Shown here: one piece after another, positions 1 to 43,689 of the stretch | Position numbering within the stretch: the first letter of the stretch is position 1 | Layout of the letters: each line of letters opens with the position of its first letter | Origin: Bacteroidia bacterium | Lineage (GTDB): Bacteria; Bacteroidota; Bacteroidia; NS11-12g; UBA9320 | Length of the DNA stretch: 43,689 nucleotides | NCBI GenBank assembly: GCA_017857855.1 | Contig: JAFMCI010000014.1 | Span: 1-43,689 of the forward strand | Direction of reading: 5' to 3' | Notes under the pieces: generated by a model | Databases searched by the model: none | What the model saw: the letters and a program-made list of their open reading frames with translations, nothing else | Told to the model about the DNA's origin: nothing | Position numbers and translations under genes: made by a program

Positions 1-441
1 TATCATCCTGATTTTTATTTGGATGATGATGAAAAGTATGCAGAAGCCTTACATGTTTCGAGCATCAATAATAAAGCCTACAAGCAACTTAAAACGCTTG
101 AAGGACGGGTAGCGCATATTTTGCGAGAAAATGGATTACTGGAAGCTCAGGAAAATAAATTATCGCAGGATTTCCTAATTCAAATGATGGATATTAATGA
201 AGCCATCATGGAATTAAAAATGGAACCCAATGAACAGAAAGTCGAGGAAATAGGTTTAGAAGTGAATAGTTTTGAAGAAGAGCTCAGTCAAACGCTATCA
301 AGTCTAGCTCAACAGGCTGACCAAGAACTCGGTAATGACAAGGCAAGGAGAGAAAGTATAGAAAAAATAAAAGATATTTACCTAAAACAAAAGTATCTGT
401 TGCGTATAAAAGAAAGTCTGAATACTTTCGCAGCGCTTTAA
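1..441 (+). CDS. hscB: Fe-S protein assembly co-chaperone HscB, 5' truncated by window edge
   Basis: The reading frame is open from base 1 and begins YHPDFY, which contains the HPD tripeptide of a J domain. The true start therefore lies before the window. The rest (LHVSSINNKAYKQLKTLEGR, then a helical region with NKLSQDFLIQMMDINEAI) matches the end of the HscB J domain followed by the C-terminal three-helix domain that binds the scaffold IscU. HscB stimulates the Hsp70 HscA during transfer of Fe-S clusters from IscU in the cytoplasm. About 146 residues are present, against roughly 170 for the family. A 7-bp inverted repeat (435-450) overlaps the stop codon, but it has only a weak T-run. The next gene, a tRNA, starts 20 bp later. 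Confidence 0.86.
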   Translation, partial: YHPDFYLDDDEKYAEALHVSSINNKAYKQLKTLEGRVAHILRENGLLEAQENKLSQDFLIQMMDINEAIMELKMEPNEQKVEEIGLEVNSFEEELSQTLSSLAQQADQELGNDKARRESIEKIKDIYLKQKYLLRIKESLNTFAAL

Positions 442-460
442 GTTTAAAGCAAAATTTTCT

Positions 461-542
461 GCCCGGATGGCGGAATTGGTAGACGCGTCGGTCTCAAACA
501 CCGATGCCGCAAGGCGTGCCGGTTCGACCCCGGCTCCGGGTA
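461..542 (+). tRNA. tRNA-Leu (anticodon CAA)
   Basis: A full class II tRNA fold can be drawn. The acceptor stem is 461-467 with 535-541, closed by a G-U pair. The anticodon stem is 488-492 with 500-504, around the 7-nt loop CTCAAAC with anticodon CAA at 495-497. There is a long variable arm (505-517) and a T stem 518-522/530-534 with loop TTCGACC. The discriminator base is A542. CCA is not encoded. The long variable arm plus CAA identifies a leucine tRNA reading UUG. Confidence 0.95.
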
Positions 543-548
543 CACATA

Positions 549-579
549 AGAGAGTCTTATTCTAAGGCTCTCTTTTTTT
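549..579 (+). terminator. Rho-independent terminator after tRNA-Leu
   Basis: An 11-bp stem (549-559 with 563-573, one G-T pair, 3-nt loop) is followed by an uninterrupted T-tract to 579. It ends transcription of the tRNA and possibly hscB. The opposite orientation has no T-tract, so it should not serve the minus-strand gene that ends at 619. Confidence 0.85.
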
Positions 580-618
580 ATACCTTTTAATCTGATGTTT
601 GTAGGTTAAAACTTATCT

Positions 619-1755
619 TCAATTTTTAGTTGAACGGAAATGAAAGTTAGAATACCAGGTTTTAAGTTTTTTTAGCCATTTCTGGGTAAAAGTATTGCTA
701 CTATCTGTATCTTGATAATTTTTATTTCCAATTAAAAGTGCGATGGGCTTAAGTTCTTCATAAGATTCGCATACAACCATAAGCATTGCAGCAAAGGGTA
801 AAAATAATATCATACCCGCAATTCCCCATACAGCGGCTCCAATAATTAAACTTAAAATGGCTGTTAAAGCATTTATATTTATGCTTCCTCCCACAATTTT
901 AGGACTCAAAAAGTTGTCTGAAATTAATTGTACTGCCCAAAAAAGAATTGCAATTTCTAGAGGCATCCAAACGGAATTGTAAGAAATAAATGCATACAAT
1001 GTTGGAATAATTGCTCCTGAAACGGTACCTACATAAGGAATAATGGCCAATACAGCGCCTAAAAACCCGAAAAGAAAGGGATTATCTATGCCGATTATTA
1101 ATAATCCAATGCTATTTGCTACACCAATTACAACAATCAGAATGATCATCCCGAACAAATATTTTTGCCCTACTTGTTTTACCGATTGAAACATGGTTGC
1201 GACTTTTTCTTGCTTGTCTTCAGGATAAAAGCTGGTAAATGCAGTTAGTAATCCTTTTCTGTAAATTAGAATAAGAAAAGTGAAAATTATGGTTGCTAGC
1301 ATTCCGGCAAGAAATGTGGCCGTGCTACTAAAAGTTTGCCTTACCAACGCACCGGAGGATTGACCTACCCAATCTTTAAGAAGTTCGATAAGTTCGTTCT
1401 TTTTTAGATTATGAACAAAGTTCAAGTTATCGTTTATGTACAATGTAGCTTCGGCAAAAACGTGCAATATTTTGCCTTGAAAATTAGAAAATTCTTTAGT
1501 TATTTTGATAAGCTGGGTAGAAAACAAGAAAATACTTCCACCTATGGTTACAAGTACGATGACAATGGATGTAAATGCAGCAAGTATTTTATTTACTCCC
1601 CATGACTCTAGTTTTTTTACTAGAGGATAAAGTATAAGCGATAATAGAAAGGCAAAGCTAAGTGGGATTAGTATGGACTGAGCTAAAAATAGGATGGCAA
1701 ATAGGGAAACAACAGTGGCGATTGCGAAAAATATTTTTTGAAATGATAAATGCAT
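619..1755 (-). CDS. AI-2E family transporter (PerM/YdiK-like membrane protein)
   Basis: This 378-aa polytopic membrane protein has the layout of the AI-2E exporter family: two N-terminal transmembrane helices (about residues 8-45), one near 60-80, a polar stretch (about 85-145), then a cluster of hydrophobic segments from 150 to 335. The family segments LGAVLAIIPYVGTVSGAIIP and the later NNFLSP-like DNFLSPKIVGG are visible. Length is typical. Members have been linked to export of autoinducer-2 and to Na+/H+ exchange, so the substrate cannot be assigned. The gene is last in a minus-strand run, 14 bp after the hypothetical gene at 1770-2153. The charged C-terminal tail is cytoplasmic by inference. 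Confidence 0.85.
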   Translation of the reverse strand: MHLSFQKIFFAIATVVSLFAILFLAQSILIPLSFAFLLSLILYPLVKKLESWGVNKILAAFTSIVIVLVTIGGSIFLFSTQLIKITKEFSNFQGKILHVFAEATLYINDNLNFVHNLKKNELIELLKDWVGQSSGALVRQTFSSTATFLAGMLATIIFTFLILIYRKGLLTAFTSFYPEDKQEKVATMFQSVKQVGQKYLFGMIILIVVIGVANSIGLLIIGIDNPFLFGFLGAVLAIIPYVGTVSGAIIPTLYAFISYNSVWMPLEIAILFWAVQLISDNFLSPKIVGGSININALTAILSLIIGAAVWGIAGMILFLPFAAMLMVVCESYEELKPIALLIGNKNYQDTDSSNTFTQKWLKKLKTWYSNFHFRSTKN

Positions 1756-1769
1756 TTTTTAATACGCTA

Positions 1770-2153
1770 TTACTTTTTAATTGATTTTGTGAGCATATTG
1801 AACAATTGTTTACCTACCATTTTTATTCTTTCAGAATGATTGGAAACGACATTAGTGACTCCAATTTGAAACAATACGCCAGCTATGTTTTTTATCGGAT
1901 TCATGGTTTTCCCAACAATTACTTTTTTAGTTAAATACCCTGTCGCAAATCCTATAATACTATCTTCAATACCGTCTGTAATATCTGGAGTTTTAGCTAT
2001 ATCTCTAAGTGTATCTTTAATGAAATTGATGGGCTTTAAACTTTCGTACGTAACGTAAAATTGCTCTTTAAGTATATTCAATTGTAAAGCTTGCTTTTCT
2101 TCTAAAAGCTGAATTGTATCAACTAAATTATCGCTTGTTTTTTTTTCTTTCAT
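1770..2153 (-). CDS. Hypothetical protein in YtxH/holin-X/AI-2E cluster
   Basis: I do not recognise this 127-aa protein. It begins with a charged, probably helical region (residues 1-35, rich in K, E, L and Q). A moderately hydrophobic segment around 65-100 contains small residues (IIGFATGYL, IAGVLFQIGVTNVV). The tail is basic and ends KSIKK. One or two amphipathic or membrane-associated helices seem likely, and there is no signal peptide. It lies 5 bp after the holin-X-like gene and 14 bp before the transporter, so all are probably co-transcribed. The context suggests a membrane or stress-related accessory protein, which is inference only. Confidence 0.75.
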   Translation of the reverse strand: MKEKKTSDNLVDTIQLLEEKQALQLNILKEQFYVTYESLKPINFIKDTLRDIAKTPDITDGIEDSIIGFATGYLTKKVIVGKTMNPIKNIAGVLFQIGVTNVVSNHSERIKMVGKQLFNMLTKSIKK

Positions 2154-2158
2154 ATCTA

Positions 2159-2503
2159 TTATTGTTCAAATAGAATTGAGATAATTCCCTTGCGGACTGG
2201 TATTTTAATCCAACTATTTTTAAAGAAATAGAGTAGAATAGCAATAATGGTATAAAAACCTCCAACGCTAAAAAAACCAAAATAGATGTTGTGCAACAAC
2301 TTACCAACCCATAAGGCTACTCCGATATTAATAGTTAAGCTTGCCAAAGCAATAGCCACTAATAATGCCATTTGAGCAACTAAAGTAGAAAGCACCTCTG
2401 CGGTTTTACTGATTGCTTTTAGCCTAATTACTTCTAGCGTTGTTTTGCTGTAATCTTCCGCTTTTTCAAAAAGACTCTCTAAAGGTTGTTCGTTGCTGTT
2501 CAT
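2159..2503 (-). CDS. Holin-X/YqjE-like small membrane protein
   Basis: The protein has 114 residues. A charged N-terminal helix (about 1-35, with EDYSKTTLEVIRLKAISKTA) is followed by two transmembrane helices (about 38-65 and 75-100). This matches the phage-holin/YqjE superfamily (Hol_X-type, PF07332), common as a chromosomal partner of YtxH proteins. Despite the family name, nothing indicates phage or lysis. It sits in the inner membrane by prediction, 54 bp after ytxH and 5 bp before the next gene. Its cellular role is not known. Confidence 0.7.
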   Translation of the reverse strand: MNSNEQPLESLFEKAEDYSKTTLEVIRLKAISKTAEVLSTLVAQMALLVAIALASLTINIGVALWVGKLLHNIYFGFFSVGGFYTIIAILLYFFKNSWIKIPVRKGIISILFEQ

Positions 2504-2557
2504 AAATTAAATTTAACAGATTAGCCATTAGGCTTTTGTAAGCAATTTTTACTTAAG

Positions 2558-2821
2558 CTATACATCATTTACGGTTTCATCGAATTTCACCTTTGTATTC
2601 GTAATTAGCTTGTCGGTGTCTTCTATAACTTGCTCGTACTTGTCAGTGAGACGGTTGGCCATTTCGTCAAACTCTTGTTTTAGACTGGTTGTTAAATCTT
2701 CTCCTTTTTTGGCAATTTTTTTCCTTGTTTTAGAACCTTTATTTGGGGCGAATAAAATTCCTAACGCGGCTCCGGCTGCAAGGCCAGCTAATAAACCTAA
2801 TGCTAATTTTCCTGTACTCAT
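2558..2821 (-). CDS. YtxH domain-containing protein
   Basis: This 87-aa protein starts with one glycine/alanine-rich transmembrane segment (LALGLLAGLAAGAALGILFA) followed at once by the conserved APNKGSKTRKKI motif. An amphipathic, probably coiled helical tail runs to the end. This is the classical YtxH layout (PF12732), related to the general-stress protein YtxH of Bacillus. It is first in the minus-strand cluster that runs to base 619. A 7/8 match to the Bacteroidota -7 box (TACATTTA, about 23 nt before the ATG) could be its promoter, but no clear -33 element is seen. Confidence 0.85.
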   Translation of the reverse strand: MSTGKLALGLLAGLAAGAALGILFAPNKGSKTRKKIAKKGEDLTTSLKQEFDEMANRLTDKYEQVIEDTDKLITNTKVKFDETVNDV

Positions 2822-3254
2822 GATTTTTTTATTTTATACGGTTAAATGTATTTGTTTGCTGATATTATACGACGTCTTAAAGCAATACTAATGAGTGAGT
2901 AAATTATGCTTTCTTTATTGCAAGTAAAAAATCAGGTTGCTAACCAATTATTACTACTGTAATAAGTTGAGTTTTTTTCTCATCTTTAATTATCGTTTAA
3001 TACAGCATTTTGTATGGTGTAAAGGTGATATGATATCACCCTTAATGTATTACATAATTGAGGAAAAGAGTTGTATTATTCCCGTTTTCAAGTATTGGAT
3101 AGGGTGTATGGCCACATTTTTATTATTACAACTTATCGTTTTTTTGATTGCAAAAAAAATACATTATTTGAGCTGTGATACCAACTTACTTGTGGCTCAT
3201 TAAAAAGGGAATGCCTTATGTTTTTACTAAATGGTAGAAGTAAACTAGGTCAGA
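2822..3254. other. 433-bp AT-rich intergenic region with one palindrome
   Basis: No convincing gene is visible. The open frame at 2937-3203 begins with TTG, has odd composition and no family resemblance. The stretch probably holds the promoter of the ytxH cluster at its left end. A near-perfect dyad, GGTGATAT-G-ATATCACC (3024-3040), is the only clear structure. It has no T-tract on the plus strand and only a short one on the minus strand, so it may be an operator rather than a terminator. Confidence 0.5.
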
Positions 3255-4202
3255 TTATCTGACACTAGCTCTAAGAAGCCTGTCGTTTATAGCTCGGCCA
3301 ATGCCTTCATTTTTGCATCTTTCAGCCAAAATAAACTCACTGTTATCCTCATCAGCTAAATGCATTGTTTCAAAAAGATTATTGGCTATTTCACTTAAAT
3401 TATAATCGCTCGAAAGCAGGTAAGGAATTTGATTTTCTGTTGTTTCTATTTTATTAAAGAGCAATACAGAAACTTTTTCGGTTTGGTATCTTAGTAAAGC
3501 ATCCTGCATGTCATCCACCAAAAAAAGTGGTTTTTGAGTAGCATAGTGTTTTTTTAGTTGCCCAGGGGCCGTTATTTTTTCATCTGCTTGGGTACACACA
3601 TTTACGCCAAGTTCTGCTTCAATTTGTTCTTTGCTGATGCCGCCTTCTCTAAGCAAGGTGACTTGGTTTTCTATTACCGAAACAATGGTGCTTTCAACAC
3701 CCACATCACATTTTCCACCATCTAAAATGTAGCTAACAGTATCTCCAAGACTTTGGTCTACGCGTCTAGCATTAGTTGGGCTTACGGTGTTAGAAATATT
3801 GGCACTAGGAGCAGCGAGTGGAAAGTTTAATAAACTGAGCAGCTGCAGGGTAAGTGGGTGCTTAGGAACACGCAAAGCTACATTGGGCAACCCGGCTGTC
3901 ACTAAATCTGGTACAGCATCATTTTTTGGCATTAAAATAGTCAATGAACCTGGCCAAAATGCTTCTGCTAATTGTCGCGCAAGCGGAGAAAATTCAGTTA
4001 CATATTTTAAGACTTCATCTGTGTTAGCTATGTGTACTATTAGCGGATTAAAACTTGGCCGTTGCTTAGCATTATATATTTTAGAAACAGCAGAAGCGTC
4101 TAAAGCATTTGCTGCTAATCCATAAACGGTCTCTGTTGGGATAGCTACAAGTTCGCCTGCTAGCAGTAGATTAGCAGCTTTCGACACGTCAGTGCCTATC
4201 AT
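3255..4202 (-). CDS. tsaC: Threonylcarbamoyl-AMP synthase (Sua5/TsaC)
   Basis: The enzyme makes L-threonylcarbamoyladenylate from threonine, bicarbonate and ATP. This is the first step of the t6A37 modification of tRNAs that read ANN codons. The YrdC domain covers about residues 1-200, with PTETVYGL (22-29), K46-x-R48 and PLAAPSANISNT. A C-terminal extension of about 110 residues makes this the long Sua5 form rather than the short TsaC form. Its ATG overlaps the stop of the upstream response regulator by 4 bp (ATGA), so the two are translationally coupled. There is no functional reason known for this pairing. Confidence 0.92.
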   Translation of the reverse strand: MIGTDVSKAANLLLAGELVAIPTETVYGLAANALDASAVSKIYNAKQRPSFNPLIVHIANTDEVLKYVTEFSPLARQLAEAFWPGSLTILMPKNDAVPDLVTAGLPNVALRVPKHPLTLQLLSLLNFPLAAPSANISNTVSPTNARRVDQSLGDTVSYILDGGKCDVGVESTIVSVIENQVTLLREGGISKEQIEAELGVNVCTQADEKITAPGQLKKHYATQKPLFLVDDMQDALLRYQTEKVSVLLFNKIETTENQIPYLLSSDYNLSEIANNLFETMHLADEDNSEFILAERCKNEGIGRAINDRLLRASVR

Positions 4203-5560
4203 TTTTTGTCTCTTGCCAGGTCAAACTTTTCAATTTTGTTGTAAAGATGACTTCGTTGTATGTCAATTTCAGTAGCTGTTTTAGCTACGTTCCAATTGTT
4301 CTTCTTTAGCTTGGCATCGATAAACATTTTTTCTGCATAATCTTTGAACTCTTGGAATTTTGAGAATTCATTAATAGCATCCATTGTGCCTGGTTTTTTC
4401 TTACCATTGTTTGCATAGAGCTGCACATTCTCTTCTGTAATTTTATGATCACATAAGATAATTAAACGCTCAACAATATTCCTTAATTCTCTAATATTTC
4501 CACTCCAATAGATGTTTTTAAGCGCATCGATAGCTCCTGCCGTAAATTGTTTTTTATGGATGCCGTTATCCTCGCAAATCTCTTCCATAAATTTCTCAGC
4601 AAGAGATGGGATATCTGTTACACGCTCATTAAGTGAAGGAACGTGGATTACAATCACAGAAATACGATGATATAAATCTTCTCTAAAATTTCCATCCGCA
4701 ATTTCTTGCATTAAATCTTTGTTTGTAGCTGCGATAATTCTAACGTTTACATCGATATCTTTTTCGCCACCAACACGGCTAACCTTGTTTTCTTGAAGCG
4801 CTCTTAATACTTTAGCTTGTGCTGAAAGGCTCATGTCTCCAATTTCGTCTAAAAATAAGGTTCCGCCATTCGCTTTTTCAAATTTGCCTAGCTTTTGTTT
4901 AATTGCGGATGTAAAGGATCCTTTCTCATGGCCAAATAGTTCACTTTCTATTAGTTCGCCTGGTATAGCAGCACAGTTTACTTCGATTAAAGGTTTGTCT
5001 GCACGATTACTTTTTTCATGAATCCAACGTGCAACTAGCTCTTTGCCAGTTCCGTTTTCCCCTGTTATTAAAACCCTAGCATCCGTTGGAGCAACTTTTT
5101 CAATTGTCTTTTTAATTTTTTTAATGCTTGGAGAGTCCCCAACTATCTCTCTTGTTTTTGTGATTTGTCTTTTGAGAACCTTGGTCTCAATTACTAAACT
5201 ATTTCTATCAACAGCATTTCTTACGGTGATAAGAAGCTTATTTAAATCAGGTGGTTTATTGATGAAATCAAATGCTCCTTTTTTAGTTGCTTCAACAGCT
5301 GTTTCAGTGGTACCGTGCCCTGAAATCATTATAAACGGTAGCTCAGGTGCAATTTCTTTTGCTTTTTCTAGCAGTTCTAAGCCATCTAGTTTAGGCATTT
5401 TAATGTCTGCTAAAACTGCATCATAGTTAAATTTTTTGATAAGACTAAGTGCTTTATCTCCATCTTCGGCCTCTTCTATTTCGTATCCTTCATACTCTAA
5501 GATTTCTCTTAACGTTTCCCTGATGCTTTGTTCATCGTCTACAATTAGAATTCTTGCCAT
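4199..5560 (-). CDS. Sigma-54-dependent response regulator (NtrC/AtoC family)
   Basis: This 453-aa regulator has three domains. The receiver domain (1-120) has the acidic pair D8-D9, phospho-acceptor D52 and K102. The AAA+ domain has Walker A GENGTGKE at 167-174 and Walker B GGTLFLDEIGD at 232-242. A Fis-type helix-turn-helix lies at about 415-445. The sigma-54 contact loop reads GSFTSA (214-219) instead of GAFTGA, keeping the key Phe and Thr. When phosphorylated it should activate promoters used by RpoN. No histidine kinase is adjacent, so it is an orphan here. It starts 45 bp downstream of the rnpB 3' end with no TAnnTTTG box between. Read-through from rnpB or a different promoter type is possible. 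Confidence 0.93.
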   Translation of the reverse strand: MARILIVDDEQSIRETLREILEYEGYEIEEAEDGDKALSLIKKFNYDAVLADIKMPKLDGLELLEKAKEIAPELPFIMISGHGTTETAVEATKKGAFDFINKPPDLNKLLITVRNAVDRNSLVIETKVLKRQITKTREIVGDSPSIKKIKKTIEKVAPTDARVLITGENGTGKELVARWIHEKSNRADKPLIEVNCAAIPGELIESELFGHEKGSFTSAIKQKLGKFEKANGGTLFLDEIGDMSLSAQAKVLRALQENKVSRVGGEKDIDVNVRIIAATNKDLMQEIADGNFREDLYHRISVIVIHVPSLNERVTDIPSLAEKFMEEICEDNGIHKKQFTAGAIDALKNIYWSGNIRELRNIVERLIILCDHKITEENVQLYANNGKKKPGTMDAINEFSKFQEFKDYAEKMFIDAKLKKNNWNVAKTATEIDIQRSHLYNKIEKFDLARDKK

Positions 5561-5605
5561 AACTTGATTTTTGTTAATAATTTTCGTGTTTCTTTAGTAA
5601 AAAAA

Positions 5606-5978
5606 TGCAAAACTATAAGCCGGGTTCTGTACCTCAACTTACATTGAAGTGCTTATCATTTATCTTAGCTACCTACCCTCTGTAGTTTCTAACCAAAGTT
5701 AGAATCGGACGAGCTGCCCTCAACCTACAGTTTACTTGGTATTACAACGTGTAAGGTTTGTACCAAACGAGTGTCACCACTCGAGCGCGTGAGCTCTTGC
5801 CTCACTTTTTCACCCTTACCAAATCAAAACAAGTTTTAATTTGGCGGTTATTTTCTGTTACCCTTTCTGTTACCAACGCATTTCTGCGTTAGTACCCTTT
5901 GTTTCCAAAGGTACACTGCCCTATGTTGCCCGGACTTTCCTCCCCCTGCTTACGCAGACAGCGATAAGCCGTTTTGCA
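5606..5978 (-). ncRNA. rnpB: RNase P RNA (rnpB), bacterial class A
   Basis: Read on the minus strand, the RNA carries the two most conserved RNase P landmarks. GAGGAAAGTCCGGGC (5942-5928) lies near the 5' end, and ACAGAACCCGGCTTA (5630-5616) near the 3' end. The ends pair to form P1: TGCAAAAC at 5978-5971 with GTTTTGCA at 5613-5606, extendable by two weak pairs. Length is about 373 nt. The RNA is the catalytic subunit that trims the 5' ends of pre-tRNAs with the protein RnpA. Seven T residues follow P1 directly and probably act as the terminator. Ends could be off by a few bases. Confidence 0.95.
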
Positions 5979-5981
5979 CTA

Positions 5982-5989
5982 CAAATGTA
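5982..5989 (-). promoter_or_regulatory. -7 promoter box of rnpB
   Basis: TACATTTG fits the Bacteroidota sigma-A -7 consensus TAnnTTTG exactly and ends 2-4 nt before the P1 stem that defines the RNase P RNA 5' end. This calibrates how far the transcription start lies from the box in this genome. No clear -33 TTG is present. Confidence 0.75.
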
Positions 5990-6067
5990 TAGTTTTTTAA
6001 ACGCTTTGAACTAATGCGTCTTATTCACCTGATATAAACAAATAATATTCAAGAAGCCCTAGTTTTA

Positions 6068-7072
6068 CTAATTCTGTAGAAGTATAAATACAGGTAAATG
6101 GTCACTGTAACCATTTAGATATGTATTTCCGCCGTATGTTCTAAGTGGGTAGCCTTCATATTTTCCGGTCTGCAACATCCATGTTTCAGATTTAATAGTA
6201 GCACTGTTATTTTTGAAATGTATAGCGTTGGTGTCCGATAGTAATGTGGAGGAAACCATAATTTGATCCAACATATCCCAAGAATCTCTGTAAAGATAGC
6301 TTCCTTTCCCTGCCTTTTCTATATCACAGAAGGCATTGAAAAATTGACCTTTAGCAGTATTACTTTGGTTGCAACTTACATCAAGTACCTCAGCTATACT
6401 TTTATCGCTAGGCTCGTCATTAAAATCTCCCATTACAATTATTTTGGCATTGGGCTCTGTTTTTAGAATGCTGACTTTTATGTTATTCAATGTTGTAGCC
6501 GCGGCTATTCTTTTAGATTCTGATGCTTCTGATCCTCCACCTCTGCTTGGCCAATGATTAATGATGAAGTGTAGGGTCTCTCCATTAATTACTTTGCCTT
6601 GTACATGTAAAATATCTCGCGTTAGGTCTTTGCAATAGCTTAAGTCAGGCTGATGAGCGGTAAAATGTTCTACGGTGAATATTGATTTTTTGTAAATAAA
6701 TCCAACATCTATACCGCGTTCATCCGGCGAATCTATGTGCACAATAGCGTAGTTTTCCTTCTTTAAACTAGGTTGAGCTATAAGATCTTCTAAAACCTTT
6801 TTATTTTCTACTTCACAAACACCCAGAAAAGTAGGAGCCCCTCCATTAGCTAACTCACCTATGACTTTGGCTAAATTTTTAAGTTTGTTGGTATATCTAA
6901 CCTGGTCCCATTTCTTTTCGCCTTCTGGAGTGAACGGTTCATTTATAGAGCTAGAATCGGGCTCTGTGTCGAATAGATTTTCTAAATTATAAAAAGCTAC
7001 AGATGCTGTTTTAAGCTCTTTTTCGTTGCAAGATACAACAATTGTTAAAATCAAAATAAAATACCATTTCAT
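6068..7072 (-). CDS. Endonuclease/exonuclease/phosphatase family lipoprotein
   Basis: This 334-aa protein starts with a short lipoprotein signal peptide ending in the lipobox VVSC (C15), so it should be membrane-anchored outside the cytoplasm. The remainder has the EEP (DNase I-like) fold: FYNLENLFDT near the start, GVCEVEN (metal-binding Glu), INHWPSRGGG, GDFNDEPSD, and the terminal SDHLPVF with the catalytic Asp-His pair. Such secreted Bacteroidota members act on nucleic acids or phosphoesters. The exact substrate cannot be told. A perfect TAATTTTG box ends 5 nt before the ATG, so its message should be nearly leaderless. It is divergent from glmM. Confidence 0.88.
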   Translation of the reverse strand: MKWYFILILTIVVSCNEKELKTASVAFYNLENLFDTEPDSSSINEPFTPEGEKKWDQVRYTNKLKNLAKVIGELANGGAPTFLGVCEVENKKVLEDLIAQPSLKKENYAIVHIDSPDERGIDVGFIYKKSIFTVEHFTAHQPDLSYCKDLTRDILHVQGKVINGETLHFIINHWPSRGGGSEASESKRIAAATTLNNIKVSILKTEPNAKIIVMGDFNDEPSDKSIAEVLDVSCNQSNTAKGQFFNAFCDIEKAGKGSYLYRDSWDMLDQIMVSSTLLSDTNAIHFKNNSATIKSETWMLQTGKYEGYPLRTYGGNTYLNGYSDHLPVFILLQN

Positions 7073-7077
7073 TAGGT

Positions 7078-7085
7078 CAAAATTA
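7078..7085 (-). promoter_or_regulatory. -7 box directly upstream of the EEP lipoprotein
   Basis: TAATTTTG on the minus strand matches TAnnTTTG in full. Only 5 nt (ACCTA) separate it from the ATG at 7072. No good -33 TTG lies 18-21 nt upstream. Confidence 0.6.
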
Positions 7086-7205
7086 GCTCATTTGAATAAG
7101 TGTCTATGATTAAAAGTATTCCACAGTTAGAGTGGGAATATGTTTTTTGCATTAAAAAGGAGATTAAGGATTAAACAAACGTTTTTTGCAGTTACAATAA
7201 ACGTA

Positions 7206-8585
7206 ATGACTTTAATAAAATCAATTTCGGGGATAAGAGGAACAATAGGCGGAAAAGAAGATGAATCGCTTACACCTATCGACGTTGTGAAGTATACAAC
7301 TGCATTTGCTGATGTAATAATAACTGGAGAAAATAAAAGAGTAGTGGTAGGTCGAGATGCTCGCTTATCTGGCCAAATGGTAAATCAGCTTGTTTGTGGA
7401 ACTTTAATAAGCAAGGGTATAGAAGTGATTGATTTAGATTTATCTACAACACCAACTGTTGAAATGGCTGTTGTAAATGAAAACGCGGCAGGTGGTATTA
7501 TACTTACCGCTAGCCACAATCCAAAACAATGGAATGCTTTGAAGTTGCTTAATTCTGAGGGAGAATTTATTTCGTCTGAGTTAGGAGAAGAAATAATACG
7601 CCGGGTTCAGGAGTCGGAATTTAGCTATAATGAAATTGACAGTATTGGAAGTTACCAGCTTAAAGAGGGTTATATAGAATGGCACATTGACGAGATCTTA
7701 AAACTTAGCATGGTGGATGTAGAGGCTATTAAAAACAGGAACTTTACTGTTGCCGTGGATGCGGTTAACTCAACTGGAGGAATTGCAGTTCCTATGCTTC
7801 TTAAAAAACTGGGAGTACAAAATGTGATTGAACTTTATTGCGACCCAACAGGTCATTTTCCGCATAATCCGGAGCCTTTACCTGAACATCTTAAAGATTT
7901 ATCGGAAGCGGTAGTAAAAAACAAAGCAGATCTAGGAATAACAGTAGATCCAGATGTAGATAGACTCGCATTTGTGAGTGAGAATGGAGATATGTTTGGT
8001 GAGGAGTATACATTAGTGGCTGTTGCAGATTATGTGCTTAGTCAACAAAAAGGGAATACGGTGTCTAACTTATCAAGTACGCGTGCACTGAAGGTGGTTA
8101 CCGAAAAATATGGCCAGTCGTATGCATCAAGTGCTGTTGGTGAGGTAAATGTAGTTAAGATGATGAAGGAAACCAATGCGATTATTGGTGGAGAAGGTAA
8201 CGGTGGCATTATTTTGCCAGAGTTGCATTACGGTAGAGACGCTTTAGTGGGTATCGCCTTGTTTTTAAGTCATTTAGCCAAATGTGGTAAACCTATGAGT
8301 CACCTTAAGGCAAGTTATCCTCCGTTTATTATAAGTAAAAATAAAATTGAACTTACACCTGATATTGATGTCGATAATATTTTAATTCAGCTTCAGGAAA
8401 AGTATAAAAAACAACCCATTAATACCATTGATGGAGTTAAAATCGAATTTGATGAAGAGTGGGTTCACTTACGTAAATCAAACACCGAACCTATTGTGCG
8501 TATTTATGCAGAAGGTAGTACTCAATCTGTGGCAGATAGCTTGGCAAATAAAATCAAGCGAGACATTAAAGAAATGATTTCTTAA
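7206..8585 (+). CDS. glmM: Phosphoglucosamine mutase GlmM
   Basis: This 459-aa member of the alpha-D-phosphohexomutase family converts glucosamine-6-phosphate to glucosamine-1-phosphate for UDP-GlcNAc, the precursor of peptidoglycan and LPS. The active-site phosphoserine loop TASHNP has S103. The metal loop is DPDVDR (248-253). The C-terminal phosphate-binding segment RKSNTEP is present. I chose ATG 7206 because the family begins close to MTLIKSISGIRGT. The frame is open from an ATG at 7140, but those 22 residues look non-coding. A phosphomannomutase assignment is possible, since the families overlap, but the SISGIRGTIGG start and length favour GlmM. Confidence 0.88.
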   Translation: MTLIKSISGIRGTIGGKEDESLTPIDVVKYTTAFADVIITGENKRVVVGRDARLSGQMVNQLVCGTLISKGIEVIDLDLSTTPTVEMAVVNENAAGGIILTASHNPKQWNALKLLNSEGEFISSELGEEIIRRVQESEFSYNEIDSIGSYQLKEGYIEWHIDEILKLSMVDVEAIKNRNFTVAVDAVNSTGGIAVPMLLKKLGVQNVIELYCDPTGHFPHNPEPLPEHLKDLSEAVVKNKADLGITVDPDVDRLAFVSENGDMFGEEYTLVAVADYVLSQQKGNTVSNLSSTRALKVVTEKYGQSYASSAVGEVNVVKMMKETNAIIGGEGNGGIILPELHYGRDALVGIALFLSHLAKCGKPMSHLKASYPPFIISKNKIELTPDIDVDNILIQLQEKYKKQPINTIDGVKIEFDEEWVHLRKSNTEPIVRIYAEGSTQSVADSLANKIKRDIKEMIS

Positions 8586-8658
8586 GTCTCAACGGATTCC
8601 ATTTCTTTACTCGGCGGAAATCTTAATGTCATTTTTTAAGCGTCAAAACATATAGTTA

Positions 8659-8688
8659 TTTGTACCATAAGTCAAATTATTATATTTG
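8659..8688 (+). promoter_or_regulatory. Promoter of the lectin-like adhesin gene
   Basis: TTTG (8659-8662), an 18-nt spacer and TATATTTG (8681-8688) form one of the two best two-part Bacteroidota promoters in the window. The box overlaps a possible TTG start at 8686, which argues for the later start at 8704. Confidence 0.7.
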
Positions 8689-8703
8689 TTTGAAATTACA
8701 ATT

Positions 8704-10752
8704 TTGAGGCTTATAAAAGAACGTATTCTTCTTACTTTATGCAGCATTTTATTGGTGTTTGTTTCCAATGGCCAATCTTATTTTGCGAATGGGAATGCAC
8801 GTTCTATTGGTGGCAGTTGTTATCAGCTAACTTCGGCTGCCAATTGGCAATTGGGTTCAGTTTGGTATGCTGATAAATTGGATTTAGCAAAGGATTTTGA
8901 CCTGGAATTTGAATTGAATTTTGGCAACAATAACGACAATGGAGCCGATGGAATCGTATTCGTTATGCAAACAGTGGGAACAAAAGCCATAGGTGCATCG
9001 GGAGCAGGTATAGGCTTCGAAGGCTTTTCGCCTAGTTTTGGGATTGAATTTGATACTTGGCAAAATACCAATTTTGATGATATGGCGAGCGACCATATTG
9101 CGATGTTTAAAAATGGAAGTGTAGATCATAAGAGCTCAAATAGTTTAGTAGCTGCTACGACTGCCATTTCGGGTGGTGCAAACATAGAAGATGGTAAAAA
9201 TCACTTGGTTAGAATAACTTGGGATTTTTCAGATAAACGAATTCAGGTTTATTTTGACTGTGTTTTACGTCAAACTGCCGTTATAGACATTCAGAACAGA
9301 ATTTTTTCGGGGAATAATCTTGTTTATTGGGGATTCACCTCTGCAACAGGTGGGTCTAACAATGCGCACTTAGCTTGTTTGAGTGATGATATTATTGTGC
9401 AAGATACTTTCGCACTCTGTAAAGGGGAAACGGTATTGCTCAACGCCAGAGAGAGTAAGAATAATAGTTACGTCTGGACACCCAATCTTTATTTGGATGA
9501 TGGAACTATCAAGAATCCGGTATGCTCATCTGTGGTTCCGATAACCTATTTTGTACAATACACAGATCGATGTGGAAATCAGTTGCGGGACACTGTTGAC
9601 GTAGTTATTGATCAACCTTTTGTTATGGACGAGGGCAAAGACAGTTTGTTGTGTGATGGTGCAAAGTATTTGTTTAACTTAACCAATGCCTATGATTCGG
9701 TTTTATGGCAAAATGGAAATCGTTCATCTTATAAGTTCTGGGATAGATCCGGATATTACACCTTAAGAGCTTGGAAAGGAGTTTGTTATGACGACGATTC
9801 TTTTAATATTACTACGAACGAAAGTCCGACTATTGCGATTTCTGGCAAAAATATTTTTTGCGAGGGAGATTCTGTGGAGTTAAGTGTAACGGCTACTCCA
9901 ATTGATGCTGTTTTTACCTGGATGAACGGGAGCAATGCGTCAACTTATTTTTATGATAAAAGTGAAATAGTTTCTGCAAAAGCAACTAATGAGTGCGGCT
10001 CTGTAGAAGATTTTTATGGTATCCGGGAAGTAATACTCCCAGATATAAATCTAGGTAAAGATACACTCAATTGTAAAGGTGATTCCTTGTTGTTAGATCC
10101 TAAGATTGCAGGACCTTATACGTACAGGTGGAATACTTCAGCTAATAGCTCTACTCTCAAAGTAGGTGCAGGGGGCACTTATTGGCTTGAGGTTTCGGAG
10201 TTAGATCTTTGTTATGCATCTGATACCATTAATGTTATCGAAATTAATAAACCGCAACTTGGATCTCTTAGTGATATAATACTTTGCAAGAATGAGTTGA
10301 TAGAGATAGCCATTGATAATAAATATGGGATGGTCTTATGGAATAATAATGTAGAGGGAGAACGTTATTCACTGCTGAATTATCAAGGAAAATTATCTGT
10401 AAAATCCTCCAATGAATGCGGTACTGACAGTAATGAAATCGAGGTGAGTTTAATAGATTGTTATTGTAATCTTCTATTCCCTAATGCAATAACTCCTAAC
10501 GCAGATCAACTTAATGATCAATTTAGGCCCACGGTAGATTGTCCCAAACTAAGAGATTTTACGATGAGTGTATATAATAGATGGGGAGAGCTACTTTTTA
10601 CGAGTACCGACGTGAATAAGACATGGGATGGTTCATATCAAGATATCATGGTTATGAATGGAGTTTACTATTGGATCGCGGTATGGAGTGGAATAGAAAA
10701 CGGTCAAATAGAAAGAAAAGCTGACAAGGGCATCTTACATGTTATCCGATAG
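8704..10752 (+). CDS. Secreted L-type lectin-domain adhesin with T9SS type B sorting domain
   Basis: This 682-aa protein (TTG start chosen downstream of the promoter box) has a signal peptide ending near SNGQ (about residue 25). An L-type (legume-like) lectin domain spans about 27-245, with GADGIVFVMQ, FGIEFDTW and HLVRITWD. Five repeats of about 65 residues follow. Each has the pattern C-x-G-(D/E)...YxW, typical of Ig/PKD-like modules in Bacteroidota surface proteins. The last 90 residues form the type B sorting domain: FPNAITPNADQLNDQF, YNRWGELLF, TWDGSY, GVYYWI. It should cross the inner membrane by Sec and the outer membrane by T9SS, and act in carbohydrate binding or adhesion. The sugar target is unknown. 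Confidence 0.87.
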   Translation: MRLIKERILLTLCSILLVFVSNGQSYFANGNARSIGGSCYQLTSAANWQLGSVWYADKLDLAKDFDLEFELNFGNNNDNGADGIVFVMQTVGTKAIGASGAGIGFEGFSPSFGIEFDTWQNTNFDDMASDHIAMFKNGSVDHKSSNSLVAATTAISGGANIEDGKNHLVRITWDFSDKRIQVYFDCVLRQTAVIDIQNRIFSGNNLVYWGFTSATGGSNNAHLACLSDDIIVQDTFALCKGETVLLNARESKNNSYVWTPNLYLDDGTIKNPVCSSVVPITYFVQYTDRCGNQLRDTVDVVIDQPFVMDEGKDSLLCDGAKYLFNLTNAYDSVLWQNGNRSSYKFWDRSGYYTLRAWKGVCYDDDSFNITTNESPTIAISGKNIFCEGDSVELSVTATPIDAVFTWMNGSNASTYFYDKSEIVSAKATNECGSVEDFYGIREVILPDINLGKDTLNCKGDSLLLDPKIAGPYTYRWNTSANSSTLKVGAGGTYWLEVSELDLCYASDTINVIEINKPQLGSLSDIILCKNELIEIAIDNKYGMVLWNNNVEGERYSLLNYQGKLSVKSSNECGTDSNEIEVSLIDCYCNLLFPNAITPNADQLNDQFRPTVDCPKLRDFTMSVYNRWGELLFTSTDVNKTWDGSYQDIMVMNGVYYWIAVWSGIENGQIERKADKGILHVIR

Positions 10753-10909
10753 ACATATCGGTTCCTAGCAGAGGACATTAAGCAAATAAAAGGAAGTGAT
10801 TATTCAAGTAGTATAAAACAGCCTAAGTTCAATGAAATCCTTTTGTGTTGTAGTTTTTTTTATAGTAATGAGAGGACATAGATTTAGGGTCTACGAGTAA
10901 AAAGAGATA

Positions 10910-10953
10910 ATAAAAATAAAGCCTTTTGCATATGCAAAAGGCTTTATTTTTAT
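10910..10953. terminator. Bidirectional terminator, 44-bp perfect palindrome
   Basis: The 44 bases form a perfect inverted repeat centred between 10931 and 10932, with an A-tract on the left and a T-tract on the right. It lies between the adhesin gene (plus, ends 10752) and the convergent small gene (minus, ends 10976) and can stop transcription from both sides. Confidence 0.85.
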
Positions 10954-10975
10954 TGTAAGAAAATATTCTAAAGAA

Positions 10976-11194
10976 CTAGTCTTCAGCGCTCACTTCAGCA
11001 GCCTTTGGGGCTTTTGCAGGTTTTGCGTTCAAAGAAGATAGTACATCCATTACATCTCCTACAACTACGCCAGACTCCGCTTTGAATGGAGACGGAACCG
11101 ATAACTTAGTTCTAAGTCTTTTTATAGTTGCTACTCTGACTTTCGCCACAGTTTTATTTTTTCTTCCTTTTCGTTCTAATCTTGTTACTCCCAT
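10976..11194 (-). CDS. Small basic protein of unknown function
   Basis: This 72-aa protein begins MGVTRLERKGRKNKTVAKVR, an N-terminal half very rich in Lys and Arg. It ends in an Ala/Pro/Lys stretch closing with acidic residues (SAED). The composition suggests contact with RNA, the ribosome or DNA, but I cannot name a family. The frame is open to an ATG at 11212. I placed the start at 11194 because the promoter box TACTTTTG (11217-11210) would start transcription inside the longer version. It diverges from the gene at 11243 and is bounded by a bidirectional terminator, so it is a single-gene unit. Confidence 0.72.
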   Translation of the reverse strand: MGVTRLERKGRKNKTVAKVRVATIKRLRTKLSVPSPFKAESGVVVGDVMDVLSSLNAKPAKAPKAAEVSAED

Positions 11195-11209
11195 ACCTAA
11201 AATTTTTTG

Positions 11210-11226
11210 CAAAAGTAATACTTTTA
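11210..11226. promoter_or_regulatory. Overlapping divergent -7 boxes in a palindrome
   Basis: AAAAGTA-A-TACTTTT is a 7-bp perfect dyad at 11211-11225. On the minus strand it supplies TACTTTTG (11217-11210) for the 72-aa gene. On the plus strand it supplies TACTTTTA (11219-11226, one mismatch) for the gene at 11243. The two boxes are one base apart, so the promoters should exclude each other. Confidence 0.6.
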
Positions 11227-11242
11227 CGCTCTCAAAATAGTT

Positions 11243-11827
11243 ATGATTAGAAAATTTTTATTTGATGGCATTCCTTCTTTTTTTTATCAGTATGATACAG
11301 AGACACCATTTGTAAGATGCACTATGTGTGAGACTTCACTTGTATTAGCAAACACCTATATTGTAGAGAAGGTTTTTAAGCAAAATAAATACCTTAAGGT
11401 GTCAGAGATAGTTTATGAATATGCTATTTGCTTGGAATGTGCTGGAGCGGCAGGAGATGAAATTAGCCAAGAAAGTCGACAAGCAATTACTAATGTTTTT
11501 AATGCACATAGAGATCATTTGACAATGAAGCTTGACTATTTACACAGTACAGAAAAGTACAATCTCGAGAGTTGGTTGGAAAGATGCTCATTTACGGGTA
11601 AAGAAATTAGATTATGTAATGAGTATGCAGTGAGTTGTATAGTTGAAAACGGGAATATGGTTTTTGAACAAGGACCAATGGTAGTTTCAGATGAATTTAT
11701 GGAAAAACTACAAGGAGTCCTTTCTGCAGAAACAAAACGTGCATTTGATAAAATACGAGACAAAGTTTTTGATGGTTCACCTTCTATAGAAGATATTATA
11801 TTTTCACCAACGCCAGGGTTAATTTAA
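11243..11827 (+). CDS. Hypothetical cysteine-rich cytoplasmic protein
   Basis: I do not recognise this 194-aa protein. It has no signal peptide or membrane segment. Two CxxC pairs (C26-C29 in RCTMCE, and C63-C66 in ICLECAG) are spaced like the halves of a zinc ribbon. A third group, C115, C125 and C132, lies in CSFTGKEIRLC and VSC. The first 70 residues therefore probably bind zinc. The middle is helical and polar (about 70-112). The C-terminus ends in a Pro-containing tail (SPTPGLI). It stands alone between a divergent promoter and a terminator. Its role is unknown. Confidence 0.8.
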   Translation: MIRKFLFDGIPSFFYQYDTETPFVRCTMCETSLVLANTYIVEKVFKQNKYLKVSEIVYEYAICLECAGAAGDEISQESRQAITNVFNAHRDHLTMKLDYLHSTEKYNLESWLERCSFTGKEIRLCNEYAVSCIVENGNMVFEQGPMVVSDEFMEKLQGVLSAETKRAFDKIRDKVFDGSPSIEDIIFSPTPGLI

Positions 11828-11849
11828 CAGTATCTTAAAATAGCACAAA

Positions 11850-11883
11850 AAAAATCCGAGATGAATAATCATCTCGGATTTTT
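11850..11883. terminator. Bidirectional terminator
   Basis: A 15-bp perfect stem (11850-11864 with 11869-11883, loop ATAA) is flanked by A and T tracts. It separates the plus gene ending at 11827 from the minus gene ending at 11905. Confidence 0.85.
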
Positions 11884-11904
11884 AATAGTAACAGACTATT
11901 TAAA

Positions 11905-13212
11905 TTAGTCGATTACAGATATTTTTTTACTTGTTACTGCGTTTCCTGCTTTTACATTGTAAATGTACATCCCAGGAGTCAAGCCAGAGATGTTTGCATC
12001 TACTTTGTGCTCACCGCTGGTGTAATAACCGTCTACTACGTCCATTACTTTGTTGCCTAAGATGTCGTATATAGCGATGCTTACGTCAGAAGCATTTACC
12101 AAATTGAAATCAGCCATAAGGTTTTCAGTTGTAGAAACTGGATTAGGGTATACACCAAAAGTGATGTTGTTATCTAATTTTTCAGTACCTAAAGTTTGGG
12201 TAGTGATGTGTACACCATAGTTTAGGTACTGATCACTGAAGTAAGCGTTTCCTGGTATACTATTTTCCCATCCATTGATGTTACCACCATAAATGTGCTC
12301 ACTACCTACCCACCATGAGTTGTTGACATACTCTTTTTGTGCTATTTGCGTAGTTGAACCATTACTGTACAGTGAGTGTCCGAAGTAATTTAATTTTTTG
12401 GTAACGTTTGCACCATTTCTAGCTTCCATTGTATCTCCAAGGCTATAAGGAAGCATTGTTTTAAATGAAATCATAAAACCAAAAACGTTTTGACCAGTAA
12501 GAGATGGATCTGCAGGCATATTGAAATTAGCTGGAAGAGGTACTATTCTACCTTTTGAACCCCATCCTTGATCAGAAGGAGCAGAAGTCGAATCTGCATC
12601 TGTCAATGGAATATTCATGGTATAAGCAGCATTATTTGCACCCATTAAGCTTTTTGTGAAGTTTGTATTTTTCATAAAAGTCTCAGGATCAGCAGCATTA
12701 AAAGAACCCTTAACTAAGTTAGGGAATTTAAAAAACTGAACTACTAAAGTATCCACAACTTTAACTTTACCAGCACCTAGGTCGATTGAATCTACATATC
12801 TTACGTAAATGTAAGGAAAGTAAACAGAGTCAACTGTATAGGCATTGTATCTAGACAAGATAGTATTATCGTCAGATAACTCTAAGTTTGGATCGTTTGG
12901 AGTGAAAGCTGCGCCTACTGCGTGAGTGAACTGGAAATATGGATTGCCCGAAGCTGGAATGATCTTTACAACTGAATCTGGATATAAAAATCCTACATAT
13001 CTATCTAAAGTAGTTAATTGACCTACAACATCTGCAGGGAATTTCCAATTTGCATAAAAAGCTTTTGCTTTGTTATTTGAGGTAGGATCTTGAGACATTG
13101 GTATCTCGTGTGCTCTTTCTCCTTTTACCTTAACCTGCTGTTGTGCAAAAGTAGGAGCCACTACTGCTGCTAGTAAAAAAGTAAATGCTAAACGTTGTAA
13201 TGTTCTTTTCAT
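11905..13212 (-). CDS. Secreted protein with T9SS type A sorting domain
   Basis: This 435-aa protein has a clear Sec signal peptide (KRTLQRLAFTFLLAAVVAP, cleavage after TFA, about residue 23). About 300 residues of unrecognised, beta-rich sequence follow. The end is a type A sorting domain of about 80 residues: FGVYPNP, then a Val/Ile-rich strand pattern with YDILGNKV, GEHKVDANISGLTPGMY and the basic end VTSKKISVID. It should be exported by T9SS and attached to or released from the surface. The middle part has no motif I can assign to an enzyme. It is a single-gene unit between a terminator and its own promoter box. Confidence 0.85.
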   Translation of the reverse strand: MKRTLQRLAFTFLLAAVVAPTFAQQQVKVKGERAHEIPMSQDPTSNNKAKAFYANWKFPADVVGQLTTLDRYVGFLYPDSVVKIIPASGNPYFQFTHAVGAAFTPNDPNLELSDDNTILSRYNAYTVDSVYFPYIYVRYVDSIDLGAGKVKVVDTLVVQFFKFPNLVKGSFNAADPETFMKNTNFTKSLMGANNAAYTMNIPLTDADSTSAPSDQGWGSKGRIVPLPANFNMPADPSLTGQNVFGFMISFKTMLPYSLGDTMEARNGANVTKKLNYFGHSLYSNGSTTQIAQKEYVNNSWWVGSEHIYGGNINGWENSIPGNAYFSDQYLNYGVHITTQTLGTEKLDNNITFGVYPNPVSTTENLMADFNLVNASDVSIAIYDILGNKVMDVVDGYYTSGEHKVDANISGLTPGMYIYNVKAGNAVTSKKISVID

Positions 13213-13234
13213 TTGTTGTTCTGTTAATTTTTTT

Positions 13235-13242
13235 CAAAAGTA
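13235..13242 (-). promoter_or_regulatory. -7 box of the T9SS type A protein gene
   Basis: TACTTTTG on the minus strand, 22 nt before the ATG at 13212, fits TAnnTTTG exactly. Confidence 0.6.
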
Positions 13243-13303
13243 ATTTATATTTCAAAATTAGGAAGTATAAATTATAAAATGTGTCACAGTAAAGCAACTT
13301 AAG

Positions 13304-13981
13304 CTAGGATATGTCGCCGTCCATTGGCCTCATTAGAATTTCCTCTAGAACTACATTGCCGGGTAATTGGTAAGCGGTATATATCATTTGAGCAACGGAA
13401 TTAGGATCAATAAATCGTTGTTCGGGTAAATCTGTGCCCGACCAAGAGTTGGTTAATGTAGCGCCAGGCATCACAGCACTAACTCTGATGTTGTATTCTT
13501 TTAACTCCTCGCGTAGGACTTTGGTTAATCCATACTGAGCATATTTAGAAATACAATAAGAACCTCCGTTTAAGTAAGGAGTGATGCTTGCTGTAGAACA
13601 GATATTAAAGATATAGGGTTGTTCGGCGTTTTTTATGAAAGGAAACAAAGCTCTTGTTAAGTGATATGTGGAAGCTAAGTTGGTGTTTAACATGACTTCA
13701 AAATTGCCTTCGGGTTCTTCGGTTAGTTTTCCAGGGAGAAAAACACCTACATTATTTACTAAAACATCTATGTGGCCTTCGCTTTTCGTAATAAATTGAG
13801 CAAATGAGGTAATATTTTCTTTGATCGCTAAATCGGCTTTAAACATAACTAGGTTGGGATGATGAAAATCGATGTCTAAACTCCTCGCTGAGATGTATAC
13901 CTTAAATCCTTTTTCTAGAAATAAATTGCTTATCGCTCTACCAATTCCTTTTGTGCCTCCGGTTATAACTGCTACTTTCAT
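13304..13981 (-). CDS. SDR family oxidoreductase
   Basis: This 225-aa classical short-chain dehydrogenase has the dinucleotide motif TGGTKGIG (7-14), NNVG (76-79, in place of NNAG), catalytic S129, and Y142-x3-K146 (YCISK). All residues needed for NAD(P)H-dependent carbonyl/alcohol reduction are present. Short Bacteroidota SDRs of this shape resemble 3-oxoacyl-ACP reductases or sepiapterin-like reductases, and the substrate cannot be told. It has its own box TATCTTTG (13996-14003) 14 nt before the start and is divergent from mlaE. Confidence 0.88.
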   Translation of the reverse strand: MKVAVITGGTKGIGRAISNLFLEKGFKVYISARSLDIDFHHPNLVMFKADLAIKENITSFAQFITKSEGHIDVLVNNVGVFLPGKLTEEPEGNFEVMLNTNLASTYHLTRALFPFIKNAEQPYIFNICSTASITPYLNGGSYCISKYAQYGLTKVLREELKEYNIRVSAVMPGATLTNSWSGTDLPEQRFIDPNSVAQMIYTAYQLPGNVVLEEILMRPMDGDIS

Positions 13982-13995
13982 GATTTTTCTGGCTA

Positions 13996-14003
13996 CAAAG
14001 ATA
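13996..14003 (-). promoter_or_regulatory. -7 box of the SDR gene
   Basis: TATCTTTG on the minus strand matches TAnnTTTG and ends 14 nt before the ATG at 13981. Confidence 0.55.
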
Positions 14004-14101
14004 ACATCAGATAATACACTCGATACTTTTTAGGACATTTTAACATACTGTGGACTTTTTATTTAGTGAAAAAAATAGATGGGCTTATCTTTACCGCCGA
14101 A

Positions 14102-14839
14102 ATGAATTTTTTCAATCAATTTGGTAAGTACGTTCTCTTTATTAAAGGGATGTTTTCGAAACCAGAAAAGCTTAGTGTGTACGTAGATCGTACCATAACT
14201 GAGATGAACAATATTGGTATTGGCTCACTTGCTATTGTAGTTATTATAGCAGTGTTTCAAGGAGCAGTTACTACGCTACAAATCGCATATCAATTAATTT
14301 CACCATTAATTTCTAAACCGGTAATCGGTTCTATTGTTAGCGATTCGTCTATGTTAGAATTAGCACCGACCATCACTTGTTTAGTCTTGGCAGGGAAAGT
14401 CGGTTCTCATATGTCATCAGAAATAGGCACCATGCGCGTAAGTGAGCAAATAGATGCTCTTGAGGTAATGGGAATAAATTCAAGTGGTTATTTGGCATTA
14501 CCTAAAATTATTGCAGGTCTTATTATGATCCCTTGTTTAGTCATTATTTCTATATTTTTAAGTAATGCGGGTGGTATTTTAGCCGGGGAAGCTTCTGGTA
14601 TTTTGACAAGTGAAGAATATTTACAGGGGGCTCGGGCTTCATTTTTACCGTACAATTTATTTTTTGCTTTAATAAAGGCATTTACCTACGCATTTATCAT
14701 TACCACAGTTTCTAGTTTTCACGGTTACACAACTAGAGGTGGAGCATTAGAAGTAGGAGCAAGTAGTACTAAAGCCGTAGTCTACAGTGCTGTTGCTATT
14801 TTATTTTCAGATTATTTATTAGCACAGTTGTTATTATGA
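14102..14839 (+). CDS. mlaE: MlaE family ABC transporter permease
   Basis: This is the permease of an MCE-type lipid transporter that moves phospholipids between the envelope membranes. The first 35 residues form an amphipathic helix (FGKYVLFIKGMFSKPEKLSV). About five transmembrane helices follow, with family segments such as VFQGAVTTLQIAYQ and LAGKVGSHMSSEIGTMRVSEQIDALEVMGI. I use ATG 14102 (245 aa), which matches the family's N-terminus and follows a 7/8 box TATCTTTA (14086-14093). A GTG at 14066 would add 12 residues. Its stop overlaps the ATPase gene start by 4 bp. No MCE-domain (MlaD) gene is nearby. Confidence 0.9.
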   Translation: MNFFNQFGKYVLFIKGMFSKPEKLSVYVDRTITEMNNIGIGSLAIVVIIAVFQGAVTTLQIAYQLISPLISKPVIGSIVSDSSMLELAPTITCLVLAGKVGSHMSSEIGTMRVSEQIDALEVMGINSSGYLALPKIIAGLIMIPCLVIISIFLSNAGGILAGEASGILTSEEYLQGARASFLPYNLFFALIKAFTYAFIITTVSSFHGYTTRGGALEVGASSTKAVVYSAVAILFSDYLLAQLLL

Positions 14840-15567
14840 TAGAGCTAAAAGACATTCATAAATCTTTTGGAGATGTTGAAATTCTAAAAGGTATCAATGC
14901 CAAGTTTGATACAGGAAAAGTCAATTTGGTAATTGGAAGTAGTGGGCATGGGAAAAGCGTAATGATGAAGTGCATGGTGGGCTTAGAAACACCTACTTCT
15001 GGCAGTGTTATTTACGATAAAAGAGATTTTACACACTTAGAATACCAGCAGGTCCGAGAAGTGCGCAAGGAAATAGGAATGCTTTTTCAAGGGACAGCAC
15101 TATTTGATTCACTTACGGTGGAACAAAATGTAGAGTTCACCCTAAAAATGTTTACCAATATGACCCCTGCAGAACGCAGAGACAGGGTTAATTTTTGTTT
15201 AGAACAAGTAGATATGCCTGGCATTAATCAAAAATTTCCGTCTGAAATAAGTGGAGGAATGAAAAAAAGAGTGGGTATTGCGAGAGCTATTGCTTTGGAT
15301 ATTAAATATCTTTTTTGTGATGAGCCTAATTCGGGCTTAGACCCTGTAACGAGCAGGCTTATAGATGAACTACTAAAAAGTATTACAGAAGAGTTTAAAA
15401 TTACTACCATTATAAATACGCACGACATGAAAACCGTATTTGATATAGGAGATGATGTGGTTTTTATTTACGAAGGAAATAATGAGTGGAGTGGAAAGGT
15501 AAAAGACATTAAGACTTCTGGTAATGAAATCCTAACTCGATTTATAGAAGCATCTCAATTTCACTAA
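14836..15567 (+). CDS. mlaF: MlaF family ABC transporter ATP-binding protein
   Basis: This 243-aa ATPase pairs with the MlaE permease encoded just upstream (ATGA overlap). Walker A is GSSGHGKS, the signature is SGGMKKR, and Walker B plus D-loop is YLFCDEPNSGLDP. The His switch is in INTHDM. The SGGMKKR and DEPNSGLDP forms are characteristic of MCE-linked ATPases rather than importers. It should energise trafficking of phospholipid between outer and inner membrane. The missing periplasmic MCE partner must be encoded elsewhere. Confidence 0.92.
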   Translation: MIELKDIHKSFGDVEILKGINAKFDTGKVNLVIGSSGHGKSVMMKCMVGLETPTSGSVIYDKRDFTHLEYQQVREVRKEIGMLFQGTALFDSLTVEQNVEFTLKMFTNMTPAERRDRVNFCLEQVDMPGINQKFPSEISGGMKKRVGIARAIALDIKYLFCDEPNSGLDPVTSRLIDELLKSITEEFKITTIINTHDMKTVFDIGDDVVFIYEGNNEWSGKVKDIKTSGNEILTRFIEASQFH

Positions 15568-15598
15568 AAGTTCTCCATATAAACGAATTCGATACACG

Positions 15599-17722
15599 AT
15601 GAAAAATATAACACTTACACTTTTATTACTTGTAATCATTTTTGCCTTCAAGTCTGATAGAGACGAAGAAGGAATGTTTTTAATGAGTCATTTGTCTAGC
15701 TTAGATCTTAAAAAAGCAGGACTAGAAATTGACGTAGATGAAATATACAATGAGGAAAAGCCTGCATTGGTAAATGCACTAGTTCGATTAGGCGGTTGTA
15801 CGGGTTCATTTATCTCGGAATCAGGTCTTATTATTACGAATCACCATTGTGTGTTTAGCAGTGTAGCCGGGGCCAGTAGCTCGGAAAATAATTATCTTGA
15901 AAATGGATTTTATGCAGCTAAAAAAGAGCAAGAGATTAAAACCACGTTACCGGTTCGTATCACCCAATCCTATGTTGACGTGTCAGAGATAGTCTTAGCT
16001 GATATAAGTGAAACTACAGATGCCTTGCTAAAAAGAGATATTATTTCGGACAATATCAAAGCCATTGTAGAAAAAGAACAAGCAAAGTATCCCAATCTTA
16101 CGGTAGAAGTATCTGAGATGCTTGTAGGTAAATCATATACCCTATTTAGATATAAGACCTTAAATGATGTGAGGCTAGTGTACGTGCCTCCCAAAAATAT
16201 TGGAAAATTTGGGGGAGAATCAGATAATTGGGAATGGCCAAGACATAACGGTGATTTCTCTATCGTACGTGCTTATGAAAATAATATGCCTTACCAGCCT
16301 GAAGCCCATCTTGAAGTAAACCCGAATGGGACCAAAGAAGGTGATTTTACCTTTATTTTAGGCTATCCTGGTACTACTTATAGAAATCAAACCGCAGAAT
16401 TTTTAGAGTATCAAAATACATTTGTCTTACCCATTATTGCAGATTGGTTTGACTTTAGAATTGCGGCTATTGAAGAGTTCGCAGGAGCTAATGTAGATTT
16501 GCAATTAAGATATAGCGGTAGATTAGCAAGCTTAAATAATACGGCCAAAAATTTTAAAGGAAAGATGCAAGGCTTGCGTCGTACTGACGTACTAGTAAAG
16601 ACATATCAAGATCAAATAAAACTAGCACAATATGTAGCTTCTAATAAAGAAATGAGCTCGTACCTTCCTATTTTTAAACAAAATAATGAGCTGTACATGA
16701 GAAAATTTGAATTAAGTAGAGATTTTATATACTTAAATCAACTTTATGGGAATGGCATTTTTGGAGGTGCGGCATATGCTGCGCTTTATGCTAGCAAGAT
16801 TGCGGAAATGAGTAAGGAAGATAAGGCTTCTTACTTAGCAGAATCTAAAGAGCAAATAGAGAAAGATCTTTCTGGGTACAAGGGTGTAAGCTCCATAGAA
16901 TCGATGGAACTGAAATTATTTTGTGAGTTATATTACCAGTTAGGACAAAGTAGTTTGCCTCAAATAAACGAAATTTTTAACGCTGAAAATGGCAGTATTG
17001 ATAAAGAGTCTTTGTACGCTGCTGCTCGACATATTTGGTATAAATCAAAGTTAAAGAATATAGAATCAGCAGCTGAATTAATGACGAAAGATTTAGATAA
17101 ATTCTTAAAAACCAAGGATGCTTTTATAACAATGGGGAATAAAGTCAATCGTGTTTTTAGTGAGATGCAAGTAGAAATGAATGTGCTTAATGCGGAAATT
17201 GACGCGCTTATTCCTAAGTTTAATGATGTAGAAATGGCTGCAAATGGGGGTGATTTTATGCCTGATGCTAATGGAACCTTACGATTCACTTATGGATATA
17301 TAAAAGGATACGAGCCTGAAGATGCCATCGCCTTAAAGCCATTTACAACTATTAAAGGAATTTTAGAAAAAGCAGAAGGTACCGCTAATCCAGATTATTT
17401 TTTACAAAATGAATTTATTGAAAAGCTAAAGAAGATAGAACCTGCTGACGTATTGCGACACCCTACAGACAAAGAGGTTGTAGTGGGAATGCTTTACAAT
17501 ATGGATACTACCGGCGGTAACAGTGGAAGCCCTGTCATGGATAGTAAAGGAAGACTAGTGGGTGTAAATTTTGATAGGGCTTATACCGCTACCATAAATG
17601 ATTATGCATGGAACGAGAGTTATAGTCGGTCTATAGGTGTAGATATTCGCTACGTATTGTATGTCATGAAGTATTTTGGGGAGGCAGATGAAGTCCTTGC
17701 AGAAATGGGAGTGACTCTATAG
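15599..17722 (+). CDS. S46 family dipeptidyl-peptidase, DPP11-like
   Basis: This 707-aa exported serine peptidase has a signal sequence at 1-18. The catalytic His lies in TNHHC (82/83), Asp219 in RHNGDF, and Ser642 in TTGGNSGSP. S46 enzymes release dipeptides from the N-terminus of peptides in the periplasm. The residue 18 positions after the catalytic serine is Arg660 (VNFDR). In characterised enzymes Gly at this place gives DPP7 (hydrophobic P1) and Arg gives DPP11 (Asp/Glu P1), so an acidic-residue-specific DPP11 is predicted. Length fits the family. It lies 31 bp after mlaF and converges on the next gene with a 6-bp overlap and no terminator. Confidence 0.92.
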   Translation: MKNITLTLLLLVIIFAFKSDRDEEGMFLMSHLSSLDLKKAGLEIDVDEIYNEEKPALVNALVRLGGCTGSFISESGLIITNHHCVFSSVAGASSSENNYLENGFYAAKKEQEIKTTLPVRITQSYVDVSEIVLADISETTDALLKRDIISDNIKAIVEKEQAKYPNLTVEVSEMLVGKSYTLFRYKTLNDVRLVYVPPKNIGKFGGESDNWEWPRHNGDFSIVRAYENNMPYQPEAHLEVNPNGTKEGDFTFILGYPGTTYRNQTAEFLEYQNTFVLPIIADWFDFRIAAIEEFAGANVDLQLRYSGRLASLNNTAKNFKGKMQGLRRTDVLVKTYQDQIKLAQYVASNKEMSSYLPIFKQNNELYMRKFELSRDFIYLNQLYGNGIFGGAAYAALYASKIAEMSKEDKASYLAESKEQIEKDLSGYKGVSSIESMELKLFCELYYQLGQSSLPQINEIFNAENGSIDKESLYAAARHIWYKSKLKNIESAAELMTKDLDKFLKTKDAFITMGNKVNRVFSEMQVEMNVLNAEIDALIPKFNDVEMAANGGDFMPDANGTLRFTYGYIKGYEPEDAIALKPFTTIKGILEKAEGTANPDYFLQNEFIEKLKKIEPADVLRHPTDKEVVVGMLYNMDTTGGNSGSPVMDSKGRLVGVNFDRAYTATINDYAWNESYSRSIGVDIRYVLYVMKYFGEADEVLAEMGVTL

Positions 17723-18676
17723 CTTTTCGAAGCTCGTACTGATGTGCATGAGTGCATCACCTTGATTAACAATAGGAGCGTGGTTGCTGCAAATCACAAA
17801 TCCATCACAGGGTGACTTTACTTTCTTTTCAGTACCACCATAGGGATCAGATAAACTACCTATATAATCTCCCTTTTGAACAAAAGATCCTAATTTGACA
17901 AAATTTCGATACATGCCAGATAATGGAGATCTTACCCAAGTGGTACTTTGTAATAAATATTGATCTTCGATTTCTGCCGAATTAATCTCATCCTCCATAT
18001 TTTTATTGGCCATGTGCAAATGGCGCAGAATTTTAGCGGTTCCTTGAATTGCTTTTTGAGTTACGATACGATCCAAGTCAAGAGATTTACCACCTTCGAA
18101 TAATAATACTTTTTTACCGAGATCAGTCGCTGCTTGTCTGAAAGATTTGCTTCTATTTTCTGAGTTTAAAATGAATTTTGTACCAAATACTTTTGCTAAT
18201 TCTAGGCTTTCTTCATCACTAGCATCCATGCGTATTTGGGAGTAATTAAAACGTTCATCACCACCTGTATGAAAGTCTAGAATATAGTCTACATGAGGCA
18301 CTATATCTTTCATAATATTGTATGCAAAGCGAGCTGCCAGAGATCCTTGCTTAGAGCCAGGAAACATTCTGTTTAAATCTCTTCCATCTGGGAATGCGCG
18401 TTCTTGATTTATGAAACCAAAAACATTTACCACCGGAATGCAAATAATAGTGCCAATCGCTGGCACGTTGTATTTTTTTCTAATAATTTGACGTACGATT
18501 TCTACACCGTTTATTTCATTGCCGTGAATACCTGCAGTTAACAATACTGTTGGGCCTTGTTTTTTGGCTCTTTGTATAATAACGGGTAAATCTATAGGTG
18601 TTCCCGTATGTAGTTTAGCGATGTCTAGGTGCAAGATGGTTCTGCCAAAACCTATTTCTTTATTGAGTATAATCAA
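17717..18676 (-). CDS. Succinylglutamate desuccinylase/aspartoacylase-like zinc hydrolase
   Basis: This 319-aa member of the AstE/AspA branch of zinc carboxypeptidases has H51-x2-E54 (AGIHGNE) and H136 (DFHTGG) as zinc ligands, RDLNRMFPG for substrate binding, and a likely catalytic Glu in LLFEGG. The C-terminal 60 residues look like a barrel-sandwich (lipoyl-like) domain, with LGSFVQKGDYIG and SPCDGFV. The start is TTG, only 3 nt after the rimK stop, and no other start is available because a stop codon lies just upstream in frame. Pairing with RimK suggests it acts on a glutamylated or similarly N-acylated product. The actual substrate is unknown. Confidence 0.88.
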   Translation of the reverse strand: MIILNKEIGFGRTILHLDIAKLHTGTPIDLPVIIQRAKKQGPTVLLTAGIHGNEINGVEIVRQIIRKKYNVPAIGTIICIPVVNVFGFINQERAFPDGRDLNRMFPGSKQGSLAARFAYNIMKDIVPHVDYILDFHTGGDERFNYSQIRMDASDEESLELAKVFGTKFILNSENRSKSFRQAATDLGKKVLLFEGGKSLDLDRIVTQKAIQGTAKILRHLHMANKNMEDEINSAEIEDQYLLQSTTWVRSPLSGMYRNFVKLGSFVQKGDYIGSLSDPYGGTEKKVKSPCDGFVICSNHAPIVNQGDALMHISTSFEKL

Positions 18677-18679
18677 ATA

Positions 18680-19555
18680 CTAGTCAATACTGCGTTCAAT
18701 GTATCTTATAATAGCTTTAGCTATATCCTTGCCAGTCGCAGCTTCTATTCCTTCTAATCCTGGAGATGAGTTTACCTCCATAACTTTAGGTCCATCGTTA
18801 GACTGCAGCATATCTACTCCCGCAATACCTAATCCCAATGCTTTGGCAGCTTTAAGGGCTGTATTTTCTTCTTCTTCAGAAAGTTCTATTATAGTAGCAG
18901 TTCCTCCTCTATGTAAATTACTTCTGAACTCGCCTTCTTTACCTTGACGTTTCATTGCTCCAATAATTACGCCATCCACCACAAAAGCCCTAACATCAGC
19001 TCCGTTTGCTTCTTTAATAAATTCTTGCACCATAACACGTGCATTTAGACCTTGAAAAGCTTCTAGTACCGAGTGAGCTGCACTCTTGGTTTCTGCTAAA
19101 AGTACACCAACACCTTGTGTGCCTTCTAATAATTTGATAACACACGGAGGACCTCCAACTTTCTTGATTAAAGAATCTGGATCTTTAGAATAATCAGTAA
19201 ATGCAGTTTTAGGTAAGTTTATGCCTGCACGTGATAATATTTGTAATGAGCGAAGCTTATCTCTAGATCTTACCAAGGCTTGAGATTCTGTCGTTGTAAA
19301 TACTTTCATCATCTCAAACTGTCTAACAACAGCGGTACCGTAAAACGTAACAGAAGCTCCGATTCTAGGTATGATGGCATCAAAGCCAGTGATTTGTTCT
19401 CCTTTGTAATACAACTGAGGTTTTCGTTTCTCAATAACGATGTCACAACGCAGGTGATCTAATACCACCATTTCGTGACCTCTTTTTTCACCCGCCTCAA
19501 CTAATCTCTGTGTGGAGTATAGCCTCGGATTGCGGGAGAGTATAGCAATTTTCAT
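18680..19555 (-). CDS. rimK: RimK family alpha-L-glutamate ligase (ATP-grasp)
   Basis: This 291-aa protein begins [20 protein letters not shown] and contains [21 protein letters not shown]-type sequence that closely follows E. coli RimK. An ATP-grasp core has [31 protein letters not shown], and the metal-binding end [16 protein letters not shown]. coli RimK adds glutamates to the C-terminus of ribosomal protein S6, and related enzymes build other gamma- or alpha-glutamyl peptides. It lies between fabI (34 bp upstream) and the AstE-like hydrolase (3 bp downstream), probably one transcript. Whether S6 is the target here is not shown by the sequence. Confidence 0.92.
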
Positions 19556-19589
19556 AAACTGTATTTATTGTAACTATTTTACTATTTCC

Positions 19590-20390
19590 TTAGCGTAGTA
19601 AGTCGTTGCTAGCGCCGGTAAAGCTAAAGCCTCCGTCGTGAAATAGGTTTTGCATGGTAACCATACGCGTGTAATCACTAAACAGCGAAATACAATAGTC
19701 AGCACATGAATCAGCATCGGCATTACCTAGCGGAGACATTTTAGATGCATAGCTTAAGAAATCGTCAAATCCTTTTACACCACTTCCTGCAGTAGTAACT
19801 GTAGGTGATTGCGATATTGTGTTAACCCTTACCTTAGCTTGTTTGCCATAATGATAACCGAAACTTCGGGCAATACTTTCCAAAATTGCTTTGCTTTCAG
19901 CCATTTCATTATAATCTGGGAAAACACGTTGAGAAGCGATATAGGTAAGTCCTAAAATAGAACCCCAGTCATTAATAGCTTCTTTTTGATAGCATGCTTG
20001 TATCATTTTATGAAAAGACAAGGCAGAAATATCATATGTTTTATGGGTCCAATCGTAATTTAGGTCAGTGTAAGGCTTACCTTTTCGTACGTTTAAACTC
20101 ATACCAATAGAATGTAACAAGAAGTCAAACTTACCACCAAAGTGATCCATTGACTTTTCTACTAATTCAATAACTTGATTATTATCAGTTACATCGCATG
20201 GAATTATGGGGGCATTCAATCGCTCTGAGAGTTCACTTATAGCACCCATGCGCATAGCTATAGGGGCATTGGTTAAAACTATTTCAGCGCCTTGTTCCAC
20301 GCATTTTTCTGCTACTTTCCAGGCTATAGAATTACTATCTAAAGCTCCAGAGATTATTCCTTTTTTTCCTTTTAAAAGATTGTTTGACAT
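19590..20390 (-). CDS. fabI: Enoyl-ACP reductase FabI, Bacteroidota type
   Basis: This 266-aa SDR-fold enzyme carries out the last reduction of each fatty-acid elongation cycle, using NADH or NADPH. Y150, Y160 and K167 keep the exact FabI spacing (10 and 7 residues). The N-terminus GKKGIISGALDSNSIAWKVA is the divergent form seen in Bacteroidota FabI. The nucleotide loop and LLHSIGM segment are present. A 7/8 box (TAACATTG) about 20 nt before the ATG could be the promoter for the fabI-rimK-AstE-like run. The gene is divergent from the lipoprotein hydrolase at 20445. Confidence 0.9.
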   Translation of the reverse strand: MSNNLLKGKKGIISGALDSNSIAWKVAEKCVEQGAEIVLTNAPIAMRMGAISELSERLNAPIIPCDVTDNNQVIELVEKSMDHFGGKFDFLLHSIGMSLNVRKGKPYTDLNYDWTHKTYDISALSFHKMIQACYQKEAINDWGSILGLTYIASQRVFPDYNEMAESKAILESIARSFGYHYGKQAKVRVNTISQSPTVTTAGSGVKGFDDFLSYASKMSPLGNADADSCADYCISLFSDYTRMVTMQNLFHDGGFSFTGASNDLLR

Positions 20391-20429
20391 AAATTTTTAT
20401 TTAGGCATTGCAATGTTAGAAAAATAAAA

Positions 20430-20437
20430 GACTTTTG
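20430..20437 (+). promoter_or_regulatory. Possible -7 box of the lipoprotein hydrolase gene
   Basis: GACTTTTG is a 7/8 match to TAnnTTTG. It ends 7 nt before the ATG at 20445, another short-leader arrangement. The single mismatch lowers confidence. Confidence 0.4.
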
Positions 20438-20444
20438 ACAGCTA

Positions 20445-21218
20445 ATGAAGTGTCTTTTTTATTTTGTTTTGATTATGTGTTTTTCAGTTGTGGGTTGTAA
20501 AAACAGCAGTGATAATGGTGAACTAGCTAGAGTTTCTAGTGAGACCGAGCTTGGTAAATCAGGTGTTATGTCCATAAAGCCTAAAGACGGCCTTGAATTA
20601 ACTGCGGACTATTACCCAAACGACAAAGCCGATAAAATAATTATTCTCTTTCATCAAGCAGACTACAGCAGAGGTGAATATAAGGAGATTGCACCTAGAT
20701 TAGTGCAAGAAGGTTTTGCTTGTTTAGCAGTTGACCTGCGAAGTGGTGGTTTAGTGAATGAGGTCTTTAATGAAACGGCAAAGCGTGCACAAGGGCAGAG
20801 TCTAACCACTGAGTTTATAGATTCAAAGCCGGATATGCGAGAAGCTATAAATTACGTAGCGGCAAATACAGATAAAGAAATATATATCTGGGGTAGCTCA
20901 TATTCTGCAGGGCTTGCGCTAATAGTTGGACGAGATGAACGTGTTAAAAAAGTAATTGCTTTTAGTCCAGGTGAATATTTTCAAACGCCGGAATATTTAA
21001 GAGAGGAAGCAGCTGCACTTAATAAGCCCTCTTTTATTACTGGCGGTATTGCGGAGTATGATAATGTGGTAAAACCCATAATAGATGTAATGATACCGCA
21101 TCACGTTACGGCTCATAAACCAACGGGCATAAGTGATCATGGGTCTAAAACGCTCAATATCAATGCGGCTAGTACAGATGAAACCTGGGCTGCCCTTTTA
21201 TCTTTTTTAAGAAAATAG
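20445..21218 (+). CDS. Alpha/beta-hydrolase fold lipoprotein
   Basis: This 257-aa protein has a lipoprotein signal with lipobox VVGC (C18). It follows the alpha/beta hydrolase pattern: IILFHQADYSRGEY (oxyanion region), CLAVDLRSGG, the nucleophile elbow WGSSYSAG, a possible acid near ITGGIAEYD, and a His in GISDHGSKTL. It resembles dienelactone-hydrolase-like esterases. Because it is lipidated it should face the periplasm or cell surface and act on small esters or peptide-like substrates. The substrate is unknown. It is a single gene between divergent fabI and the separately promoted kdsA. Confidence 0.82.
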   Translation: MKCLFYFVLIMCFSVVGCKNSSDNGELARVSSETELGKSGVMSIKPKDGLELTADYYPNDKADKIIILFHQADYSRGEYKEIAPRLVQEGFACLAVDLRSGGLVNEVFNETAKRAQGQSLTTEFIDSKPDMREAINYVAANTDKEIYIWGSSYSAGLALIVGRDERVKKVIAFSPGEYFQTPEYLREEAAALNKPSFITGGIAEYDNVVKPIIDVMIPHHVTAHKPTGISDHGSKTLNINAASTDETWAALLSFLRK

Positions 21219-21298
21219 TATGGTAAGCGCTCTGTTGGAGTCTGAAATTTATTCTAACAGAAGTTAATAGTGATGTGGCCAGGTTCTGTATATATGGC

Positions 21299-21306
21299 TA
21301 CTTTTG
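21299..21306 (+). promoter_or_regulatory. -7 box of kdsA
   Basis: TACTTTTG matches the consensus and lies 23 nt before the GTG start at 21330. No clear -33 TTG is seen. Confidence 0.55.
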
Positions 21307-21329
21307 CCCTTCACTTTATCTAATCCCTT

Positions 21330-22142
21330 GTGCAAATAATTGAACAAACCTTAAAGGACGTTCTGACGTCAGATAAACTTTTTCTATTAGCAGGTCCGTG
21401 TGCTATTGAAAATGAAACTATAACTCTTCAAACTGCCGAGTATTTAAAGAAACTAACAGACAAGTTGGGTATACCATTTGTATTCAAATCCTCTTATCGC
21501 AAGGCCAACCGAACGCAATCTTCCTCATTTACGGGTATAGGGGATGAGAAAGCACTTAAATTACTAGCTAAAGTAAGGTCTGAGTTTGATGTGCCAACAG
21601 TAACAGATATTCATGAAAGTCATGAAGCAGAAATGGCTGCAGAATATGTGGATGTTTTACAAATACCTGCTTTCTTATTTAGACAAACAGAATTATTGCA
21701 AGCTGCCGCTAAAACAGGTAAAGTTGTGAATATTAAAAAAGGACAATTTGCCGCTGCCGAAGCAATGAAGTTTGCCGCCTCTAAGGTAGAAGAGATGGGC
21801 AATAGCCAAGTTCTTCTTACAGAGCGGGGAAACATGTTTGGATATGGCGATATGATCGTAGATTATCGTAATCTTATTTGGATGAAAGAAATGGGATATA
21901 AAGTAATTATGGACTGTACTCATTCGTTGCAACAACCTAATAATGGTAGTGGAATAACAGGAGGATTGCCTGGTTTAATAGAACCTATGGCTAAAGCAGC
22001 AATTGCTGTAGGGGTTGACGGATTATTTATTGAAACGCATCCAGATCCTAGTAAGGCGTTGAGTGATGGAGCCAACATGCTCTCTCTACATAAGATGGAA
22101 GATTTACTCTCTAAACTACTTAGGTTAAGAGCCAGTTTATAA
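21330..22142 (+). CDS. kdsA: 3-deoxy-8-phosphooctulonate synthase KdsA
   Basis: This 270-aa enzyme condenses phosphoenolpyruvate with arabinose-5-phosphate to make KDO-8-phosphate for the LPS inner core. Diagnostic segments are LLAGPCAIEN, FKSSYRKANRTQSSSFTG, PTVTDIHE, DVLQIPAFLFRQTELLQAAA and LIWMKEMGYKVIMDCTHSLQ, all in family order, and the length is normal. The start is GTG at 21330. No ATG is better placed, and the box at 21299-21306 agrees. The N-terminal Cys of the metal-dependent class cannot be judged from reading alone. A hairpin follows the stop. Confidence 0.95.
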   Translation: MQIIEQTLKDVLTSDKLFLLAGPCAIENETITLQTAEYLKKLTDKLGIPFVFKSSYRKANRTQSSSFTGIGDEKALKLLAKVRSEFDVPTVTDIHESHEAEMAAEYVDVLQIPAFLFRQTELLQAAAKTGKVVNIKKGQFAAAEAMKFAASKVEEMGNSQVLLTERGNMFGYGDMIVDYRNLIWMKEMGYKVIMDCTHSLQQPNNGSGITGGLPGLIEPMAKAAIAVGVDGLFIETHPDPSKALSDGANMLSLHKMEDLLSKLLRLRASL

Positions 22143-22171
22143 TTAAAATAAGATATTTACTGCCCCAAAAA

Positions 22172-22195
22172 AAGGAAGACTAGTTTCCTAATCTT
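22172..22195 (+). terminator. Possible terminator after kdsA
   Basis: GGAAGA and TCTTCC arms enclose an inner TAG/CTA stem with loop TTTC and one mismatch. Only a short T-tract follows, so termination strength is doubtful. Confidence 0.45.
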
Positions 22196-22467
22196 CCCCT
22201 TTACTAACTAACCAATTAAATCAAATTTTACCAGTCTTATAACGTTGCATAGTTGAAAAATATTTCATCTACATGCTTTCTTTTGAATATTGTCTAAGGA
22301 TATCTTATCGACAATTATGACAATAATCAAAAATAAGGGATCTACAAGCGGTCTTTTGAAGCACCAATTAACTGAATTTTAAGTTTTATGTTATAAATGT
22401 GATGTACATCTTGCATTCTATGTGAGATTAATAAATATTTTCGCACCCAATTAGAAAAATAACACGA
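22196..22467. other. AT-rich leader region before the DUF5606 gene
   Basis: This non-coding stretch holds a near-perfect hairpin at 22289-22315 (ATTGTCTAAG paired with CTTA and GACAAT, 2-nt bulge, 5-nt loop). It also holds a likely -7 box TATTTTCG (22436-22443, one mismatch), preceded by TTG at 22411-22413 with a long 22-nt spacer. No gene is visible. Confidence 0.5.
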
Positions 22468-23013
22468 ATGACATTGTACTTATCAGATATCGTTTCCGTT
22501 TCAGGCAAGCCAGGTTTGCACAAACTTGTGGGCAAAAGATCAAATGGACTAATTGTAGAATCGTTAGATGGATCTGGTAAAAGGTTCCCAACTAGCTTGA
22601 CACAGAAAGTATCATTCTTGAGTGACATATCTATGTACACGTATGATGGAGACGAAAAATTAGAAGTAATTCTAAAGAAACTCGATATAGAAGTAAAAGG
22701 TGGACTCGAGTTGGTTACCAAAAAAAGTAGCGGAGAAGAAGTTCAATCATTTTTTCGTAAAGTGGTAGAGAACTTTGATGAAGATCAAGTATATAATTCA
22801 GATATCTTAAAATTAGCCAATTGGTATACTGTGCTTAAAGATGTGTTAGATTTTGAGAATCTATCTAAGCCAGAAGAAGCAGATGGTGAAAAAGATGCAA
22901 CTAAGAAAGCAGCTAAAGCAGCTCCCAAAAAGGCTGTAGCTAAACCGGCTCCGAAGGCTCAAAGCAAAGCAAAAGGTGGCGTTAAAAAAGCGGGAAATCT
23001 TAAAGCTGGATAG
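22468..23013 (+). CDS. DUF5606 domain protein with histone-like basic tail
   Basis: This 181-aa protein starts MTLYLSDIVSVSGKPGLHKL and continues VESLDGSGKR and LSDISMYTYD, the hallmark of the Bacteroidota DUF5606 domain (residues 1-135). Its function is unknown. From about 140 the protein becomes a low-complexity Lys/Ala/Pro tail (repeats like KKAAKAAPKKA and KPAPKAQSKAK) resembling histone H1-like tails that bind nucleic acid. No signal peptide is present, so it should be cytoplasmic. It ends 7 bp before a convergent gene, with a hairpin (23026-23043) just past the stop. Confidence 0.85.
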   Translation: MTLYLSDIVSVSGKPGLHKLVGKRSNGLIVESLDGSGKRFPTSLTQKVSFLSDISMYTYDGDEKLEVILKKLDIEVKGGLELVTKKSSGEEVQSFFRKVVENFDEDQVYNSDILKLANWYTVLKDVLDFENLSKPEEADGEKDATKKAAKAAPKKAVAKPAPKAQSKAKGGVKKAGNLKAG

Positions 23014-23020
23014 AGTCGAT

Positions 23021-23437
23021 TTATGGATTAGCACCTGCTAATCTGGCGCCTAACCAACCCATTGGTAGGTAAGCAAATACCAAGTCTACAAGGGATGGTA
23101 TAATGGGTGATTTAATCAAATAGACCATTGATATTCCACCTATTAAAAAAAATAATCCAAAGATATAGCCTGGGATCATGGTATTGCCTAGCCAGATTTT
23201 AGCGGCGATAAAAGCCGATACAAATGTACCAAGCGCGTGTGCCCAAAAGGGTATTACAAAGTGTTTCCAGGAGTACATATGCATATGTGTTTGGATGGAA
23301 TCTAGATTATTAGGGTCTACTCCTTCAGGTAGTGGAATTATGGAGCTACTTATGTTTATCAGCCACCCGTTTAAAATTATGCCGACTGCTGCTCCTATCG
23401 TTAAGGCTAGGGTATTTCTAAGTATTTTAGGTATCAT
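23021..23437 (-). CDS. Small four-helix membrane protein of unknown function
   Basis: This 138-aa protein has about four transmembrane helices (about 8-30, 62-82, 88-108 and 112-130). The first loop is long and polar, with EGVDPNNLDSIQTHMHMY, possibly periplasmic. It resembles uncharacterised inner-membrane proteins common in Bacteroidota. I cannot name a family. Its ATG overlaps the stop of the oligopeptide-binding lipoprotein gene by 4 bp, so the two are coupled. Nothing else links it to peptide transport. Confidence 0.75.
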   Translation of the reverse strand: MIPKILRNTLALTIGAAVGIILNGWLINISSSIIPLPEGVDPNNLDSIQTHMHMYSWKHFVIPFWAHALGTFVSAFIAAKIWLGNTMIPGYIFGLFFLIGGISMVYLIKSPIIPSLVDLVFAYLPMGWLGARLAGANP

Positions 23438-25122
23438 TTTTTTGAATTAGGAAGCTGATTTAATGTTGTTTGTCTGAGGTCCATTTGGTTTAACGAATTT
23501 ATAATCAACCCATTTACAGCTTGACTTCTAATCCAAATACTCTCATCATAAAATAGCAAGGCAAAAGGTTGATTCTGGGATAAGTTTTCTTCTAAGGTCG
23601 TAAATATTTCGGCGCGTTTTGTTAGATCTGTTTCTTTCAGTAATAACTCATAATTTGCATCAAAAAAAGCGTTTTCATAACGTGTATAGTTAGGGCCGTT
23701 AGGGGCCTTGTTTGGGCCATAAAAACAAGCCATATAATTTTCTCCATCTGGGTAATCAGCAATCCAACTTCCTCTAAAAAATGACAAATCGCCAACTGAT
23801 TTTTGTTGTTTGAGTAAGCTTGAAGGGACTACTTCTATTTTTAGCTGAATTCCTACAGCGGCACAATTTTTTTGAACCAAAATGCACAAATCTAAGTAAT
23901 CTCTGGTGGTGGTTAGGAGGATTGGTTTCGTCTGCTTAATTCCACTTTTTATTAGGCATTCTTTTGCTTTAGAGGGGTTGAAAAGTGGTTCTGTTGCTTC
24001 TCGATAAGAGGGGAGTCCTGTGGGTGAGAAACCCCCATCTGCTGCCTGCCCAACATTATTACGCAAATAGGTAATCATGGCTTCTCGGTTTATAGCGTAG
24101 CTTATTGCTTTTCGAAAGTAGAGATTGTGTACCGGAGAGATTTTGTCTTCTACATTAAATGCCAGGTACTCTGTGTTTAGATATGGGCTCTTAATTAATG
24201 TAAATTCTTTTAAATACTTGGGTTGTAAGAAGCCTTGCGCATTTAAAATCTCATCCTTAAAAGAACTCTCTAAGCCAGTAAATAGGTCTAATTTTCCTTG
24301 TGAAAATTCTAGAAGTTCCGTTTGCTTACTCTGAATAAAAGAGATAGAAATTGCATCAAGCTTAGGAATGGGATTACTTGGGCTAGACTCAAAGTAAGAG
24401 TCGTTTTTAAGAAAGTTAAGTTTTATGCCATCGTGCCAGTTTGCAAATTGAAAGGGTCCTGTTCCGACTGGGTGTTTACCAAAATCTAATCCATAGTGCG
24501 CTACCGCTTCTTTTGGCACAACATAACAATATGCCATAGTCAGGAGACTCAATAGTGGCGTAAATGGCTTCTTTAGGTTTACTTGAAGCGTAGAGTCGTT
24601 TAACGCAATAAATGGATTAGATTCGGCTATAATGCCATTAAAGATCCAAGCTCCATCTGATGCTGTTTTGGGGTTTATTAACCTACTGAATGTGTAAACA
24701 AAATCATCAGCTTTGACCGCTCTTTTTAAGCCCTTAAAAATAGGGTCGTTGTGGAAAAGTACATCATTTCGGAGTGTGAAAGTATATGTTTTGGAGTCGT
24801 TAGAAATAGACCATTTTTTTGCTATAGCCGGTGCTATGTTTAGGTCCTTGTCTAGTTGGAGTAATCCGTTAAATAGCTGATTTACAGCTCTTATGTTTTC
24901 TTGAGTTCGCGCAAATGCAGGATCTAAAGAGGTGATTCCCGTAGGGCTATTGAAGCGAATTATCTGATATTTTTTAGTTTCGGGAGAAGTGTGACAAGAA
25001 ATCAACATAAATCCGATGTGAATAACTATGAAAAACCTGTTAATTACACCGCGCAGAATCGGAGTAGATTTGAATTTTAAAGATTGATAACGGTGCGACC
25101 ACAGATTACTTATTACGGACAT
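23434..25122 (-). CDS. Oligopeptide-type ABC substrate-binding lipoprotein (SBP_bac_5)
   Basis: This 562-aa protein of the DppA/OppA family has a hydrophobic signal and lipobox LISC (C43). SBP_bac_5 features follow: LDPAFARTQENIRAVNQLFNG, KKWSISNDSKTYTFTLR, HPVGTGPFQF and RKAISYAINREAM, and the C-terminal lobe is present. It should capture peptides for import, but no permease or ATPase genes are adjacent. The only canonical start is ATG 25122, which gives an unusually long 30-residue stretch before the hydrophobic core and overlaps the divergent gene. A CTG at 25056 would give a textbook lipoprotein signal (RGVINRFFIVIHIGFMLISC). Confidence 0.85.
   Translation of the reverse strand: MSVISNLWSHRYQSLKFKSTPILRGVINRFFIVIHIGFMLISCHTSPETKKYQIIRFNSPTGITSLDPAFARTQENIRAVNQLFNGLLQLDKDLNIAPAIAKKWSISNDSKTYTFTLRNDVLFHNDPIFKGLKRAVKADDFVYTFSRLINPKTASDGAWIFNGIIAESNPFIALNDSTLQVNLKKPFTPLLSLLTMAYCYVVPKEAVAHYGLDFGKHPVGTGPFQFANWHDGIKLNFLKNDSYFESSPSNPIPKLDAISISFIQSKQTELLEFSQGKLDLFTGLESSFKDEILNAQGFLQPKYLKEFTLIKSPYLNTEYLAFNVEDKISPVHNLYFRKAISYAINREAMITYLRNNVGQAADGGFSPTGLPSYREATEPLFNPSKAKECLIKSGIKQTKPILLTTTRDYLDLCILVQKNCAAVGIQLKIEVVPSSLLKQQKSVGDLSFFRGSWIADYPDGENYMACFYGPNKAPNGPNYTRYENAFFDANYELLLKETDLTKRAEIFTTLEENLSQNQPFALLFYDESIWIRSQAVNGLIINSLNQMDLRQTTLNQLPNSKK
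25065..25072 (+). promoter_or_regulatory. -7 box of the MBL-fold hydrolase/parAB run
   Basis: TAGATTTG matches TAnnTTTG and lies 20 nt before the GTG at 25093. It falls within the 5' coding region of the divergent lipoprotein gene if that gene starts at 25122. Confidence 0.5.
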
Positions 25123-25779
25123 TCTTGCTTCTCTATACTAATAGGGGGTAAAAATATACTGTTTGATCCATTTATTACGCCAAATCCCAAGGCTAATATG
25201 GTCGATGTTTCCACAATTAAGCCAGATTTCATCTGCATATCTCATGGCCACGGTGACCATGTTGCTGATGCGGTTAGTATTGCAAAGCAAAGCAATGCAC
25301 AAGTACTGGGAGCATATGAAGTGACTGAGTGGCTTGTTAATCAAGGGATTACAAATTGCATTCCGATGAATATTGGTGGAACAGTAAACTTAGGTTTTTG
25401 TACTGTTCAAATGGTAAAAGCCGAACATAGTAGTTCATTTCCGGATGGGTCATATGCAGGTAACGCAGCGGGTTTTGTAGTTAAAAGTAGTGAAGCTTCT
25501 TTTTATTACGCTGGAGATACGGCGCTCACCTTAGATATGCAACTTATTCCACTTTATAGTAAGCTAGATTTTGCTTTTTTACCCATAGGTGATAATTTTA
25601 CCATGGGGATAAAAGATGCAGCTCGAGCGGCAAAGTTAGTTCAATGCAAAAAAGTGGTAGGAATGCATTTTGATACGTTTTTACCCATAGAAATAAACCA
25701 CAGTGAAGCACTGGATCATTTTGAAAGTGAACAGCTGCAACTCACGCTTCCTTTAATAAACCAAACCTTTCAATTATAA
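25093..25779 (+). CDS. Metal-dependent hydrolase, UPF0173/MBL fold
   Basis: This 228-aa protein has the metallo-beta-lactamase fold: QITYYGHSCFSI at the N-terminus, the zinc motif SHGHGDH, a further His in KAEHSSSFPDG, FYYAGDTALT and the terminal GMHFDTFLPI. It matches the UPF0173 family of small hydrolases, whose substrates are unknown. I chose GTG 25093 since family members begin right before ITY-GHSC. A TTG at 25084 would add three residues. It precedes parA by 8 bp and is probably co-transcribed with it. Confidence 0.88.
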   Translation: MRPQITYYGHSCFSILIGGKNILFDPFITPNPKANMVDVSTIKPDFICISHGHGDHVADAVSIAKQSNAQVLGAYEVTEWLVNQGITNCIPMNIGGTVNLGFCTVQMVKAEHSSSFPDGSYAGNAAGFVVKSSEASFYYAGDTALTLDMQLIPLYSKLDFAFLPIGDNFTMGIKDAARAAKLVQCKKVVGMHFDTFLPIEINHSEALDHFESEQLQLTLPLINQTFQL

Positions 25780-25787
25780 TATAAATC

Positions 25788-26588
25788 ATGTCTAAAATTA
25801 TTTGCGTTGCAAACCAAAAAGGTGGAGTAGGTAAGACTACTACGGCCACTAACCTAGCTCACAGCCTCGCTATCTTAGAAAATAAAGTCTTGCTTGTTGA
25901 TGCTGATCCGCAAGCTAACACTACGTCTCATCTAGGTTTTGACCCTAAAAATATAAGATTAGGTTTATATGAACTGATGGTGCAAGATATGGATCCATTG
26001 GATGCTATTTTAGATACCAAATACGAGTATTTAAAACTTCTTCCGGCAAATATTGATTTGGTTGGTGCGGAAATAGAAATGATTGATTTACCAAATAGGG
26101 AAAGAATCATGTCTAAGCTATTTGCTAAAATCAGAGATAACTATGATTTTATAATTATTGACTGTTCGCCATCACTTGGATTAATTACTACAAATGCGCT
26201 GGGTGCATCTGATTCGGTTTTAATACCGGTGCAATGTGAGTATTTTGCGTTAGAAGGATTAGGTAAACTGCTTAACACTATTAAAATCATTCAACGTAGT
26301 ATAAATACCAATTTAGAAATAGAGGGTCTCCTGCTAACTATGCATGATTCTCGTTTAAGGTTATCAAATCAAGTTGTAGAAGAAGTTAAACTTCATTTTC
26401 AACAATTGGTTTTTGATACTATTATCAAAAGAAATACGACCTTGAGTGAAGCTCCAAGTTTTGGAGTTCCTGTGCTTGAATTTGACGCAACAGCTGTAGG
26501 TAGCGTGGGATATTTGAACTTAGCAAGGGAGATTCTGCAAAAAAATGGAATGACAAAAATTAGCGAAGAAGAAAGGATTATTCAATAA
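25788..26588 (+). CDS. parA: Chromosome partitioning ATPase ParA/Soj
   Basis: This 266-aa ParA-type ATPase has the deviant Walker A KGGVGKTTTA (11-20), the switch region DADPQANTTSHLG and Walker B FIIIDCSPSLGL. It has no N-terminal HTH, so it is the short chromosomal (Soj) form. It works with ParB to segregate the origin region. It lies 8 bp after the MBL hydrolase gene and its stop directly abuts the parB start. Confidence 0.95.
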   Translation: MSKIICVANQKGGVGKTTTATNLAHSLAILENKVLLVDADPQANTTSHLGFDPKNIRLGLYELMVQDMDPLDAILDTKYEYLKLLPANIDLVGAEIEMIDLPNRERIMSKLFAKIRDNYDFIIIDCSPSLGLITTNALGASDSVLIPVQCEYFALEGLGKLLNTIKIIQRSINTNLEIEGLLLTMHDSRLRLSNQVVEEVKLHFQQLVFDTIIKRNTTLSEAPSFGVPVLEFDATAVGSVGYLNLAREILQKNGMTKISEEERIIQ

Positions 26589-27470
26589 ATGACTAAGAAA
26601 GTATTAGGAAGAGGGCTAAGTGCGTTGCTTGAAAACGCAGATACCGATATTACGGGGATAGAACCAAAGGCACTTCATAGTATTGCCGAAATTAAAATAA
26701 GCCAAATTATAGCGAATCCATTTCAACCTCGTACAGAGTTTGATGAAGTTGCTTTGCAGGAATTGTCTGAATCTATTAAAGTACATGGAATTATACAGCC
26801 TATCACTGTCCGTAAAATAGGATATGAAAAGTATGAACTGATAAGTGGTGAACGCAGAACTAGAGCGTCAATCCTTGCTGGGTTGAATGCTATTCCAGCG
26901 TATATTAGACTTGCAAACGACCAGCAAATGCTGGAAATGGCACTTATTGAAAACATACAACGAGAAAATCTAAACTCTATAGAGGTAGCGCTATCTTACA
27001 AGCGTTTATTAGATGAGTGCGGACTCAAACAAGAGGAATTAGGAGATAGGGTAGGAAAGAAGAGAACAACGGTTAATAACTACCTTAGATTATTAAAATT
27101 GCCTGATGAAATACAAATGGCGATCAAAGAAGGCGAGCTTATGATGGGGCACGCTAGGGCACTTGTGAATGTAGAAAACTCGGAAAATCAATTGGCTATT
27201 TTTAGAGCTGCTATAAATGGAAGTTTATCTGTACGTCAAGTAGAAGAGTTGGTGCGCGCTGAAAAAGAAACGCCTGCTGATGCAGGAACGCACAGCAGAG
27301 CGGCGGCTAAGTACTTTGATTTTACGAATTTTCTTAAGGATAAAGCAAGTATCGAGAAAAAATTCAATACCGACATACGTTTTAAGTCTCGTTCTAATGA
27401 TAATGGAACCATCATTATTAGTTTTTCTTCTAAAGAACAATTAGAAGAGATTCTTAGCAAAATGGTTTAA
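26589..27470 (+). CDS. parB: Chromosome partitioning protein ParB/Spo0J
   Basis: This 293-aa DNA-binding CTPase has ISQIIANPFQPR at the start of the ParB domain, the CTP-binding GERRTRAS box, ENIQRENL, a helix-turn-helix (EELGDRVGKKRTTVNNYLRL) and a C-terminal dimer region with DIRFKSRSNDNG. It loads on parS sites near the origin. I found no parS-like 16-mer (a CACGTG core with TGTTTC or TGTTCC arms) in this window, so its sites lie elsewhere. It abuts parA directly. Confidence 0.95.
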   Translation: MTKKVLGRGLSALLENADTDITGIEPKALHSIAEIKISQIIANPFQPRTEFDEVALQELSESIKVHGIIQPITVRKIGYEKYELISGERRTRASILAGLNAIPAYIRLANDQQMLEMALIENIQRENLNSIEVALSYKRLLDECGLKQEELGDRVGKKRTTVNNYLRLLKLPDEIQMAIKEGELMMGHARALVNVENSENQLAIFRAAINGSLSVRQVEELVRAEKETPADAGTHSRAAAKYFDFTNFLKDKASIEKKFNTDIRFKSRSNDNGTIIISFSSKEQLEEILSKMV

Positions 27471-27471
27471 T

Positions 27472-27479
27472 TACTTTTG
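27472..27479 (+). promoter_or_regulatory. -7 box of the DUF5683 gene
   Basis: TACTTTTG begins two bases after the parB stop and ends 6 nt before the ATG at 27486. DUF5683 can therefore be transcribed apart from parAB with almost no leader. Confidence 0.6.
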
Positions 27480-27485
27480 CACCCA

Positions 27486-28067
27486 ATGTTGCGGAGTTTT
27501 CTTTTAGGTAGTATCCTTTGCAGTGTAGTTTACGCTACCTCGGCTCAAATACCATACAATCATGCTTATTTCAACCAAAAGAGGGTTAATTTGCTTGGTA
27601 AAGAGCAAAAAGATTCCATAAAATGGGCTGATCCCAAAAAAGCAACAGTATTGGCTTTGTCAATCCCTGGAGCTGGTCAGATTTATAATAAAAAGTACTG
27701 GAAAGCTGGTGTTGTATATGCCGGTTTTGGTGGGTTGATTTACATGTTTAAGTACAATACAGACAGTCTTAATAAGTACCAGAATATTTATATCTCAAAG
27801 TTAGACACGAGCATACTTGATCTAGCACCTAATCGGTCTGAAGCGTCTATAAAAAGTGATCGGGACTTTCATCGTAGATATAGGGATATTTCATTATTAG
27901 GTTTTGTTGGGCTGTATGCATTACAGGCAATAGATGCCAATGTTGATGCGCATCTTAAAGAATTTAAAGTAAATAAAGAATTGAGTTTAAAGCTAACCCC
28001 AGAGATCTATTCTACTAAGCACAATATGGGGTACTATAATGGTTTTACGCTCACTATGAAATTTTAA
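27486..28067 (+). CDS. DUF5683 membrane protein
   Basis: This 193-aa protein has a signal peptide or N-terminal anchor (LRSFLLGSILCSVVYATSAQ). Then come WADPKKATVLALSIPGAGQIYNKKYWK and a transmembrane segment (GVVYAGFGGLIYMFKYN), the core of DUF5683. A second hydrophobic segment is near LLGFVGLYALQAI, and the end is beta-rich. In Bacteroidota this family commonly follows parAB, as it does here. Its function is unknown. I chose ATG 27486: a TTG at 27477 is inside the promoter box and so could not be translated from that start site. Confidence 0.86.
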   Translation: MLRSFLLGSILCSVVYATSAQIPYNHAYFNQKRVNLLGKEQKDSIKWADPKKATVLALSIPGAGQIYNKKYWKAGVVYAGFGGLIYMFKYNTDSLNKYQNIYISKLDTSILDLAPNRSEASIKSDRDFHRRYRDISLLGFVGLYALQAIDANVDAHLKEFKVNKELSLKLTPEIYSTKHNMGYYNGFTLTMKF

Positions 28068-28092
28068 ACAAGAAAATATAAATAAAATTAAC

Positions 28093-28980
28093 ATGCAAAA
28101 TATTTCAGTAATCGGTTCAGGAACAATGGGTAATGGAATTGCCCACGTATTTGCTCAAAACGGCTATAAGGTTTCGCTAATAGATATAAACCAAGCCGCA
28201 CTTGACAGAGCATTGGCAACAATTGCCAAAAACTTAGACAGAATGGTGGCTAAAGAAAAAATTACAGCAGAAGATAAAGCTTCTACTTTGGCTAATATCA
28301 GCACTCACACAGATATCGCAGGTGGTGTTAAATATGCTGAATTAGTGATAGAAGCAGCTACCGAAAACAAGGATCTGAAATTTAAAATTTTTGGAGATAT
28401 GGATGTCTACGCTCCGGCAGGTTGCATACTTGCATCAAATACTTCATCTATTAGCATTACAGAACTGGCTGCTCAAACCAATAGGCCAGATAAGGTAATA
28501 GGAATGCATTTTATGAATCCTGTGCCCGTGATGTTGCTAGTAGAAATTATTAATGGTTATAACACTTCAAAAGAAGTAACTGCTATAATTGATGATTTAA
28601 GTAGAAAAATAGGAAAGGTGCCTGCTATGGCAAACGACTATCCCGGATTTATAGCCAATAGAATTTTGATGCCTATGATTAATGAAGCTATTTGGACACT
28701 TCATGAAGGTGTAGGAGAGGTTACCGAAATAGATACGGTTATGAAGTTAGGAATGGCGCATCCTATGGGACCATTGCAATTAGCTGATTTTATAGGGTTA
28801 GACGTATGTTTAGCAATACTACACGTGCTTCATGATGGTTTTGGTAATCCAAAATATGCACCTTGTCCTTTGTTAGTTAATATGGTAAATGCGGGTAAGA
28901 AAGGAGTGAAATCTGGAGAAGGTTTTTATTCGTGGACGCACGGTACCAAAGAGCTAGTTGTGAGTGACAGTTTTTTATAA
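28093..28980 (+). CDS. 3-hydroxyacyl-CoA (3-hydroxybutyryl-CoA) dehydrogenase
   Basis: This 295-aa enzyme oxidises 3-hydroxyacyl-CoA with NAD+ or performs the reverse reaction. It has the Rossmann motif GSGTMGNGIAHVF at the N-terminus, EAATENKDLK, the catalytic His in GMHFMNPVPVM, and NDYPGFIANRILMP. The C-terminal domain has GMAHPMGPLQLADFIGLD. Single-domain length matches Hbd/PaaH rather than the FadB fusion. It begins 25 bp after the DUF5683 gene and likely shares its transcript. Without neighbours of the same pathway, a role in butyrate-type, beta-oxidation or PHB metabolism cannot be chosen. Confidence 0.92.
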   Translation: MQNISVIGSGTMGNGIAHVFAQNGYKVSLIDINQAALDRALATIAKNLDRMVAKEKITAEDKASTLANISTHTDIAGGVKYAELVIEAATENKDLKFKIFGDMDVYAPAGCILASNTSSISITELAAQTNRPDKVIGMHFMNPVPVMLLVEIINGYNTSKEVTAIIDDLSRKIGKVPAMANDYPGFIANRILMPMINEAIWTLHEGVGEVTEIDTVMKLGMAHPMGPLQLADFIGLDVCLAILHVLHDGFGNPKYAPCPLLVNMVNAGKKGVKSGEGFYSWTHGTKELVVSDSFL

Positions 28981-28996
28981 AAAGGAACTACGTTTA

Positions 28997-29050
28997 CAAA
29001 CAAAGAAAACGCCATCTTAACTTAAGTTAAGATGGCGTTTTCTTTGTTTG
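28997..29050. terminator. Bidirectional terminator, 54-bp perfect palindrome
   Basis: The 54 bases form a perfect inverted repeat with no loop, centred between 29023 and 29024, with A-rich and T-rich outer arms. It separates the convergent dehydrogenase gene (plus) and cold-shock gene (minus). Confidence 0.88.
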
Positions 29051-29065
29051 GATATAAAAGTTGGT

Positions 29066-29512
29066 TTAGATTTTAGTAACCTTTACTGCATTGAGGCCTT
29101 TCATGCCCTTCTCCAATTCAAAGCTTACTTTGTCACCTTCTACAACATCATCTACAAGACCTTTGTAATGTACAAAGTAACTTTCGTTGGTACCAATCTC
29201 TTTAATGAAACCAAAACCTTTTTCGGTATTAAAGAAGTCGATCTTACCTTGACGCGAAGTATCCATGTCAAACTCTTCCTGCTTTGGAACAGAGGTGACA
29301 ATATCTTCTAGTTCAAATTCAACTTTTTTGTCAGGATCTGGTGGCGTATCAGAGATATTTCCATTCTCATCTATATAAGCAATCATGTTGTCTAAACCGC
29401 CTCCTTTTGAGGAAGCTTTACGCTCCATTCGCTTTTCATCCTTCTCTTTTTTCTTCTTTTGACGTTTTTTTTCTTTTTCTTTTTTAGAATAAGTTTCTTG
29501 TGATTTAGACAT
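29066..29512 (-). CDS. Cold-shock domain protein with basic N-terminal tail
   Basis: This 148-aa protein has a long Lys/Glu-rich N-terminal tail (residues 1-45) that is probably a charged helix or disordered. A linker with GGGLDNMIAYIDENGN follows. The C-terminal cold-shock domain (about 85-148) has RNP1 KGFGFI and RNP2 YFVHY, with GKIDFFNTE at its start. It should bind single-stranded RNA or DNA. I start at ATG 29512, which matches the MSKSQETYSKKEKEKK beginning common in Bacteroidota. The frame is open 14 codons further. A 7/8 box (TACATTCG, 29550-29543) lies upstream and would give a leader of about 30 nt. Confidence 0.9.
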   Translation of the reverse strand: MSKSQETYSKKEKEKKRQKKKKEKDEKRMERKASSKGGGLDNMIAYIDENGNISDTPPDPDKKVEFELEDIVTSVPKQEEFDMDTSRQGKIDFFNTEKGFGFIKEIGTNESYFVHYKGLVDDVVEGDKVSFELEKGMKGLNAVKVTKI

Positions 29513-29915
29513 TAATTGTACCTGGATATTATTTGTTGTACACGAATGTAACAATTAATTACCTATGAATTGATGCTAGTCATTATTTATTCGGAAGAAA
29601 GGGCGTTATTTATTAGGTTTATAGGTAGACAATGTACTTTAATATTTGGGTATATTCGGAGTTCGATTAAATTGGAAGCTAATTAAGCTTTGTGTCACGA
29701 ATCATCAACTGGAGAATTTTAAGCTACTCTGCTAAGCTTTTTTGGACAAATGATTATATAAATCCGGGTAAAATAAATCGTTTTTTTACCGGCCTTATCC
29801 TAGCCTGTTGTACTATTTATAACTATCCGTTCACTGTAGATTTAGTTTTAGTCCTTTTGCTAATTATTGGCAAAAAAGTACCGATTAGAATCCTAAAAAC
29901 TACATATTTGCGGAC
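29513..29915. other. Divergent non-coding region between cold-shock and DPP IV genes
   Basis: I see the likely minus-strand promoter of the cold-shock gene and the plus-strand box of the peptidase gene at its ends. A short plus-strand frame (29692-29919, GTG start) overlaps the DPP IV start by 4 bp, but it has no family resemblance and contains the promoter box. I treat it as non-coding. A T-rich dyad at about 29762-29790 is of unclear meaning. Confidence 0.4.
29903..29910 (+). promoter_or_regulatory. -7 box of the DPP IV gene
   Basis: CATATTTG (7/8 match, context TACATATTTG) ends 5 nt before the ATG at 29916, the same short spacing as other genes in the window. Confidence 0.45.
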
Positions 29916-32054
29916 ATGAGAAGAATACTTATTGGCCTTTTAGTAGCCTCGTCGCTACTTGGTTTTTCACAAGACAAACTCTTAACTATTCAAGATGCCA
30001 TACGTGGGTTTCAGTTATACCCGAAAGGCTTGTATGACGTGCAATGGTTGCCTGGAGGACAGTGGTTTTCGCAATTGACTATTTCTGAGTCAGGACAAAC
30101 TATTGAGGTACAAGAAATTAGCGTGACCAAAGGTAGAAACATAAGTGTTTCTCTAGATGACATAAATGCCTCATTAGCAGAAGATGCTAAGTTAAAAAGA
30201 TTGCCACGAGCTAATTGGATAAGCGATAAGGAATTTCAATTTATGTCTAATAGTCAAGGGTATGCTTATCACATAGAGAAAAAATCAATTCGTCTATTAA
30301 CTTATAAAAATGCGTTTAATGTGAATACACCTCAGCTTTTTAGTGATGGATCAGGATATATAGCTGAAACAGAAAAAGGATTAGCTTTTGATTTTAACGG
30401 GAATTCGGCAGAGATCAAGTCGGATATTGATGGTATAGTGATTGGCAAAACAGTTCATCGTTCAGAATTTGGGATTTCAGGAGGATTATTTCCTTCTCCA
30501 AGTCATGCGTTATTAGCCTATTACGAAATGGATGAACGAATGGTGACCCAATATCCACTCTACAAGTTGGCTGATACACCTGCCACAACTAATATGATTA
30601 GATATCCAACAGCTGGTGCAAAGAGTCATCATGTGCACGTTAAAATTAAAGATTTACGTAATGTAAGCGATGCGATAACCATAAAAACAACAGGAGATCC
30701 AGAGCAATACCTAACCAATGTAAGCTGGAGTGCAGATGAAAAATATGTATTAATTGCCTTGGTAAATCGCGCTCAAAACCACATGTGGTTAAATAAGTAC
30801 GATGCCAAATCAGGAGCTTTTATAAAAACGCTTTTTGAAGAAACCAATGAACGATATGTAGAGCCTGAACATGCAGCGATTTTCTTACCCAATGACCCTT
30901 CTAAATTTATTTGGTGGAGCGAGCGCGACGGATACAATCATCTGTATTTATATGATATAGAGGGTAAGTTGATTAAGCAGCTTACCAAAGGAGAATGGAT
31001 TGTTACGGAGTATGTTGGCATGTCTTCAGACGCTAAAAAGCTCTACATTGTGGGCACTAAAGATTCACCTCTAGAAAGACACTTGTATGCTGTGAATATG
31101 AAAAACGGTAAAATGGATAATCTTACGCAAACTCCGGGTTTTCATAATATAACGGCTAATTCAAATTGTTCGTTATTTATAGATGATTTTTCATCAACTT
31201 CGGTTCCTAAACAGATACGTTTACTAGATGGTTTGGGTAACTTAAAAGAAGTAATCTACACTGCAGAAAATCCATTAAAAGACTATAAACTAGGTGCTAT
31301 GGAGTTGGGAATACTTAAAGGAAATAGCGGGGAAGATTTATACTATCGTGTTTTTAAACCAATCGATTTTGATTCTACTAAAAAATATCCTGCTGTAGTT
31401 TACTTGTACAATGGCCCTCATTTACAGTTAATTACCAATAAATGGTTGGGTGGAGCAAATCTATGGTTTCAATACATGGCGCAAAAAGGCTATGTCGTAT
31501 TTAGTATAGACGGAAGAGGAAGTGCGGATAGAGGTTTTGCTTTTGAAAGTGCCATACATCGTAATTGCGGTGAAAAGGAAATGGAAGATCAACTTACAGG
31601 AGTGGAGTGGCTTAAAAAACAATCTTGGGTAGATGGTGATCGATTAGGTATTCATGGTTGGAGTTACGGTGGTTTTATGACTACAAGCATGATGACACGT
31701 CATCCAGGTGTTTTTAAAGTGGGCGTGGCAGGTGGTCCGGTAATAGACTGGAGCCTTTACGAGATTATGTATACCGAACGATATATGGACACACCGCAAG
31801 AAAATCCTGAAGGTTATGCTGCTACCAACCTAAAAAATCATGTTAAAAATTTAAACGGAAAGTTGCTTATGATACACGGTGGACAAGATGACGTTGTGGT
31901 TTGGCAACACAGTTTGCAATACCTAGAAACAGCCATCAAAGAAGGTGTACAGCTGGATTATTTTGTGTATCCACATCATCCTCATAACGTGGGAGGTAAG
32001 GACCGTGTTCACTTATATGAAAAAGTAAGTAATTACTTTTTTGACAACTTGTAA
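29916..32054 (+). CDS. S9B family dipeptidyl-peptidase IV
   Basis: This 712-aa exported peptidase has a signal peptide (about 1-19, ending GFSQ). The N-terminal region is a DPP IV-type beta-propeller (about 60-450) that includes YYEMDERMVTQYP, where S9B enzymes hold the substrate amino end by glutamates. The alpha/beta hydrolase domain (about 490-712) has the nucleophile Ser583 in GWSYGG, Asp658/659 in GGQDD and a catalytic His near H690 (HPHNVGG). It should remove X-Pro or X-Ala dipeptides in the periplasm. It begins a plus-strand run: the next gene starts 9 bp after its stop. Confidence 0.92.
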   Translation: MRRILIGLLVASSLLGFSQDKLLTIQDAIRGFQLYPKGLYDVQWLPGGQWFSQLTISESGQTIEVQEISVTKGRNISVSLDDINASLAEDAKLKRLPRANWISDKEFQFMSNSQGYAYHIEKKSIRLLTYKNAFNVNTPQLFSDGSGYIAETEKGLAFDFNGNSAEIKSDIDGIVIGKTVHRSEFGISGGLFPSPSHALLAYYEMDERMVTQYPLYKLADTPATTNMIRYPTAGAKSHHVHVKIKDLRNVSDAITIKTTGDPEQYLTNVSWSADEKYVLIALVNRAQNHMWLNKYDAKSGAFIKTLFEETNERYVEPEHAAIFLPNDPSKFIWWSERDGYNHLYLYDIEGKLIKQLTKGEWIVTEYVGMSSDAKKLYIVGTKDSPLERHLYAVNMKNGKMDNLTQTPGFHNITANSNCSLFIDDFSSTSVPKQIRLLDGLGNLKEVIYTAENPLKDYKLGAMELGILKGNSGEDLYYRVFKPIDFDSTKKYPAVVYLYNGPHLQLITNKWLGGANLWFQYMAQKGYVVFSIDGRGSADRGFAFESAIHRNCGEKEMEDQLTGVEWLKKQSWVDGDRLGIHGWSYGGFMTTSMMTRHPGVFKVGVAGGPVIDWSLYEIMYTERYMDTPQENPEGYAATNLKNHVKNLNGKLLMIHGGQDDVVVWQHSLQYLETAIKEGVQLDYFVYPHHPHNVGGKDRVHLYEKVSNYFFDNL

Positions 32055-32063
32055 AAACTGAAA

Positions 32064-34055
32064 ATGGTTAAATTATCGAGGCTTTTTTTAGCCGTGACAC
32101 TCTTGCTACAGGCTTTTGTAGGCTTGGCTCAAGAGAAGGAAGTGTTGATTGATTCTGTTCCGTCAGTTGCTTTAGATGAGGCTGTGAATGACGCAATTGA
32201 AGCCGTGGAAGCAGCGCTCAACGAATCTGCACCTAAAAAGTCGACCAGCGCTGTTCGAGGATTAGGTTCTTCTGCACACGTAAGTGATGTCACTATTAAT
32301 GATGTAGATACAGTGCACCTTTACGATACCAGTTTTAGTGGTTTACACATACTTGATAGTGTGGTTGGGAAGTACAGTATTTTCATGACCGGAGAAAATC
32401 ATACCTATACAGAAAGTAATGCTCGTCTTTGGCTAAAAATGATAAAGTACTTGCATGCAAAAGCTGGTGTACGAAACATTATGTTTGAATATGGTTTTTC
32501 ATACGGTTACTTGGTGAATGAGTATTTGCAAACAGGTGATTCGGCCTTGTTTTCTAGTATAGATCAATTTGCGTACGATGAGTATAGTTCGGTTATTAAA
32601 GATTTAAAAGACTTTAACGATAGCTTGCCTGAAACTCAAAAGCTATATTTTGCTGCTATCGATATTGAACGAGGGGTTTATCCTATCGTGAAATTATTAG
32701 ATAGACTTCTTCCTCCGCAAAGTGTAGAGATGGATGATAGTCTATATGTAGATGTTCAAAGTCTCCGCAGTTTGGCGAGCTATAATGATTTTCAATTAGA
32801 TAAAGAAGATGATCCCGAAAATCAAAGTAGTAGAGGTTTTATGTTTAAAACGGGAAGTTCTCTTAGACTATTACATCATAATTTTTTACGTAATGAAGCG
32901 AAGTTTAAAGATTATTTAGGGGCTAATTTTGATCTTTTTAAGCGTGTCATTATATCTAATTATAATGCACTTCACCAGTGGGAGGAATATGAGGAAAATA
33001 ATACGGTACAAGAGTATATTTATAGAGAAGACTACATGCACCGCAGATTTTTAGAAGAAAAATCTTTGCATCCAGGAAATTGGTTTGGTCAATTTGGCCG
33101 ATGCCACACTACACAAGAATTGCAGTCTAATAACTCTTGCGACTGGTTTGTGTTTAACAGTTTGGCCAATAGGATAAAACACACCAAAGGCGGTTTGTAT
33201 ACCAATCAATTATTGACACTAACGATGGTATATGATGACGATAGAGATTTTGGTGCAGACAAGGTGTATGCAGAAAAAATGCTAGATAAATATTTTTATG
33301 CTATGCCCGAAAGTAGTCTTTACCTCGTAGACATAAGAACAGATTCTGCGCTAAATGTGGCTTATGGTACCGATTTTAATTATCTGATATTGAATACCAA
33401 AAAAGAGCGCGGAACTGCCTATTCGTATTTAAATGCTTCTGCTGACAATAGCAATTCAGACAAAATGAAAATAACCTTGGGCGCACGTCTGCAGCGTTTT
33501 GATTTGCGTAATTTAAATCAGCGATTTTCAGATGAAGGTGGCTTAGAATTGTTTTCGGAGGACAAAACGGCTTCAGAGTTCGGATTTTTAACTACAGATG
33601 GGAAATTTAAAAATGCAACAGCAATAGGGTTTTGGTTTTCCGAAGATGTACAAATTGCTGCTAATACTTATAGCTTAAAAGGTTTTTATGCTACTAGCTA
33701 TTATCTGATGGAAATGCTAAAAGAGAAATCTTGGGTAGATATTTTTCCAGGTATAGGAATGGGCTATAGCAAGCTTAAATTAAATACGGAAGAAAGTTAT
33801 AATGGGACGTTGCTATTACAAGATGGGTTTTTAGGTGAGACTAAGCTAACGCAATATGTGAATGATGCCTTTACTCTGGATGCGACCTTAATGGCTGATT
33901 TGAATTTAGGTTGGTTTACCTTGGGTTATCATACTGGTTATTGCGTCGATGTATCCAATAAACTATGGAAGTCGAACAAAACACATCTCAATCTTTCACC
34001 AGAAGTGTCCCTTGGAGGATTTTATCAAACATTAAAGCTTGGCGTAAACTTTTAA
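32064..34055 (+). CDS. Exported protein with esterase-like GExH domain and beta-rich C-terminus
   Basis: This 663-aa protein has a signal peptide (1-23). After a variable linker, residues 100-450 resemble the erythromycin-esterase/ChaN/TraB-type fold: TGENHTY (E111, H113), MFEYGFSYG (E142, 31 residues after E111) and GQFGRCHTT. This assignment is tentative. From about 470 to the end, alternating-strand, aromatic-rich sequence ends in LKLGVNF. This resembles a partial outer-membrane beta-barrel with its terminal Phe. If right, it is a hydrolase-like domain joined to an outer-membrane part. It is 9 bp after the DPP IV gene and probably co-transcribed. No activity can be assigned. Confidence 0.78.
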   Translation: MVKLSRLFLAVTLLLQAFVGLAQEKEVLIDSVPSVALDEAVNDAIEAVEAALNESAPKKSTSAVRGLGSSAHVSDVTINDVDTVHLYDTSFSGLHILDSVVGKYSIFMTGENHTYTESNARLWLKMIKYLHAKAGVRNIMFEYGFSYGYLVNEYLQTGDSALFSSIDQFAYDEYSSVIKDLKDFNDSLPETQKLYFAAIDIERGVYPIVKLLDRLLPPQSVEMDDSLYVDVQSLRSLASYNDFQLDKEDDPENQSSRGFMFKTGSSLRLLHHNFLRNEAKFKDYLGANFDLFKRVIISNYNALHQWEEYEENNTVQEYIYREDYMHRRFLEEKSLHPGNWFGQFGRCHTTQELQSNNSCDWFVFNSLANRIKHTKGGLYTNQLLTLTMVYDDDRDFGADKVYAEKMLDKYFYAMPESSLYLVDIRTDSALNVAYGTDFNYLILNTKKERGTAYSYLNASADNSNSDKMKITLGARLQRFDLRNLNQRFSDEGGLELFSEDKTASEFGFLTTDGKFKNATAIGFWFSEDVQIAANTYSLKGFYATSYYLMEMLKEKSWVDIFPGIGMGYSKLKLNTEESYNGTLLLQDGFLGETKLTQYVNDAFTLDATLMADLNLGWFTLGYHTGYCVDVSNKLWKSNKTHLNLSPEVSLGGFYQTLKLGVNF

Positions 34056-34096
34056 AAAAGTTGCTGCCATCTCTTTGATATTTTTTAGCCCTTGTG

Positions 34097-34125
34097 TTGA
34101 ATATTCAAGTTATTGAATAAATTTG
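34097..34125 (+). promoter_or_regulatory. Promoter of the Omp28-like lipoprotein gene
   Basis: TTG (34097-34099), an 18-nt spacer and TAAATTTG (34118-34125) form a good two-part promoter. The box ends 5 nt before the ATG at 34131. Confidence 0.7.
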
Positions 34126-34130
34126 ACTTG

Positions 34131-35054
34131 ATGAAACATAAAAATAGTATTCTTTTACTCTGCCTCATTGCAGTAGGTAGTTTAATTTCAGGATGTAAAA
34201 AGACAGAAACAGCTCCATTAGAAGTGCCGTGTGAAGAAAAAACATGGTATCAAGATGCGGATGGCGATGGCCTAGGTAACCCAGAAGTATCTAAAAAAGA
34301 CTGTGGACGGCCTGATGGTTATGTGGAAAATAGCGAAGATAAAGTAGATCTAAAAGCTTCAAGAGCTGGTGTTCCAATGATTTTTAAAGTAACAGGAGAA
34401 ACCTGCTACTACTGTGGAGATTGGGGCTGGGAGGCATTTGCCAGCTTAATTGATAGATATAAAGGTGGTAAAGCGCTTACTTGGGGTAATTATGGTACAG
34501 GATTCTCTAACAGCTTTTTTAGAAATCAAGAAATCACAGAAACTATGCAAAGTTTACAAACGAGATTTGCACCTAATAGTTCTAAACCGAATTTCGTTAC
34601 AAACGGAAAAAATTACACGACAAGTTCAGCAGATGCTCAAGCAGCAGCAGATGCGTTCACGCTTACGACTGCCCCAGTGGGAGTAGTGCTAAGTGCCAAA
34701 ATAGAGGGAAATAAACTCATTATAAATGCTGAAGCAGAGGCCTTTTCTGATGCTTCAGGCGTTTATGTGATGGGAGCGTACCTAATAGAAGATAAAGTTT
34801 CTGGTCCTCAGTCTGGTCCAATAGGGGCAAGTGGCTACGTAGAGCACCATAATGTAATGAGAGGTTCACTTTCTGCAAATGCATGGGGCGAGGTAATCAC
34901 AGAAAATGGATTGACTGCTGGGCAGAAATATGAGAAAACTTACAGCGTAACTATTCCCGAAGGATATAACAGCGCTAATTTCTCATATGGTGTAATCATC
35001 TGGAAAAAAATTATTACGATTCACAATTTTGTGAACGCATACAGTTCCAATTAA
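34131..35054 (+). CDS. Lipoprotein with TSP3-like repeat and Omp28-like domain
   Basis: This 307-aa protein has a lipobox LISGC (C22). A short WYQDADGDGLGNP segment (about 39-51) is a thrombospondin-type-3/calcium-binding repeat. A thioredoxin-like region with TCYYCGDWGWE (C92-x2-C95) follows. The C-terminal beta-sandwich (about 185-305), with SGYVEHHNVMRGSLSANAWG, matches the Omp28-related family of outer-membrane lipoproteins. I chose ATG 34131 because the earlier in-frame TTG at 34113 lies upstream of its own promoter box. It should be outer-membrane attached. The role is unknown, but the CxxC suggests redox or disulfide chemistry. Confidence 0.83.
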   Translation: MKHKNSILLLCLIAVGSLISGCKKTETAPLEVPCEEKTWYQDADGDGLGNPEVSKKDCGRPDGYVENSEDKVDLKASRAGVPMIFKVTGETCYYCGDWGWEAFASLIDRYKGGKALTWGNYGTGFSNSFFRNQEITETMQSLQTRFAPNSSKPNFVTNGKNYTTSSADAQAAADAFTLTTAPVGVVLSAKIEGNKLIINAEAEAFSDASGVYVMGAYLIEDKVSGPQSGPIGASGYVEHHNVMRGSLSANAWGEVITENGLTAGQKYEKTYSVTIPEGYNSANFSYGVIIWKKIITIHNFVNAYSSN

Positions 35055-35069
35055 ATTAAAAAAAAGACA

Positions 35070-35116
35070 ATAACTAAAAAAGGGTTCGTGTGCTACACGA
35101 ACCCTTTTTTAGTTAT
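35070..35116. terminator. Bidirectional terminator, 22-bp perfect arms
   Basis: Perfect 22-bp inverted arms (35070-35091 and 35095-35116) surround the loop GCT, with A and T tracts in the stem. They separate the plus lipoprotein gene and the convergent minus ABC-F gene. Confidence 0.88.
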
Positions 35117-35128
35117 ACAATTAATTGT

Positions 35129-37054
35129 TTAGTCTTCTAGTTCCATGATGGCTTCAAGTAAGGCATCACATTCCGTGGTAATTGACTTTATACTTGCTGT
35201 AGAAGCTGCATACTCTTTACTCAATGACTCAAAGTCTTCTGGCGTTAAATTGGCAGCCTCTGCTAACTTGGCTTCAAGGGAAGCCCCATGAGATTTAGCA
35301 TTCTTTAATTGCTCTTCTTTGCCATCAAGCTGTTTCTGTAACTTTTTGACCTGTTCTATTTTTTCGTCTTTTTGTTTCCAGGTGTTTTTACTATCAACGC
35401 TATTTTCAGAAGAGCTTACGCTTGTTTTTTTGCGCACTTCTACTTTGGGTGGATTCAGTTTATCTTGCTCGAGCTTGTAATTATACTCATGGTATGTGCC
35501 CGGATATTCTTTAACCTCTTCATCTTCTATCCACCAAACTTTATTCGCTAATTTCTCTATGAAATATCTATTGTGCGATACAAATATGAGCGTTCCTTCG
35601 TAGCGCTTTAATGCTTCGATGATAATCTCTATACTATCAATGTCGAGGTGATTTGTAGGCTCATCCAGTAACAAGAAGTTAGCTTCGCTAACCAGTGTTT
35701 TAGCTAATGAAACCCGCGCTTTTTCACCACCACTTAGTACTTTTACTTTCTTAAATACATCATCACCAGCAAATAAGAAACAACCCAGCATGCTACGCAA
35801 TTCCATGTCTGTTTTATGTGGGGCATCGTATTGTAATTCTTCTAGAATCTCATATTCCATGTGCAAGCTTTCTAGCTGATGCTGCGCATAAAATGAAGGA
35901 ACTACATTGTGCCCTTGCTTACGTTCCCCGGTAAAAGGAAGCTCATCTGCTATAATACTAAGAAAAGTAGATTTACCTGTACCATTAGCCCCAATTAGCG
36001 CAATTTTATCACCACGTACTATTTCGCGATTTACATCATCAAATAGAAGTTTGTTATTAAACCCTTGCGTAATCTTATTGAGCTCCATGACTACCTTGCC
36101 GCTTTGCTTGCCTACTTTAAAGTCTATTTTAAGGTTAGATTTATCTTCTTGAATAACCTCAATTTTTTCTATTTTCTCGACCATTTTCACCCTAGACTGA
36201 ACTGCCTTTGCTTTACTCGCTTTAGCTTTGAATCTATTGATGAATTTTTCTTGTTCCTTAATATACTGCTCTTGGTTGGCTGCTTGTCTTCCAATCAGAT
36301 CATCTCGCTCTACTTTGGCTTGAAGATAAAAGTCATAGTTACCATCCCATAAGTAAAGCTTGTTGTTACTTAACTCAGCCGTTTTATTGATCATTTTATT
36401 CAAAAACTCTCTATCATGTGATACAATAATCACACTGCCCGGATAGCCGCTTAGGTAGTTTTCTAACCATTCAATACTAGGTAAGTCAAGGTGATTGGTA
36501 GGCTCATCCATGAGCATAATGTCTGGTTCTTCCAATAGCATTTTGGCCAATACTACTCGCATACGCCATCCACCAGAGAATTCTTGCATAGGACGACTAA
36601 GATCAGCGGTTTTAAATCCTAGACCTTCTAGAATTTCTGCCGTTTTATTGTCCATATTGTAACCGTCAAGCGCATCAAACTCCTCTTGGTAATCGGCCAT
36701 ACGTTGTATGTTTTCGTCACTAGGATCGGTCTCTAGCAAGGTGTAGAGTTTTTCTAATTCAGCACCTAAAAACATGGCTCTTTTAAATGCACCTTTAGCG
36801 TGTTCTAAGATAGTTTGATTACCATCTTCACTAATCATATCTTGAGATAGATATCCTAGATTTACACCGCCTGCTTTATTGATAGAACCCTCTCGTATAT
36901 CGTATTTGCCCATTATGAGTTTGAGCAATGTAGATTTACCTGCACCGTTCTTACCTATCAGGCCGATACGTTCACGTGGTTTTATAAACCAGTCAATGTC
37001 TCTAAAAAGGTAATTACCGCCAAACTCAAAGGATACGTTTTGTAAATGAAGCAC
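35129..37054 (-). CDS. ABC-F family ATPase
   Basis: This 641-aa cytoplasmic protein has two ABC domains and no membrane segment. The first Walker A is GKNGAGKST with signature FSGGWRMRV. The second is GANGTGKST with signature LSGGEKARVSLAK. A helical linker of about 80 residues joins them (RFKAKASKAKAVQSRVKMVE), and a coiled-coil C-terminal extension lies at about 545-641. ABC-F proteins act on ribosomes (for example EttA, Uup or antibiotic-protection types), and the exact member cannot be told. The start is GTG at 37054. A TACCTTTG box lies 19 nt upstream. Confidence 0.92.
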   Translation of the reverse strand: MLHLQNVSFEFGGNYLFRDIDWFIKPRERIGLIGKNGAGKSTLLKLIMGKYDIREGSINKAGGVNLGYLSQDMISEDGNQTILEHAKGAFKRAMFLGAELEKLYTLLETDPSDENIQRMADYQEEFDALDGYNMDNKTAEILEGLGFKTADLSRPMQEFSGGWRMRVVLAKMLLEEPDIMLMDEPTNHLDLPSIEWLENYLSGYPGSVIIVSHDREFLNKMINKTAELSNNKLYLWDGNYDFYLQAKVERDDLIGRQAANQEQYIKEQEKFINRFKAKASKAKAVQSRVKMVEKIEKIEVIQEDKSNLKIDFKVGKQSGKVVMELNKITQGFNNKLLFDDVNREIVRGDKIALIGANGTGKSTFLSIIADELPFTGERKQGHNVVPSFYAQHQLESLHMEYEILEELQYDAPHKTDMELRSMLGCFLFAGDDVFKKVKVLSGGEKARVSLAKTLVSEANFLLLDEPTNHLDIDSIEIIIEALKRYEGTLIFVSHNRYFIEKLANKVWWIEDEEVKEYPGTYHEYNYKLEQDKLNPPKVEVRKKTSVSSSENSVDSKNTWKQKDEKIEQVKKLQKQLDGKEEQLKNAKSHGASLEAKLAEAANLTPEDFESLSKEYAASTASIKSITTECDALLEAIMELED

Positions 37055-37073
37055 GTGTTAAATTAAATGGCTG

Positions 37074-37081
37074 CAAAGGTA
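37074..37081 (-). promoter_or_regulatory. -7 box of the ABC-F gene
   Basis: TACCTTTG on the minus strand matches TAnnTTTG and lies 19 nt before the GTG start at 37054. Confidence 0.55.
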
Positions 37082-37106
37082 GGCCTATTGCCACTCAAAT
37101 AAATAG

Positions 37107-37397
37107 TCAACCTAAAAAATATGCAGACAGGTAATAAATCATGGCTAAAACTAACACAAGGATCACTATGCTAATGGTTCTGTTTTTACGATTTCTGTCT
37201 TCAATGTAGCTTCTAGCGCGTCTTCTACCTTCTAAAATTTGTTCCTTGCTAAGCTGGCTAGTAGCATGTGCTTCCTGATTTCCGTTTCCTACGTATTGTT
37301 CTTTTAGCTTTTTAAAGCGATTAGCTGAACGTTTTCTTAGGAGTCCATTCTCTTTTAACGAATTGTTCATCGCACTTGAATGTCCACCAAAACTCAT
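37107..37397 (-). CDS. Small membrane protein with basic N-terminus
   Basis: This 96-aa protein begins MSFGGHSSAMNNSLKENGLL, a start I associate with small conserved Bacteroidota proteins. It continues with a basic region (KRSANRFKKLK and GRRRARSYIEDRNRKN) and ends in one transmembrane helix (TISIVILVLVLAMIYYLSAY). It is probably an inner-membrane protein with a cytoplasmic basic part. I do not recognise its function. Its own TATATTTG box lies only 4 nt before the ATG, so the mRNA should be leaderless or nearly so. Confidence 0.78.
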   Translation of the reverse strand: MSFGGHSSAMNNSLKENGLLRKRSANRFKKLKEQYVGNGNQEAHATSQLSKEQILEGRRRARSYIEDRNRKNRTISIVILVLVLAMIYYLSAYFLG

Positions 37398-37401
37398 CTT
37401 T

Positions 37402-37409
37402 CAAATATA
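37402..37409 (-). promoter_or_regulatory. -7 box of the small membrane protein gene
   Basis: TATATTTG on the minus strand matches TAnnTTTG in full and is 4 nt (AAAG) from the ATG at 37397. Confidence 0.6.
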
Positions 37410-37481
37410 AGAAGCCTAATTTTTAAACAGGTACTAAATATTTTCGTTGGTGTTATGGTTTATTCTAGACCTATCCTATCT

Positions 37482-40400
37482 TTAGTCTTCCAAATCTAAC
37501 TTGGTTAAGAAATTAGCGACAGACCGAGGACTGGCAGTTTTTATCCTAAACTTGCCATTTGTCATTTTAGGCCCTTTTTCTTTAATAATATCATTAAACT
37601 CTTTGTCGGTACTGGCTACGGTTACACTACCTAAGTAGTAATCGATGTAGAACCAATCATACTTGCTTACTTCGAAGTACAGCGTGTAACGCGCAGTGCT
37701 TCTTCGTTTGGTAATGACTATTTTGGCGTTTATGGTTTTATTAACTTGATTACCATTTATAGTAGCAATCTGTACAGGATCAGTTGCAATAAACTGGCGT
37801 TTACTGGGAACATAAGCTATAGACATTTTGCTGATAAAAATATTCCTATCTAAATCTCCTTGGGGTTTTATTTCACCTGTACTAGATGTGTTCTCAATAG
37901 CCTTATTTAGTTTTTTGTCATCTAAGTATTCTGCCATTGCATTATAAATAAACTCATCACTGTTATCGGCAACGGGATTACCACTGCCGTTGTTTTTCAT
38001 TACTTCGATTATTCTGGTGTAGCATTCCTCGGGCAGCTTTATATTAAGTGCTAGAATACTATTTAGGGTAAAGGTTGAATCTGCTTTTTTCTTAACCAGG
38101 TTACCTGCCATCAAGCCACTGAAGTTGTCATCTACTTCTAGCCCAAAGTTTAGTTTACCTTCACTGTATACCTCACCAGTTGCGTCATTAAACGACAGGA
38201 AACTCCCTCTTCTGCTTCCTTCAAATAGTTTCATGCTGTCTCCTACAATAAAACAATTTGAAGTCTCATCATAGTAAAAAACACCTGTGTCTGCAGTGAT
38301 ATCCATGTCAGCATAACTTCGTTTAAAGTTAAACATGGTAGGATAGATGTGGGTGCTATCATTGGCTAAACTAACCGCGGCATACATCTTACGCTGGTCT
38401 TCGTTTTTGATTTCTCGGGCGGGAATTATAATATTACTAGGATCAGGTCTTTGGTTGTACCTAAACCAAGCACTTGGCCATTCTGTCAAACTATGGAGCG
38501 GTTTAACATAGCCATTAAATACGATATCCTGGTTTATACTACTTAATTCAGTTAGACCTTTAAAACCTATTTTAGGGCTTACTTTAAAACCTGAAGAGTC
38601 TGCCACCGTTCCAGTTGCGATTATAGAAGAATCGGTTTTGCTTACTACACGAATTTTATCAAAGTACAACACTTGATTGGTTCTGTGCTTGTCTTTGTAT
38701 TTGTAACTTGCAGCGCCACTTAGCGCATATCTTCCAGCTATTTTAAGTTTTGCATCAAAAAGTTCATGGTTTTTATTGTCGCGAGACGCTAGCATTTTTG
38801 CTTTTTGCAAAGTTTGCATATCCGCATTTTCTCTTATTTCTATTTTTTCGTTATATGGAAAAACTCTACTGTCTGCCACGTCTATATGAGGTACATTTTC
38901 TGCATAAATAATACCTTTCTTCATGTCAAAAAGGGCTTTGGTACTCTCAAATCTCAAGCCTTGTTGAGCCGGGTCCTTGCTTATGAAAATAGATTTTTCT
39001 TTAGCTAGTTTAGGACCTTTATTGAGCTCAATAGTTTGTTTATTCATGTCCCACTTATATTCATCCATGGTGCTCGCATATGCATTGAAAGGGAAGTCGG
39101 TTAATTTTCCAGTTTCGTTGGCTTTAAAGTCCCCAATTCTAGTGGTAAAATTAACATCAGAAGCAACATTATAGGAGGCGAAGGCTATTTTGTCGCTTGA
39201 TATTGCACCTATTTCTATTTGAGATATTTTAGCTTTCACTTCGTTAGGTTTAAACTTCATGTCGGCAGAGGTAAGCTTAGCTTGGTCCCATGATAAGACA
39301 CCGTTTCCTGCTAATTGTGAGCTTGTTTGTATCAGATTTCCTTGAAAATCTTGTTTGTCACGTAACACTTTTACGGTATGCCCATTGGTATTTACAAACA
39401 TGCTATCCTTGGCAGGAAGCCATTTGGTCATTACATTCATAGCATATACATTTGGGTAGCGTGAATTTTCATCTATACTATATGAATCAGCATTTGCCAT
39501 GGTATAATCTGGCGCAAGCACAATATCTTGGGAGCTTATAGTTGCCCCTTGATATTCAATATTCCCTTTTGCTGTAAATCCTTCTTCGCTCAGTTTTATG
39601 GCTATGTCAGCACTACCTTTGCCTCCATACATGGGGTAGGTGGTCATTGATTTTTCGAAACCAAGTGAGTAATCATCCATAATTTTTGCTTCAAATCTAA
39701 AGTTAGGCAAAATGCCTCCAGCTATAAACTCACCGGGGAAACTTAACTCTGATGTCGTAAAATTATCCATGTTTTCTATGGTGAATGGATCTACTTCAAA
39801 TCGAAAGCGCTCCTTATCGTAAGCGCCGCCGTGTATGCTTTTTTTGTCATAGGCAATTAAGGCCCCTTTTTTACTGGTAAATCTGGGGTATTCCGGAAAA
39901 TTTTGAAGTCCAGATTTATTCGTTGATCTATCTATTTCCAGTGTTCCATTTATATCTCTCAATACAGATTTTACGGCAACAAGCCCAGGTCTCCCTGTGA
40001 AATCTTCGGTGAAAATTACCATGGAATCTATCTTATTTGAGCTTATATCAAAGTCGTAATAGTCAAATGAAAATTGGCTTGAATAAAAATCAAACTTACC
40101 TCCGGTTAATCTTCCACCAAAAGTCATATTTCGATTGTGTTTCAAAAAGACCATCTGTTCATGTGGAAAAGCGTATACGTTTTGGCTATCGCTGAATCGG
40201 AATGCTCCAACTCCTTCTAATACTAAATTATTACTGATAAGATCCAAGTAAGCATTAGGTCTAGCGGAAATAGTAGACGCGAATCTGATGACGTCGTAAT
40301 CTGCTAGTTTCATATGGGAGAGTACGGCATGATCTAACTTTTTACGCACTTTGATGGTATCTGTATTGGGATTAAAGAAAATGTAACCATTGTCAGCCAA

Positions 40401-41870
40401 GTCTACAATTTGAGCTTTAAGGTAAACAGGTTGACTCTCCATCCATTGGGCGTATTCTGTAAAGGTAAATTCGCGCTTACGGTATCTAATTACAAAGTCG
40501 CGCATTTTATTAAGAGGATGATACTTAAGCATTCCTCGTGGTATTTTTTCGTAGCGAAATTCCTTATAGAAATCATTAGACTCAATAATGGCTTTGGCTT
40601 CTTCGCCAGTCATATCAAACTCAATTTTAGGCAGATCAAGTCTCCAAATCACTTGATCTACGTACATCTCTACTTGGTGGTCGGTATTGAAAAAGGGTGC
40701 CATTTCTAGCCCTTCTTTTCCTCTGGTTAGAACCAATACTTTTTTTTCTAGGTTCAAATTAAAGTTAAGCTTAGGGTGAAAAATAGTTCCACTGTCGCTG
40801 TAAATTACTACTTCACTTTCTTGAGCAGTTATTTTTCCTTCCTTAAGACTGAAGTACTCTGACTTGGCCGTTACTCTAATCTTATTTTTATACTTTATCG
40901 AAACCGTTGCTGGAGAAAGCGCAGATCCATTAGCGACAATTTCTGCTCCTTGCATGGAATAGCCTCCGGTAAAAACTACCGTCTTATCCAAGTAAGAACC
41001 TAGCTCTAGATCTTTTCTAAAAGAAGAGAATTGAGGAAATTTTGATTTTTGTAGTGCGTCGTCATCTACATTTTTTGCGCTAGATAATCGGTCTTTAAAC
41101 GTACCATAGAGTCCAGTTGATAAAAAATCTTTATTGATAAAAAGTACGGAATCCACATTTAACTCTGCGCGATTAAACTGAACCACATAATTACTTATTA
41201 TTTCCGCATATATATTATTAGGTCCAAATCCTGCTCGTTCCCAGGTTACCTTGCCTTTTTTACCTTGCCATTCGTCCGTGTCTAAATAATAACTGCCGGA
41301 TGTATTGTATATCCTAAGCTTATCAGATGCTGCTTGGCAAAACAAATCCACATCCTTAAAGGCTATTTGAACCCTGTTATTATCAAAATTAAATCGATAA
41401 TTATTTGTGGAGGTATACCATATTTTAGATTCAGAAGCATAAATAATATTTTCTTTAAATAAATTTTTAGAGGCGTTTAGGAGCGTTAGAAATGTTTTAT
41501 TTCCATTTTTTATAGCCGGAATAAGTGCCTTAGACCAATTGATGTATTTTGCTTCGTCAATAGAATCTTTGGCATAAAGCATCGTTTCGGTGAATAATAA
41601 GAACGTCGGTATGCGCAGCTCGTTCATCAGCATCAGGTTAGCGACTTCCATGATATTTCGTTGCTCGGGTAATACAAATTTTCCAGAATCCCACTTGGTT
41701 GTAAATTGCTTGAGAATTTCCTTCGATTCAATGGTGTTGTCTGATTTTATGAAATCCGTAAACTCATTGATAAAAACTTCAGGCTTTTTAGAGAACGAAC
41801 GTGGTTGTCCAAATGCTATAGCCTCAAAAAAAAGCAGGAGTAGGGTTACTAGGAATTGTTTTTTAGCCAT
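37482..41870 (-). CDS. Large exported beta-rich protein of unknown function
   Basis: This 1462-aa protein has a signal peptide (KKQFLVTLLLLFFEAIAFGQ). The first 150 residues are helical and contain FINEFTDFIKS, KQFTTKWDSGKF and TMLYAKDSIDE. The remaining roughly 1300 residues alternate short beta strands with turns (for example DYDVIRFASTISARPNAYLD, FSFDYYDFDISSNKID), suggesting repeated beta-solenoid or OstA/AsmA-like folding. There is no T9SS tail and no enzyme motif I can see. I start at ATG 41870, which leaves 4 bp to prmA. The longer frame from 41927 would add 19 residues before the signal and overlap prmA. Such proteins appear widespread in Bacteroidota. Its location is probably periplasmic or outer-membrane associated. 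Confidence 0.85.
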   Translation of the reverse strand: MAKKQFLVTLLLLFFEAIAFGQPRSFSKKPEVFINEFTDFIKSDNTIESKEILKQFTTKWDSGKFVLPEQRNIMEVANLMLMNELRIPTFLLFTETMLYAKDSIDEAKYINWSKALIPAIKNGNKTFLTLLNASKNLFKENIIYASESKIWYTSTNNYRFNFDNNRVQIAFKDVDLFCQAASDKLRIYNTSGSYYLDTDEWQGKKGKVTWERAGFGPNNIYAEIISNYVVQFNRAELNVDSVLFINKDFLSTGLYGTFKDRLSSAKNVDDDALQKSKFPQFSSFRKDLELGSYLDKTVVFTGGYSMQGAEIVANGSALSPATVSIKYKNKIRVTAKSEYFSLKEGKITAQESEVVIYSDSGTIFHPKLNFNLNLEKKVLVLTRGKEGLEMAPFFNTDHQVEMYVDQVIWRLDLPKIEFDMTGEEAKAIIESNDFYKEFRYEKIPRGMLKYHPLNKMRDFVIRYRKREFTFTEYAQWMESQPVYLKAQIVDLADNGYIFFNPNTDTIKVRKKLDHAVLSHMKLADYDVIRFASTISARPNAYLDLISNNLVLEGVGAFRFSDSQNVYAFPHEQMVFLKHNRNMTFGGRLTGGKFDFYSSQFSFDYYDFDISSNKIDSMVIFTEDFTGRPGLVAVKSVLRDINGTLEIDRSTNKSGLQNFPEYPRFTSKKGALIAYDKKSIHGGAYDKERFRFEVDPFTIENMDNFTTSELSFPGEFIAGGILPNFRFEAKIMDDYSLGFEKSMTTYPMYGGKGSADIAIKLSEEGFTAKGNIEYQGATISSQDIVLAPDYTMANADSYSIDENSRYPNVYAMNVMTKWLPAKDSMFVNTNGHTVKVLRDKQDFQGNLIQTSSQLAGNGVLSWDQAKLTSADMKFKPNEVKAKISQIEIGAISSDKIAFASYNVASDVNFTTRIGDFKANETGKLTDFPFNAYASTMDEYKWDMNKQTIELNKGPKLAKEKSIFISKDPAQQGLRFESTKALFDMKKGIIYAENVPHIDVADSRVFPYNEKIEIRENADMQTLQKAKMLASRDNKNHELFDAKLKIAGRYALSGAASYKYKDKHRTNQVLYFDKIRVVSKTDSSIIATGTVADSSGFKVSPKIGFKGLTELSSINQDIVFNGYVKPLHSLTEWPSAWFRYNQRPDPSNIIIPAREIKNEDQRKMYAAVSLANDSTHIYPTMFNFKRSYADMDITADTGVFYYDETSNCFIVGDSMKLFEGSRRGSFLSFNDATGEVYSEGKLNFGLEVDDNFSGLMAGNLVKKKADSTFTLNSILALNIKLPEECYTRIIEVMKNNGSGNPVADNSDEFIYNAMAEYLDDKKLNKAIENTSSTGEIKPQGDLDRNIFISKMSIAYVPSKRQFIATDPVQIATINGNQVNKTINAKIVITKRRSTARYTLYFEVSKYDWFYIDYYLGSVTVASTDKEFNDIIKEKGPKMTNGKFRIKTASPRSVANFLTKLDLED

Positions 41871-41874
41871 TCGT

Positions 41875-42690
41875 CTATTTAAATTTAAACTGGGTTTGAA
41901 GCCAATTATTTGCAATATTTTGTTCAATAAGTATCAAATTATGCGCTTCAGCTGCAAGCACCAGTTGGTCGATATCCGTATCTATAAATCCACATAGTAT
42001 TAAATGTCCGTCCGGATGGAGTTTCTGCGCAAATTCTGGTAAAAGCTTTAAGTTTATGTTTTTAACAATGTTACTTACTATAACGTCAAACGTTTCGTTT
42101 AGATGTGCAATGCTGTCTGCTTGCAATATCTCAACGTTTGCTGCCGCATTTAATTGTATATTCTCTCTGGTGTTCTCTACGCAATGTATATCATAATCAA
42201 CGGCTAGTACGCGAGAAGCTTTTTTCTGTGATGCTAAAATGGCCAATAGTCCACTTCCGCATCCCATATCCAGCACAGTCTTGCCTTGGCAGTCTAATTT
42301 TTCAAGAGATATAGCGCTTAATTGTGTAGTTTCATGATGTCCTGTTCCAAAAGCCATTTTGGGTAATATGATTATGTCGTGCTTTACCTCTTTGGCGGGA
42401 TGAAATGGAGCACGTGAGTGAATATGTTCTCCAATGTCTGCATCCTTGAAATTATCTTCCCATACTTGATTCCAGTTCTGATCTTTCTCTTCGCTTATCT
42501 GTTCCGCTTTTAGTCCAAATTGGTTCAATATATCGCTTAGTGCGAGTTCATTAAATTGACCTGAATTGCAGTAAGCTATTAGGTTTCCTTGTTCATAAGA
42601 GGTGCCATCAAAACCGTTTTCTTGAAGTAAAAACGAAACTGTTTCTTCTAAATCTTCGTTGCATTTAATGTGTACTGCAGTGTAGCTCAT
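41875..42690 (-). CDS. prmA: Ribosomal protein L11 methyltransferase PrmA
   Basis: This 271-aa SAM-dependent methyltransferase has the PrmA pattern. A substrate-recognition N-terminal domain (1-100) is followed by KMAFGTGHHETTQL and motif I DMGCGSGLLAILASQKK, then LAVDYDIHCVENTREN (acidic ribose-binding residue) and VSNIVKN (NPP-like position). It methylates ribosomal protein L11. It is immediately upstream of the 1462-aa protein (4 bp), so the two are likely co-transcribed, without a functional link that I know. Confidence 0.92.
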   Translation of the reverse strand: MSYTAVHIKCNEDLEETVSFLLQENGFDGTSYEQGNLIAYCNSGQFNELALSDILNQFGLKAEQISEEKDQNWNQVWEDNFKDADIGEHIHSRAPFHPAKEVKHDIIILPKMAFGTGHHETTQLSAISLEKLDCQGKTVLDMGCGSGLLAILASQKKASRVLAVDYDIHCVENTRENIQLNAAANVEILQADSIAHLNETFDVIVSNIVKNINLKLLPEFAQKLHPDGHLILCGFIDTDIDQLVLAAEAHNLILIEQNIANNWLQTQFKFK

Positions 42691-42964
42691 GTGTATTTGC
42701 TACAATAATAATTTGTAAAAGAGTATAGATGAGCCTATATGCTTAATTTGTTGGTAAAGAGATTATTTAAAAAGAGTTGTTTTATAGCATTTAGTGCTTT
42801 TGAAACTTCATCTACGTCTTATGAGTCAATCTGTTATATCAGACATCTCAAAACGATTAGATAATGTTGTGCTAAGTTACGATGTATGTTTTCACTATAT
42901 AATTAGTGGACAACCCTTTACTTACTTTTAAGAATGATATTAGTTGAAAGGATAAATTTGTCAT
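42691..42964. other. Intergenic region between prmA and exonuclease
   Basis: This AT-rich stretch has no strong structure. A short frame at 42821-42931 encodes 36 residues starting MSQSVISDISKRLDN. It has no clear promoter and may be chance. The exonuclease promoter box lies at the right end. Confidence 0.4.
42953..42960 (+). promoter_or_regulatory. -7 box of the exonuclease gene
   Basis: TAAATTTG matches TAnnTTTG and is 4 nt before the GTG start at 42965. Confidence 0.6.
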
Positions 42965-43689
42965 GTGAACATTAAACTGACAAAACCACTGGTTGTTTTT
43001 GATCTGGAAACAACGGGAGTACAGGTAGCCAATGATAGAATTGTAGAAATATACTGCATTAAAATACAACCGGATGGGAGTGAAGAACACTTACATCAAG
43101 TACTGAATCCTACTGTGCCTATTCCACCTGAAGTTTCTGCGATACATGGCATTTGGGATAAAGATGTTATAGACAAACCTACTTTTCAAGAATTTTCTAA
43201 GATGTTAAATACATTCCTTGGAGACTGTGATTTTGGTGGTTTTAATAGTAATCGGTTTGATTTTCCGTTATTGGCAGAAGAATTCTACCGCGCAGGGGTA
43301 GCTTTTGATACCAACAGAAAATTTATAGATGCGCAACGGATTTTTCACCGAATGGAACCTCGAAATCTTACGGCAGCCTATAAGGTTTATTGCAACAAAG
43401 AGCTAACCGATGCACACAGTGCCAAAGCAGATACTGTTGCCACATGGGAAATAATTAAAGCACAAGTTGATTACTACCCTGAAATAATTGGTGATATTGA
43501 TTTTCTAAATGAGTTTAGCGGTGAATCTGAATTCTTTGATTTTGCGCGCAGAATCAAACGAGGCGAAAACGGAGAAGCCTACTTTAACTTTGGAAAGTAT
43601 ACTGGTCAAAAAGTAGTGGAGGTTTTTAAAGAAAATCGTGGGTATTATGATTGGATGATGAAAGGTGATTTCCCAGAAAATACCAAAAG
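42965..43689 (+). CDS. DnaQ-like 3'-5' exonuclease, 3' truncated by window edge
   Basis: The frame is open to the window end, giving 241 residues. The DEDDh exonuclease core has VVFDLETTG (D and E), GFNSNRFDFPLLAEE (third acidic residue) and DAHSAKADTVAT (His and Asp). It continues past the core to FGKYTGQKVVEVFKENRGYY, a short C-terminal element seen after the exonuclease domain in Bacteroidota proofreading-like proteins. It removes nucleotides from 3' DNA or RNA ends. The GTG start is preceded by a perfect -7 box. The nearby ATG is followed at once by a stop. Role as the polymerase III epsilon subunit versus a free exonuclease cannot be judged. Confidence 0.88.
   Translation, partial: MNIKLTKPLVVFDLETTGVQVANDRIVEIYCIKIQPDGSEEHLHQVLNPTVPIPPEVSAIHGIWDKDVIDKPTFQEFSKMLNTFLGDCDFGGFNSNRFDFPLLAEEFYRAGVAFDTNRKFIDAQRIFHRMEPRNLTAAYKVYCNKELTDAHSAKADTVATWEIIKAQVDYYPEIIGDIDFLNEFSGESEFFDFARRIKRGENGEAYFNFGKYTGQKVVEVFKENRGYYDWMMKGDFPENTK

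Follow-up and report, generated by a model that had tools for sequence, protein, structure and literature searches.

The largest open reading frame in the window (the whole 43,689-nucleotide stretch of DNA analysed here) lies at 37,482-41,870 on the minus strand and encodes a 1462 AA protein which, from the reading frame, its distribution and structural models, is predicted to be exported and to have an Lpt-type beta-jellyroll fold. The reading we favor, at about even odds (roughly 0.5), is that it is a single-chain, multi-unit jellyroll of the Lpt type, transporting a lipid-like cargo within the periplasm; the lipid-transfer role is proposed by analogy with known Lpt proteins. Little is known of how lipids are delivered to the Bacteroidota outer membrane, and a gene combining an LPS-bridge fold, a dN/dS near 0.04 and a presence in most of the class offers something concrete for work on envelope lipids.

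The frame starts with an ATG at 41,870 and stops at 37,482-37,484; stops are found throughout the plus strand over the same interval, and an alternative upstream TTG start would add 19 residues, inside prmA. That gene (41,875-42,690, minus strand; PF06325, E 1.1e-47) ends 4 nt before the ATG on the same strand, and the two are probably cotranscribed. A promoter and terminator scan gave a site count not above that in shuffles. The sequence-only reading had described a 1462 AA frame, the largest in the window and adjoining prmA, and the ORF listing and the prmA assignment bear this out. The frame is not a chance one, as relatives are present in 39 of 40 near genomes and dN/dS is 0.04-0.05 against two relatives, 94-96% identical; the gene is under strong purifying selection.

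That reading had further claimed a signal peptide, a helical start, repetitive short strands and no assignable motif, all of which held up. The N-terminus (about residues 1-22; 41,805-41,870, minus strand) carries an export signal by its pattern, with a hydrophobic helix modelled at residues 2-20; of the 81 aligned sequences, 74 show an AxA-Q-like cleavage pattern and 3 a lipobox-like one. It looks like a cleaved signal peptide. It is followed by a predicted helical domain at residues 30-140 (41,451-41,783, minus strand), with six helices and a pLDDT of 79-91 in model A1. Pfam yielded no family for the protein (best chance match, E 0.07), nor did NCBIfam, so that it is unnamed in both, and phmmer found no match among PDB sequences. 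None of 32 members matched the OstA/LptA/LptD, LptD_2, TamB or AsmA Pfam families at E 0.1.

AlphaFold models were built from 72-sequence alignments for residues 1-960 (A1) and 500-1462 (A2), with mean pLDDT of 90.1 and 90.6 and pTM of 0.59-0.68, values that leave the long-range shape of the modelled protein uncertain. Some 90 strands over 1304 residues were counted from the two models. The strands are amphipathic, the mean even-odd hydropathy difference being 2.24, against 1.65 in shuffles, of which 2 in 1000 reach the observed value. The earlier impression of an OstA/LptD-like or AsmA/TamB-like scaffold proved apt in its first half at the level of fold: in VIA-align, the first 17 matches to residues 1-960 are all Lpt proteins (LptD N-domain, LptA, LptC), and so are the first 15 to residues 500-1462, Z running from 8.5 to 13.8 across the two lists. 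Among these is 4q35, which bears just the title "Structure of a membrane protein" and which we take to be LptD. Foldseek likewise returned LptD (E 6.8e-6), LptC (probability 1.00) and LptA (probability 0.99, TM-score to target 0.5-0.6); in a first run ApoB100 ranked above LptD. AsmA and TamB folds are absent from both VIA-align lists, which carry no weight against such a fold.

The Lpt/OstA beta-jellyroll is present in the models at residues 281-546, less an insert, and at 830-1020, and the fold of these two units is well supported by the modelling. Unit 1 (residues 300-600; 40,071-40,973, minus strand), delimited by VIA-align and by hhalign to unit 2, gives LptD 8h1r_A (Z 11.4, 136 residues, 3.0 Å) and LptC 6mit_C (Z 10.9) over its 281-546 region, while in unit 2 (residues 835-1045; 38,736-39,368, minus strand; VIA-align) residues 830-1020 match LptD 9a39 (Z 13.8, 156 aligned, 3.2 Å) and residues 837-966 match LptA 2r1a_C (Z 11.4, 120 aligned, 2.7 Å). 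Once the insert is left out, unit 1 can be aligned with unit 2 over its full length (hhalign probability 98.0, E 2.3e-13, 181 columns), against maxima of 13.3 among 91 reversed pairs and 3.2 among 91 shuffled ones; at the level of profile comparison this demonstrates an internal duplication, and the profile search for repeats suggested beforehand turned up statistically real ones. A partial repeat at residues 747-815 (39,426-39,632, minus strand) resembles the opening part of unit 2 (hhalign probability 96.7, E 3.5e-10, 69 columns); repeat tests are weak for regions 142-280, 600-740 and 1046-1440. The C-terminal part (residues 1281-1462; 37,482-38,030, minus strand) consists in model A2 of three helices, then strands and two helices.

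Splitting unit 1 is an 84-residue winged-helix insert (residues 437-520; 40,311-40,562, minus strand), present in all 81 aligned sequences and identified by VIA-align (1ub9, Z 8.1 over 436-658; 1s3j_A, Z 7.2 over 436-522) together with weak PDB and Pfam profile matches to winged-helix families. A winged-helix module within an Lpt jellyroll is an unusual combination of domains and could reveal how such bridges dock. The most conserved block in the 81-row conservation profile follows it, at residues 520-780 (39,531-40,313, minus strand), with the motifs DYDVI, SDSQ, IDxSxNKSG, DPF and DxSLGF and with polar invariants or near-invariants at D524, D526, S560-D561-S562, D647 and N651-K652-S653-G654. 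Such clustered polar invariants exceed the needs of a passive lipid groove and would suit a structural or enzyme-bearing envelope protein in which the jellyroll is a rigid rod and this block the functional site; no catalytic family was matched in Pfam, NCBIfam or profile searches, however, and we consider this improbable.

Likeness in fold to Lpt proteins does not prove the same function, and the differences from them are substantial. The protein shares its beta-jellyroll with the LptD N-domain of E. coli and relatives (9a39, 8h1r, 9ia0), but has several units rather than one domain, carries the winged-helix insert, and lacks an LptD_2 Pfam match, profile similarity and an identified C-terminal barrel. 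LptA and LptH (2r1a, 4uu4; Z 11.4 and 10.4) are also exported jellyrolls; LptA is one jellyroll that oligomerises, whereas here two or more units, together with helical and winged-helix parts, make up a single chain. LptC (6mit chain C, 4b54; Z 10.9 and 10.1) has an inner-membrane helix, in contrast to the N-terminus seen here, with its look of a cleaved signal peptide. The LptA-like protein of Bacteroidota, OstA_2 (PF13100), exported and presumably a jellyroll, is encoded in the same genomes by a separate gene (C8 in the source genome, G000), its products being mostly about 500-600 AA. Against alignments of Bacteroidia OstA_2 and the LptD N-domain the 1462 AA protein gives hhalign probabilities of just 0.5-4, where OstA_2 against LptD gives 46.7, and a sequence relation to either is not detectable.

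With the LptD N-domain, LptA and LptC as its nearest folds, the protein might be accessory to LPS export itself, either as an additional bridge particular to some lineages or in place of LptC, feeding the canonical LptA or LptD. OstA_2, however, occurs in 144 of the 149 class genomes, and every one of the 32 genomes tested for LptD_2 (13 carrying the gene, 19 lacking it) has that domain, so several lineages export LPS without this protein; the source genome has its own separate LptD_2 gene (G000 C9). We regard an accessory role of this kind as quite unlikely.

The description of a conserved giant protein of no known role stands for most of the class Bacteroidia, where the gene was found in 129 of 149 genomes, but conservation is not universal, 20 of 149 being without it. 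It is missing from all three sampled genomes of family f53 and from 34 of the 118 genomes of f16, the other 84 having it. The names of these families are inferred (f16 approximately Chitinophagaceae, f33 Bacteroidaceae, f53 Flavobacteriaceae), only that of f53 having been checked; the whole 517-residue SprA domain of f53 aligns with PDB 6h3i (E 5e-267), the Flavobacterium johnsoniae protein. In other Bacteroidota outside the class, a profile search gave no convincing relative. Profile matches in three genomes (G088, G182, G256), read by eye as two pentapeptide-like channel proteins and one FG-GAP-like repeat protein, were judged chance. Among the papers listed by the literature searches, none was recognised as describing the protein family. 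That the Flavobacteriaceae-like family and one whole f16 clade lack the gene may be why it has been overlooked. The lineages without it form a natural comparison set.

Of the 129 class genomes carrying the gene, 128 have SprA, and 5 of the 6 SprA-negative genomes lack the gene, as would be expected if the protein belonged to the type IX secretion system (T9SS). Such a link looked promising in the class sample and failed in f16, where all 34 of the genomes lacking the gene have SprA; in the class, 15 of 143 SprA-positive genomes are without it. We regard membership of that system as extremely improbable. Since the gene occurs in genomes that also have complete sets of LptA, LptD and TamB, and is absent from whole lineages, it is neither part of the Lpt core nor required for the T9SS.

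TamB- and AsmA-like proteins, reported to be very long periplasmic beta-groove proteins of about 1500 AA with roles in outer-membrane lipid or protein homeostasis (PMC12045153; PMC8593681), are another point of comparison; the protein studied here differs in having no such Pfam match and a signal-peptide pattern rather than a membrane anchor, and TamB has a gene of its own in the source genome (G000 C89). A TamB-like chaperone or scaffold for outer-membrane proteins or lipoproteins would use the open jellyroll edges to take client beta-strands, and open-edged beta folds of this size can work by strand augmentation; Bacteroidota TamL-TamB has itself been proposed to act on outer-membrane proteins and not lipids (PMC12045153). 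Two or more TamB-type genes are also commoner without the gene than with it, both in f16 (33/34 vs 48/84; Fisher 6e-6) and in the class sample (16/20 vs 32/129, counted by hand). On a tree of 120 SprA domains (113 from f16 and 7 from outside; 5 of the 118 f16 genomes, G368, G391, G402, G447 and G449, were left out for a missing or broken SprA match), however, the f16 absences form one clade (33 of 34) plus one fragmented genome, G416, and thus a single loss event, and replacement of the gene by TamB copies was dropped along with that statistic. With Lpt proteins as the best fold matches, the chaperone role is judged unlikely.

In the lipid-carrier reading that we prefer, the exported protein would form one long periplasmic chain of Lpt-type (OstA) jellyroll units, with the N-terminal helical domain and the winged-helix module of unit 1 as probable docking surfaces. 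The open jellyroll, on the analogy of LptA and LptD, would present a hydrophobic groove in which a lipid or another amphiphile has its acyl chains shielded as it is handed across the periplasm; this would add to the canonical LptA-LptD route and the TamB of the same genomes. The units may be stacked into one continuous groove; with two units, a partial third and some 90 strands in all, the length would come to roughly 21 nm on the assumption of two facing sheets throughout. The protein may reach from membrane to membrane. No partner, membrane anchor or ATPase linked to it was found. The protein may be an extra, undescribed lipid bridge. In Borrelia, Lpt-type bridges have been proposed to carry cargo other than LPS (PMC10353723); here the cargo may be a lipid. 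More tentatively, most Bacteroidia might possess a third trans-envelope lipid route, apart from Lpt and TAM, in which stacked Lpt-type jellyrolls in one polypeptide span the periplasm alone, dock through the winged helix and carry, for example, a phospholipid or a Bacteroidia-specific lipid.

Of 48 copies of the gene, 25 have prmA immediately upstream in the same orientation. In 18 of the 48 the next same-strand gene is plsY, which encodes the first acyltransferase in phospholipid synthesis, an adjacency only suggestive of a link to lipids. The neighbours as a whole (prmA, tpiA, plsY, clpS) are mostly housekeeping genes.

The giant gene runs on the minus strand from an ATG at 41870 to a stop at 37482 and encodes 1462 aa, beginning 4 nt past prmA; the sequence-only reading had given the same coordinates, length and prmA neighbor. 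That reading could assign no motif to it, and single-sequence searches gave no Pfam family (best E 0.07) and no match in NCBIfam or the PDB. When 32 diverse members were scanned, no family matched in more than one of them, and several of the one-member matches were to winged-helix families: TFIIE_alpha (E 9.6e-5), HTH_Crp_2 and HTH_IclR.

Two overlapping structural models, of residues 1-960 and 500-1462 (72 sequences each), have mean pLDDT values of 90.1 and 90.6 and pTM values of 0.68 and 0.59, respectively. Both the helical start and the strands proposed from the sequence are seen in them: a signal helix is followed by helices at 30-140 and then by strands to about residue 1420, with helical interruptions at 437-519 and about 1281-1331. 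Using VIA-align, Lpt proteins take all of ranks 1-17 for the first model, with a winged-helix regulator at rank 18 (Z 8.1), and ranks 1-15 for the second, where CPAP TCP10 domains (Z 8.4) come next; these Lpt rows include 4q35, titled merely as a membrane protein, which we take to be LptD. The top match is LptD 9a39 (Z 13.8, 156 aligned, 3.2 A), and LptA 2r1a_C (Z 11.4, 120 aligned, 2.7 A) and LptC 6mit_C (Z 10.8-10.9) are also matched. Foldseek ranks LptD first for residues 500-1462 (E 6.8e-6) and fifth for 1-960, where ApoB100 is first. The early impression of an OstA/LptD-like protein holds for the fold but not for membership by sequence; profile comparison with LptD_2 and with OstA_2, the LptA-like family of Bacteroidota, gave probabilities of 0.5-4, with no detectable membership, while those two families recognize each other at 46.7.

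The sequence had also been described as repetitive, and windowed hhalign on an 81-row alignment of the protein gave strong self-matches. Unit 1 (residues 300-600), without its winged-helix insert (437-520), matches unit 2 (835-1045) end to end over 181 columns (probability 98.0, E 2.3e-13), and still does so at 96.1 (E 2.8e-9) with the insert included; residues 747-815 align with the beginning of unit 2 at 96.7. The highest probabilities among 91 reversed and 91 shuffled control pairs were 13.3 and 3.2. For regions 141-300, 600-740 and 1046-1440, similarity to the units was weak or absent. The insert is found in all 81 rows. These self-matches lend independent, sequence-level support to units 1 and 2 being, by their profiles, the same kind of domain, with the predicted winged helix inserted into unit 1.

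The gene is conserved, as had been claimed. It is present in 39 of 40 near relatives and in 129 of 149 genomes of an even sample of class Bacteroidia, the identical 129 being recovered by protein and profile queries, and dN/dS values of 0.039 and 0.049 in two comparisons indicate strongly purifying selection. A phylum sample of 198 genomes gave 10 matches within the class and one beyond; this last proved spurious on inspection. By these searches the two samples therefore identify a Bacteroidia gene, cleanly absent from some families. In one family, apparently Chitinophagaceae, the gene is present in 84 of 118 genomes; a tree of 120 SprA domains (113 from this family) groups 33 of the 34 genomes without it in one block, which thus represents a single loss, the remaining one being a fragmented genome, 94% complete (G416). 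The clade with the clean loss (33 sampled genomes) can be used as a natural knock-out group. A second family, apparently Flavobacteriaceae, has a SprA that very closely resembles the one in PDB 6h3i, and all three of its class-sample genomes are without the gene. The giant gene is not a requirement for the T9SS.

OstA_2 and TamB are each found in 144 of the 149 class genomes and LptD_2 in all 32 genomes tested (13 with the giant gene, 19 without), with all three present in the window's genome; since they are so widely present, the giant protein is no replacement for any of them. Genomes lacking the giant gene seem to have extra TamB-type genes, a pattern set aside as not being independent evidence.

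Among 48 copies of the gene, with neighbors identified by Pfam, the gene immediately upstream and on the same strand is prmA in 25 and tpiA in 4, and plsY lies immediately downstream in 18, though these counts are not independent, since eight of the other loci examined share the window's genus or are close to it. The adjacency of plsY hints at phospholipid biology; that of prmA, tpiA and clpS gives no such pointer. In the window, a 96-aa ORF (37107-37397, minus), in which inspection by eye shows a single hydrophobic C-terminal segment, directly follows the giant gene, and an ORF of comparable size (102 aa) follows the copy at another locus, L050. Also in the window, an ABC-F type protein (35132-37054, minus), in which an ABC_tran_Xtn linker accompanies two ABC ATPase stretches, has no apparent link to the giant protein.

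The Lpt jellyroll is a beta sandwich, open on one side, that holds acyl chains inside. Several such units in one exported chain, apparently lacking a membrane anchor, could form a periplasmic bridge or shuttle, docking perhaps through the helical N-domain and the winged helix. The predicted strands are more amphipathic than shuffles, and a rod of all 90 strands in two facing sheets would be about 21 nm long; this is near the width of the periplasm. This role is inferred by analogy, and candidate cargoes would be phospholipid, a Bacteroidia-specific lipid, LPS-related molecules or protein clients. A Borrelia study (PMC10353723) proposes an Lpt-type system for glycolipids in that LPS-lacking genus, so the fold need not imply LPS.

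Some other copies have distinctive features. Genome G064 carries two tandem copies (locus L063, 5600-14889, minus), 77% identical over 1548 aligned residues. Two single-contig genomes, G116 (locus L078) and G093 (contig 1), have the gene broken across several frames, probably by sequencing errors, since relatives in the same families are intact. Close downstream of the gene at locus L073 (12910-19278, plus) is a second giant protein of about 2100 aa, whose sole match is PD40 and whose family is found in 8 examined loci. Elsewhere in the window, a 663-aa ORF (32064-34052, plus), flanked by a DPP IV-type peptidase and an Omp28-type protein, matches nothing in Pfam at E 1e-5. Two proteins are likely T9SS cargo: one of legume-lectin type that bears a CHU_C sorting domain (8686-10749, plus) and one with Por_Secre_tail (11908-13212, minus).
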